Source: Polytrichum commune (taxonomy: Eukaryota > Streptophyta > Polytrichopsida > Polytrichales > Polytrichaceae). Taken from it: DNA of 64,000 nucleotides. Under the pieces are notes generated by a model that was given only the letters and a program-made list of their open reading frames with translations, was not told the origin of the DNA and did not search any database. Position numbers and translations under genes: made by a program. The stretch is taken from contig OX485807.1 of NCBI GenBank assembly GCA_950295325.1, forward strand, positions 23,655,666 to 23,719,665, in the 5' to 3' direction. This document shows, one piece after another, positions 1 through 64,000 of this stretch; position 1 is the first letter of the stretch; each line of letters starts with the position of its first letter.

Positions 1-1500
1 GTGCATTGGTTGCTATTAGTTGCGTCAAGGTGGGGTAGGTTAAGTGCACACTTTTTTTTTATACCAATGATTGACCCCGGGGTGGCCAATGGGTGGGGGA
101 AGATCACTCCCGCTCTCTAGATTTTTATGTGTGATTCATAAAATTGGTCATCATTCATGTTCCAAGATAAATGTTATGAGTTTTATTTTTTTTGAAAAAA
201 ATGACTTTTTATCCTTATTTTTTAAGAATGTATATACCAAATATGCAAAATATTTCATAATTGTGTGCATTTCCCTCCTTCTGCTAGTAATTTGTGGTAT
301 TTACATAAGGCTAGTCATTAGATATGTGAAAGCACATTACATTATTTCATAGTCTAGATATGCATATTTTGAGGAACTTGTTTTTACTATACTAGCCACT
401 TCATTCACATTGGGTGAGTTCACATGAATTTCACGAATCCCAAGTTATGACCCCCCACCACCCCCTAAAAGGTTGTAACACTTAATGTTTGTGCGCCTTA
501 AATGCTTTCTACATATACACTATGTTATTTGTGATGTTGATTGCATATCTAGAGTGGTGTTTCAACCACGTTGCTACACAAAATATACACATAATTAGGG
601 TTTCCATCACATGTTTTTAGTCTTCTCCACCAAATTACTTGGTTTTGTCCAAAATTACCTAAACCTTGGTTGGTGGGGTTTAAGGCATTCACAACTTGTT
701 AACACAGTAGGTGTCATGCTAAGTTTAAAGATTTGGGCATGGGAGTGTTAGCAAGTCGTGGGATGTTGTGATTGTAAGCATGGAGTTGAGGGTGAAGGGT
801 ACACCATAGAGGGCTTCCTATTTTGACAAAAAGGATTAATTTGCATTCATTGAGACCCTCTTGAACCCCACATGGAAACTGCACGCTGGCACTAGTAAAG
901 ATGAAATAGAGCGGCCTCTATAGTATTTGTATGGGTTGAAATTTAGTGCACGGCCATAGAAGGGTGGTTGGGTTTATTTGATGGAGATTGGATTATTGTG
1001 AGAGTCTTGGGGTGGAGGGCTATGTATGCAAAGAGGTAGATTGATGCATAGAGGACCAAAGTGCTATAACCTATGCCATAATCTCTCATCTTTCTAGTCT
1101 CAATATGAAGAGGGCAAGGAGGAACCAACCATGTTGGAATCCAATGTCCATGGGCTTGCTCTTGGGGTTGAATAGGTGTTGGCCGGTTTGTTTACCACCA
1201 TCCAAGGCATTCATTTTTTACAGAAACAATATAATTCAAGGTCTCTTTACCTCTCATGATTTATGTTTTGAAACTACATATACAATTATTTTTCAAAGCA
1301 CGATTCTTTATGAACAATAATAAACAAAATACTATATGTTTGAATATTGCATGATGTTTGAATATTGATATAATACCTTATGCGTTTCAAGTGTGAATTC
1401 ATAATGGTTTGGGCACAAAGAAGAAGAGAAATATGACTTTGGTAAGTGGAGGTGTAACAAGATTAGTGAACATGAAGAACTTGGACAAAATCGATCAAGA
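1..1500. other. Non-coding, no gene seen
   Basis: Short open frames here (for example around 71-352 and 1105-1320) have no recognisable motif, no plausible splice structure and AT-biased low-complexity composition. I see no RNA gene, tandem array or clear element ends. Confidence 0.6.
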
Positions 1501-1649
1501 TACTATAAGCATATGGGTCCTATGCAATTGATCGATGTCATTAGAAACTTGTCTTATGTAATTGCAAAATTTACAAATCTGACACAATGGTAAAATTTGC
1601 ATTATTCTTTCATTGACATGGGACAATTGCATAGGGCTCATATAGTGTA
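1501..1649 (+). mobile_element. MITE, family of three, copy A
   Basis: About 150 bp bounded by imperfect terminal inverted repeats: the left arm starts TACTATAAGCATATGG and the right arm, read in reverse complement, starts TACACTATATGAGCC; both run on into CCTATGCAATTG. The interior holds a conserved segment with TTTGCATTATTCTTTCATTG. Two further copies lie at 7057-7209 (same orientation) and 39389-39540 (inverted). No coding capacity. The ends resemble CACTA termini, but I cannot fix a target duplication, so the superfamily is open. Confidence 0.6.
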
Positions 1650-2045
1650 GGGAGATCCAAGTGTTTCCAAGTCCAACTGGTTACATGTTGATCTCTTTCA
1701 GTTTTTTCTTTATTACCTTAAGGTATATTCCACTTATTCCTCTAAAATGTCTTAAGTCTTGAACTTGAGCTGGCTAATGCAATCTACATACATGTCACAC
1801 ATCATGTGTGGCAAGTGTCAAAATGCCAAATATTAACTTAGCATGAGTTATATTATATTAATCATGGGCCTAAACATGTGGGAGATGAACTGCCCTTCAC
1901 GGTCCTTTTCATGGTGGAAACCCACCAAAGAAGGTAATTAAGTGGGTCTTAACCCTTCCATGCTCATGCAACATAACATTATTTAGCATTCAACTCTTGT
2001 TTTGTGGGTTCTCATAATATAATAGTCAAATGCTCAAAAAGTTGC
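1650..2045. other. Non-coding, nothing recognised
   Basis: No gene-like frame, repeat array or element end is visible between the MITE and the hAT element. Confidence 0.5.
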
Positions 2046-2053
2046 GCATGGAG

Positions 2054-3009
2054 CAATGGTCGGGGAAAACCGACGGCTAGTTCATTATCAACCGATGGAT
2101 TTCCTCTCATGGCCGGTCCAAATTTCCAACCATCGGATGGCAATCCGATTGTAATTTTAATCCTCCGGCAATTAGCCGATGGACCAGAAAATGTCCTGGA
2201 AATGTAGCCGATTCTTCTTGTGAGTTACTGGATTTCAGCCGGAAGAAGTATTCAAATACTGGCCGATACCCGGGAAATGGTAACCGATACCCTCCGGGTC
2301 ATGAGCATGGGTATCTAAGTGCAGGCAGGTATCGAGGGATGCAGGTCAAGGCTTCGAAGATGAAAGGGCGTTTTCTGTTCAAAATACTATTAAACAAAAA
2401 CTTCATAATCGAATGTCTACATCTAACTTAGAAAGTATGATGCGTGTTGCTATAGAAGGGCCAGACAATGATTTTGATGACATTCTAACCAGTGCTCTAA
2501 ATCTTTGGAAGGATGCTGCTAAGTTTCGTTATTTGTATAGCAATCCAAAGCGCTATTTGTCTGGGGAATCTGATGATGCACTTGAGGAAGTACCCTAAAC
2601 CTTAAACTTTTTGAATTATGCAACCTTCCCATGACCAAATCCAATTGCTTCTATGAAGAATTGGGGGACCCTTGGCCTTCAAGCGATGAAGGCATTGCTA
2701 GGTACAATTCCTGCCAAGGATATTAACTCTTCAAATTTAAAGTTTTGAACATGCCTTTCTTTTCACTTATTCAAGATTTTGTACTAAGAAATGATTTCTA
2801 ATAACTTTTCATACATTTTTTGAACAATTAGTGCCGTTATGAATTCCATTTAATCGGGATATTGGCCAATGAAAATATGAAAATATAGGCAATTGGCCGA
2901 TTGATTTTACAAAAGACCGGCTCTTGCCGATGTAAATTGGAAAAAATCCGACCCTTCGTAGCAACTACCAGCAATTAGCTACTAAGGCTTCAAAACTTCC
3001 CGAACTATG
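2054..3009 (+). mobile_element. Non-autonomous hAT element, copy 1 (956 bp)
   Basis: The unit is flanked by a perfect 8-bp direct repeat GCATGGAG (2046-2053 and 3010-3017), the target duplication length of hAT transposons. Its ends are imperfect inverted repeats: CAATGGTCGGG at the left and, in reverse complement, CATAGTTCGGG at the right, matching the CAnnG start common in hAT termini. The interior keeps a short coding remnant (2413-2598) that looks like the last residues of a hAT transposase. A 650-bp copy lacking about 306 internal bases lies in an intron of the sucrose synthase gene (59377-60026) with its own target duplication, confirming the boundaries independently. Confidence 0.9.
2413..2598 (+). 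pseudogene. hAT transposase C-terminal fragment
   Basis: A 61-codon open frame ends in TAA. It reads as a leucine/methionine-rich start (SNLESMMRVAIEGP), then FDDILTSALNLWKD and an acidic end. The pattern MRVAIEGP..FD...ALNLW resembles the short segment following the dimerisation region in plant hAT transposases. The rest of the enzyme, including the DDE catalytic core and BED finger, is absent from this 956-bp element, so it cannot encode a working transposase. The second copy of the element lacks most of this frame. The family assignment is by motif memory and is moderate; the hAT end structure supports it. Confidence 0.55.
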
Positions 3010-3017
3010 GCATGGAG

Positions 3018-4320
3018 ACTCAAACTCAGTTTGAGCTCCCAACATCCCACTATTATAATATGAGGGCCCATGTCGTTGAGTAATGCTATGAATCCAAAAT
3101 GGGTGGCCACCTAATATTCTGATTGGGTTTTGCGACTCACTAGTATCTACTAGTGTAGGGTGGTGCCTACTACCATGTGGGCCAAAATAACATATAAAAG
3201 CATGTAAACCCCAAGGATGTAGGATTTTTGTTTGTTTGAAATTGCTTGTTTTGGGAGGCGGTCCCATGAGTTCCCATATTATAGCGCCCATATCTTTCAC
3301 ACATGATGCCCAATGTGGGTGAGATTTCTCCGAAGGTGACGGTTGTGCATAACTTAACTAGAGGGATTTGAATGAGAATTAGTGCACTTGTTGCTTGCTC
3401 CATGAAAAAAGGGACCTCATGTGGCCATCCAACTTTGAGGGTGACGGATTTCATCTAAATTTGTTTGAAAAAACACAAAATTTTGGGAGTAGCTCCATAA
3501 CATTATTTAGTTGCTATCAACCATCCATTTAAATAATAGCAATGTATTGCTTCACCCAAGTTTAGTAGCCTAGATCTCTTAGTCTAGAACTCTACTATGA
3601 AAATAAACAAAGTAAAATTCCCAATAGAAATTGATGTATTCTTGGCCCCACCCAATTAACAAAATCAATTGAATAAAGTTATGTATTTGTCATCCACATA
3701 ACATACTATGTCAAGTTGCCAACTATCAAAAATTTGTGGGATGACCGGAATGGTCATGAAATGAAAGATTTCAGAGTTTTTGTATAGCTACCCTCGGATG
3801 AAGGCCCTATTCATATGTCACTCTGACCTAGCAAATGTGGTCCAATTGACTTCAAATTTTTACCGCAAGAATATATATTAGTCTAGTTCACATCCATGCA
3901 GTTGGACTTTAGAAGAAGAAAAAAATTATATGTTTTGCTACATAACATAATTTTTTAGCATTGGTGCTAGATATGCCCGAATATGGAATGTGAAGGCTTG
4001 AGCATCTAGGGGCTAAGTGGCTCCTTTTCTTGATTGGGGCTATAGATTTGATTGATATGTGGGTATGTGAGGATCAAAGACCACACATTATTAAGACACA
4101 TGTTTCAAAGAGGTTGGACTATGTCTTTAAATGTTAATAACTACTCCACACTCAATAGTGAATACAATTGAGATGACTAATGTGTCAAGTTAAGAAATCA
4201 CCCTTGGGGGTGCTTTCTTCATTGGATACCTAAATGAGGTGGGTAGGTCACTTTGGAATAAAAACCCCCCTATATATGAGAAGTTCACAAAGAAAAATAA
4301 ATGTGTATGTATTGATGGCA
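3018..4320. other. Non-coding, no gene seen
   Basis: Overlapping minus-strand frames at 2965-3454 show no domain, no splice logic and no codon bias; I treat them as chance. No element ends were found. Confidence 0.5.
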
Positions 4321-4925
4321 TGCTAGAAAATGGACTCATGTATTTATACTAAGCTTCTCATATTAATGTGATAAATGCCTCCACTACATATACAAAATAA
4401 TAATCATGAATCAAATAGGCCTTTATTACTTATAAAATCCACTTTCACTTTCCGATGAGAAAGTCATTGAACGTTTTCTTATCCATAGCATGTAGTTCAA
4501 CGATTGCATCAAACAAACAAAGATAAAAGTACAATAACTTTGCCACAATCCAAAGAGTAAAACTCAAGGTAGCCCATGAGCGCTCCAAGAGCCTCTAGTT
4601 TGTGAAACCTAGAACCTGCGCACAAACCCTAACAAGAATGGACAAGGTAGTCATTGAGGACTAAATTACCATATGACAACAACGGATGATAATGTGAATT
4701 GGATGAAACTAATACATCTATTGTCAAAAAAATCCATTAAACCTTAGGGCATCCTTTTGTACATTTAGATTTAATTAAAAAAATTAACAGCTTTTCTAAA
4801 GGTACACATTAAAGGGAAAAAAAACCTCTCCCTTATGTACACTATGTACATTAATGTCTCAAATAATACCCTTTTACACTCACGTTAGTTCGTAAATTAT
4901 ATGAAGAGTCCACCCCCAAGAGAAA
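4321..4925. repeat. Dispersed repeat, partner of 47.4-47.7 kb
   Basis: The left part (about 4333-4465, GACTCATGTAT ... GAGAAAGT) matches 47461-47595 in the same orientation. The right part (about 4808-4925, with CTCAAATAATACCC) matches 47595-47725 in the opposite orientation. About 340 unmatched bases separate the two parts here, whereas they are adjacent at 47.6 kb. No coding capacity is seen. Confidence 0.6.
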
Positions 4926-7056
4926 TCAACAAATATGCACTTATGATAATCATAACTAAATAAGAGGAGGTCTTATTTTCAATATGGTTTTTGCATATGT
5001 TTCATCATAGATTTGCTAATGCAACATGACTTTTTTTGGGTGTAAATCTAATTGGTAGAAGTTGGAGAACATGAAAAACAAACCAAATAACACCCACATA
5101 CCTTGGAAACATGCTCAGGGTACAAGCGCCTATCACAAACACTTTGAGCACTATGGTCCCTTATATCTAATTTTGATTAGTATTTATGTTATGAGCATAA
5201 TGACACTAAGATCACGTGAATTAGAGCATATCAAATTTATATAGAAATGTTCAAAGTGATAAATCTCATTTGACCCTCCCCCTGCCCCCCAAAAGAAGAA
5301 GAAGTAGTGTTAATCATTGACATATGTCTCCTTCATCTAATGAGTTGTGTTTTTAGTCATTAGAATGATACAATTAGTGTTCACAATGAAATACACAATT
5401 TTTCACTTTAGAGAAAAGTAGGTGTTGGAATTGGATCATTGACGGATTTGGGCATTTCTACCTTATATGACAATCATGTGTCATAAAAAATTGGATTTGT
5501 CTGAGTTCATTTGTCATTTTCTCAAAGTTCTAAAAATCACAATAAAAGTAGTGAAGTTGGAAGTGGATGGAGGGCCGAGAAAATTGTCCAAAAATCATTT
5601 TCATGGGTATGAGTTTGATTGACCAAACGATTTTGGAATACCTTAGCTCAACAAATATGGACTAGGTAACCCTCGGAGACCAAGAGTTTCAAACAATGTT
5701 AGTAAACATTCCATTTTGGCATCCTCTCCTATGACCCAATGGCCTAGTTAGAGTTCTTGCAACTATTCACACTTTTGTCCAAGTGCGTTCGCAAACGACA
5801 CTACTTTCATTTGTTTCATATACTTAAAATGAGAATGATAAATGAGAGATTGCTCTTGCTATGCTTATAGTGCCTGCATTATGAAACCCCCCATCTTACG
5901 TCGCGATCCCCCCCTATTGAGAACTTGCTTGATCACATGATAATTGAATTAAGTTATAAGGCTCTTGACACTAAAAGCATACGAAACTTGGAGCGCCGAT
6001 CGATGCTAACTACAAGTTTGACAATGTCACTAAGAATCAAAAAAATGTACTTACAATTGTGATGACTAGTGACATAGGACATGGTACCAATACCCAAGAG
6101 TTTTGGTCAACGGTCAATGCAACTAGCAATGGTCAACACAACTGCAATCCCAGGAATGTAGTTCATATTGAAATCAATGAGTGCAAAGCAAATTTTGCAA
6201 CATCAATGGTGCTTGTACACATGAAAATAAGGTCAAAAGGATGCTTGAAGCAAGGTAGCCAAAATACTATAGAATGCTTATGTGGTCACTCTTTGGAATT
6301 CAACACCAATGTTTTAAGCCTAGAGTATATGGCAAGACTTGTAGGTAGTTAAGAATTACAACAAAAGATACGTGTGGTGATGAGATCGGATTATGTGCTC
6401 AAAAGATATCAACCATTCATCATCTTATTCACCACCTATCTGATTTTTTTATAGGTTCAATCGTCAACATATGTGAAGGAAGGGTTTATTTGATCACTTA
6501 GAAATAAAAGTGAACTTCGTTTTGACTTCTTACAACTTTCAACAACATCATTTTTGACACAAAAATGACAATCTGCGCATTGTAATTGTTAACCATACAA
6601 CACAATCTCATGATTCAATCCAATGGTCTAAATTGTCTTAAATTGGAATAGGAAGTGGCCTCACTAATAAGGTAAGTGGGTCTTAAATGGTTACCTTTTC
6701 CCAACTAGCTCACTTCTCCTAGGATGTGAAACACACGATTAATACAAGATGGTTAGCAAATATGGATCAAGGCCATAACCACCTCCATTTCCTTCTCACT
6801 AATGTCATATTAAGTGTCATGAGCTCAAACATTGGTGATTGGATTCAGTGTGCACAAGTCAAATCGAAAATCATGAATCCCTTGAGACCAATCAATTCAA
6901 AAAAATAGAATATATAAGACGAGTAGAGAGTACAATAAAGGAAAAACTATCTTAATACACACATGACATTACTCAATTGATGGGTTGATTTACTACGATG
7001 CTAGACAATGAGTGGGGAGAAGCGGCCACTACTTGAGCTTAAAAAATAACCGGTTT
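4926..7056. other. Non-coding, no gene seen
   Basis: About 2.1 kb with only short isolated frames (5062-5244, 6059-6352, 6726-6908) lacking recognisable motifs. No tandem repeats or bounded element identified. Confidence 0.5.
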
Positions 7057-7209
7057 GCTACAAGCATGTATGTCCTAAGCAATTGACCTACATAATTGGA
7101 AACGTGTCTTATTCAAATGAAAAAAATTGCAAATCTAGCATAGTGGTAAATTTGCGTTGTTCTTTCATCGACATGTTATGATTGCGTATGACTTGTATGC
7201 TAGTAGTGG
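7057..7209 (+). mobile_element. MITE, family of three, copy B
   Basis: Same family and orientation as 1501-1649. The left arm begins CTACAAGCATGTATG and the right arm in reverse complement CCACTACTAGCATAC; the shared interior includes TTGCAAATCTAGCATAGTGG and TTCTTTCATCGACATG. No coding capacity. Confidence 0.55.
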
Positions 7210-7489
7210 TTGAAGTTCAAGAGTTCAAGAAGATAAGTGATCATATATGTGGAATCACCACCACCACATGGGTCTTGTGTAAGTGAACATTGTGATTGAA
7301 TGCATCCACTGCAATTAGCTAGGGGTGTGGTGGATGACATGGTTCTTTTGTTAGTGACCTAGGACATGTGAAATCCAATTCATGTAACTCTTAGTTGCGC
7401 AAGCCTTTAATCAAATTTTTGTACAACCCTATGGTTGCTTAAACCATTGCACTAGCAATGGCCATTGACAAGTTTGTGACATTAACTAA

Positions 7490-7912
7490 CCACGGGGAGG
7501 TCACTCCATTGTCAAGTTGAACACCACGTGCGAACAAAGTTTGCTACCCCTATATTACATGCCATAGATAATTTTAAAATTTATGATAATTTTTCTATAT
7601 ATACATAACCATTGATAGTATCTTTTGTATATTTTTTTGAAATTTTGAGTCATCTTCATTTTTGTAGTAAATTTTTAGTTCAATTATGTGTCATTCTAGT
7701 TAGAAACGATATGTTTTACTACAAAAACCAAATCATCAAATTTAGTTATAATTTTTTAACTATGTAATAGGTACCATGTATATCTACTCATGGAAAAAAA
7801 TTGATAAAAGTTTGACCCATTTTGGTGATGCTTTATGTAAATAATAGGATTTATTACATGTAAAGTGTTCACACGTGGTTGTTCAACTTTACAATGGAGT
7901 GACCTCCCCGTG
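7490..7912. mobile_element. hAT-type MITE (423 bp), CACGGGG family
   Basis: Near-perfect terminal inverted repeats of about 47 bp: both ends start CACGGGGAGGTCACTCCATT and run to CCACGTG. Flanks are an 8-bp direct repeat with one mismatch (TAACTAAC at 7482-7489, TAACTAAT at 7913-7920), as hAT elements leave. The interior is AT-rich with no coding frame. The same end sequence bounds the larger element at 9277-10639. Confidence 0.85.
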
Positions 7913-7920
7913 TAACTAAT

Positions 7921-8511
7921 AGAAGAGAGAGTTCTTTACTTACATTGTGCAGAGCATGGTAACTCAATACAACCTCCATTGTTCCCCGTGAAAAACACGT
8001 GAAAGTCTTAGTAAAAAAACATGTTGCATCTTCATTGTTTTGCTTTAGTATGCAACCATGCCAATTCAGAGAGCACAACCAACTACCAATCATTGGATAA
8101 CAATGCGTTCACAGTCATATGCACAACACTAAACAACAAGACGGTTGCATCACAATGTTTTTTGGCATGGAAAAACTATAGGACCTTTCTCAAACAAATT
8201 CATAGCAACCAAACTGCACAAAATATGCCATTGACATTGTAAATCAAAACACAATTTCAATGAGGGGGGGCTTTATATATATTGAATCCAAGTGTCTCAA
8301 TTGCACCACATCCCATAGAACCCCTCCATTGGAGACCTCAACACGTTCCTACATGAATTTTGCACTAATTGTAATTTACAAAAACATTGCATTGTGAAAT
8401 GAACTATAAGAATTTCAACCACAACCTTACTCTCATCTGAAATAGCTTCCTCTCTCATGGAGGTGGTACAAAAAAGTTGCCTAGTACATTGTCCCTTGCT
8501 TGTTCGTCACA
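7921..8511. other. Non-coding, nothing recognised
   Basis: No motif-bearing frame on either strand; this probably belongs to the 3' side of the decayed CACTA element whose coding remnant starts at 9217 and runs leftward, but I see no element terminus. Confidence 0.35.
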
Positions 8512-9217
8512 TTAGTGGTCACTCGCGCTATCGCACTCCCCAAACAACCATCCCCCTCCCACCTCCTCCGCGTTCTTTGCCTTTTTGACTACTTCTTTGT
8601 CTCCAAATAAAACATGAGGGGCTTCTAGTTCAACGCTAACCGCTCCAACTCCAAGTGATGCCAATTTGTCCGGGCCCATCACGCGTGTGATTCTAATAAC
8701 CTTTTGGAGCACAACCTTCTAGCCAAGTTCATGAGGGTCATCTACAAAAAAATACATGCTTTGCATGGGTTGGGAAAGCGTACAACTCCAAATTTGCATG
8801 TTGCCGCCTATTGAAGTTGGCAAGCCAAAATCCATATTGGTCAAGTTTAATTGAAATGTTCCCATTCTTGTCAAGGGTATCCAAACGCCTCTGAAAATGA
8901 CAATTGGTGTCGTGTTGTATTTGAGTTGTGTTATATCCCTCAAGACTCCCACGTATGATAGTTGGTTTCTATAATATTGGCATCTATAATACCCTCCAAG
9001 GCAATGAGGGCAATGTCAAAGGTGTGAATCCTTGTTCAACATCTCCGCCTACCACCCTACAATGGTTGCCAAAAGCAATGCATGGAATGAAACTCAAAAT
9101 CATTTCTACCGGTAGAAAGGCCGAGGTCGTAGGCATGTCATCCACAAAGTTACATGCAACAAGGTCCACTTGCACTCTGTTATAAATCCTCTTGGGGAAT
9201 GGCCTCATAGAAGCCAA
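8512..9217 (-). pseudogene. CACTA transposase remnant, DUF4216-like part
   Basis: Read leftward, the frame from 8952 gives GVLRDITQLKY, then IVIFRGVWIPLTRMG, then QSMYFFVDDPHELG, a stop, and KVVLQKVIRITRV. This order matches the DUF4216 domain that ends plant En/Spm (CACTA) TNP2-type transposases, including the aromatic-rich VFYxxDP block and the following K-V-V-L strand. The stop between the last two blocks replaces the tryptophan expected there (TGG to TAG). The frame 9217-8984 lies directly upstream and may be the linker; it is shifted and contains stops. The DUF4218-like part of the same protein lies upstream at 11300-11060, with a hAT-like element in between. The gene is dead. Confidence 0.7.
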
Positions 9218-9276
9218 CTCCTCTAGATATGAGATGCAAGAGCCTCCATGATGCCACCACCCAACTTGAGCACGGA

Positions 9277-10639
9277 CACGGGGGGGGGGGGGGGGGTGAC
9301 TATCAAAATTTTAGAAACCACGTGAGATAAAAAATAGGGTCAATTTAATTCGTTGAGGGTAAAATTTGTAACTTCGTTAGATCTACCATAGCTTTGGAAA
9401 TATGTCCCATACATAATTATATATAAAATAGGGCGGTGAATAATTCCTCCATTTTAGTAATCAGTAGAAAAAAAATAGGATTATAGATATTGGATCCCCC
9501 CAAATGTGTGTAGTAGAATCAATAAAATAATTATGGGTTTGACTACTTGGATGAAGAATTGTGTAAATTCTGTCCAAATTTGAATGAAAAGTGTTAGTAT
9601 GGAGGGAAAATGTTGTGGATTTTTTTGGGGGAAGGAACATTGTGACTTCTCAACGGCCCTTGGGTTGGCTTAGGGTTTGGACAAGCATAGTGGCGTGAAG
9701 GCGGTGAAGCGTTTGGGTAGGAGGTCTTGCGTTGGTGAAGCGTGAAGGGGTGAAGCACTGAAGCGTGGCACAAAGGCGGTAGGTAAGACACATTTTTTGG
9801 AGCTTTCTTCGTTGCTCCATAGCATTCACAGCATTCACACAGGTGTTTCACAAGCGCCAAAGATTCGGCTTGCTCCTCTTGCGGTAAGAGTCAATTTTGA
9901 ACTCCAACTTCTTGATTTTTCTTGATTGGAAGTTAAACCTCTCCAAAAAAATTTGTCTTATCATGACATTGTAGAGGATATCGATATGTACCTTGACATG
10001 TATTGGAGGGTGCATAGTTATATCCTAACCCTTCACATTGTAAATATTTGGTACAAGGTTGAATGTGTTTGTGAACACAATTAAAGTAAATGTTTTTAAT
10101 TTTTGTATTTGGTTTTTTCAATTGAATGCAATCTTTTGTTTTGGAGTAGATAATTATGCAAAATTTCATGTTTTATGACAATTGATTATAATTCTTGTTT
10201 TGTTCTATCCGTGTTTACAACTTGTCTATGTTATCTTCATGTTCATTGGTAATCTTTTAACTAAACTCCAAGTGTTATTGGTTGTGTTTTGAATGGCATT
10301 TTGAATGCTTTAGCATTGGTATAACTAATTGAAACCGATTATTAAATGATAAGATGGATGGTGTGGAACGTTTGTTGCTCACATAGTTGATTTTGCAATG
10401 CTATAGTATTCCGTTCACTATTTGGTACTTGTACGATTTATAAAAAAAATATGATGCCAAAAATTGGTCTCTCTAAAAAATACAAATAAATATAGGGTGC
10501 TTAAAAATATGTCAAAGCAACTTTATATCTACAAATAGGGAGGGAAAAAATACCAAGAGGTGCATAAATACCCCCCCCCCATTAAATACCCCATTATTGC
10601 ACGTGGTTACAAACTGTAAGGGGGTGTGACCCCCCCGTG
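9277..10639. mobile_element. hAT-like non-autonomous element (1363 bp)
   Basis: A perfect 8-bp direct repeat AGCACGGA flanks the unit (9269-9276 and 10640-10647). Both ends begin CACGGGGGG and continue to a shared ACCACGTG block about 35-40 bases in, as in the MITE at 7490-7912. The left end has expanded to a run of about 17 G. Frames inside (for example 9594-9860 on the minus strand) show no transposase motif, so the element is non-autonomous. It sits inside the decayed CACTA gene, between its DUF4218-like and DUF4216-like parts. Confidence 0.85.
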
Positions 10640-10647
10640 AGCACGGA

Positions 10648-11059
10648 ACTGAACTCTAGGCTGAAGTACATCGTCCTAGGTGGCTCCCTCTCCCTACCTC
10701 GCATAGCTACAAATTATTGTTTTTATAAATTCCCAAGCCAACCACTCCACCACATGCATCTACTTCCATGAGCTGACCACAAGAACTACCTCACTACAAC
10801 ATTCACATCCACAAAATTGTTAGTTTCCATTGCAACCCATGAAGCTCGAAGATAAAATAATAAAGAGGGAGGGTTTATAAAATAACATGTAGTAAGGTTC
10901 TATAGCTATTGAATTAGTCAAAACGTGCATGTGCATGTGCATTACATGCAACTCTCCATCGGTCACTTGATGAGGTGTGCCGTGCCCTTGCAAGTCCACT
11001 TCGGAGACTCCAACCTCCTCTACGTCATCCCACGTACATTATTGCATGTGCATGAATCT
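10648..11059. other. CACTA remnant linker, no clear coding
   Basis: Lies between the hAT-like insertion and the DUF4218-like remnant. Presumably decayed sequence of the CACTA gene; short frames here carry no recognisable motif. Confidence 0.35.
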
Positions 11060-11300
11060 CTACAAGTCTTCCGTGCACAACCCCAACGCTTCCTCAATAA
11101 TGTATCCTTTTGCCATGCATCCTCCAACAACAACCGGTTTTGAACATATTCTTTCAGCATGCTAAGATTACGCTTTATTGAATACATCCACTTGCACAAC
11201 ACCATCCCACAAATAGCTAATTCATCTACAAGATTTACAACAAGGTGAGACATTATGTTCCCAAAGGAGGGTGGAAAACAAACATGAGGTTTTTGTTGTG
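11060..11300 (-). pseudogene. CACTA transposase remnant, DUF4218-like part
   Basis: Read leftward from about 11290: FPPSFGNIMSHLVVNLVDEL, AICGMVLCKWMYSIKRNL, then LKEYVQNR. This matches the conserved core of DUF4218 in plant CACTA transposases (FPP-F-IM-HL-VHL-EL-ICG-V--RWMYP-ER-L--LK-YVRN-). A one-base frameshift follows, after which the other frame continues GCMAKGYIIEEALGLC, the expected next block, before a TAG at 11060-11062. The known domain order DUF4218 then DUF4216 is preserved on the minus strand (the latter at 8952-8512). Frameshift, stops and two later insertions (9277-10639, 12495-14289) show that the element is long dead. Confidence 0.75.
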
Positions 11301-11939
11301 TACTGCTTCAACCATTGCATCTCGCTCGTGTACACAACTTTTAGTTGTGATTTTGAATTTGGAATCTTCCATGTACACATCATGGGTCATGTGTACCCAT
11401 GTAGCATGTTTTTGCGGTGTAGAGCAAGGCGTTCCGTTGGTCTAAATTCACCTTCGACAAATCCCTCATCAGCTCATCCACGCACACATTGGAGATTCTA
11501 TGGGTTTTTGTAGATTGTGGGGATCATAAGAAGACATCCTAGCAAAGACACAATGACATAAACATAGAGCAGAATGCAGTCGGCCTCTCCAAAGTGCCGC
11601 AACAAATACTTCAAAATCACACAAAGTACCTGAAGATGTTGTGGACTTAGAGGTGAGCTAAGTAATGTTCTTGAATCCTTAGATGGTTCAAAATAAACAG
11701 ATGCATAAAGATTTCGAAGAGCAAGTTTGATACATATAGGAATCAAAAGGCCCACCAATTACTTATTTGAGGACCAATTTAGCAAGGGGCGGTGTATGAG
11801 CTAAGATTAAAGTGGCAAGCCACCATCAAGTCGTTGTGCCACCGATATCTTTGGTATAGTGTCCAAGAGTTTAATAAACAAGATAAAAAATTAGTGAAAT
11901 CCATTATTGACAATGTCACCAATAAGATGTTCATCTACG
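11301..11939. other. Probable decayed CACTA sequence
   Basis: Upstream of the DUF4218-like block on the minus strand, where the catalytic transposase_21 region would be expected. I could not recognise that domain in any frame; the longer minus frame at 11498-11758 has no familiar motif. Confidence 0.3.
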
Positions 11940-12250
11940 AACCTAGAGGGATGATGCGGTGAAAGATTACATGCAAAGTCGCTTCTATATTTTGCGCTAT
12001 AAACTACGGAAGTATTGGGTGATGTATGGGTGTGATGAGCATAAGCCCCATCCAAGCATGAGCTCAGAAGATTGGTATGAATGTTGTCGGTTATGGTTTA
12101 ATGAAATAGGATAAGAGCTATCGAAGCACACGAGCCTTGTATGGGCATGCATAAGGAAGTCTTCCCATCCTAGGAAAGGGACAACATGCCATAAAGTTCA
12201 ACCCTTGGTTTCTTGAAGATTTTGTTCTTATCTTAAAACGTGCAATGGTC
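11940..12250 (+). pseudogene. Transposase_24-like (Ptta/En/Spm) fragment
   Basis: One plus-strand frame reads YMQSRFYILRYKLRKYW, then HPSMSSEDWYECCRLWFNE, a stop, ELSKHTS and RKSSHPRKGTTCHK. The layout W-x-x-x-x-x-x-W followed by S-K and a basic T-x-H stretch resembles the plant transposase_24 family (PF03004) found in CACTA elements. At least one in-frame stop interrupts it. The resemblance is by eye and short. It runs opposite to the DUF4218/DUF4216 remnant, so if real it may be the second gene of the same CACTA element or a separate relic. Confidence 0.35.
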
Positions 12251-12494
12251 ATTATTTCTTAATTATTGTAATGCGAAGCATGCCACTTACATTCTAATAT
12301 GTGCATTGCAAAAGGCTACTATAGGTCTTCATGTTGCTCAAGATGGCAAGCCCAGTGAAAGTGAAGGGTGCCTTCATGCCGCCGCTCTCGTGCAAACGAT
12401 AGCAACATGGGCTTCATGTCTTCTGGCGGGCACACCACTCCCAAAAAAGTTAAGGTGCCCCATGCAGATTCATAGAATGGACCTAGAAATGTGG

Positions 12495-14289
12495 TGTGAG
12501 CCCAAAATGGTGCCCACATGTGGTGATTAACTCTTCGAAACCAATTTTAGTTTGACTTTGATGTGTTATGATTATTCACAAAACATAAAAAGAGTGAAGT
12601 GTGGTGTGGATTTAAGTTTAGGCATTAGAATGCGTTGTGTAGTTATTTCAAGGTTTGATTTCAATAAGAGGATGCCTTGATTATGTGAGTAAAGGGTAAG
12701 GTGAGGCAAGGTGAGCTCCGCGGGTTAAATGCCCACTTTTGGATCCACCTTGGTAGTTTAGGAAGAAGGAAGCTTGGTGGATGGGGATTAGTCCCTACTT
12801 TGGAGGAGAAAGTTAAAGGATTGTGATTGGAGGTGCTAATCCTCTCACCCTATCCTCATCTCTCTCTTCCCCTCTCCCTCTATCCCTCTTTGCTACTTAA
12901 GGTGTTTTTTCTCTCATTTACAACTCTCTCCATCAAGCGTTCTCAAGAGAGCAAGCTCCCAAGAGCTTGAGCCACGTGTGTGGACATTAGTTTTTAGTGA
13001 ATTTAAGTAGTTAAGCTCTTTATCCCAATACCTCCCAAGTGAGTGAGCTCTTAGAGCTAAGATTGCACGTAGTGATTAGGTAGTAGTTAGTGAAAGTAGT
13101 GTGTTAGGTTAGTTCATGAATTAGGAGCAAGGAAAGGAAAAGAAAAGAAAAAAGAAAGAAAGAAGGAAAGACAAAGGATTTAAAACAAATCTTTGATTAG
13201 TGATTAGGGGGGTGTATTAAGGGTAGCGAGTAGCTGGAGTGACTACATAATTACTAGAACGGTGTGAAGATCAGCTGCTGGGCAGCAACTTGATTGAAGG
13301 GGTTAACTGCTGGGACTTAGCTGCACTGGTGTGAAGATCAGCTGCTGGGTAGCAGCAACGACTGAAGGGGTAACTGCTGGATTTAGCTGCACTGGTGTGA
13401 AGATCAGCTGTTGGGCAGCAGCTTGACTGAAGGGGTTAACTGCTGGGACTTAGCTGCACTGGTGTGAAGATCAGCTGCTGGGCAGCAGCAACGACTGAAG
13501 GGGTAACTGCTGGATTTAGCTGCACTGGTGTGAAGATCAGCTGTTGGGTAGCAGCAACGACTGAAGGGGTAACTGCTGGATTTAGCTGCACTGGTGTGAA
13601 GATCAGCTGCTGGGTAGCAGCAACGACTGAAGGGGTAACTGTTGGATGTAGCTGCACTGGTGTGAAGATCAGCTGCTGGGCAGCAGCTTGATTGAAGGGG
13701 TTACTGCTGGGACTTAGCTGCGCTTATTAGATTAACTGCTGGGCAGCAGCTACGGTTGGTTGGGATTAGTTGTGGTTTAGCAAGTTAAGAGTAATGTTGT
13801 GTAGAGGGAGCTACTAAACCACCCAATAGGGTGTTAGACAATTGTAGACTAAAATAGTTCTTAGACAAGCGTTAAGCTTAATAGGGTAGGCAAGGTGTGT
13901 GGAGCCTCATGTGATTGAATGTAACATTGACTATAGAGTAAAGTGTTTTTCAACACTTGTACCTATCGTTCAAAATAACTTACTTGCATTATTAATGGAG
14001 AATGTGAAGGACTCTTGCAATAGCAAGAAAAATGGAGTGAAGATCAAAAGAGTGAGGGGAATGTCCGTAAGGGCATGTGCGGCTAAAGCTGCGGGTTGGA
14101 CTCTTGAGAAAGCCAACTCTAGCACAAGCCAAGAGGCCAACATTAATAAAGTAAAATGAGTGAAACAATACATGTTCATTTGGACATGAATATCACCTTG
14201 CACATGGTTCAATGTTGTAATAGATAAATGTGATTCTCAAAGTCATCACCCGGACTAGGACGCTTAAGGGTGGTGGATTTGGCCTCACA
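12495..14289 (+). mobile_element. Solo-LTR-like element 1 (1795 bp)
   Basis: Begins TGTGAGCCC and ends GGCCTCACA, the TG...CA inverted termini of an LTR, and is flanked by a perfect 5-bp repeat TGTGG (12490-12494, 14290-14294) as left by LTR-retrotransposon integrase. The first and last hundred or so bases, plus a central pyrimidine-rich stretch and a block near 13930-14110, are related to the element at 27936-29970. No gag-pol coding is present. It carries a 66-bp minisatellite (13261-13726). A solo LTR of an unidentified family is the simplest reading; a small non-autonomous element is the alternative. Confidence 0.85.
13261..13726 (+). repeat. 66-67-bp minisatellite, seven units
   Basis: Units start with GGTGTGAAGATCAGCTG at 13261, 13328, 13394, 13461, 13527, 13593 and 13659. 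Two unit subtypes exist, one with AGCAACGACTGAAGGGG (66 bp) and one with AGCTTGATTGAAGGGG or its TTGACTG variant (67 bp). Because 66 is divisible by three, long open frames cross the array on both strands; they are artefacts of the repeat. The array lies inside the LTR. Confidence 0.95.
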
Positions 14290-14294
14290 TGTGG

Positions 14295-16775
14295 TGAATG
14301 ATATCAAAGTTTTTTTAAAAAGCATGCTTAACTAACAAATGACATGTGTCTAATTTGCATGCTTGAAAACTTGTACATTGTGGTGCTTGTGACACAACCC
14401 AGGAATTGGAGAACTTTGTCCATACTGTGAAACATTTGTCAATTTTCTTTTGAAGTAGTGTACACATTTGTTAACATCCATTGCTCCGCCCCAACCATTA
14501 AGTTAAGATGGAGTTGGTGTAATTGGGCACTATGATTGAACAAACAAAATATTATCATGTGGTTGTTCATAAATGTGGCCATGTAGGATCACAAATCTAT
14601 TGTGGAAATTAGAGGTGCTAAAAGCATGAAAATCACATTATTATAGTGAAATCAATGTACTGAAAAAGTTTGTGTGGTGCAAAAATGCAGGATTGAATGT
14701 GAGGTCGATTCGAGGCTCAAATGCACTTGAGGTATTTGTTGGCCTTGTAAAAGTTAATATTTTTTTGGTTGTATGTCCATATTTGTAGGCTTTGGCTACA
14801 TACCTTTGAGGCAATTACACATGTTATGATGAGTTCAATGTTTGGTGGTCAGAGTTTTGTTGTGATTGTGTGAAGTTGCAAGAGACAATGTCAAGATGAA
14901 TGTGGGTTGTCCGGAAAAACACGGAGTCTTTTGTTGTGTAGGTTTTTTCTAATCTCAAAGCTAGCTTCTCACATGCACTAATTTCTCGATCATCCCCAAA
15001 TTCTTGTCCAAGTTCATTCAATCACATAGTTTCCTCAATGCTGACCTAGTCAAGTTCACCTCATGTAATTTTCAACTCCTTTATGTTCTACTTACATAAA
15101 TTTGCAATGTAGTTGCATATCTCATCTCCTATTCATATACGAATTTTCATGACCAACAAAGCAATTTGCAACTCATGGTGTAGCTTTTAGTCAAACTATT
15201 TGTCCTCAACAATCTTTTAAAGATCCAGTTGCATCAAGATCAATAACTCTCAATCTATAACATCTATGGAACAAAAATTTTACCACAATCAAGACAAAAA
15301 ATTCGAAGTTATCTCCAAATTTCACATTTATAGCTACAATACTTACGGGGAACCAATCCCTCAAAGTTGGGCTACTTAGAAATGATAGTTCTATACCCTT
15401 TTTGCTTCAACGCTTCATTGCTCCTTTTCCATCATAATTTAAGCCTTCAAACTTTGCAAACAAGTAACCTACATTACTAAAGACACTCCCTCAAAATATT
15501 GTAACAAAATAATTCTCTCATCATGCACAATAGACCAAAACCCAATACCCAAATCATGCCTTCTTTATAAACCAAATGTAGAAGATACAACACTTTGCCT
15601 AATGCATACCCTCACTTTTCTAAGTAACCTCAACATCCTCAACTACTCTAAGCACCTAGAAACATTCACTCTCTCAATCCCATGAGCTTTCCAAACACAA
15701 ACCCTTCAAACCTCTCAAAAATACCCACAAGAATAGCTCATCTCCCTTTTTCTACCCCTTAAATCATCTTCTCTCCTGCCCCCTTCCGCCAATAGGAAAT
15801 CTTAGGGTTAAAAGCATCAAGAGACCCTAAGCGGCTAGGCAATGATTGCCGCCAGTCGACCCTTACCTTCCCTAATCCTTTAGCCAATAGGAAACCATTA
15901 GGTTTAGGACATCAAGGAACCCTAAGCGGCTAGGTGACGGTCGCTGCCGCTGCCGCCAGTAAGCCCTATTCTTTCCTAACCCTCAAGTCGTCCCTACCAA
16001 ACGCTCCCAATCTTGAATACAAGACCAGTTCTCAACCAAGTAACTAACTAGAACATGGTTGATACAACATCATGCTAACATCCATCATGCCTACGTTATT
16101 GCATACTTGGAATAGCAATAACACTACATAAATACCTACATTTTAAATACTAATCGGCTCAAATCATGACAATTATATCAAATCTCACGGACCATGTGAA
16201 TAACCTACGACTAGAAATTCACAAACCATCATCTCTCATGTGCATGCCAATTCAAATTCTTGAAAATGGGTATTCGCTAGACATCACGAATCGTCCAACA
16301 AGACGGTCATAGTGTCTAGCATTCCATGTGGTTGATTGTACGAAAGGCCTCATGAACCTACCCTAAGAGTCCCGGTTGCATTATTTGGGGATTGTGATGA
16401 CATTGGTGATGGTGGAATTCATCATTTTGCTAGTCTACCAAAAACGATTATGAAAAAATCTTCTTCCATGTAAGGCTGTGGGCCGATGGGCAAGAGTTTG
16501 AGGTTCCGCAGTTCCACGTGGGATGTGGTTATGAGGTGGACATCTTCCCAACTTGTATGGAACAGAACAAAGGGAGCCGCAAGTAAGCATTGCCATGCCA
16601 TGCATGTATTGGAGTTGTTTGATAAGGAGTCCCGATCGAGCATATTAGGATTAGAAAATAACTATCACCCTGAGGTATGGCGGATTGTATCAGTTGCACG
16701 TGTTTTAGGTTCTAAAGATGTGCAAACGGGGTACATCAACCGATGTCGTCGTGATTGAGTAGGTTGCAAAGCTAA
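14295..16775. other. Non-coding, one short tandem duplication
   Basis: No gene recognised. About 15790-15880 and 15885-15965 are two copies of a roughly 95-bp segment containing CCCTAAGCGGCTAGG. The stretch 16376-16775 has a higher-complexity 90-codon frame (16486-16758) without recognisable motif; it is part of the older block into which the two MULEs inserted. Confidence 0.5.
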
Positions 16776-16968
16776 GCACATGGTTGGGGAGTGCTATCTT
16801 ATGAGCGGTGAGCGATGAGCGGTAACTTATGAGCACTGAGGAAAATGAAAATTTTGGTAATAGGGCCACCAATATCCTATAACCGTGGAATTGTGGCCTT
16901 AAAAATGATGATTTTAGGGTTTAGTAATAAGAGGGTTGAGAAGGATAAACAACATGAAGTCCAAATAT

Positions 16969-17440
16969 TTATTCATCACTAGTAGCACTAGACATGAAAC
17001 TACCTTTTGCCTCGTCATCTATATATATTTGAGCACCTTTGCATTGCGAATTGATTTTGGAACTATAGCAAGATTCTTCATTTGGATCCGAATATTCGAT
17101 ATTCAACATTGCAATTGCAACATTCTCGGCATATGATGGGAGACGCGGGCTACGGCTTGGACTTCGTAGGAATTGTCTATGTGCCCAAAACGGGAGACAT
17201 GTCATCTTTCCAATCGTATTCATGAAATCAAATTGATGAAACATGTAAATAATGTAAACAAATAAAAATGAACCAATGAATTGAATGAAACGAATGAATT
17301 GAATAAAAATTTATTGTATCAAAACTTACTCACACTAAAATTCAAGCATCTCCTCATCCGAGAGGTCATCATCTTCTTTTGTGAGATCTTGTATATTCTC
17401 CTTAGATGACCCCTCTTTCAAAACCTTGTTCAAAATCCAT
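16969..17440 (-). pseudogene. Possible captured gene fragment in MULE I
   Basis: Two minus-strand frames (about 17440-17335 and 17244-16969) end in composition unlike their surroundings: the first closes with ENIQDLTKEDDDLSDEE, an acidic tail, and the second with IEYSDPNEESCYSSK. They lie between the left terminal repeat and the start of the recognisable transposase and have no counterpart in element II. They may be tail exons of a captured host gene. I do not recognise a family, and chance open frames remain possible. Confidence 0.3.
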
Positions 17441-17454
17441 TCATGGATTCTGTT

Positions 17455-19472
17455 TGACAATGTCAAACGTTTGAAGGACTGGACGACTATGGCTTGCCAT
17501 GTGTACGACAGTCGATACTGTAAAGTGTTGACTATTACGTGTTGTGACATGCAATCTGAAGATGGTGCAACACAAATTCTCTTTTGGGAAAATTTAAATG
17601 TTGTCATGGCAAAAAATGGTGCACCAAACGTAAACTTCAAAGGGTTTAGGGCTGATAGTGCTCAAGCTAATTGGAATGCGGTGAGGGCGATTTACGGGGA
17701 TGGTGATCCAAGTCTACCTATGGTTGCACGTGAGCGTACATGTCTTTTCCATTGGTCTGCAAGCTTGGATAAGGTGACCCAAAAGTATATCAAACCATCC
17801 TTGCAGTTTCAACACAAACAAATATGCAAAGATTACAAAGACGCGAAAACAATGGACGACGCTGAGACTAAGTACCATGTGATTCGTTCTTGGTGGTTGT
17901 TATCTGGAGCTGCCTCGGAAGAAGGCATCATTGGCCTTTCAGAGTGGTTGGGTTTTTGGCACTTTCGTTACAGACAATGGGGTGGTCATATGCTACTTGT
18001 AAGTACATATCAAACTTCATTATTCACTGTCATTCAATATCTTGCCACTGATATATAATATATCTTATGTTTTTCTTATCTTTGTATTTGTGTGTTGTTC
18101 ACAGGATATGACAATAGAAGAGCGTGCGGAAATGCCAATATGCAACCTTGCAGAGACTGTATACAACAAATAGCTCCAACAGTCCGGCAACAAGATGACT
18201 TGTTTATATGAAGCTATAGTGGACGACATGATCCGTGCCTTCATGCAAATTGCAAATTACCGGACATGGTTGAAAGGGGGGTCTGATGGTAAAGGTCCTG
18301 ATTCGGCATCCTTGAAACTCAAAGCGGTTGTCAGGTGTGAAGATCCAAAAATATTGGCTGATGCCATGAAGTCTTATCCAGGGGCAGAAGACGTCAACAC
18401 TAGAGATTGTGCATTGGAAGGGTCAGAGCTCTTTGGTTCCACCAAACGCAAATTCAACCTACCACCGGGTGCTGATTGTGACTCTCATCAACCCGACAAA
18501 GTAAATTATTCCATTCCTCGTCCCAACACCCGAACAACTTGTCAACGCATAGAAGAATCGTTGAGTTCTGCAATTCATGGTGTGGCTCATACTACATCCG
18601 TGTTAGAGACAGATTGTCTTGCTTCTAAGTGGCACATTGCAAGATTACCACCCAACTCAGCCAAACGATGGTGGGCACTGCATGCCATTACAAGGACTAT
18701 GTGCAATGCCAAAGTCGGGACTGGGAAACATGACACACCTGCTCCAACATACAAAGGGCTCAGGAAGGAATTTCGATCTTCCAACAATGTGGAGTATGAA
18801 TTTTGGTTTTGCCCTGACGACATCAAACGTTGTGTGAGTGGTAGTAAGAAGAAATATGTGTTGGACTGGCCTATAGTACACAACACGTGGCCGGTAAAGA
18901 TAGGTACCAATTTATCGAGAGAGGAGGTTATGGCACTTGAAGATGCTGAATTTCAACTACAGTAGAGGGAGGCATTGTCCCCTCGTCGTAGGCTTTCAAC
19001 AATCGCAACTCTCCCCATCCCTCGCTCGCATTTTTCTATGCCCTCAAACCCGGACGCCCACCCTACATTCAGGTTTGGGAAGACAGTGCGTCGTAATCCT
19101 ACAGCACCGCTAGCGGATCACAAAAACAAATGGGAGAGCGCTGGACTCATGGAGGGTTACTATGTGGTTGGGGTCATTGCCATTCTATATCTGGGCTTTG
19201 GAGTGATAATCAACATTATCTCCAAGCATGATATCACATATCATGTCACAATTGGCGACATCCCGCATTGCACATGCCCGGATTTTACGAAAATGTCCTC
19301 TCATGCATTGGGAAAGAAAGGAAAATGGGTGTATTGTAAACATCTTTATTATGTGTTTAGATTTTTGTACAAGGTGGATTACGAGAGTGACAAGTTCATT
19401 CATGCACCTACATATACTTATAACGAGGTCATGCGACTACTTGAACTTGCTGGTATTGTAGAGTGTGAGTAG
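17455..19472 (+). pseudogene. MULE transposase with SWIM finger, two stops
   Basis: Two exons in one continuous frame: 17455-17998, a GT-AG intron (17999-18104), then 18105-19472. The first exon holds a MULE-type DDE region: CCDMQSEDG (first Asp), FKGFRADSAQANWNAV (second Asp), ERTCLFHW (the C-x2-H typical of MULE transposases), then SEWLGFWHFRYRQWGGHM. The C-terminus has a SWIM zinc finger, CTCPDF ... WVYCKHLYYV (C-x-C ... C-x-H), about 50 residues from the end. Two in-frame TAG codons, at 18171-18173 (tryptophan expected) and 18963-18965, kill it; the inverted copy at 20794-22530 has both. The N-terminal DNA-binding part is missing or replaced. The catalytic Glu is not certain. Confidence 0.8.
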
Positions 19473-20035
19473 TATTGCAAATGGTCTATTAAGTACCATA
19501 TATTTGAATGTCAAAATATGACATGTTTTGGTTTGGATTTTTATAATAAAAGTCAACAATGGGCTGGAAGTATTTCAAATGATCCACGGTAATACGCTTC
19601 CTTCTTGCTTCAATTGAACTCTTTACAATTGAAAATCTTCAATTCATGTAGTACTATATTTAGTTCATGTACCCTAAACCCGTGCACCGTTACTATTTTT
19701 GAATTCATTATTCATATGTTACCACTCACTGCTCATGTCGTATTGCTCACCGCTCATGTCTTATTGCTCACCGCTCACTGGTCATTGCTCATCGCTTATA
19801 AGATAGCTTCCCTCGCACATGGTTGTATATAAAGGAGAAACATCTAGAGCGCATGGCGTTGAAGTGCAAACCTAAGCAACAACCCCGGCAATAAGGCCGC
19901 CCAACCAAGATAAGATGAGGTTGTTCATTCAATCCACACAGAGGGAAGTTATCTTATGAGCGATGAGCAGTGAGCGGTGAGCGGTAACACATGAGCAATG
20001 AATCCAAATTTAGTAAAGACACACGGGTTTAGGGT

Positions 20036-20335
20036 ACACAACCAGAATTTTGACAAATTAATTACATATTTTCAATTATAAATTGCCAGTATTTTAAATG
20101 AAGCACACGTGAAAGGGCCCTATTGCCATGGATCATTTAAAACACTTTCAATTCATTGCTGATTTTTATTATAATAATCCAAACCAATACATGTAGTTAC
20201 AACCAACACTTGCACAACTACTCACATTCCACAACACCAGCAAGTTCAAGTAGGTGCATAACCTCATTATACGTATATGTAGGTGCTATAATTGTGAACC
20301 ACTCAAATCGCTCATGGGCTGAATTAAGGCCCACA
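20036..20335 (-). pseudogene. Duplicated transposase 3' end in MULE II
   Basis: Read leftward it encodes APTYTYNEVMHLLELAGVV followed by ECE and a stop, nearly the same as the C-terminal residues of the main transposase copies, plus the 3' untranslated stretch common to element I. It is directly next to the 3' terminal repeat. Element II therefore has two 3' ends of the transposase gene, this one and that at 20690-20850, suggesting nested insertion or unequal recombination. Confidence 0.75.
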
Positions 20336-20339
20336 ATCT

Positions 20340-20690
20340 ACAAAAACAAGGAAGTTAGATATTAGAAATAGTCAATATGTAGGTAGCTACTAGGTTTTGA
20401 GACATCTGCCTGTAGATGCAAATTGTGTAAGAGACTGATATTAGGTCTGGATCAACCCGGGTTCGAATCCGGTTGGTTACATTGACTGGCGCTATCCCAA
20501 ATTGAGCTAGTGATAAAGTAGGAATAATCTATAGGCGGATACCAAGAAGAGGTTACTACGCGGATGTGCGTAGAATCTTCTCGATTATTTTTTATTTTTA
20601 GAAACTTGTTATTATTTATCCGTGTGAATCAATCAAACCGCTCACGGTTGGGTCGTAGTCTAAATAAAAATGAAGTTACTGAATCATTTG
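20340..20690 (+). other. Insert in MULE II with pol III B-box-like motif
   Basis: A 350-bp segment separates the two transposase 3' ends and has no match in element I. It contains GGTTCGAATCC (20460-20470), an exact RNA polymerase III B box, on the plus strand. I find no convincing A box upstream and no clear target duplication, so a SINE or tRNA relic is possible but not shown. Confidence 0.35.
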
Positions 20691-20793
20691 AAATACTTTC
20701 AGCCCATTGGTAATTTTTATTATAATAATCCAAATAAAAACATGTCATTTATTGACATTTAAATATATGTTGCTTAATAGAACACTTGCAATA

Positions 20794-22530
20794 CTACTTA
20801 CATTCTACAATACCAGCAAGTTCAAGTAGTCGCATGACCTCATTATAAGTATATGTAGGTGCATGAATGAACTTATCACTCTCGTAATCCACCTTGTACA
20901 AAAATCTAAACACATAATAAAGATGTTTACAATACACCCATTTTCCTTTCTTTCCCAATGCATGAGAGGACATTTTCGTAAAATCCGGGCATGTGCAATG
21001 CGGGATGTCGCCGGTTATGACATGGTAGGTGATATCCTGCTTGGAAACAATGTTGATTATCACTCCAAAGCCCGGATATAGAATGGCAATGACCCCAACC
21101 ACATAGTAACCCTCCATGAGTCCAGCGCTCTCCCATTTGTTTTTGTGATCCGCTAGCGGTGCTGTAGGATTACGACGCACTGTCTTCCCAAACCTGAATG
21201 TAGGGTGGGCGTCCGGGTTTGAGGGCATAGAAAAATGCGAGCGAGGGATGGGGAGAGTTGCGATTGTTGAAAGCCTACGACGAGGGGACAATGCCTCCCT
21301 CTACTGTAGTTGAAATTCAGCATCTTCAAGTGCCATAACCTCCTCTCTCGATAAATTGGTACCTATCTTCACCGGCCACGTGTTGTGTACTATATAGGCC
21401 AGTCCAACACATATTTCTTCTTACTGCCACTTTCACAACGTTTGATGTCGTCAGGGCAAAACCAAAATTCATACTCCACATTGTTGGAAGATCGAAATTC
21501 CTTCCTGAGCCCTTTGTATGTTGGAGCAGGTGTGTCATGTTTCCCAGTCCCGACTTTGGCATTGCACATAGTCCTTGTAATGGCATGCAGTGCCCAACAT
21601 CGTTTGGCTGAGTTGGGTGGTAATCTTGCAATGTGCCACTTAGAAGCAAGACAATCTGTCTCTAACACGGATGTAGTATGAGCCACACCATGAATTGCAG
21701 AACTCAACGATTCTTCTATGCGTTGACAAGTTGCTCGGGTGTTGGGACGAGGAATGAAATAGTTCACTTTGTCAGGTCGATGAGAGTTACAATCAACACC
21801 CGGTGATAGGTTGAGTTTACGTTTGGTGGAACCAAAAAACTCTGACCCTTCCAATGTACAATCTCTAGTGTTGACGTCTTCTGCCCCTGGATAAGACTTC
21901 ATGGCATCAGCCAATATTTTTGGATCTTCACACCTGACAACCGCTTTGAGTTTCAAGGATGCCGAATCAGGACCTTCACCATCAGACCCCCCCTTTCAAC
22001 CATGTCCGGTAATTTGCAATTTGCATGAAGGCACGGATCATGTCGTCCACTGTAGCTTCATATAAACAAGTCATCTTGTTGCCGGACTGTTGGAGCTATT
22101 TGTTGTATACAGTCTCTGCAAGGTTGCATGTTGGCATTTCCGCACGTTCTTTTATTGTCATATCCTATAGACAATATACAAATATGAGGATAAGAAAAAT
22201 ATAAGATATATATAACAATAGAAGAAAAATGAATGACATTAAATAATGAATTTTGATATGTACTTACAAATAACATATGACCACCCCATTGTCTGTAATA
22301 AAAGTGCCAAAAATCCAACCACTCTGAAAGGCCAAGGCAGATCCGGATGACAACCACCAAGAACGAATCACATGATATTTAGTCTCGGTGTCGTCCATTA
22401 TTTTCGCGTCTTTGTAATCCTTGCATATTTGCTTGTGTTGAAACTACAAGAATGGTTTGATATATTTTTGGGTCACTTTATCCAAGCTCACAGACCAATG
22501 AAAAGGACATGTACGCTCACGTGCAACCAT
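20794..22530 (-). pseudogene. MULE transposase, inverted second copy
   Basis: Closely related to 17455-19472 but on the other strand, starting at about 22530 (the C-x2-H region) and ending at 20794. It retains the SWIM finger CTCPDF...YCKH. It shares both TAG codons of element I (at 22096-22098 and 21301-21303). Additional lesions are its own: CAG to TAG at 22444-22446, a 15-bp-scale deletion near 22340, a one-G insertion in the G run near 21987, and a TA insertion near 21395 that shifts the frame after DWPI. An intron with GT-AG ends lies at about 22157-22270. The first DDE Asp region found in element I is not present here. Confidence 0.8.
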
Positions 22531-23007
22531 GGAGAAATACGCCACACAATACGAAAAAGAAGAACAATCTTCTGAGGCGGAGATGGAGGTAGGTTGTACG
22601 AACGAAATGGTAAGAGAATAACTTTAAAATCAAAATAAATTTGGAGGTATGTAATGTATACTATATTATGCACGCCGAGAATACGATTCCAACGGTATAT
22701 AGCATGAACAAAATGATTTTGTTATGCATGTTTAGAGCCAAAAAAAAATTAGAGCATATTAGATTCTTCTAAAATCTTCAAAAAAAATTAAGATTTTATG
22801 CAGGAAATCTAACCATATTAATTTCAGTAGACTTTGGTGATTTATGTAAAATTGATATCATCTCTAAAAATTCTCAAAAAAATTGGAGTAAATGGCAAGG
22901 CTATAATCTATGCACTTGATGTTTTGCAGAAATAAATTAGAATATTTGAAAATGTTATAGCAAACCCAGAAAGTGACTCAAATCAATGTGCATTTCTCTT
23001 CCAAATG

Positions 23008-23768
23008 GGTAGCCGTTAACGGCCACCATTTCTATGATGCCAACTTTTGTGTTCTAGTTTAGGGCGGCCGTCAACGGCCACCCTTTGTATGATGCTAACT
23101 TCTCTGTTCTAGTTTAGGGTAGCCGTTAATGGCCACCCCTTCTTGGGTTTCAGTCTTCATTTAACAACTTAATTTCTTTAAAATAAAATCACATATATAC
23201 ATATATTTTTTATGTTTGTTCCATCTAAAAGTGTGGCCGTTAACGGCCAGCCTTGGTTGCATCTCAAATTTATTGGTATATGTATTTCTTTTTCCATGTA
23301 TACATTTATTTCCGTCATTTTTTGTCCTCCAACAAGGGTCGCCATTAATGACCACCCTTATTGAAAAATCATATTCTTTTCTATATATGTTTCTTTCTTC
23401 ATGTATATACTCATTTCCTTCATTTTTTTTTCTTCCAACAAGGGTGGCCGTTAACGGCCATCCTTATTGAAATTTCATATTCTTTTCTATATGGGTTTCT
23501 TTCTTCATGTATACACTGATTTCCTTCATTTTTTTTCCTCCAACAAGGGTGGCCGCCCTTATTGAAATTTTAGATTCTTTTCTATATGTGTTTCTTTCTT
23601 CATATATACATTCATTTTCTTACTTTTTTTTTCCTTCAACAAGCATGGCCGTTAACGGCCACCCTTATTGAAATTTTATATTATTTTCTATATGTGTTTC
23701 TTTCTTCATATACACATTCATTTTCTTAATGTTTTGTCCTCCAACAAGGGTGGTCGTTAACGGCCACT
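23008..23768. repeat. Array of about nine palindromes in MULE II
   Basis: Copies of, or variants on, GGTGGCCGTTAACGGCCACC occur at 23008, 23063, 23118, 23234, 23337, 23443, 23548 (deleted), 23646 and 23749. The first three are spaced exactly 55 bp; the later ones about 105 bp, roughly double. The spacers are themselves repeated (T-rich, with TTCTTTCTTCATGTATAC in the later units). The array lies exactly between the two divergent genes of element II, where their promoters should be. Each core contains CCGTTAACGG, two back-to-back AACGG motifs of the kind bound by plant MYB factors. Cruciform-forming or transposase-binding roles are alternatives. Confidence 0.9.
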
Positions 23769-23937
23769 CTTATTGAATTTTTAATTTTTTTGTATAAGTG
23801 GTTTTCCTTTATGTATACTCTCACTTTTATAAATGTTTTTCCATATTATTTTAGTTTGCATATGTGATTTCTTTCATATGCATATATTTTTTAAATTTAT
23901 TTTTGTCTTTAATATGGGTGATATTTTTTGTGCTTTA

Positions 23938-25558
23938 GATATGAAAGTTGTACCTCTTTCTGAAGATCAATTGGAGTTGCAATTGCATGTATTTTTTAAG
24001 AAAGAAACTGTCAACACATCTTCCCATCTTGAACGGTTGAGGTATCAACCAAGGGCAAAATCAAAATTCAAAATTCCACTATGTCGAATGGTTGCATTGT
24101 CTGTTGTTAGGCCTTTTGTAAAAAATAACGTTATGAACCTGACTGCACATTTTGTTGCTTGTGGTTATATGGAGGGCAATGGGATTTTTTACGTGGCTTT
24201 GGAAAACAATAAGGGGAAAACAATAGATGTTACCGATAGTATCATTAAATAATGAAGTGAGAATTGGATACGAACAAATGATGCCTTTGAAAAAATATTG
24301 TAAACTAATGAGGACCTCAAAGTTGTTTCTGGCAAAATGTTCATGGTTTGGGACGGAAATTACCGTTTGCAAACATGGTTGCACATTATGAATCGAGATC
24401 ATACACATGATCATGCTTGATATTATGTTGTTGAAAGTATTATTTTGGACATTAAGGGAGATATTGCAACCATGTTGGCAGCTTTACATGAAATGAATTG
24501 GTAATTCCTTCATTCTTCTCTTTTTATTCGTTCGGTTCATTTGGTTTTGTTTTTAATTTTTTAATTTATTGTATTTTTTTTTTCTTGGCTTATCATTGGT
24601 TGTTTTATTTTGTCAGGGAGAACTAAAAATTCCATTTTTGTACGAATCTTGTTCATAAGTTTTTCCGCATTCAAAGCGTTGATGGGCAACCACTTTCATA
24701 TTTTGAAAAAGTTGTCTCCAAAGAAGATCTTATTGCCGCTAATCCCAGACAAACATCCAAACATAGGACTTGGTTCACTTTGACTGTTGAGGCTCTTAAT
24801 GGATTTTTATACTAGGTTATTTTTTTCTAAAGTATTAGTTTTGCACGCATTTTTTTTTCTTGTATATATATATATATATATATATTTTTCATTTTGATTT
24901 CTATAACTATATGTTTTATTGCATCTTTTTTTTTTTATGTGTTATTTATCATACTCTTATATGTTTTTCCCTTAGTGTAGCAAGAGTTAGGAGATGCTGT
25001 TGCTAATGCTCAAAGGAAATTTTATGAGAAATAGCCTAATCCTGCACATTGGACTTCAAGTGCAGTGGATGAATTTGTTTTCAAAGCTGTTGAGAGGGTG
25101 AGATTGACTTCCCATTCGAAACTAAAGGAACAACTTCTCATTGCAGATCCTAAACATTCTCCTATGTTGTTAGAGCAGGTGAAGTCTCATTATGAAACTC
25201 ACGATGAAAATCCTGAGATGACTCAAGAAAAACTTTGGATGTTAGCAACTTCGGCAATGGATACATCTATGAAGATTAAGTGGCTTGAGAAATGGAACAG
25301 TTCATCTACTCTTCGTGAGGCTCTCAAGTTTCCGAAACCAAAATTCAATGATATTGAGTTTCCTAAATAGCTTCATAAAGCTACTTGGTGGGCTCAGGTG
25401 ATAATTTTTTGTCTATGTTTTTTATTTTTTTAATATTTTTTCAATCATTCAATTTTTCTAATTTTTATTTTGAATTTGGCAGTTGGCTATTGAGACCGAG
25501 AAGCTCTTTGATGCTACTATAGCTGATATGCATGTGTCCATCAACTATCTTCTAGATG
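23938..25558 (+). pseudogene. Multi-exon accessory gene in MULE II, broken
   Basis: Four exons with canonical junctions can be followed: about 23938-24500, 24617-24815, 24981-25397 and 25483-25558. Readable blocks include LRYQPRAKSKFKIPLCRM, HFVACGYMEGNGIFYVAL, KMFMVWDGNYRLQTWL, RQTSKHRTWFTLTVEAL and KLWMLATSAMDTSMKIKW. At least seven nonsense codons interrupt it. Most are TAG/TAA/TGA where CAG, CAA or TGG would fit, so C-to-T or G-to-A changes explain them. DGNxRLxxW weakly recalls the DGxHRxxA core of ParB/sulfiredoxin-like domains; I do not otherwise recognise the protein. It may be a captured host gene with introns kept, or a genuine second MULE gene comparable in position to mudrB. Orientation is divergent from the transposase. 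Confidence 0.65.
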
Positions 25559-28500
25559 GTATGGATCCTTTGCCCATTATTTTTTATTTTTTATATTTGA
25601 TTTCCAAGAACTTCAACAATTTAAACCTACTACCCGATTTATATCTACAATCCACCTTTGTTGTTCTTTATATTTTGGACTTCGTAAATGTCACCCTCAT
25701 GATGGTGTTATGATATATTCAAATTTTACATTGATGTGTATTATAGTGAGACATTCTAACGTGCTACACTTGTTTTCAACATGAGTTTGCTTACACATTG
25801 TCTTCAATTACATAATTATTATCTCAACAGTTGAATGTATATTAGTTCATTTTCAGTACAAAATTGTTATAGCAACATTCTCATTTGTTGTTCATTTGGA
25901 CTATAGACCCTTACATGTAATTCTACAGTCATAGGCCCCCAACGGATTTACAAACCATAACCGGGAAAAAATTGAAGGGTCACAGGTTCACACTCGCATG
26001 CTCACATACTAGCAACCCCGAGTCGTGTACATATTGGTCTTTTTCATTGCTCACTACTTGCAATCTAGCATTCATATTGTTTGTCCTCCCCAATCTTCTT
26101 ATTATTGAACCCTAAAAATTTGTTTCTTTAGGCCACAGTTATAGGATACTAGGGGTCCTATTACCAAATATTTTGTTTTCTTCACCGCTCACAAATTACC
26201 GCTCATCGCTCACCGCTCACTGCTCACCGCTCATAAGATAGCACTCCCCGATCCACACAATTACATTGATGTCCTCATCTTGTTTCATATATTGAACTTA
26301 GAATGTTGGCTTCATTGTTTAAGGCATGCCATAGTTTCTCAGGACACGTGAAGGGCATGTTAGAGTTTCCTAGTATCTCTTTGCATCTTTGTGAGCCCAG
26401 AAATGTGCCCACAGTTGTTCTTAACCCTTGTCTACTATTAAGTTTGGGTTTTGAATTTTATTATTCAATCAAAAAGTATAAAAACAGTGCAGGTTTCAAG
26501 TTTGGGCTTTGATTGAGTTAGTTTGAGTGGTGTGTTTAGTTTTGGGTTGTGGGTGAGAATGGCGTTAGGGAAAATGTTGTTAGAATGATAGCATTGAGCT
26601 TGGCTTAATGGGTTGGGTTGTAGAGTTTAGGCTAGGGGGTTTGGTGTGCGAATTGGGTTGAATTGATGTTTGAGTTAGGCAGGGGAATTGCATGTCAAGG
26701 CTGGGTTAGTGACCTTTTGGGTGTGAGGGGTGTCCGAGTTAGACCCCTGGCCCCTGTGCCCTAATGATTTTCGGTCAGGGCTCGAAGGGCTAAGGCCAGG
26801 CAGCCGACCCCAGCTGGCTCTCTCTCTCTCTCAGGAGCCTCTGCAGACTAAGGGGGCGGTACGAAACCATGGAAGCGAGGGAACAGGGAGGCTGCCGAAG
26901 AGCAGTTGAGCTGGCGAGGCTAACCGCAACTGGAAGGGGATTCTCACCCAGCTGATGCGAAGGAGATGAGGGCAGCATCTTCCTGCTCGATGCCCAAGCT
27001 CACCACTGTGGGTGCGAGGGAGCTGAGGGCCACACTGAAGGGTAAATCGTACACGGAACTCAACTGTGAGGGAAGGGGATTGGTGGTAACCGAGGTCACT
27101 TCGAAGTTAGCATGTTGGGTTGGGAATTCAGGAACCTACAAATCCCTGACAATTCTGGAGGAAGGGAGTAAGAATCCTAGCTAACTAATTCAAGGTGAAT
27201 TCCTGCATTTGCAATCTGAAGTCTCATGTCAAGAGTGGCAGAATTCAACCTGGCATGAATCTAGATTTTGACCCAGCATCTCAAATGCGGAGCTGAACTC
27301 TGGAATGGTAATCTCTGCTGCCCTCGCATTGTTCGGAATCAGCCACAACAGGGGAGGAGTGAATTTAAAATGGCGGCAGAGGGACCTGAGAAGGTGAAGG
27401 TCGGGTCCTAGAGACCAGCAGTGCCGAGATGGATGGACTTCGGCAGAGTGCAGGCTGCCGAATTGAAGGGCAGTGACAGGTTCGGTTATGACCAGCACGC
27501 TGGAGGGCCTGAGGCCGGGCCGGCAGGGCACACTGGAGATGAACAGGAGCTAGGTTAAGGGCGTAGCTAGGACACCTTAGGGGTTAGGTAGGAAGGGCAT
27601 GCTTGGGATGAGTGGGATTGAGGTAGTAAGTGTGGAGATCCAGTTTAAATAGTTGGACATTAGGTTGTTGGATTAGTGAGTGATTGTCATTAGGGTAACA
27701 AGTGTTTTCTAAACACTTATGTGGACCTGGTGGAATAAAGTGGTGTGTGCTTTGATTTACATCGTTGATTGTGGTACTTTTGGGCCACCCCCTTTCGAGG
27801 GAGCCTAAAAGTATCACACAAGCCCTTCGGTGAAGGTGGCCTGCATTTGCAGGCGCCCAAGCCGAACCCGGATGATAGGTGTATAACGTGAGTAGTTAGA
27901 TTTTTAAGGGAGATTAAATATGCGTCGTAGTACCTTGTGAGCCCAAAAGGGTGCCCACATTTAGTCTTAGACCCTTGAAACGTTAGTTGATGCACTTTGA
28001 AGTAGCATGTTACTTCACAAAAATATAAAAAGAGTGAAATGTTAGTCTTAGAAGTACCATGTTGTAAGAGGCTAGGATGTGAGTTGTTATTGTGTTTTTA
28101 CCTTCGGAAGGATTTGAGTGAATGAGGATAGGTAAGGAGAACTTGGATTGAGTAGTTAGTGAGTAGGCTAGTACAAATGGATGGAGACAACCAAAGTGAC
28201 TCAAGAGGCAAGTGCATTCGAATTGGGATGAATGGAGGATCACATGGAGCGCACAAGTGGACCACCTCATCATGGCCACTTAATGGGGAAGGCCCAAGGA
28301 AGAATGCAAGGTGGAGGATAAGCAAATTCTCAAAGCACCAATCAAATCACGAGTTAAGCATCGTGGTTTGAATTAAGTGGTGAGCGACGATTTGGGAAAG
28401 TAAGGGGAGAAAGTTATGGCGGCGGAAAGCGAAGGAGGCTAAGTTTGGGTTGAAGCATCCCAAGTTTGGTAAAGTGTGGTAGGTAGAAAGCCAAGGCTAG

Positions 28501-28636
28501 TTAAATGTTCGAATTAGGATCCTTGTTGATCATTTGAGGGAGGAAGGCTTAGAAGATAGGATTGGCGCCTACTAAGTAGGAGGAAATCTCAAGGGCTTAT
28601 CGTGAGCCTTGAGGGTGCTCACCCCCTCAAGCTTAC

Positions 28637-28643
28637 TATATAA
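28637..28643 (+). promoter_or_regulatory. Candidate LTR TATA box
   Basis: TATATAA within ACTATATAATCC, about 700 bp into the LTR and followed by a pyrimidine-rich stretch typical of a plant leader. The related element 1 has TACTTAA in the equivalent position. Confidence 0.45.
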
Positions 28644-29154
28644 TCCCTCATTCTTCCCTCACTCATCCTCTCTTTCCTTTGTGCTCCAAGGCACCCCACG
28701 AGTTATAAGTGTGGGTGTGGGAAGCCATATTGGAGCACATGTGTGTGCTTAGTTTTTAGTTTGAGAGCCAAGGCTTGTTAGCCTTGAAGAGGGCTTGACC
28801 TCTTGGTAGAATTAGTGTTGACGTGAAGGATTTTAAAGTTAATTCATGATTCCAATTTGTGGTACTTAAAGTTCATGTTTTGAATACACGTGGTTGCAAG
28901 TTCCATGTTTAAGAGTTGAGCACTTGATGTTGTGATGAGTGCAAAAATATACTTGTGTGGATTAGTTAGTCTTAGTGAAGTTAGGAAATTCTCTCTCCCC
29001 CTCTCCTCTCTAGGATTTTAGGATTTTAGGATTAGAGAAGAACTGTGTGATTAGAAAGGGGTTGTTAGTAGAATTAGGGAAATTAGGTAGGAAGATTAGT
29101 TAAGGGCTTGAATAATTAGTGAGGTAGTTGACGATTACAACTACAAAGTTGTGG

Positions 29155-29530
29155 GTTCATGAAGGAGCTGGGTTTATGAAGGAGCTGGGTTTGTTTAGTT
29201 AGAAAGTAAAGAGCTGGGTTTATGAAGGAGCTGGGTTTATGAAGGAGCTGGGTTTGTTTAGTTAGAAAGTAAAGAGCTGGGTTTATGAAGGACCTGGGTT
29301 TGTTTAGTTAGAAGCTAAGGAGCTGGGTTCATGAAGGAGCTGGGTTTATGAAGGACCTGGGTTTATGAAGGACCTGGGTTTATGAAGGAGCTGGGTTTGT
29401 TTAGTTAGAAAGTAAAGAGCTGGGTTTATGAAGGACCTGGGTTTGTTTAGTTAGAAGCTAAGGAGCTGGGTTTATGAAGGAGCTAGGTTTATGTAATTAG
29501 AAAGTAAAGAGATGGGTTCATGAAGGAGCT
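29155..29530 (+). repeat. Composite minisatellite in LTR 2
   Basis: About 20 copies of GAGCTGGGTTTATGAAG-like 17-mers (some GACCTGG) alternate with a longer variant in which GAGCTGGGTTTG is followed by TTTAGTTAGAAAGTAAA. Short and long units combine into a higher-order pattern. The unit is unrelated to the 66-bp minisatellite at the corresponding place in LTR 1. Confidence 0.9.
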
Positions 29531-31264
29531 TAGTAGATAGCCTACCTAATTAGCTCATAGACAAGTAGTTAGTTACATTATGCTAGTCAGTGTTATGTGT
29601 GGCTTTCACAAGTAAATGTATTTGAGATTGACTATAGAGAACAGTGTTTTTTTTTAACACTTGCATCCTCTCTTTAAAAATAAACCACGTGCACAACTTA
29701 ATGGAGAATGTGGAGCACTCTCGCGATGGCAAGACAAAGGAAGCAAAGACCAAAGGTGCGAGGGAGAGATTGACACAAGTCACATAAGTATTTCTTAATA
29801 CTTAAAGGCTTATGTACGGTATGGAGACACCAATTAAATCCAAGACCACTTGAAGGGTGAACCTTGCACTATGGACTCATCCAAGTCCAAATCCAATACC
29901 GCGGAGGAATGTGAGCCCAAACCCACTACTCGGACTACGGACGCTTAAGGGTGGGGGGTTTGGCCTCACATACCTCCGGAGGTTAGGCCTTAGTTTTTTA
30001 CTAGTGTGGCTTTAAACTCCACTAACCAATTTCATATCTAGTTCTAACCTTAACCTACAACCTATTCTACGCGCAGACGCACCAGCCTTGAAACCAAGGC
30101 AATCCTAATTTGTGAATTGGGATGGTTCTGATACACCCAACCGGGTGTGACTCATACCACCCTAACTCAACGAACGGAATAACGACAATTTGATGGACCA
30201 TTCAATTCTTCCTATTTCTTTATTTAGTTCTATTTAGTTTTCTAAGCGGGGGAACTTGGCCTAAGTCCCACCCTTCACACAAATTCCTTCTTAATTACTT
30301 ACTTTTGTTTGCACGTCCTAACTCACTACATTAACATATTAGGCATCACCCCTTACCTCGGGTCTCTTGCCAACAAGGGTTTACGATTTATTTTGTATGT
30401 TTTGATTGTTAAATGTGTTTACACTGGATAGACCACGAAATGCAACTCAATGGGACCAGGGTGACGGGCGACCTGTAGGTTCAACCTGTTGCGCAATCTT
30501 CATAAATTGGGGCCATTACTCCCAATCTATGGGGCCAACAACATAATAGTGGATTCGCGGGTCATTAACCCCACCTTTCCACCAACAACATTCAGAGTGG
30601 TCGTGTCGGTGATTAATCCGACTTACCACACACGAAACTTGCTAATAAATGAAGCTACTACCACAAAACATACCAAGGGCCCCGAAAACAATGGAATTGG
30701 GTACTCCCTTGGCGGTCAAGTGGTCAAGCCACTTGACCTTACGAGATAGGTGAGTGGGTTTAGAAATGCGTACCTTAGCCGTGCTCCCTCCAATCCTAAA
30801 TGGAAGGCTTAAGGTTAGTTAATTTACCTCAATTTTCCTCGGTTGATTTGGGCTTGATGTAGGCCGAGCCGCTACCTCCTTCCTTGCTCCACTTTCCGAG
30901 CGTCGACCTTGCCTCCTTCTTTGTAACTAGTTTGGTAGTAAGCGTACCTTAGTTAACAATTAAAATATAAAGTGTTATTCTGCCCTGTAATTTAATCCTA
31001 AGCATAATATTTATACTTAGTGCACCAAATTATCTTTCCAATGATCTAAAAATCACTCTAATCGGATAAGAAATGCAAAAGTTATGAGGGTTGGAAGTGT
31101 GAGGTCGATTCAACCGACCCTTCCAACCCACCTATCTACCTTCTAACTTCAAAAATTCATAGCACATTCCTTACTACTTGGATCTAGGCTTTCCTTATAC
31201 CATTGGAAAGCTATGAACAAGCTCTAACTAGAAAAATTATGACATCAGCAGGTTAAGCTAATAG

Positions 31265-31790
31265 AAATTCAGCGGACTCCTTGTAACACAGCAGTCAATC
31301 AAGAAGGCTTAAACTATGTATCTCGACTTCAACAATTCATATCTAATTCAAATCTTAGTCAAATCAAACGTTCTATATGACCCTGGAGAGATATTAAAAA
31401 GATGTATTTGATAAAAATATGTGATTAGAAAGGTAAGCCGAAGTGAACCCAGCAGGTCCTCTGTAATGCAGCAGTCAACCAAAAGTTCTCAAACTATGTG
31501 TCCCATCTTGCACAATTCATATCTAATTCAAATCATGCTCAAATCAAATGTTCTAAGCCATTTTGGAAAGCTACACAAAAGTTCTACTTGGGAAAAATAT
31601 AATTTCTTGGAATTAAAATTCCTATTGGGCTCGCAGGTCTGATCCAGCAGCCGCTACCCACAAGACCACCCAGTTTTTCTACTCCATCTTTGAAAATCCA
31701 TAACTAATTGTCATCTCAACCAAATCACAAATGGGAAACGGCTATGGATAGCTATATGAAATCTCTCTAAGAGAAAAATGATAAGTATCT
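31265..31790 (+). repeat. Degenerate ~180-bp tandem repeat, three units
   Basis: Units starting near 31270, 31450 and 31632 share CAGCAGTCAA, ACAATTCATATCTAATTCAA, CAAATCAAA and GGAAAGCT blocks. The third is the most diverged. Located in the 3' half of the LTR-type unit 3. Confidence 0.65.
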
Positions 31791-32761
31791 TGTTCTAGCT
31801 TTTGAACTAAGCCTTCAGGGCATTGGCAGATGAGGTCTATAATGCCTCTACTCAAAACTCTACCATCCAACCTACCTCTACAAAAGAAGGAATAATTTTG
31901 TTGGTGTGTTAATAAACACACAACCTAACTAGGAGAGAGAGAGTAGAGGAGGTTCTCAAGCCTTTCTTTTAGACCATTGAGAATACATGCTAAAGGATTT
32001 TTTCCTAACTACATTGAAGCAGGGCTTCGCCCAAAAACTAGAGAAAGAGAGAGAGCTACAAGGTGGAAGGAGGGGTTTTTAAACCCTCTCACAAAAGGGT
32101 TGGACCCCTCCTCCACCGGATCCATTTTTCAAACCCTTTCCCGAAATTTTGGTTCGGGGGTTTTCCCGGTTGAGGTTGCCACCCTCTCGCCGAGGTGGCT
32201 CCGACAAAAAACCTTTAGAAATCTTTCTAATTTTTCCGCCATCGAGTTGGCAAGGGGGCAAGTGGGCAAGTATCCCCCTTGCTCTCTTTCTTTTTTTCTT
32301 CAAAATTCTTCACGCCGATTTTATCTTCTTACGTAAAACACCTCCAATAGTCTTGTGTGCCTCACACTAACTAATAAACTAACACTTGCTTAGCTAGCAT
32401 CTACTAACAATTGCTTAATAACTAGCATCTACTAATATTTGCTTAGCTAGTTGTTTTTACTAGCTAGCACATTTTTTCTACTTTGCTATCTTCTAGCACT
32501 ACTTAGTTTCATTTTGACCTTCCTTCTTCTAGGCTAAATGCTAAATGAACTAATTTTTCCTAAATTCCCTATCAATTCTAACTTTTAATGCTAACATTCT
32601 AACTAAAAGTGATCCCGCAGAGTGGTGGACCACTCAAAGGGTTCACATTGATTATGGGGATGGAAGCTCTCACACTCAAGGGAATTATGTTGGAGAATGT
32701 GGGCTACGAACTCTCACTTGGACTAAGACGCTAAGGGTGGGAGTTTAGGCCTCACAATCTT

Positions 32762-34260
32762 AGAGCATTGTCTTTAGTGAATGTTCATCTCCACACAGAC
32801 GAGCATGTACGTATGGTAGTTTTCCTTGTAATTAAACTGGAAGTGTGAAGGGTGGTTGTCCAGGTCCCTATACGGTATAAATTTTTGCAAGGTGGTGCTC
32901 AAATGTCCTAGCCACTACTTGTCCATAGTTTCGCAACGATCATGACGAAGTGTCACCAGTCCCAAGATGATGAGTGCCAAGAAGCGGGATTTAACTTATC
33001 CTACCTGAACCCATATGTCAGTTTTCCCTTCTCTCGCTATGCCGGTTTTGTACGGTGGGGAAGCAAATTTATGTGCATTTATGGGCCTCTGGATTTTGAC
33101 TTCTTTATATTGGGGTCATTTGAATGCAGGTTGATCCAGTGCCCATGCATGTGGCCAGGAAGACCCTCGTACCCAAAGGGGGCCGCCCTTTTTGGCCTCC
33201 TCCACCCTGATCACGATGGTGAAGTTGTAGGGAAGTGGCATTTGGGGAAACCTATAAATCTAGAAAACGCAGAAGACGTGAAAATATATCCTGATGGCGC
33301 CCAATATGTGCCACTGACAGAGGACGTGAAAGGTGTTATTCTTGTTGCATTCAAAACTTATCCCTCCATTGGCATCATTGGATGAGGCAGTTGGGTACAA
33401 ATTTTCATGGCATGTGTATTACATTCAGGTCCGACTGCGTGGCGAGGAAGCGGCAAGCTATGAAAGAAGACACAGTTTTGGACGTTTGTTGGACATGATG
33501 CTAGGGAAGATGGTTCTGAGGTGGAAGCTGGAACTCAAGCAAAGTTCGCAGTTCAGTGTTCAATGTTCAATGTTCGAGCATGTGCAGGATGCGAGAAGTA
33601 CTAGAAAGTACCCACCTAGTTTTCAGTAGACCATGAGTCGGTGTTTCAGCCTTGTGCGTGAGTAGTGCAACGTGATTGCAAGGCGAAGATTTTGGTCTAA
33701 GGATCCACCATAGCTGCAAACGTGCTGCTTGTGAGGATAAATTGGATGAGCATATATAGAGAGGGGGTCGGGAGCCACATGTTCTTTGGTGCACTGGGAG
33801 CACTTGTAAATGGTCCCTCCAAGCTTTTGCAGTAAAGTCTCTTACCTCCATTTTGAAAAACAAAAGTGTCTCACCATTCCCATGTGCAGTTAATGAAGTG
33901 CACGATCGCGACACTTCATGTATTTGCGATGAATGAGATTCGAATTCCACACTCAGCATGGACCACTGACTCCAACATGGGCACATGCAAAATTGCATGA
34001 CAGTTGAAGTTTACATATGAACGATGTCGTTTGGGCTTAAAATTCCCGCCATGCGCCATGCCCTGCTTTTGTCTGCCTTGGTATGGTATTGGGCACTTTG
34101 AACATAAGGAATCCGCCTTCACCATCATTCTTCGTGGTTGTGAATGATGGTGTTGTCAAGCACTCCAATTCTAGCTTACATGTTGTCCCTGACCCTATCT
34201 TCTGTATGAGATGTGACATTCATGATACCAGGCAGGGCATAAATTTGAAGGGTTGCTTGT
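32762..34260. other. Unassigned; one 147-codon open frame
   Basis: Less AT-rich than its surroundings. The plus frame 32942-33385 (147 codons, with LFGLLHPDHDGEVVGKWHL and YVPLTEDVKGVILVAF) and an overlapping frame 33333-33629 are the longest; neither matches a family I know, and they end without splice logic. They could be relics of a gene or retroelement in the old block that received the MULE insertions. Confidence 0.35.
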
Positions 34261-34267
34261 ATTTCAT

Positions 34268-34475
34268 AGGGAAGGGTAACTCAAAAATTTCCCTTTCAAA
34301 ATGAAGGGTTACCTCAAAAATTGCCGTTCATTTTGAAGGGTTACTTTTTTTTTATGAAGGGTTTTTAAAAGTAACCCTTTCAAAATGAAGGGTTACTTTT
34401 TTTTGCCATTCATTTTGAAGGGTTTATAGAAAATTAACCCTTCCTTTTTGAAGGGTTACAAAATATTTTGAAGGG
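34268..34475. repeat. Inverted AAGGGTTA repeat cluster
   Basis: At least eight AAGGGTTA or TAACCCTT cores in both orientations, separated by ATGAAGGG/TTTTGAAGGG, form near-palindromes such as AGTAACCCTTTC facing GAAGGGTTACT at 34372-34399. It is not the telomere repeat TTTAGGG. It looks like a small foldback or MITE relic. Confidence 0.7.
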
Positions 34476-34529
34476 AAAGTGAAGGGCTAGACCCCAAAAT
34501 AAGGGTAATAGCCCTTCAAATTTACTCCT

Positions 34530-35640
34530 TGATACCAGGTTACACTACACTAGACAAAATTAATTGGTTAACACCCCTGAAATTGGGCTCCGTACTTAAT
34601 TACAACAACGACACAGTCGGCAGTCACTTAATTTTGATAAATTTGCAGCATTGAATGCATCCCTCGTCAGTCACTCCAGTTATCTGCAACTTGTGTCACT
34701 ACACTAGTACTTGCCCATGTCCTATGTATGCAAGTCGTTTTACACAGGTGTTCTATGTGGCACAAGTCACATACGTTGGTAGTGAATACACCTCAACTTA
34801 TTACACAAAAACCGAACGATCGTAACCAGTTGGCCTTGGAAACACTAGGGTTTTGAACCGTAATGGATAGTGCCAAAAAATCTCTGTGGACGTTGATGCC
34901 AAAGCAACAAATATCACTACATTCGGAAATTGGAGACTTTTTCATGATTTTGAGACTACTTAAGAACATGGTTTTCAAATATTGAACAACAAAAATTCAA
35001 ATATATAATTGAATGTGACTTAATAAACCGATTCGTGTGGGCGGCACTAACCAATTTGGCACAAATATATGTTATCACAATAAGAAATTGGACCAGATTT
35101 TAGGCCATTTGCATATATTTTTGAGACTTTCCAGAGTCTCCGATTAACGAATATAGTGATAAATATGGGAACACCAAATGAATCTTGTATCGAGAAAAAA
35201 CCAAACTTGAACATATTTGAAAAAAGTTAATAGATTTCAGTGCTCGAGTGGGTATTGGGGTGTAAGTTCCAAGTGTTCCAATCTATATTTAGCATACGAG
35301 ATGGGCCTCCACTATCTTACCTTCATGGGAAGAAACCTATAAAATAGGAAGACAACTGACGCTCATACAAATAACGAATAGTGTTGGTATGAATAGTAAG
35401 AAGATTGTGAATAGTGTCGGTATTTTCAATGATAGTGCGTAGCTATGAGTAGTATTTCTAGGGAATATTATCGGGATGGATAATGATTTCTACAAATATT
35501 ATCGGGATGAATAGTGATTCAGGTGCATAATGCCGGGAATATAACTACACCCAAATTTTCAAGTTCAGCCTAAATGTATGAATAATAAATGGATATTCTT
35601 ACTTTGTTTGGAGAGCCCACAAAATATAATTGATATATTC
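34530..35640. other. Non-coding; degenerate GAATAGTG repeats
   Basis: No gene seen. Around 35380-35525 a loosely repeated GAATAGTG/ATTATCGGGATG segment occurs; elsewhere nothing. Confidence 0.5.
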
Positions 35641-35654
35641 CAAGGTCATGGAAC

Positions 35655-37015
35655 CGATACGGGTACCGTTCGGAGTTATGTATTGCTATAACTCTTTACC
35701 GTCACTATCATTTTTTTACCAACTAAAGTATATCACATTCTTCGATGTGCATACTAACTACAGTGAATATCATATTTAGTGTCACCAATTCTCATTGTCT
35801 TGCTCAATACTAATTGTATACCGCAGTATAGTGTCACCAACACTAAATACTGCGGTATACTCAATAGAGGCTGGAAGATAGACCCACTATTAGTCATTAT
35901 GGTTGGTGTTAGGGTAGCCACACACATCCCCTCTATGAAGAATATTCAAGGAATATTTAAAATCCCTAAGGTAAATATCAAACACACATTTGAGGAAATT
36001 AACGTTATTGCCATACAATATGCTATGTCCATAATCCTACACAAAAGAAGAATAGAAAACAACGAACCACTACCAACAGACGCATAACCACTATTAGATT
36101 CCCATATACACCAACTAGCGAACTAATAAGTAGGATGAAAAAAATACAAAAATAAATGCCAACGAAAGCTAAGGAAGTATACCCAACTGATAAGTGCCCA
36201 TAGGCACCTGGCTAGTCTGGTTACTATAGTGCCCACCCCGAGAGGGGTTAGTAGTCCTACACCACTGGTATTATGTCCTGAGGGCATAATACCAAGGGTG
36301 GGTCGAACGGGCATTCCAATCACGTTGATCGCAGGGTCAACGTTTCCTCTCACCAACACTAAATGTTAACCCCACATTATTTGTCATTCCTTGTCAAATT
36401 TTGGGGGAGTATGGATTTCTAGAGTTGCAATTACTATCACTTACCAAGTGATTTTTCATCCATACCAATATTTCATCACAAGTTGCTGACAAGAGAAGGT
36501 AAGGTTTTAGCCAATGGATAAACCTATTCATCATCCATGACAATATTTGTTCACTCATTCACAAGAAGTGTCATCCAAAAAGCACCCACAGTGATATTAA
36601 ATGCCAAATGACACTAAATATTATATTTAGTGTACTTATGTTATTTGGGTTAAAAATGATGCTTAGCCCAAACTATTATATTATGAGGCGCATGCCTTTG
36701 TTATACAATGGTCTATAATTGACTAAAGTGTATACAAATGGCACTTGCCATTAATATGTTCTAGAATATCTTACTCTTGCATACTAAAATGTAAACACAT
36801 AACACTTGCCATCAGTATGCTCAAAACTATCTTCCCTTTGCATACTAAACGCGAAATCTTATGTAAAGTATCCCAATGTACTACTCTAAATGTCATAATG
36901 AAGATATTTTTTCACTTAAAGAAGTTACTTATGTTGACGAATGGAATTGTATTGACAATTAGCAAGCATGACACTTTGAGACCTCTACACATCTAGTTTA
37001 GGCCATTTGCATAAT
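35655..37015 (+). repeat. AACACTAAAT family, copy 1 (with LINE inside)
   Basis: AT-rich repeat with short palindromes such as GACACTAAATATTATATTTA (36608 on). Segment 35655-35790 recurs inverted at 42645-42780; 36345-36630 recurs directly at 39890-40215; 36660-37015 recurs inverted at 42865-43140. A 501-bp retroposed insert (35849-36349) is not part of the family, as the copy at 39.9 kb lacks it. CACTA/TAGTG motifs in both orientations suggest CACTA subterminal repeats, but I found no terminal ends. Confidence 0.65.
35849..36349 (+). mobile_element. 5'-truncated LINE insertion (501 bp)
   Basis: Flanked by a perfect 15-bp repeat TCACCAACACTAAAT (35834-35848, 36350-36364), the length expected from target-primed reverse transcription. 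The related repeat at 39.9 kb reads TCACCAACACTAA straight through, an empty site. The 5' half encodes the tail of an open frame with KNIQGIFKIP, HTFEEINVIAIQYA and LHKRRIENNEPLP before a stop near 36087, plausible for a LINE ORF2 C-terminus. The 3' tail (about 36195-36349) resembles the tail of the SINE at 41776-42145. No poly(A). Confidence 0.75.
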
Positions 37016-38223
37016 AAAATTGATAAAATCAAAGTAACGTTGGGGTTTAGTTTATGCACTGACGTGAATGGGAGCATATTCTTTCATGCCTTGGTCATGT
37101 TTAACCAAGCTTCACGGTAAAGGTATTTCCATCCTCTCAGAGGGTAGGCTCATTTAGTTTAATATGTGTAGGGCCTTTTGTCGAGGGGGGGGGGGGGGTC
37201 TATGGGGGTTTGTTTGTTGTTTGGTTTATTTTTATTTAATATCAAGTATGTGAGGTATGTAATGGCAATTTGGTGTATTTGTTTCACGAGTGTTCTAACT
37301 TCGTTTTTTGGTATTTTGAGTCGTTGTCTAATTCTTGAATTAATCGTTCATGGATGGCTCCTCTAACGTTGGCTATGATAGTGATGAGGGGGTTGACTTG
37401 CCATCCCGTTGTTCTAAGTGCTTATATGAGTGGGTTGTATTTAGTGGCCTTTTCGTTGTGGGTGGTGTTGGGAAATCTATCATGGCAGTAGGTGATTTCT
37501 ATGAATTATATGACGTTTGGTGGGGTTGGTGTTAGGGGGGTGGGGGGGGGGGGTCGGCTATCAATGGGGGCACCCAGTACACAAAAAGATATTTGGCCTA
37601 AGTTTGGCCAAGCATGTATACCGGGGGGGGGGGGGGATGGAGCATGTGCATTTGTGTAGCCACTGTGGGACTGTGGTGTCTTGAGGACTAGAGTTTTGAT
37701 TTCCTGCGTTCATGATTATGTAGGATCTCGTGTGTCTGTTTGATTGTAGCATGTGTGCTACTTTGGGTATTGCGTCATTATGGCGGACTAATACTATTAC
37801 TTTATTATATACGGAGTCTTTTGCAAATAGTCTATGCAACACTAAATACCATAAATGGTGTAGGTAAATTACTAAAGGGATGTGACTAAACAATGGGCAA
37901 TTGTAAGTCAATTGTGATTTTGATGACTTGTTGTTGCACATGTGACAATGATTGTGGTCAGTTGTTCGTCTTTTATTTTCCCATGCCATGCCTCATGAAA
38001 AAACTTTTTGGTCAGCATTAAATGCAACCCTCCTCGAACGCCCTAGTTGATTGCGTCTACGGCAACACACGCCTGAAACACAATATTCATTAAAATGAGA
38101 GTTTTCTAGTGAATTGAGAGTACATAAAGCAAACTATTAATCCAAGAATGAAATGAAAACCACTGGAAAGTTGTAGAGTACAAGTAAAAAAATAACATTT
38201 GATTTTCCGCCGTAAATTCCGCC
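37016..38223. other. Non-coding with G runs
   Basis: Contains three G tracts of about 12-14 (near 37186, 37540 and 37623). The minus frame 37561-37989 has no recognisable motif. Around 37820-37862 is a fragment of the AACACTAAAT family. Confidence 0.5.
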
Positions 38224-39089
38224 GTAGTTTCCATTAAAATGAGAGTATGTTAAGCTAGGAAATCGACTCATTTAGGTCGACTCAACCTAAATTGACAACA
38301 TATTGTCCTCATTTAGGTCGACTCAACTTAAATTGACTAACATATTGTCCTCATTTAGGTCGACTCAACTTAAATTGACTAACATAATTGTCCTCATTTA
38401 GGTTGACTCAACCTAAATTGACAACATAATGTCCTCATTTAGGTCGACTCAACCTAAATTGACTAACATAATTGTCCTCATGTAGGTCGACTCAACCTAA
38501 ATTGACAACATAATGTCCTCATTTAGGTCGACTCAACCTAAATTGACAACATAATGTCCTCATTTAGGTCGACTCAACCTAAATTGACTAACATAATTGT
38601 CCTCATGTAGGTCGACTCAACCTAAATTGACTAACATAATTGTCCTCATGTAGGTCGACTCAACCTAAATTGACAACATAATGTCCTCATTTAGGTCGAC
38701 TCAACCTAAATTGACCACATAATGTCCTCATTTAGGTCGACTCAACCTAAATTGACTAACATAATTGTCCTCATGTAGGTCGACTCAACCTAAATTGACA
38801 ACATAATGTCCTCATTTAGGTCGACTCAACCTAAATTGACCACATAATGTCCTCATTTAGGTCGACTCAACCTAAATTGACTAACATAATTGTCCTCATG
38901 TAGGTCGACTCAACCTAAATTGACAACATAATGTCCTCATGTAGGTCGACTCAACCTAAATTGACAACATAATGTCCTCATTTAGGTCGACTCAACCTAA
39001 ATTGACAAAATATTGTTCTCATTTAGGTTGACTCAACCTAAATGAGTCGATTTCCCAGTTTAACATACTCTCATTTCAATGAAAACTAC
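38224..39089. mobile_element. Foldback-type element (866 bp)
   Basis: The two ends are inverted repeats of about 55 bp: left GTAGTTTCCATTAAAATGAG and right, in reverse complement, GTAGTTTTCATTGAAATGAG, both continuing through GTATGTTAA and AAATCGACTCATTTAGG into the internal array. The interior is entirely tandem repeats that are themselves self-complementary. This is the build of foldback elements. I could not fix a target duplication, so mobility is inferred from the terminal repeats alone. Confidence 0.75.
38268..39045. repeat. About 19 tandem 41-44-bp hairpin units
   Basis: Each unit contains CTCATTTAGGTCGACTCAAC followed by CTAAATTGAC and AACATAATGTC or the longer TAACATAATTGTC. TTAGGTTGA-C-TCAACCTAA is a perfect hairpin; most units have one mismatch. 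Two length classes alternate irregularly. There are no unique spacers, so it is not CRISPR-like. Confidence 0.95.
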
Positions 39090-39388
39090 ACGTCCGAAGT
39101 ATAATCTAGTATTTATCAACCTAACATGACTTTTAGGTGTCCAAATGGCCAATATTATTTTGAGAGGATCCCACTCTCTCAAAATATTGAATATCGTGTT
39201 CTGAGTGCGTCCATTGGCACTACAAGCAATTCTAGTTATTCCTTTAGGCACAAAATCCATGCATGTCGGTAGTGTAAATTTTAGAAGATCATTGCATTAT
39301 CAATCCTTCTCCACACTACAAGTATGAATGGTAAGTATAGTGCTTTATTTATGATCAACAAGTATGGACCTATAAGATGATGCCATAC

Positions 39389-39540
39389 ACATTACTAGCA
39401 TGTGAGTCCTACGCAATCATCCCACGTCAATGAAAGAACAATGCAATCTACTATTATGTTATATTTGCAAATTTTTCAGTTTCATAGGATAAGTTTCCAG
39501 TAACGTAGGTCAATTGCCTAGGGTTCATGTGCTTGTAGTG
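39389..39540 (-). mobile_element. MITE, family of three, copy C (inverted)
   Basis: Inverted relative to 1501-1649 and 7057-7209. In reverse complement it starts CACTACAAGCACATGAAC and includes GCAATTGACCTACGTTAC and TTGTTCTTTCATTGACG; the other end reads TTACTAGCATGTGAGTCC. Confidence 0.6.
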
Positions 39541-39854
39541 ACCATGGTGCTCATAGCTCAATTGGTGTATTATGCCAATTAGAAAAGAAATAAAAGAAAT
39601 AAAAATGACTTCGATGTTGCCATGCGTGTAGATTATGGTGTTGCTTCGAGTTGGTCCAACTCTATATGTAACCCCAAAGAATTAGAGTGGTCCCCAGAGA
39701 TTATTGTCTCCTTTCGAGATGATCACCTTGAATGGGTGCAGACAAGCCGGTTGGCACCGATCTCCCCTAGGGCAAGCCCCTAGGTTCCCACATGGTTGAT
39801 TGAAATTTCAATATTACACTAAAGATGATATTTATTGTTGCAAATTCGAACCGT

Positions 39855-40215
39855 CTTGCTCAATACTAATTGTAAACCACGGTGTAGTGTCACCAACACT
39901 AATTGTTAACCCAACATTATTTGCCATTCCTTGTATATGTATATATTTTTTAATTTTTTAATTTATTTTTTTGGGGGGGGGGGTTATAGATTTATTGTGT
40001 TGCAATTATTGTCGCTTACTGTGAAGCAATTTTTCATCCAACTTTCAATCATTCATGACAAAATTTCATCACAAGTTGCTGACAAAGGTTTTGGCCAATG
40101 GATGAACTCATCCATCATCCATGACAATGTTTGTTCACTTATTCATAAGAAGTGCCATCTGCAAAGTTATCATAGTGACTTTGAATACCATAGGACACTA
40201 AATATCAAATTTAGC
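39855..40215 (+). repeat. AACACTAAAT family, copy 2 (empty LINE site)
   Basis: Matches 35795-35845 joined directly to 36350-36630, including TCATCACAAGTTGCTGAC and CATCATCCATGACAAT, without the 501-bp LINE insert. A short G-rich run (near 39972) and ATATAT-type insert distinguish it. Confidence 0.7.
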
Positions 40216-41763
40216 GTAGTTCGCCTGGATGGCCCCACTATGTTTGGGTGGACCATTAGGTGATAGGCTACACCATAAATCAAACGTTGGGAAGGTCATC
40301 CATCCAAGTACTATTGCGGCATGAGGCGGCTTAACCTTGGATTTTCATGAGATCCAGGTGAAGGCCTCGTGTTTATGTCACCCTTTATGCCAACAAAACT
40401 TGCAAAATATCTTGGCATAATGGCACTTACAGTGAGGGGTGGTGATTTTGACAACTTGGATTGCCCGCATTGAAATGGTTGCCCCTAAGGTTCTTTAGCC
40501 TTTGCAAAACTAGAGCTCATTGAATGGGAGAATGTACATGATACGGAAAATCTTTCATGGAAACATGTAAGGCATAGGGTGCTTAAAACCAACACTTCAA
40601 GCTATTGCACATACATATGGCTACATGGTTGATATGAAATATATATATATATATATATATTCATACTAGCCTTTGTTCTAAACATAGGTATAAAGAAAGA
40701 AAGAAATATTTTTAGCCTCAATTAGATATTTGATGAATATTCAAAGTCAAAACCACTAGCTTCCTTCAATTAATATATAGGCCCCGTGTATGACGACCTT
40801 GGATATGATGAGGACCCCCACCTTCATTGCCTACAGCCAACACAACATAGTTGGGTCCTAGACCCAAGCTAGAACATAGACCAACTAGTAACGGTGCACA
40901 AAGCCACATGGCCACCTCCATGATCCCACCTAGTTCACTTGCAAAACCATCACCTTGCATCCTGGGTACCAACCCCCTTTGTGCTTTGTGGGCCTACCTC
41001 CGTGACTTTGTGAATAGAATGGCTATAACCCCCCCCCCCCCCCGGCAGTGCATAGAATGGCTAGAACAGGCATTGACAAACCCACCCTAAACCAACCTTG
41101 AACCAACCTGAGATAGAGTGGAGCTCGTTACTTACCCTACATGAAGGTAGTGGAGGTCACTATGAGGTGGCGCCACGAATGGCACCTAAAAGCGTCACTC
41201 CGTGGGCCCATACACTCCTACACCATGGGGAACGCTTCAAGGTAGTAGAGTGCTGGTGATTGGGAGGCATTTATAGGTGTTGGTTTTGGGTGGGGTGTCG
41301 GTTTTAGCACGCTCTACCTAACCTTACTTACCGATTATTGCAACACCTCCATTGTCGAAGCACGAATTCTAAAGTGCTTTAACAAGGGTTGGGGTTCCTA
41401 CGGCTGGGGCAAACCATCCTCCACATTGGTTCCTTGGAGGCAAGAGTTTAGGCATCCAACAAGGAACGAGTGTATGGGTTGGTTCGTCCTACGTTGTGCT
41501 CCATATACAAAGGTGATGGGGAAAGGATGCTTTGGACGTCACTCGCCCAACCTTCCGGAAGAGGTGTTGTAGATATTATGACTTTGTTAACCTCCGTTTG
41601 TGCTCACTAGATTATGGCTTGGCAAAGTGGATTGCATTCAATCTTTGATTTAGGGCCGTGAGAATAATGAATTTTCGGAAATAAGTGTAGCCATGGCCTT
41701 CATTATTATCTTCTTGCTTGTTAGGTGAAATGCAAACAAGAAGAATCTGAAACCCGGTTTAGG
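40216..41763. other. Non-coding; AT microsatellite and C run
   Basis: No gene recognised. Contains an (AT)n run near 40641-40660 and a run of about 15 C near 41030-41044 bracketed by a short duplication of AGAATGGCTA. Confidence 0.5.
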
Positions 41764-41775
41764 TGAAAGTAGTTA

Positions 41776-42145
41776 AGGCACCACGGGCCTTGGCTTGGTG
41801 GTTAGGGCTCATGGCCCCCAATGAGGAGGTTGTGGGTTCTATTCCCCATGCCGGCGTGGTGTTCACCACCTTAGTCCACCCAACTATGATGGGGGGTCCT
41901 TGGACCTTGTTGTATGGGTACCTCAAAGCCCTTTGGGGGGATACCATGTCCGGTATCTTCAAGGCAATAATGGCTAGCTAGGAACTAGCATGATGTGTCA
42001 CTATAGTGTCCATCCTCGAAAGGGGAGAGTAGTATTGTCCCAATGTCCCCTTGTCCGGTGGGCATCGGGTCATTGGCATTACGAACGGACACTTTATTCA
42101 CGCCGGCCCCTTGCTTAAAGGGACCGGAGTTTCTATCTATCTTAC
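41776..42145 (+). mobile_element. tRNA-derived SINE (370 bp)
   Basis: Flanked by a perfect 12-bp repeat TGAAAGTAGTTA (41764-41775, 42146-42157). The head has RNA polymerase III promoter boxes at tRNA spacing: A box TGGCTTGGTGG (41791-41801) and B box GGTTCTATTCC (41835-41845, one mismatch to consensus). The tail (about 41985-42120) resembles the last 150 bp of the LINE insertion at 35849-36349 and ends in CTATCTATC. Stem-forming CCGGCCCCTT...AAGGGACCGG lies just before the end. Open frames across it are incidental. Confidence 0.85.
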
Positions 42146-42239
42146 TGAAAGTAGTTAGAAGTTCCAGCCTCCATCTTTCTCACCTAAGATGCACTGTTTT
42201 GTCTAATTAGTGTGGGTTGCGATTTGGAGTTACGCGTGG

Positions 42240-43140
42240 CTATAATATTTTACTGAGAGTATTATTTTTCACCCAAATAATATAAGTACACAAAATATGA
42301 TATTTAGTGTTTGATTAGATTTAGTGTTTTACCACCCTACTCTGCTCAACACTAATTTTCAATTCTTTGATAATTAGTGTTAGACATAAATGTGCCGCCG
42401 CTACCTTCCTTGTTGCCACCTCTTTCCTCTGAAACAATCAATCGCCTTCCTTATTGCCACCTCTTTCCTCTGAAACAATCAATCGCCTTCCTTATTGCCA
42501 CCTCTTTCCTACTAAACACTAAATTCGTGCATGTAACTTTCACATATTACCATAGATGATATTTAGTGTTTGAGTTTACATTTAATGTTACTTACTTTCA
42601 TAGGGTTAGTGATATTTAGTGTAGTGTTCGTATTTAGTGTATCTAACACTAAATATCATATTTAGTGTAGTTAGTAAGAACACCGAAGATTATGATATAA
42701 CTTAGTTGGTAAAAAATGACAGTGTCGGGAAAAAGTTATAGGAAAACATAACTCCGAATGGTAACCCACACGAATTAGACAAAACAATATACTATTACTA
42801 CGTAGATCCAGTATACTTGTACTACACCCTTTATGGTAAATAGTGTCATGTACACTATTTGCAAAGGGCCTAAACTAGATGCTTAGAGGTCTCATAGTGT
42901 CACATCCACTAATTACCAATATGATCCTATTGATAAACATGAGTAACTTTTTGAGTGAAAATATTAACATTATGATATTTAGTGTAGCATATTGGGGTAT
43001 TTGAGATGATAGTTTTGCATATTGATATGCAAGGAAAGGATATTATTGAGCATACTAATGTCAAGTGTCATCTGTGTACACTTTAATCAACTTGTAGACC
43101 ATTGTGTAACATGAGTATACACCTCATAACATTATTGAAC
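42240..43140 (-). repeat. AACACTAAAT family, inverted copies
   Basis: Reverse-complement matches: 42268-42308 to 36605-36650, 42645-42780 to 35655-35790, 42865-43140 to 36660-37015. The order shows at least two adjacent minus-strand copies, the first internally deleted. Contains the palindrome ACACTAAATATC/ATATTTAGTGT at 42644-42666. Confidence 0.6.
42404..42510. repeat. 41-bp tandem repeat, about 2.6 units
   Basis: Units begin CCTTCCTT at 42404, 42445 and 42486 and include TTGCCACCTCTTTCCTCTG and AAACAATCAATCG. Almost identical to each other, so recent. Confidence 0.9.
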
Positions 43141-46100
43141 ATACTCATGCCATGATGTTAGTAAGCGCACTTGAACACCAAGTGTCGTGAGGTGACACTA
43201 ATGATAAAGTTGTTGGTCATCAGCTAACCTAGCATAAACCTCCAAATAGGGTGAGTGACACTATTGTATGTGTGACACTAATTATCATAAACGGTGCAAG
43301 GTTAAGGCTTCTATAATTGATAAAATAAAAGAGTTTTCATGCATTAGAAGGAGTAATAGTGGGGAATTATTTTTCTTGTGTAGAGAAACAAATCCTAACA
43401 AGAATGCAATCATTTGAAATGCACGAATATAAAGATTGCTACAAATTTTGAAGTGTAAATTTTAGGGTTACACATAGTCGGTCAATAGGTTAACCCATAA
43501 CCACTTATCTCAATGCTACTACTAGGCTATAACAATTGTCAAAACTCGTATGAGGGTAATCAATCACAAGTAGCCGCATACATAAACTTTAACTTTGTGA
43601 GCCTAAAAATATATATATATTCCATCTATGTCAGCATTACATGACCCTAGTGAGTGGTTAAATGGACATGGTCGACTATAGATGCCTCGACCTTAGTATG
43701 AGCTACTTACTTGTCATTGGACATGTGAATCATGAGCACACGGTTTTAGAGTTGAAGCACTCATGAACATGATTAGGTCATGTTAAAATGATTGGAGTCT
43801 TTGGGACCTTGTATTTTCTTAACTTAGAACAACACCACTCCAGTTCCTAAATAAGGTAACTTATGTGTGTGTTATTCAATTTGTTTTTCCATATTCTCCA
43901 ATTCTCCTCTATTAGATTTACACGACAAAATTACTGATCAATATTAAGGTGATGCACTCCTAGTGTCAAGAATCTTGGGAAATTGATGAGCATCGTACCC
44001 CACTTGGGTCACTTGAGCAATACTCAGAATGGATATTTTTCATTTTATTAGAGTAAACATGGAAGTGGTGTGGATCTGGGAAATGATGACCAGATGCATG
44101 ACATATTTTAATATTGAAACATTTAGGAATGGTTGCACAACTTAGTTGTTGTGTAATGTTATGTGATATGTGTTGTATTAGCAAATCTACGATGAAGCAA
44201 TAGAAAAGAACCAGATGGTAAATTGGACCTCCCTTGATTTAGTTATGAATATTGGGAGTGCATGCTTGTCGATTCCTTCACTGAACGCATAAGTTCTCCC
44301 AATTGTGTTAAGTAGTGATTGTGAAATAATTGATGAAGTGAGGATGAAATTTAAAGACGTAATCCAATTTCTTTAAACGTGTGTCTTTGTGGTGTTTGTT
44401 CTTTGATCCTTGCCTAACCACACTCCAATCAAATGAAGGGGTCCGACTAAGAAATATAACCAAAGTAACACCTTGCATGCCTTCCGATCATTGAGTTATC
44501 CACAAACTTTCAATATCAAAGCACATGATTTCAACTTCAATCACATGTTCAAGAAAGCATAACACATTAAAGACGAGTTCTGTTTAAGAATTGACATTAA
44601 AGAAAACACATGGACTTGAGCGTATGTGCACAAGACATATTACTATCTTAGCCGATTCAGTTGTCAACATAGTTGAGAGGGCCTATGTGATTGCATGAAG
44701 AGGTAAGCATTCTCACTTTGGATCCTTATAACTATTGTATTTCTAGTCCACTTTTGATACTTGAATTGACAGTCATAGTGATTTGCAATAGCTAATTAGA
44801 TAAGACCATTCTTGAGTTGATCCAACAATCATAAATACTTTTGGAGTTGAATACTCCCACAATAGGGTCGCACTTCAACACCTATTTAAAGACACCAAGT
44901 TACCTCTTGAATCTTCATGCCATGATGATATGCGAGAGTGGGTTTACACTAAGGTCCAAGACAAAAAGAACAAACTATGAAACCCAATAATTTCATTGAT
45001 TGAGAGAATTTATTGTAACCCAAAGAGTTTACACTGCTATTTGTGTCCAAGGTCTGGAAAAATGAAGTGGCTCTAGGTAATGTGACATTGGTTTCCTTCC
45101 AAATCCTAACAGGTCCCCACTAATCCTCCTAGTTTGAGATACTAATCTCCAAGCCTGGGTTTGAATGTAAGGTCCATTAAGGGATGCTTTTGACCTCATG
45201 ACTCTAATGTGAACCCACCTAAAATTGGTCCAATGTCCAGGACTACGTTTCCCAACACTTACTTTCAAAGGTGCCGTAAAAAAACTAATCCTACATGTTT
45301 AACATTAGCTCATACTGAATTATCTGGATTTGGTGTCTATGATCTTGATTTGTATATTAATTTGTCTTTAAAATAACACCCAAGGCTGTACATAAGAATC
45401 AACATTTTCACCCTCCCCAATGGTAGGTGTTGTGAACATGAGCCCCCATATTCACATGTAGGCTCAAACTTAATGCAAGTTACCTCGGAATGGGAAAATG
45501 GGAATCCAATTGAAATTTTGGTGGTAGTGGTAGCCCGTACTAGTTGCCACTAGATTCTAAATCAATGCACTTTGTACTGTCTCTGAAACCCTTCCAAATG
45601 TTTTTCAATAAAGCTGCCCTGGCCCCCTGTCCGTCATCAATAAATTTCAAGTCAGATCCGGTGTTTATTTTTGCACATGCATAATTGTGAGGGGGTAGGA
45701 GTAGGGGTTTGTCTAGTTTTAGATTATTTTAAAATCATCATTTTAGAAATCATTTAAAAATACTTGGCAAATTTTGAGGCGTTTTTCTTTTTCTAATTTT
45801 AAACTCACTATTACAGTAAGTCTAGGCTAGTAGGGGTGAATATAAACACACGCAACTTTGTCAATTATTTCATATCACCATATAGCATTAGTCTATTCAA
45901 ACTCAACAGCAGTGCCTAAGCCCCAAGTCCTGCCACACGAACTGATGAATATCATATTTCGCATAAGGGGAACCATCCAAGTGCAATCTTGGATAAGTAC
46001 TTGAGCGCAGAAGAGCTCAAAGAACTAATCCTAGGAGAGGGGAATGTTTTCGACAATGATTTGCCAAGGACCTCACGAATTGATGTCTTTGATGATTTTC

Positions 46101-47439
46101 AATAATAAAAATATTTGAAAATGTATTTTATAATGGCATCTCTGACCTCTAGAATAAAAAATGCAACACACCGTAGGAGCCAACATTCACAACACCTACT
46201 GAATTGGGGAGGAGGGGGGGGGGGGCGAAAATGCTCATTCCTATTGTAGAGTTTGGGATTTTTTATTTTGTTCAACTTGCTCCTTAGATTGGAACCAGAG
46301 ACTGTTGACCATAAATTTGAATGATTATAGTAGAGGCGCCTATTCCCGATCAAGACCCCATCATCAATCTATAGGGTACTAGAATTTCAATCAGGCTAGA
46401 ACCAATAAAGCCATGACACATGTCTTAGTTTTGAGTGCTAAAGTGAGGAGGAATGAGTGGTCAAAATAAGTGGTTATAATAAACTGTAGACATTGGTAAT
46501 ATGTTTCATCCAACATTTAGCTTCAAAAATTCACAGTAACTTCAATTTAAGGAACAACATTACCAAAACTCTTGCAATCCTCCTAACTTTTATTTTCCTA
46601 CAACAAATAAAATTGCACCGCGTTATACTTCTCCAAATTTGGCATAGAATCTGTTAAGTGATTGGTTATGGGCACCTCTACTCCACTTAGGGTAAGATGT
46701 TCTTACTATTTTTGTACAAGATCTTAAATGTCAAATGAGTTAGGATAAGGTGAGGTTGGGATTGAGAGGTCAAGAGAGGAACTCTTTGCATGTGAGCCCA
46801 ATCCCAATAGCAAATTAGGTTGAGAAGCTTACTCGTGTGACATTCTAAGCTAAGCCAATTTTGGGCTAAGAGGGTGGGACTCCTCGTACTATACACCCAC
46901 CGCACTTGTATACACTCGAGCATTGCATGGAAATGTTGATTCATGAGCATGCTTATAAAACAAGGGTCCATGATTGGAGGATACCCCATGATTGTGTGTA
47001 TTTTTCGGGCATCATTGCCCGGAAAGTTTTTTGTTGTACGGATTTTTTACGGGCAAGTTAAACATTTTATTGCCTGTAAAATTTCTTTAATTGCAATTAA
47101 TTTTTTCTTTTGGTCCTCTTAATTGTAGTTGTAGAGGAGACAATGCAAGTCACAAAGCCATAGACCAAATTAAATTGCACATAATAAAATCAAGGAATAA
47201 AACCTTCGGGAGGTGGGTCCATGAAATCCTTGAGAAATGGTTCCAAATAATATGGTCATTGACATGGGTAGGATGTCGTGACAATCATGTTGTTATTCCT
47301 ATTTAGTTCAAACACAAGTATTTCATGGACGAGGCTTGGGGGATCCACTCTTCATTGGAATACAAATGATGTGTGTAGAGACTACGAAATAAAACCCAAT
47401 ATACAAAAAAAAACTAAAGAGAAAACCAAAGGTAAGCGT
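43141..47439. other. Non-coding, no gene seen
   Basis: About 4.3 kb with only short unsupported frames (for example 43966-44184, 45029-45268, 46687-46989). A G run of about 16 lies near 46207. 46990-47080 has small inverted repeats of CGGGCA/TGCCCG. Nothing else recognised. Confidence 0.5.
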
Positions 47440-47730
47440 ACTAGAAGTACGCGAGATAATAGACTCATGTATATATATTAAGGTTTTCAATTGAAAGTGA
47501 TAAATGCATCCACTACATAGACAAAATATAAATCATGAGAAAATTATAGGTCTGTGTATGTACACAATCCACTTCCACTTTCCACCGAGAAAGTTACCCT
47601 ATGGGGGTGGACTCTTTGTATCATGTACGAAGTAATGTGAGTGTATAAAGGGGTATTATTTGAGGCATTAGCATACATAGTATACATATGGAAGAGGTAT
47701 TTTTCTTTTCTCTAGTGTGTACATTTAAGT
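47440..47730. repeat. Dispersed repeat, partner of 4.3-4.9 kb
   Basis: Left half matches 4333-4465 directly (GATAAATGCATCCACTACATA); right half matches 4808-4925 inverted (GTATTATTTGAGGCATTA). Here the halves are adjacent. Confidence 0.6.
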
Positions 47731-50100
47731 GGAACAACACTACCCTGATAAGTGTTACCATATCACAATCAACAAGTACCCTATATGCTAATGCAAGTCA
47801 TTCTTGAGGATGCACAACTCCAATATTGGTGGGAAACAACCATATGATTTGTGTAAGCATATGTATAATTTCTTTTGATGGTGTTGCACACAGATCACAA
47901 AAATAATGAGTTTATCTACAAAAGGTTTGTGGCATATTCATCGCAAATGACTTGGACAGTGGACTAGACTAATTCAAGATCTTTAAATAATGAGAGGTAG
48001 ACTCGCATGATAATTCCCTCTCACCAAAACATGGGGTTAGTTGATCAAAACAAATGCAACATCATCATAACATTATTCAACCAAGTGACCAAGTCGGGTG
48101 GGGTTGGGAACGTGTCATGTAAGATGCTAGAATTATATGTTATGGATGCTTGCTTATAGGTAGATTCAACCTAAAAAACAAGTGAGATTTGGGTGAAGCA
48201 CTGTCACTAAACATTATTTGAATGAAACGGCTGATAACAACTGAATAATGTTATGACATGAGAAATGGTACAAGAAAGTCTGAAGTACTCAATCTGATAG
48301 CCTTCAAAAGTTGGTCTGTACATGGAAAAACCCAGTAGTAAGTACACATTTGTTGTGCTTAATAGTGTGTTGGCATGGACCACGCACTTAGGAAGCTGAC
48401 ACATTTAGGTGAATCTGACAAAGACTGGGGAATGGACGTAATTTATAAAGACATATACATGATATGTTGGCTTGTGATAAACTGGCAAACAGCACCACTG
48501 TTCAATATGTAAGGATGCATTTCACTTTCACATAAGATATACCTATGCTCAGCCAATGATGAATGGCTCCTGAGCCAGTAGAGGAGATTTTCTAAGTGCG
48601 TGAAAGCATAGCTGAGCTAAGTAACATCCCAGAAAGTTCTACCCATTTTATAATCAGTGTCCATTATATTGACCACCTGCATAGATTCTAATAATACACC
48701 AACAGCAGGGAAATATAATTATTTTTTCAAAAATTCAGTGTTCATTGTCACTTACACTCCGAAACAGCTATCAGAAAGATTAGTAATACTGCCAAGCTTG
48801 CCCAGATGCCAGGGTGGGCTCACATCTGAAGATGGTGAGCTTCAAAATTACTACTGTAGCTACACCATCCAAAAACTCACTGACTTTAAAGGATTTGAAG
48901 AACAACCGATATTCCTCTCTATACAGGCTCCCATACACTTATTGGTAGAAAAGCATTGTAAGTTTCATGATGTACCAAAGCATTCAAAAATGCCTTCACA
49001 CATTCTTCATCCATCTATAGACCTCTAAGCTTATGTTACTGTACATATACCTTCTGCTTGATAGCTTTTGCCAGCACGTTCCAAACCTCGTCACTTGTCA
49101 CAGCCTGCCATCAAGGAGCTCGCAGCTAACTCTCATACTTAACAACCTTGATGTGCAAAGGAATTCACAACTATCAATAGTCATCTTTCAATGGAATTCA
49201 TTTCAACTTAGCTTCCAATAGTGGATCCCGCTTAATAATATCCCATGAATATTTAGAGAAAGAAAACTATATGGAGGTTGCCACATCAATGGTAAGCTGA
49301 CTACATAAACTTTGAATCCCTCCCATCTTCCCAGCTTCCCTCCTTGTAATTCCCTCCGGCTCTCTCCCTACATTCCTAATTTATATGTTCCTTGGGTCTT
49401 CCTTGCCCCTCATAAACATATTAATCTCAAGTTCCAAGATTATGTTCCAAGGAGAAAGCTGCTGCAAGCAGGAAACCTTGAAATAACCAAAGGAAAATGA
49501 AACTACATTGGTGGCCTTGATTATCCAATGCATCCATCAATTTAGTTTCAATGGCCACAATTGTCCATGCAATGTGCACATGACCTAACAGGTCCATACC
49601 CCAATTCTCCTAGCCTTATCCTTGCTTCCTTACCACCCCTTGCCCCTTGCTCTCATTGGTTGCTGCTATTTAATTTGTAAATATTTATGGAGCTCCCCAT
49701 ACTCGTGACCCCAAATGGAACAAGGCCCACATAGTTTGGGGATTCACAACTTCAAAATCTGGATTAGGACTCACAGTCCTCACACTAGAAGGATTCATTT
49801 CTCAAATCTCCTTGCCAATCCAGCACGGAATAACAACTGGTTTCATGTGTTGCAACTGTCTTGGCATTTTTTTTCCAAAATGAACTGATTTCAAATCACC
49901 ATCACCATAAACTGGTCAGGATATACTCCAAAATCTTGATCGCATGGCTCAATATTGAGCAGCAGTTTCAATATTAGACTACCTTGAGAGAGAAAATTCT
50001 GGTTGAAACCAAACTTTTATGCAAGCCAACACAATCATTCTGGTCTGCACTTGAGGCAAGACAGTACATTTGCAGTTCAGACAAAATGAAGATGTTGGCT
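47731..50100. other. Non-coding, no gene seen
   Basis: Frames at 48657-49028 and 49984-50238 lack recognisable motifs and splice support. Downstream flank of the minus-strand gene at 50416-51339. Confidence 0.45.
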
Positions 50101-50104
50101 AGGC

Positions 50105-51075
50105 AGGAGTGTCATCAAACAGGGCTGACGTCCACCAGAAAGGGCCTGTTCACATCTTGTTTTGAGAAATTCATCAAGAATTGGCAATGCCTTGCATGCA
50201 TATATCACAGCTCCACAGAGCAATGTGTGACAAGATGACACACTTTAGATCTCAATACAAATTTTTTTCTATTTGACCATGCATTCCAGTGCCCCTTAAA
50301 CTCCTTTGATACTATACAAAATACCGAGCATGGTGTAGCTAGTTTCCCCCTTACATATGATGAGCAAATGTGGCGCCTGGGTTTCCCCCAAAAAAAGTCG
50401 GCAACATCTACCTCCTCAGTGCTTCTCCTCCTTCATGGCCACCTTCTCAGAAGCTCCTGCTTCAACTTCCCTTGGCTTCACGTGTTCAGCTCTGTACACA
50501 AGGTGAACCTCATTTCTTAAGTATGAAGAATAATCAATTGTGCAACATGCTGATGCAGTTGAAAGGGGATGAAGAGGAAGAGAAAATGGAAAGTAGAAAG
50601 AAATGTGTTGAATGGACAGGAGTGTCATCAAACAGGGCTGACGTTCACCAGAAAGGCCCTATGCATGTCTTACTTTAAGGAATTTATCAAGAATTAGCGA
50701 TACCTTGCATTCATATATCACAGCTCCACAGAGCAATGTGTGACAAGATGAAGCAATACAAATCTTAATATAAATTCTGTGTATTTAGCCATGCAGTCTC
50801 ATGCCCTTCAACTCCTCTAATTCTATGCAAAATACCGAGCATGGTAAAGCTATGAACAATAATCAGAAGAGGACGAGGAAATCAAGATGATGACTGGACG
50901 GGAGTGTCATCAAACAGGGCTGATGATTAGCAGAAAGGGCCTATTCACATCTTGTTCTGAGAAATTCATAAAAGAACTGGCAATGCCTTGGATGCATGAA
51001 TCGCAATTTCACAGAGCAATGTGTGACAAGATGAAGCACTATAGATCTTAGTATGAATCCTTTCTATTCAACCTA
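50105..51075. repeat. Three copies of a ~180-240-bp segment
   Basis: Copies at about 50105-50345, 50618-50860 and 50897-51075 share GAGTGTCATCAAACAGGGCT, CACAGAGCAATGTGTGACAA and, in the first two, AAAATACCGAGCATGGT. The first is in the 3' flank of the small membrane-protein gene; the other two are in its intron, on either side of a 37-bp junction. Confidence 0.85.
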
Positions 51076-51339
51076 ATTTCTTGAGAATGAACATAATTTC
51101 TTAAGTATGAGCAATAATGAGTCGTGCAAGACAGTGACTGAAGTTGAAGAGGAAGAAAAGAAATTGAAAGTTTACTTGGATGCAGTAGATCCAGAAGAGG
51201 CTTGCTCCTGCTCGAGCCAGGTACGCACTTGTTTGAGGTTTCGGCGGAGTGTGACGGCCGAACGGCGGACGTCGCCTTTCAACAGAACGAAGCCAGCACC
51301 GACGGCAGCCACCGTCAACAGGAAATTGCTCAATGCCAT
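50416..51339 (-). CDS. Small single-span membrane protein, two exons
   Basis: Coding exons 51339-51176 and 50491-50416 join across a 684-bp GT-AG intron (donor GTAAAC, acceptor TGTGTACAG) to give 79 codons ending TGA. The product begins MALSNFLLTVAAVGAGFVLL, a likely N-terminal membrane helix (residues 4-20), then a basic segment with DVRRSAVTLRRNLKQVR, WLEQEQ, and a charged, Lys/Glu-rich tail ending KEEKH. It recalls small plant-specific membrane proteins of 80-100 residues whose function I do not know. The splice joins frame exactly and both exon products fit one another, which supports the model. The upstream CTAGGGTTTT stretch (about 51420-51435, minus strand) is typical of plant 5' leaders. 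Plus-strand frames over the same region are shadows. Two repeat copies sit in the intron. Confidence 0.7.
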
Positions 51340-54300
51340 CGCTACCTCACCTGTTTCCTCACCAATGAAGCGAGCTCGCTGCTTCGTTCACCATCGCCAA
51401 GCCAAGCCAAGCAAAGCAAAGCAACGCAAAACCCTAGATCGCTCAAACCCCGACACCCTAGCTTAGGCATTGGGAACCAAGCTGCGTTCATGCGTTCCCT
51501 CAACTCCATTTTATGAGTATCCTTCTCTTCCTACTAGTATTCTCCTCATGATTTTCTTTAAATTTTTAGGCCAAGGATTTGTGGTATGCAAGTATGTGGA
51601 CTCATCCATTAGGGAGGCGGAAATGCAGCGAAGTATTTTATAGCTTGAAAATGGTTATTCTCAAATGAATTGATTCCATAATGTCATGAGAACTTTTATT
51701 TAGGGCCGGTTCACATGGGGTCCCAAGTCCTAAGTCCCAACATGGAGGCAAAGTCCTAACTTGTGAGCCTCAAGTAATCACTAAAACATGGTTAAATATC
51801 ATTAAAGTCGGATCTTGATCATTTTATGCAAAAATATTCCAAGGGACTTGGGATTAGGGTTGGGTCTAGCTTTTTGCTCGACCCAACTTGCAACCTCTAA
51901 AAAGTGTTGCCATGTAGGCATCCATGTCATAGTTGGGACTTACAACTTGGGACCCTATGTGAAGTGGTAAGCCCAACTTTCATGCTCTCAACGGTTGAGA
52001 TTGCATGGATTGACCTCATGTGACCTGGGACCCCATTAGTAGGGTTATTTGTAAAGTAAAGCAAATTAAACCATTGGTATAGTCTCAAACCACGAGTACA
52101 TGAGAATTAACACAAAGTCACCCAAGTTTTCTAAATGCTTGAATTACCATGCATAAAGAGTGGTGTTGGGCTACTAAAAACCAACTTTCTAGCTTGTCCT
52201 ACTACAATGGGTGGGCCACCCAAGCTTTGCATAGGTCAACTTAATATTTAAGACAATGGGTCCCATGTCCATACCTTACTTTAGATCCAAAAATTCTCTC
52301 AAACTTTTTGAGGTAGGAGAAGGTCCCAAAAATTTCACCTGACTCTCAAGATAGGCTTTCATACACGACAAGTTGATGAGTTCCTAATAGTAAGTTTTCT
52401 CAATGAAGGATCAAACCCACGGTTTTGCCCATCTTTGAGGGACTTTCCAAATAAATTTAGTTTATTGGGAATTACTTGGAATGAATAAGCCTTCAACACA
52501 TATGTAGGGAACTTGTTTTCACTAGAGCCCCTTTGATCATCCATGATGGACCAGTCCACATAGACACCACAAACACCAAGCCAATTTGGTACACCTTATC
52601 TATGATAACAAGGAGTTATTGCATATGAGCTTACATCTCATTCATCCCACGAAAACACCTTGAAATAATGTAGTTAAGGGCTTCTTTTTGGAAATAATTT
52701 AACATTGAAATAACCTTCCAAGACCTCAAAATTAGTGTAATGAGACACATCTGCAAAGAATGAACCACAAACCTTTAGGAGGGCAAGTATTTAACCCTTA
52801 AAGGTCCGAGAGGTCCTATATGGGCCTCAAGATGTCATACATGGGGGGTTTGAGATTTCTTGCATATATTTAACTAAAAACGTCAAAAGTGACCCTATAT
52901 AAAGTCACCCCATTCATCTTATGCATTGTTTCAATTAGAGAACTATGTCAATATAGAGTGATGGTATGTGCCAATGTGGGTTGGGAGTGATGGGGGCTAT
53001 GTTGTTAATGAGGGTCATCCTATGGGTATTTTTTATGGGTGGGAGACTTAGGAGCATGAGGACATATATGAGACTTTTCACTAGTGTGGGTTTGTGGTTG
53101 GTTGAGTGATGTGTGATGTATATTACACGCGGTTTTGGATATTTTTGTGATTGTGCGTACCTTTGTGGTATTAGTGTAGCTTGTTTTGAGGAACAAGAGG
53201 CTAATGAGAGTGAGAAAAAACATAAACAGTTTGGGCTCTTCGAGCATGTAAGTTGTGTTTGGTTAAGATAAGTGATGCAAGTGTGTAAGTCATTGGGAAG
53301 TGTCTTTTTGTGCAAGAGTGGAATTTTTGGTAGGAGGGTTAGGATGGATAGTATCAAAACGAGTCTTGTGTATGGCGATTTGTAAGGAATTGCACACTTT
53401 ATTATAGTGAGGGTAGAGGAAACAAACAATCAAAAGCACACACATGCTAATAGGAGTGGCCTATTATGATGGTATCAATGAGGAGCTATTCATTAGAGGG
53501 TTTTAGCTTTGATGGAGGTTTTGTGGGTAGTTGTGTTGAGGTAGACCGTGGTAGCCAAGTGGAGCTTGAAGTTGGAGTGGATGGCCGCTGGTGTGTGTGG
53601 ATGTACTAGGGCCTTGTTGATTGGAGGTGGGGAGGCATTGGTAGAGGCTAAGGAGAGACATGCCAAGGTTACGAGTGATTGCATGCATTCTTTGTTGAGA
53701 TAATTGGAACTCCATAGCCATCTTACCTATGATTTCTTGTATGTTGACAACATGGTGGATGATGTTGCCAGTGGCCACATCAACTTTGGTGTTGGTATTA
53801 TGGTTGATATTGGTGGTGAGTTATGCAAGCTTGCCATTTAGCTTCTCTTCCCACTCCCTTAAAGATTTGGTGAAGAGGGTTTCAATGAGGGATTGATGTT
53901 GGCATTACCCATGCCCTCAAGTTGTTGGGCAATTGCCTCCCAAGCCAATGTGCGAGCAAGACAGAGGGCGGTCTTGTTGGGATCCGATCATCAATACTTC
54001 CAAGATATTTCCTAGATATGAATACTAGAATACACTAACAGATTCTATGCCAAATTAGGAGAAGCATAACGCAATGCAAATTTTTAAATAGTTGTATTCC
54101 CTAAATTAAAATTACTGTGAATTTTAAGCCAAAAGTTGACCCAAACATATTACCAATGTCTAGAGTCTGCCATATCTGCAAGAGTTTTCATGCAAACTTA
54201 TACATACACGTTGAGCTGATCGAAAATAGAAGCCACCGCATCCAGTGTTCGAGGTTATTCATCAAAGTGCTAAATTTAAACAATAGTACCAAAGTTTGGA

Positions 54301-54690
54301 TTCATGGCTGGCAAATCAAAATCCTCAAATGGAGCCAATGTACCAGTTGTATGTTGAATCTATCCTCTGTAAGATCACATCTACTTACTAAGACCATGTT
54401 GTACAACAAGGACTGCAAGGCCTTGAATTTTTTTTTGGTTTCCAGCAGGGAAAATCATCACCATGTGCTGATACTTTTGCGGAAATACACAGCAATTTTC
54501 CTACGGAAATCTAAGGCTCGATGAATTGCAAAATAGTTCTTTTTCAAAGTTTCTACGTAATTCATCGACGCCATAGTGTTGCCGGATCTTCGTTGAACCA
54601 GCCTTGAAAATTGTCACTAATGTCCATCATGCATGCTGGGAAATCAAAAATCATCACAACCTTCACAACCAAATTATACCGCCTCCTTCA
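51340..54690. other. Non-coding; promoter side of small gene
   Basis: The first 200 bp are probably leader and promoter of the minus-strand gene, with ATAAAA near 51512-51517 on that strand. Minus frames at 52935-53429 and 53493-53778 are long but unrecognised; the latter (with HHVVNIQEIIGKMAMEFQL) might be retroelement-derived. Nothing else seen. Confidence 0.4.
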
Positions 54691-54704
54691 AACCGGCTGA
54701 TTAT

Positions 54705-54890
54705 TTTTCTAGTACAATGTCTTTGACCGCGAAATAATGTTTCCAGTGACCGCCTCCTGTGCCTCTGGTCCTGGAACTGGCACACCAACAATTGCAGCCT
54801 CCCCAGGTCCCAACTGAGCTTTCTTCTCCGATTTTTCCACCGGGCTCTCGTCATCGTTTGATAGGGGTACTGTCTTGACCTAATTCACAC
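54705..54890 (-). other. Exon-like open frame, unrecognised
   Basis: Read leftward from about 54883: VKTVPLSNDDESPVEKSEKK, then QLGPGEAAIVGVPVPGPEAQ, then a stop after SRSKTLY. Composition looks protein-like and an AG acceptor (TTAG) precedes it, but no start, partner exon or family is evident. The following 500 bases contain shifted fragments such as FDFPACMMDISDNFQGWF. It may be a decayed gene 3' of the sucrose synthase. Confidence 0.25.
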
Positions 54891-55128
54891 ATCATTGGAA
54901 TTTACAAATTAGGAAAATGAATATAATAAAAACCAGTTATATAACAATCTTAAGCTCGGATAGTGGTAGGTAGACACATAATTACTCGATGTTGAAGGAA
55001 CTACACCCTTTGTTGTATTTACGGTCACTTACTATTCGGAGTTACACAATGCTATACTTTCTTAGGATATAAGTTCTTATCAGGTTGACATGCTTATGTT
55101 TGATGATGTTCAAGCAATGTATTTAAGC

Positions 55129-55139
55129 CTTATTGATTA
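55129..55139 (-). terminator. Candidate poly(A) signal of sucrose synthase
   Basis: AATCAATAAGG on the minus strand, about 150 bases after the TAA stop at 55290-55292. AATAAG is a weak variant of the plant near-upstream element; no transcript evidence. Confidence 0.3.
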
Positions 55140-55289
55140 AAAAGAAAATCTATTGTCAAAAAAATTATAGCATCCTTTAGTTCTAAATAATAATTGACAC
55201 TAAATACCATAAATGGTGCGGTGATGATAAATTTTCCAACCCATGCGGCTACAACGAGACTCATCAAGGGTTTAATCAATCTACAAGAT

Positions 55290-58200
55290 TTAAGGGTAAG
55301 AGGTATGATGATTTTGTACCAGTTCACGGAACTTGAGAATGTAGAACATCTCCAAATATCTCCGCGACTCTTGCCTGTGCAGTTTTGATACATACTTCCA
55401 GAATCCGTAAACACGAGCCAACGTCAGGCAGCGTTCAGCATAGATCTTCCAAGTATAGCTGCAAATGAAATAACCACCACAATTAGCAAAAATGTGTCAG
55501 TATTATCATCTGGGTGGTGGTCATGTACATAGAGTCAGATACATTTTGGAAGTAATAGTGTTCAATATTGGTTAGGGATTGCTTTTCAAGCCCAGGCCCC
55601 CTTCACACTAGACAAGTTTAGCGCTTAAAGGACAATTAGCCTCTTCCGCGAAACTTAAATTCATACCCAGCTTACGATGCACTTAGTCATATTAACAAGC
55701 TCTTGGTCAAAATCCTGATCTACCTCATAGAGATCACTTGGGACCCACAAAACGAGAACTCAAGCCTTTGACTATACCAAGCCAATGGGGTTCCAAACTT
55801 GTCACAAACTCTCATTTGTTGAGTATGATCCCCCCCCTGAGCATGACCAGACTCTTTACACTTGCTGGAACCTTTGAGAGCTTCCCAAGAGAAATCGGTG
55901 AAATTCTCAATAGTTTTGAGCTTCGGATGAAATCTTGTCGATAAATTCAAGTATCCAACTCCCGATCAAACATTGCAATCAATGTCAAGATTCCAAAGAA
56001 ACTTCAATTTGCATGAGTACTGACCTCGAGTAGATGCGCTGCAGACCCGCCTCGGAAACACTTGACCAAACTTCTGGCTCGGTTTTGAATTGCTCAAAAA
56101 AGGCCGCAATTACGTTGCCAGCTTCATCTGGGTGGTAAGGGTCGATGTGATACCCAGAGACCCCGTCTTCGATAATCTCTGCAGGCCCGCCGTGGGAGGT
56201 CGCGAACGTGGGAAGCCCACACGTCATTGCTTCAACAACTGTCAACCCGAATCCCTCATAGAGAGCGGGCTGCACAAAAGCGCCATGGGTATCGGCGATG
56301 CACCGATAAAGCTCCCCATTGCGCACGCGGTTGGTTTGCGAGCGGATCCACCGGAAGTTGTTGTGGAGCTTGTACTCATCGATGAGCGCGTGCATCTTCT
56401 CAATCTCCTTCACTTCCTCCCTGTCCTTGGACCGCTTAGGGTCGATCTCCCCACCAACAATCACCAAGTGTACAAGATCCCGAAGCTTCTCGTTCTTGGC
56501 GTACATCTCGACCAAACCCGTCAGATTTTTCACCCTGTCGAGTCGTGCCATCGTGAAGAGGATAGGCTTCGTGTTGTCAATCAAGCCACTGCGAGAAAAT
56601 TACAAATACATTTCAAATTTATTATAGCATCAAAATTGATTTTGAATGGCATGAATCTGCAATCGCAGTGAATCAACACCCTTGAAGCCTTCACTTGCAT
56701 ACTCGACCTCGTGCTGATGATCACTCAAGGCTTTTATCAACATCATCACAAACACCGAAAACTTGTATATCATTGACACTGGTTTCACATTGATTCAATC
56801 ACATCAGAATTGTAAAACACCTAAAAGGTTGATTAATAATGAGTAAAATCAATGGTGAATGAAACATTAGCTCAATGTTGAGGTTTGCAGTGGAAGGATA
56901 TGTATTTATCAGCACCGACAATAAGGGCTGTTTGCTTGATGAAGGAAATAACAATTTTCTTGGTGATCACTTACACACGCTCATCTGTCTGAATTTTTTA
57001 ACACTGATTTCACTTATACAACATTTAATTGATGCCTACCAAAACGTAGAGTTCTAATCCTAATCTGTTGCTTCTGTATTTTATAGTTGCAAAATATAAG
57101 ATGTATAACCAATGTTGAAAGAATCATGAGCAATGTTGAGGTTAGATTTTGCAAGAATGCTATTTAACTATTAAGGGTAATCAACACTGAGCACTCAACA
57201 TTAAACTCTGATCACATGATGAAGTAAATATATAACAATATTCTTGATGAATATAGTGAACGTACACATGCTCATCTGTCTGTTCATGGCCATACAACAG
57301 ATCGTTGATGGCTCCATGCATGCTTGTTAAGCGGCGCTCCTTGTCGGTAAATGGGTAGTAGATGGTCATATCGGCTCCTGGTGACACAATGTTGAATTTT
57401 GGGTCGAACACATCGATACCATTCACAACCCGGTAGAGGCCGGGCAATGTGAACGCCTGGTGGCTCTCATACTGTCCCACGGTCTCAGAACTGCAAATAT
57501 CGAAAATTTAATTTCACCAAACCTTTCTTTAGCTTCAGGAATTACAAAACACATGAATTCTTATAACCTCCACCAGAAACTGAAACAAACCCACCAGAAG
57601 GATGTGTAATAAAAGACCCAAAGCATAGTTCTTGAAGGTTATCTTAGAATAACCATGACTGCTGAGATATTCCATCATGTGTAAAAACAGTTAATATAAA
57701 AGGTGAGAATATGAATTTGCACCTGCCAGCAATTTCTTGATAGGTACTGGTGATAATGAAGTCTGCGTGGTTCATGGCGATGAGGTCGGCAGTAAACTGG
57801 CACGAAAAGTGGTACTTCTCTTCAAAGCTCTTCCAGTAAATGTCTGAGTCCGGGTACTTGGTCTTCTCCAGTGCATGAGCAATAGTACACTGGAGCAGAT
57901 AATTTAAGGTCAGGATAGGTTGATTGATTAACCTTAAAACGAAAATAAAATGCCTGTTTGTAGCCTTCACAGGGATTCCATCAAAAAATTCAGGAATTAC
58001 AATGAGGTTGATCTCTACATACCTGGGTTACACCAAGATGGTGAGACAGTAAGGTTGCCACCAAGTTTCCATCACTGTAATTGCCAATGACCAGGTCAGG
58101 TTGTCCTGAAAGCTCTGCAACAATCTCAGAAGCTGCATCCTGTATATACAAAACATTCAACATTTTTCAATACGATCCCCTTGACAGCCCCAAATGATTA

Positions 58201-61200
58201 GATATGTAAACCCTAAACCCTAGACCTAGAGGTCATTCAATCATACAAGACCGTGCAAGCATCTAATATTTTCAAGCTTTTCACATTTTAATGACTGTGA
58301 AGGTTCAACTGACCTTAGCATAGGTTTCCAAGTATGGGTACACATCAAATCTCGAAATCCAGTTCTTCAAAATTTTCCCTTCATGGCGAAAGGGAATACG
58401 CAAAATGCGTGAATATTCGCTTCCAGTCACCCTCTCATGGCGCTGGTTGCAGGTGGTTCCAAGAGCATTGGGGATGAGACGCGTGAGCTGCCAAATTTAC
58501 AAAAGTTATCAGTCATCTATGGTACAATTACTCAGGCTTGCTGTTTCCAAAAAGAAGTAAAAATCAAATTCAAGCAAATCTCCCAGAATAAGAAGGATCA
58601 TATAAATAATACGATAAAGTCTATACTAATGCAAAAGGCTCTCACAATAATAATTTGAGGTTTGAAGTCAAGGCCTTGTAGCTGAAGGCTTTCAAGCATC
58701 TCACTCTCCAGAGCTCTCACTTGATCCAAAATGTAGACCACCTGCCACAAGGCACCATCAAAGAGAAAGGTAAATACTACCAAATATGTGTATATTAGGA
58801 ACAATGATCTTAAACATGACACGTGGCATGAGTTGTATCGTCTACCAACACTGCAAAAGAGCAAATGCCTGTTAGGCAGACACCAATATGGTTGAAAAAA
58901 AAATCAATTCCTCATGGAGGATAGATCAATATACCTGGCCACCTGTATCGGGCAGACCAAGAACACCGGCTTGACCAAAGTAACCATGAGGTGAAACAAT
59001 ACAAACACTGAACACCATGGGAATGCGTGCCAAAAACTTCTCCAAAGTATCAGGGTCTGGAGCCTGGAGTAAATCTTCAAGCATCTTAATTGTTTGCAAA
59101 ACGCGACCTGCCGTATTGCCCCAACCCTTTTCAAAACCTAGCTCTTGCAACCTGCATGGTAAAAATCAGACTCTGTCAACAGTATTTTGTTGAAACAAAA
59201 TTCCTATCCAATGATGCTACCATCGGTGCTATATCACATAATAGCCTTTAACAGGTATGATTTACAAGTGAACTCTATGCATATCACCAATTTCCCTGTC
59301 CAGAATTATGTGCTACCATGGATGCTATATCATGTGAAATAAAGTTCCAAGTAGTATTCAAAATTGGTCTACAAACCTATGTTCAGGTAAAACCGACCGC
59401 TAATTCATTATCAGCCGATGGATTTCCCTCATGACCGGTCCAAATTTCCAACAACGGATGGCAATCCGACTGTAATTTCAATCCTCCGGCAATTAGCCGA
59501 TGGACCAGAAAATGTCCCGGAAATGTAGCCGATTCTTCTTGTGAGTTACTGGATTTCAGCCGGAAACATCAAGAGTGCTATTTGTCTGGGGCATCTGATG
59601 ATGCACTTCAGGAAGTACCCTAAACCTTAAACTTTTTGAATTATGCAACCTTTCCATGACCAAATCCAATTGCTTCTATGAAGAATTGGGGGACCCTTGG
59701 CCTTCAAGCGGTGAAGGCATTGCTAGGTTCAATTCCTGCCAAGGATATTAACTCTTCAAATTTAAAGTTTTGAACATGCCTTTCTTTTCACTTATTCAAG
59801 ATTTTGTACTAAGAAATGATGTCTAATAACTTTTCATACATTTTTTAAACAATTAGTGCCGATATGAATTCCATTTAATCAGATATTGGCCAATGAAAAT
59901 ATGGGCAATTGGCCAATTGATTTTACAAAAGACCGGCTCTTGCGGATGTAAATTGGAAAAAATCCGACCCTTCGTAGCAACTACCGGCAATTTGCCACTA
60001 AGGCTTCAAAAACTTCCCGAACTCTGCTACAAACTACCTGAGAAATTATAAAATAAAATAATTAAACAAATTAGTGAAAATAAATTTTTCCAAGCTGAGT
60101 GATTGACATACCTGTGAGCGAAGCTCTTAAAAGGGGTGTTCTCTGGAAGCTTGGTTAGAGCTTCTTCTGCCTTTACCAACTGAGGATGAAGCCTTGCAAA
60201 GCTTGGAATGCGCTCATTGAGCATCAATGTCTGCACCCACAACAATTAATTGGACCAAAACCCTAAGTTAATCTCTAGCTAGCAGCTCAGAATACTGGCC
60301 TGAGTATTAGATCCTACCAACGTTTCGATGCTTGCTACCTTATACTCCTCGGATTATCAAGTGGTTGAAATCCCTGTGTCCGCAAATGTCTCTGAAGAAG
60401 CCAGGAGCAATCCCAGAAAGTTTTGGAGCTAATCTGGAATTGTTGAGAAATATCAAGGTCCACTGACAGTGGGCCATTAAGAAGGCCACATAGGTTCCCC
60501 CCAATTATGATGTTGACTCTTGAGCTTAGAATAGTTAGCAAATTTTGAACATATAGTCCAATCTCCTTTAAAACACATGATGTGTCCATCAGATAAGTAA
60601 CCGAATTGGGATCCTAGTATATAAACCTTTTTGAAGAAACTCTAGGTATTTGTGGTCACACTTGAACCCCTGCTAATTTACTTGGATGTGGACTTATTGC
60701 CATCCATAAACGTTAGTGCACAATCTCTGCTAATTACCTTGATGTCAATAGGAAAAAGGGAAAACAAAACACTGATCAAACTAATTGTATTTTGATGTTC
60801 CGATGCTAATGCATTTACCTCCCCGCGGTGCGAATGCAAGCGAAGAAACTGAAACAGAGGCTCCATACTCTCCGGCGTCCGGAAAAGCTGTGAAGATAAA
60901 TGGCGATTGAGGAACTGAACACCATGACCTATCGACGAAGGTCTCGTCATTTTGGGAAACTGTGCATTGAAGGGCTCAAAATCCAGCTCCAGCACAAACG
61001 GGTCAGGCACGCTGCGATTACAAGCCATTGGAATTATAAACCAGTCAATCAGTTACTCATGAGCAATAACCTGCTCAACTTCCAGAGGGCTGTGAGGAGG
61101 ATCCATTTGACACTATTTGTGTCTGAATTAGCAAAGGTTGACACTTCCATATGTCATGTTTTACGAACTATTTGGAAGTAATTACTCTGAAGCATCCAGT

Positions 61201-62598
61201 CCCTAAGAATTAACTTCCAATTCTAGGAAAATGTAAATGCTCCAACGTAATAAATGCTTCTTCGAAATGTTTTAAACATTAGGTGGAGAAAATTAGGGCA
61301 CGTACTCTGAGCCAAGGGTAAGACTTTCTTTGAATCCTAAGTACTCTGTCACACTGAGCTCTTCCACCAGAAGCTCTTCCACATTGATGCGCACATACTC
61401 CCAGATTCCAGGCCGTGGGCGCACAGCAAACCCCACCCATGGTGGCAGCACCATAGCCTCCTGCAAACCAATTCATAACATTTGCATTCGTAAAATCAGT
61501 AGTGAGTCTAAAATCATTCCAATGCTTGCTTGACGGAATTAAACTAGAGACCACCCAAATGTTATATAACATGCTTGAAACACCTCTGCACAATAACACC
61601 ATTCAAATCAATGCATGGCTTCAGATTGGAAGTTTCATTCAACCCATCATATTTTACACTAGAATCAAGTCTCCCCTCAACATAAGCAAGTCTACAGACA
61701 ACAATATAACGCTTATAACAACAACTAAAACATTTATTTTTAATGAATAAAAAAACTAAAACTGTGATGGCAACTATGCTGATGACTTAGAACATTGAAG
61801 GTCGTGTCAAAAAACTTCATTTACTCATATTTTCCTTGTAGCAACAAATATTCAACACGAAACCAAGTATAAGGGAAATGTGATATCTTCTCTACCTGAC
61901 AATTCTGGAGGAGCTTTCCAAATGCACTCTCCTTGATGACGCCAACTTTGTTCTCATCCGCAATTTTGTTCAGCTCATCAAGCAGATGGTGAGGTTGGAG
62001 GATTGAACGCCCTTGCGAGACATACCTGTTCCAAGTTCACATTCAGCACTATATTACATCATTTATCTATAAAGCGCACAACATGGAAAGTCGTCATGTG
62101 ATGTCAATAAAAGTCTGTTCTTTCCCGTAAAATCATGAGGTGGTTTTGTGAGGAGAAATATGTAAAGCTCAATGATAGGTACCAAGGTTCCCATGCTCTA
62201 ATCCAAACAAACAAACCCTCAACCCTCACACTGAGGAAACTAATCAATCTACTCTTAGCCACTCGAAAGCTTCTTATCACTTCTTTATCGCCTCTAGAAC
62301 TTTGCATTTTATCCCCTCTAAGCTCAGAATTAGAATTAGAAGGGAAGAACTTCTACGAAGCTTAATAATGTTTATTTCATCCGGTTTATTACCAATATCT
62401 CTCCCCTCCTTCAACCATTTCTTGCAACAATCTACATGATTAAGAAACATCCAGAGTAGAGGTTAAGGTAGAGGAAATGGGGAATATCTGGTACCGTGAG
62501 AGGAGGTCCAGGAGCTGGTTCCGGTGTTCAAGTACTGAATCTTGTACGCGCTCTTTCATACTAGTGAGACGTCGCAACACAGGTCTTGGTGCATCCAT
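55290..62598 (-). CDS. SUS: Sucrose synthase, 13 coding exons, 809 aa
   Basis: Cytosolic glycosyltransferase (GT4) cleaving sucrose with UDP to UDP-glucose and fructose. Coding exons: 62598-62495, 62025-61896, 61460-61306, 61011-60819, 60230-60112, 59151-58935, 58741-58646, 58487-58314, 58139-58023, 57889-57723, 57490-57266, 56588-56025, 55458-55290. All junctions are GT-AG and phases agree; the sum is 2430 nt, 809 residues plus TAA, the family's usual length. Visible: Ser13 in [10 protein letters not shown] (the conserved kinase site, Arg at -3, Leu at -5); SPHGYFGQ (287-294) and LPDTGGQ (300-306); [22 protein letters not shown] with His440; MARLDRVKN with Arg581 and Lys586; and the E-x7-E pair Glu677/Glu685 in [12 protein letters not shown]. 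Sequence character (PDSDIYW, DEHVG, KPILF) fits the AtSUS2/AtSUS3 clade. YEGF replaces the usual YEAF. The last exon is unsplit where many plant genes have one more intron. No lesion seen; intron 5 holds a hAT insertion. Confidence 0.97.
59377..60026 (+). mobile_element. hAT copy 2 in sucrose synthase intron 5
   Basis: A 650-bp derivative of the element at 2054-3009, flanked by a perfect 8-bp repeat CTACAAAC (59369-59376, 60027-60034). Ends read CTATGTTCAGG and, in reverse complement, CAGAGTTCGGG. It matches copy 1 at both ends (AGTTACTGGATTTCAGCCGG; CAATTGCTTCTATGAAG) but lacks about 306 internal bases corresponding to roughly 2246-2550. The insertion is antisense to the host gene and makes up two thirds of the 960-bp intron. 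Confidence 0.93.
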
Positions 62599-64000
62599 CT
62601 TGAACAATAATATTGGATTTCTGTCACCTCTAGTGAATTTATGCAAATAATATTTTCCAACTCTGCACAAAGTCCCAGCACAAATGCAAGTAAATATTCC
62701 CATCAGCCATCTCCAAATGATCTTAAATCGCCATACCCATATCCTACAACTATGCTTAAAAACGTCCCATCCGGAACTAATGGCATTATTCCCTGTCAAC
62801 CTATCTCGTACACATGAATTACGCATTACCGACATCCCTATTAATCCTGTCATTAGCAATACAAAGCCTCCAAAGTGGTGCGATCCAAGTGAGAATAGAA
62901 GAATACAAAAACTCCTCCAAAACCCTGATGACACAGTTATTCTGGAGGGTAACCCTCAAGATCAGGTCACAAAAACAAAATGTTGAAGTCAAGAGCAGTA
63001 TCGTGGCTTATTCTCGGAGGCAGCCACGCTACAGTCAGGCAGGTATTTACATAAGTGATGAAATACAGCACACAGTTAGCAAAAATATTGATCGGCAAGA
63101 GTGCATATGTACGCAAGTATGCAAGAGTTCACAATTAAGAGAGACAGATCAGCAATAATGAACCCTTCGAGACTCTTGAAAACTAGTCTAACTTTGAGGA
63201 GCAACAAGTATAAAATACAAAACATTGGTGATAATTCATTGCTGGGTCATGGTGGCTCCACATTCGGAGCGAGAGAGATACAGAGATATTGCAATGAACT
63301 CTTTCCCTCTCCCAAACCAGATCAGTAGCCAGCCTGACCACATGAGGGCCGGGGCCATCGAAACAAGATAAATCGTCATCCCACCACAAAGACAACCAAT
63401 CAGCCACACCAGTGCCAAGTACTGGACGAAGAAGAAGAAGGGGAGTGAGCTCTAAAGCTATGTACACAAGTTGCTTTAGTCTTAGCCTCCAATTTTTGCA
63501 TCACCCAATTACAGCCTCAATCGAAGTGCTACCAACATGATCAACAGTCTATCAGAGTTGAATCCTTCCAAAAGCAACAACAGCAACAACAACAATAACA
63601 CCCCTCATGCAATGATATAAAAGTAAGTCCATCGTCAATCCACGCAAACAAGGTCTTTCGTATACGTAGGGACAACCTCACAACTCCGAAATGTGCACGC
63701 AACCTGCAACCGAGGTTTGACTGTCAAGTACAGGTCCTCTTCCAGGAGCCCAAAACCCCCTCCCTGCAATTGGGGGTAAGGAAACAACAAACAACACTCC
63801 GCACACTCACCACGGTTCCGCAACCAAAGGAATTGAAGGCAGGCAAAAACATACCACCGCCCACCACGATCACCACCCTTATAAGCCCACTAAACCCCCA
63901 CGAAACTTTCCCACACAGGTAGACACCTCCCCCTCAAGCACGAGACTTTTAAAATAATCAAAATTAGCTATAAAATTCCTTCAAGCCCAGCTCCCTTGCA
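62599..64000 (-). promoter_or_regulatory. Sucrose synthase leader and promoter region
   Basis: Plant SUS genes usually have an intron in the 5' leader. Here a strong donor, CCGTG|GTGAGT, lies at 63811/63810 on the minus strand. Possible acceptors are GTGACAG (ending 62621) or TTCAAG directly before the ATG, giving a leader intron of about 1.2 kb. TTATAAGG at 63877-63884 (minus strand) is a candidate TATA box some 65 bases before that donor. These assignments are inferred; no coding frame here is convincing. An (AAC)n-like stretch lies near 63575-63600. Confidence 0.35.

Follow-up and report, generated by a model that had tools for sequence, protein, structure and literature searches.

The window, the whole 64,000-nucleotide (64-kb) stretch of Polytrichum commune DNA analysed here, contains a 6.3-kb element with inverted termini, which an earlier note had proposed from the letters alone and which was borne out at 19941–26249. 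Remnants of two genes lie on opposite strands, with arrays of palindromes between them:

19941–26249, no strand: whole element, a 6.3-kb non-autonomous deletion derivative of subfamily A (from inverted termini at both ends and related copies)
19931–19940, no strand: left target-site duplication, AATCCACACA, matching the right copy at 9 of 10 bases
26250–26259, no strand: right target-site duplication, GATCCACACA
19941–19985, plus: left terminal inverted repeat, GAGGGAAG.TATCTTATGAGCG...
26205–26249, minus: right terminal inverted repeat
20797–22532, minus: what is left of the transposase, its C-terminal region, bearing a CxC..CxH (SWIM-like) motif and equivalent to an ORF of 455 aa in intact copies; the frame breaks here
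22532–22541, no strand: deletion junction 1, where ~3.4 kb is gone and the larger transposase ORF with it (alignment against long copies)
23007–23143, no strand: palindrome array, 55-bp units, AGCCGTTAACGGCC type
23229–23818, no strand: palindrome array, ~106-bp units, GGTGGCCGTTAACGGCCACC type
23941–24500, plus: gene 2 exon 1 remnant, putative ParB-like domain, with stops inside (spliced alignment; fold of relatives)
24617–24815, plus: gene 2 exon 2 remnant (spliced alignment)
24981–25397, plus: gene 2 exon 3 remnant (spliced alignment)
25483–25588, plus: gene 2 exon 4, first part only (spliced alignment)
25582–25588, no strand: deletion junction 2, with 7-bp microhomology, where the remainder of exon 4 is gone, together with the exons for the methyltransferase-like part (~2.3 kb in all)

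Several details differed from the earlier note. The termini, claimed to be exact, share a 34-bp core at 97% identity and are imperfect in the outer bases, and the duplication, claimed to be 9 bp, is 10 bp long; it was exact in eight of the nine two-ended copies, including a second copy in the window, and the copy described here (AATCCACACA/GATCCACACA) was the sole inexact case. The proposed SWIM-finger transposase was retained as a minus-strand ORF with a SWIM-like motif, but its central part is lost at 22532/22541 and the SWIM profile stayed below its cut-off. The proposed four-exon gene is a real plus-strand remnant, but it comprises exons 1–3 and part of exon 4 of an eight-exon gene, with eight in-frame stops.

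The window copy is a degraded, non-autonomous deletion derivative. Large parts of both genes are missing, and it would therefore be mobile only with enzymes supplied from elsewhere. Complete two-ended relatives were 11.7–12.4 kb long; from the window copy, ~3.4 kb that takes in much of the transposase gene is missing, as is ~2.3 kb of gene 2. The deletion junctions of four other short copies read were identical to those of the window copy. Junction 1 was identical in all five short copies read and was spanned by all 40 scored genome matches (from 253 candidates), and the sequence at junction 2 was unbroken in the four other short copies and broken in the three long copies compared. A '1820-aa frame' in the genome listing was rejected as the product of a 5000-N gap.

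Comparisons with related copies showed that long members of the family are DNA transposons with two genes, 11.7–12.4 kb in length and flanked by 10-bp duplications: a transposase-like gene runs leftward, and gene 2, across the array from it, runs rightward. Gene 2 was located on the strand opposite the transposase in subfamilies A, B and C, and both genes were on one strand in one rearranged D-type copy. Family members without the second gene and the array, as a one-off capture would leave, were looked for, and all nine subfamily A copies read carried both. Six other ~6-kb end pairs were observed in the genome; the four fetched all carried gene 2 and the array, and the remaining two each had a listed gene-2 exon, the gene-2 exon lists being already in view when the four were chosen. 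The copies were selected rather than random: L001–L008 as a transposase paired with gene 2, L010–L013 by paired ends (four of the six pairs seen), and L016–L017 by a left end and a transposase without listed gene 2. In both copies chosen for having no close listed gene 2, gene 2 was present in diverged form and the array was of another kind. The layout of two divergent genes flanking an array is constant across subfamilies A, B and C rather than the result of a single capture.

The element resembles MuDR and other MULEs in its SWIM-like motif, its extra antisense ORF, and its inverted termini and 10-bp target duplication, the last two being as expected of the Mutator/MULE superfamily, and differs from them in that its transposase has no MULE profile match. 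By eye, the transposase may be 'GCM-like' or 'DDE-like', and the second protein of the element is presumably unlike mudrB. Target duplications of MULEs range from 8 to 11 bp. Tabulated MULEs include rows with duplications of 9–10 bp, and MULEs with a second gene, often antisense, are already known (PMC6446971). Neither Pfam and NCBIfam nor a comparison of profiles bore out the MULE membership asserted in the earlier note, which failed the profile tests. The MULE domain (PF10551) had no Pfam match in three transposase proteins, NCBIfam gave no match at all for three transposase members, and hhalign against the PF10551 proteins of the same genome returned a probability of 0.1%, with thin profiles of three and five sequences. 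A PDB profile search of the transposase yielded one chance-level match only. The SWIM profile (PF04434) reached E 0.076 in an intact relative, at 13 bits against a cut-off of 19.6, with CxC..CxH present.

The whole of gene 2 spans ~1,020 residues, in eight exons in subfamily A, and its exon 3 had more than 70 genome matches, among those listed, at identities of at least 63%. Each of the four long A copies read had one to four stops in gene 2, one of these copies being read only to exon 6. The protein had been assigned to an unknown family; instead, it appears to begin with a ParB/sulfiredoxin-like fold and to end with a DNA-methyltransferase-like part. For the N-terminus, we used a fold model built from 12 sequences (pLDDT 81), and a 6-sequence model (pLDDT 47) was set aside as poor. 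Noc, ParB, PadC, KorB and sulfiredoxin occupied ranks 1–29 of the Foldseek PDB list, the best match having E 5.6e-3, probability 1.00 and TM ~0.4 with no E below 1e-3, and the Foldseek viral list contained mostly ParB-like proteins. Searches for ParB by sequence returned nothing in Pfam at E 10 or in PDB profiles, and the start of gene 2 is assigned to a ParB/sulfiredoxin-like fold by predicted fold only. RVP_2 (E 0.021) and DUF matches were rejected as chance.

Profile matches showed that the end of gene 2 is beta-class DNA-methyltransferase-like in sequence. Matches were obtained to phrog_3008 in all three members (best E 1.9e-10) and to Pfam N6_N4_Mtase (PF01555) in two of the three, below the gathering score (best E 8.5e-5), both covering only the part around motif I, and further to a CcrM model in one of the three (E 0.0055) and to DpnA (E 0.017). 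With tblastn, the methyltransferase part gave no match in phages. Rank 13 among the viral fold matches was a 'DNA methylase' of a Mycobacterium phage, but the feature tables of the parts of its record that were read name no such gene, so a phage ParB-methylase fusion is no more than a lead. The beta-class similarity, together with a GTTAAC core common to the A, B and C arrays, would fit gene 2 being a working N6-adenine/N4-cytosine methyltransferase that acts on GTTAAC palindromes and leaves a mark for transposase self-recognition or activation, and algal ParB-methylases are proposed to modify their own transposon (PMC12477816). However, the canonical catalytic motif (D/N/S)PP(Y/F/W) was absent from all five gene-2 proteins scanned, so methylation may have been lost, and the aligned DPPY position reads DYPD in A, QFPD in B, EYPD in C and DIPE in F. 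Among eight further loci, seven gave a frame, all with DIPE at this position. A (D/N)PP(S/T) motif ~10 residues past the motif IV position, seen in A, F and six of the seven further loci, could be a displaced catalytic motif, but it is missing in B and C, and a second palindrome array in B has no GTTAAC. We regard such a working, GTTAAC-marking methylase as fairly unlikely.

TRF detected both the 55-bp and the 106-bp arrays in the window copy, and the near-palindromes described earlier between the divergent genes were confirmed to exceed chance: a 20-mer with up to three mismatches had seven matches in the array and none in 100 shuffles, and eight relaxed palindromes (one a collapsed unit) were counted against 0.125 per shuffled region. 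The A, B and C palindrome types had 213, 490 and 259 sites in the genome, compared with 2, 0 and 0 for reversed controls, and 47 of the 50 listed A-type sites had a listed gene-2 exon no more than 5 kb away, which holds for 0.5% of the two contigs concerned. From one subfamily to another the arms change but the dyad persists; the arrays of A and C have GCCGTTAACGGC in common, and B has GTGCGTTAACGCAC. Outer pairs matched at 81% over all 92 GTTAAC sites (54 distinct, 12 arrays, no symmetry filter), against at most 66% in shuffles over all families. Shuffling inside A, B and C gave the same 81% (456 of 1000 reached it), which indicates that two-sided arm change is seen only between subfamilies and represents very few events. 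A symmetry statistic of 78% against at most 65% was replaced, since its units had been chosen for symmetry. The tandem arrays of families D and G are not palindromic, and family E has only a two-copy 25-bp repeat within the 3.3 kb read, so palindromes are not universal.

Between sister subfamilies A and B, the ends are near-identical and the transposases 88% identical, the gene-2 proteins are 34% identical, and the palindromes are different. Between A and the more distant C, identity is 46% for the transposase and 52% for gene 2, and the gene 2 and palindromes of A resemble those of C. Gene 2 of A was nearer to C in 1000 of 1000 resamples, and the transposase in 0 of 1000. The array follows gene 2, not the transposase, and across these three subfamilies gene 2 and the array look like one exchangeable recognition module. 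It could alternatively be argued that the array is a mere promoter or satellite growing by slippage, with its symmetry and its match to gene 2 as by-products of linkage: tandem arrays expand easily, those of D and G are non-palindromic, and the arms do not covary within families. The retention of the dyad while the arms change, and the array's company with gene 2 rather than the transposase, argue against this, and we think it distinctly unlikely.

A gene-2 protein beside a palindrome array that differs along with it suggests self-marking or self-protection of the transposon's DNA. The predicted protein, like ParB on parS, would sit on the palindromes, next to the two promoters, in a symmetric complex that spreads or stays at the array; the methyltransferase-like part would mark the element or keep host silencing off, and both genes would stay expressed. 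Protein and array, differing together, would be traded between transposases as one recognition module, by which each subfamily would serve itself. We hold this reading, ParB-like binding and marking or anti-silencing by an exchangeable module in two-gene transposons, with slightly more belief than doubt. A stronger version, a ParB-parS-like transposon system in which a ParB-type clamp on the arrays bears a methyltransferase fold whose active site has been rebuilt, with a traded self-recognition module shielding each subfamily from silencing, is fairly unlikely. Gene 2 might instead aid transposition by binding the array and synapsing the ends or presenting the element to the transposase, by analogy with mudrB: subfamilies A, B and C all inherit it together with a divergent transposase, and maize mudrB is apparently needed for integration (PMC6446971). 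However, the array is ~2.4–8 kb from the element ends rather than subterminal, and the window holds a 3-kb derivative that is flanked by exact duplications and lacks every palindrome pattern of A, B and C. We think a helper role very unlikely.

To our knowledge, transposon self-reading and protection against host silencing have been worked out in detail only for VANC, which carries DUF1985, a domain not in the Pfam lists for gene 2. The DNA sites of bacterial ParB-parS, Noc and KorB are palindromic. Gene 2 resembles these proteins in its predicted N-terminal fold and differs from them in lying in a eukaryotic transposon and having a methyltransferase-like end. Like VANC, the anti-silencing protein of the Mutator-type VANDAL elements of Arabidopsis, gene 2 is the element's second protein; VANDAL motif arrays are read by the element's own protein, and protein and motif evolve together, but the VANC21 motif is nine bases long, non-palindromic and in one orientation, unlike the palindromes of the A, B and C arrays (PMC5735166). 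Sola1-1_Ec32 of Ectocarpus encodes, on the strand opposite its transposase, a protein of 1,104 residues that combines a ParB-like domain with an N4C/N6A methyltransferase domain, and gene 2, compared with that description, is likewise ParB-like (by fold only), methyltransferase-like and opposite in strand. The host there is a brown alga and here a plant, and the passage on Sola1-1_Ec32 names no palindrome array, subfamily-matched motif or altered motif IV (PMC12477816). ParB-methylase accessory proteins in algal transposons (PMC12477816) and self-read motif arrays in VANDAL (PMC5735166) have been reported; the plant host, protein-matched palindromes, cassette exchange and altered catalytic motif are new as far as searched. 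Here a protein of bacterial type, whose domains are not those of VANC, adjoins arrays whose palindromes vary by subfamily, and the apparent exchange of protein and array between transposases that are nearly identical amounts to a swap experiment performed by nature. If the binding is true, two unrelated transposon proteins would have arrived at the same solution, and ParB-type DNA loading would operate in a plant nucleus.

Among the long A copies, dN/dS of gene 2 was near neutral. The methyltransferase exon in B had dS of 0.03, at which dN/dS is uninformative, and exon 3–4 of B, being out of frame, was left out. Signs of selection came from a comparison between two C-type copies, where dN/dS was 0.087 for gene-2 exon 1 and 0.079 for exon 3, and from the 455-aa transposase ORF, which gave 0.11–0.16 between A and B.

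The transposon copy at 19941-26249 (the focal element, of subfamily A) was found to be bounded by inverted-repeat termini whose 34-bp core is 97% identical and whose outer bases are imperfect, so that the exact terminal repeats described in the earlier note were not retained. Its target duplication is 10 bp and not 9 bp as had been claimed, with 9 of 10 bases matching, and exact 10-bp duplications flank all eight other two-ended copies, including a second copy within the window. A search of the genome (408 Mb, 64 contigs) gave at least 40 scored relatives of each end (449 and 769 candidates). Compared with four long copies (L001-L008), the focal element is collinear apart from two gaps.

Features of the focal element and its neighbor (window positions)
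19941-26249, focal element with inverted-repeat termini
AATCCACACA/GATCCACACA, target duplication of the focal element, 9 of 10 bases matching
22532/22541, deletion junction 1, about 3.4 kb absent from the focal element
25582-25588, deletion junction 2, 7-bp microhomology, about 2.3 kb absent from the focal element
16786-19814, inverted, second derivative of the same superfamily, 126 bp from the focal element

Junction 1 was identical in all five short copies examined, and when the genome was searched with a 141-nt query, all of the best 40 scored matches spanned this junction over at least 139 nt. The four other short copies read unbroken across junction 2; the three long copies compared are broken at it. 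Because both junctions are common to the short copies, the short form most likely had a single origin and was then amplified. The earlier note, largely right as an observation, had read the locus as an intact two-gene MULE; the focal element is a deletion derivative, and its MULE membership has no profile support. Two-ended long elements measured 12,395 bp in subfamily A, and 11,674 and 12,344 bp in subfamily B. The neighboring derivative carries an exact 10-bp target duplication, GCACATGGTT, fuses part of the transposase with the final exons of a B-type gene 2, and contains none of the three palindrome patterns scanned for.

On the minus strand, unbroken copies encode a 455-residue ORF with a CxC..CxH motif and an additional frame of 742-794 residues (A, C6_16.36; B, C3_25.36), the larger frame being interrupted in copies C5_30.5 and C1_2.15. 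The ORF at 20797-21300 had at least 150 relatives (2,325 candidates), many of which keep the entire 455-residue frame, and dN/dS between A and B was 0.11-0.16 for this ORF and 0.27 for the larger frame. Of the SWIM-finger transposase proposed earlier, the cysteine-histidine motif stands, while the Pfam SWIM score lies under its cut-off and neither the Pfam MULE model nor any NCBIfam model matched. A comparison of a transposase profile with the genome's own Pfam-defined MULE proteins was negative, the profiles being thin. The ends, the duplication length and the SWIM-like motif suggest a Mutator affinity of the element.

The second gene (gene 2), on the plus strand and divergent from the transposase, had been described as a four-exon gene of unknown family. 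In A, spliced alignment to a hand-assembled reference resolved 8 exons coding for about 1,020 residues, with a methyltransferase-like end; in B and C it gave 9 pieces, some with uncertain boundaries. Two copies are stop-free, namely C6_33.0 from C, whose model contains a single frame break, and C3_25.36 from B, whose model contains none, and 1-4 stops occur in the four long A copies (C5_30.5 covered only through exon 6) and 8 in the remnant in the window. Two C-type copies gave dN/dS of 0.087 for exon 1 and 0.079 for exon 3, and A copies, with few differences, about 0.5 or higher; selection therefore acts on gene 2 in C, and the gene is decaying in the A copies examined. Relatives were abundant (at least about 150 of 944-1,166 candidates per exon), fell into several families and included sequences with as little as about 35% identity. 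Across a 116-residue exon, mostly in open frames, more than 20 C copies share 97-100% identity, which suggests recent amplification.

A ParB-like N-terminal part was suspected from the residue order around GNHRxxAW, and sequence profiles for ParB gave no support there. An AlphaFold2 model (12 sequences, pLDDT 81, pTM 0.78) had Noc, ParB, PadC, KorB and sulfiredoxins as its top 29 matches among PDB structures, with a best E of 5.6e-3, TM about 0.4 and none reaching E 1e-3, and matches in a viral library were mainly ParB/Spo0J-like proteins. The model thus supports a ParB-like fold, and homology is likely.

The C-terminal part is, by sequence similarity, beta-class DNA-methyltransferase-like. 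It was matched by phrog_3008 in all three members (best E 1.9e-10), by PF01555 in two of three (best E 8.5e-5; 23 bits vs a gathering score of 26.7), by the CcrM model in one of three (E 0.0055) and by DpnA (E 0.017), the similarity being limited to the region around motif I. In beta-class enzymes motif IV precedes motif I, and gene 2 has the same order. At the motif IV position we found VDLIIADYPDG (A), VDLVFLQFPDG (B), VDLVIAEYPDG (C), DLIIADIPEN (F) and ADIPEG in the seven of eight further loci that gave a frame; (D/N/S)PP(Y/F/W) was absent from all five gene-2 proteins scanned. About 10 residues later, (D/N)PP(S/T) is present in A, F and six of the seven further loci and absent in B and C; it may be a substitute for motif IV. 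Conservation of the D-x-P-E/D position across gene-2 families argues for altered chemistry or binding at this site rather than decay.

The palindrome array reported between the divergent genes was confirmed, and it recurs with both genes: 12 elements of A, B and C carry 3-30 dyad units there vs 0.125 matches per shuffled region, with one window unit collapsed and one match in C1_46.5 being a simple repeat. Units are spaced by about 105 bp in A, 64 bp in B and 234 bp in C; a second B type repeats every 32 or 64 bp. Around GTTAAC the arms vary by subfamily: GGTGGCC-GTTAAC-GGCCACC in A, CCCTGTGC-GTTAAC-GCACAGGG in B and GGGGTGCC-GTTAAC-GGCACCCC in C. Taken over all GTTAAC sites in the 12 arrays (n=92, 54 distinct, no symmetry filter), the ten outer pairs matched in 81% of cases, vs 50% at GTTAAC sites in other parts of these loci (n=16, some in an intron array). 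Shuffling letters across all families gave at most 66%, and shuffling within families also gave 81% (observed value reached in 456 of 1000), so the arms differ together between subfamilies and not within them.

The palindrome cores occur at 213 (A), 490 (B) and 259 (C) genome sites, vs 2, 0 and 0 for reversed controls. Distances to gene 2 were counted for A and C sites. Among those listed, 47 of 50 A sites (of 213; 22 of 24 clusters) and 29 of 50 C sites (of 259; three of five clusters) have a listed gene-2 exon no more than 5 kb away, as does 0.5% of contigs C1 and C2; for the two remaining C clusters, the distance to a methyltransferase exon is 0.7 kb and 5.6 kb. As with the motifs reported in introns for VANC, six perfect palindromes, spaced about 234 bp apart, lie inside a long gene-2 intron of C6_33.0 (L014, 11207-12395).

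The A and C arrays have GCCGTTAACGGC in common and B arrays have GTGCGTTAACGCAC; the array thus goes with gene 2. Transposase identity is 88% for A-B, 48% for B-C and 46% for A-C, and gene-2 identity is 52% for A-C, 35% for B-C and 34% for A-B. A was nearer C for gene 2 in 1000 of 1000 column resamples and for the transposase in 0 of 1000. Since A and B have near-identical transposases and ends, far-diverged gene 2 and different arrays, the simplest reading of these comparisons, with three subfamilies and one protein each, is that gene 2 and its array were exchanged as a unit.

Beyond the established anatomy, domain similarities, array-gene 2 association and the selection acting on gene 2 in subfamily C, the gene-2 protein may bind the palindromes, could load and spread in the ParB manner, and might affect silencing or expression. 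The family behind the focal element is directly testable. The protein class is already published (PMC12477816); among the listed titles and abstract openings and the passages surveyed, mostly from papers outside subscription, none links this class to palindrome arrays or a plant element.

Alongside the GTTAAC type, subfamily B has a second array of the TTTGGGTCG-NN-CGACCCAAA type with 32- or 64-bp spacings, and the C locus C6_33.0 has two palindromes of this type on the 3' side of gene 2. In A and B the units recur about every 105, 64 and 32 bp, close to whole B-DNA turns, as if their sites faced one side of the DNA; the 234 bp of C is less so. Family F carries a 94-bp array that includes a near-palindrome, and C2_67.0 a 138-bp array plus two GGGTGCCGGCACCC palindromes. 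Upstream tandem arrays in families D and G are non-palindromic, and family E has only a two-copy 25-bp repeat within 3.3 kb.

Further arrays (locus positions)
C3_25.36 (reverse complement of L018+L016), about 7300-7680, second B array
C1_2.15 (L017), about 7900-8230, second B array
L045, about 1561-2804, non-palindromic tandem array (families G and D)
L046, about 409-702, reverse strand, non-palindromic tandem array (families G and D)
L023, about 1899-2905, non-palindromic tandem array (families G and D)

The D-type copy L023 looks rearranged, because a truncated gene 2 and, downstream of it, a transposase C-terminal ORF (5766-7106) share one strand. Elsewhere in the window, a probable plant host is indicated by the ORF at 55985-56584, which matches the Pfam glycosyl transferase group 1 and by eye resembles sucrose synthase.
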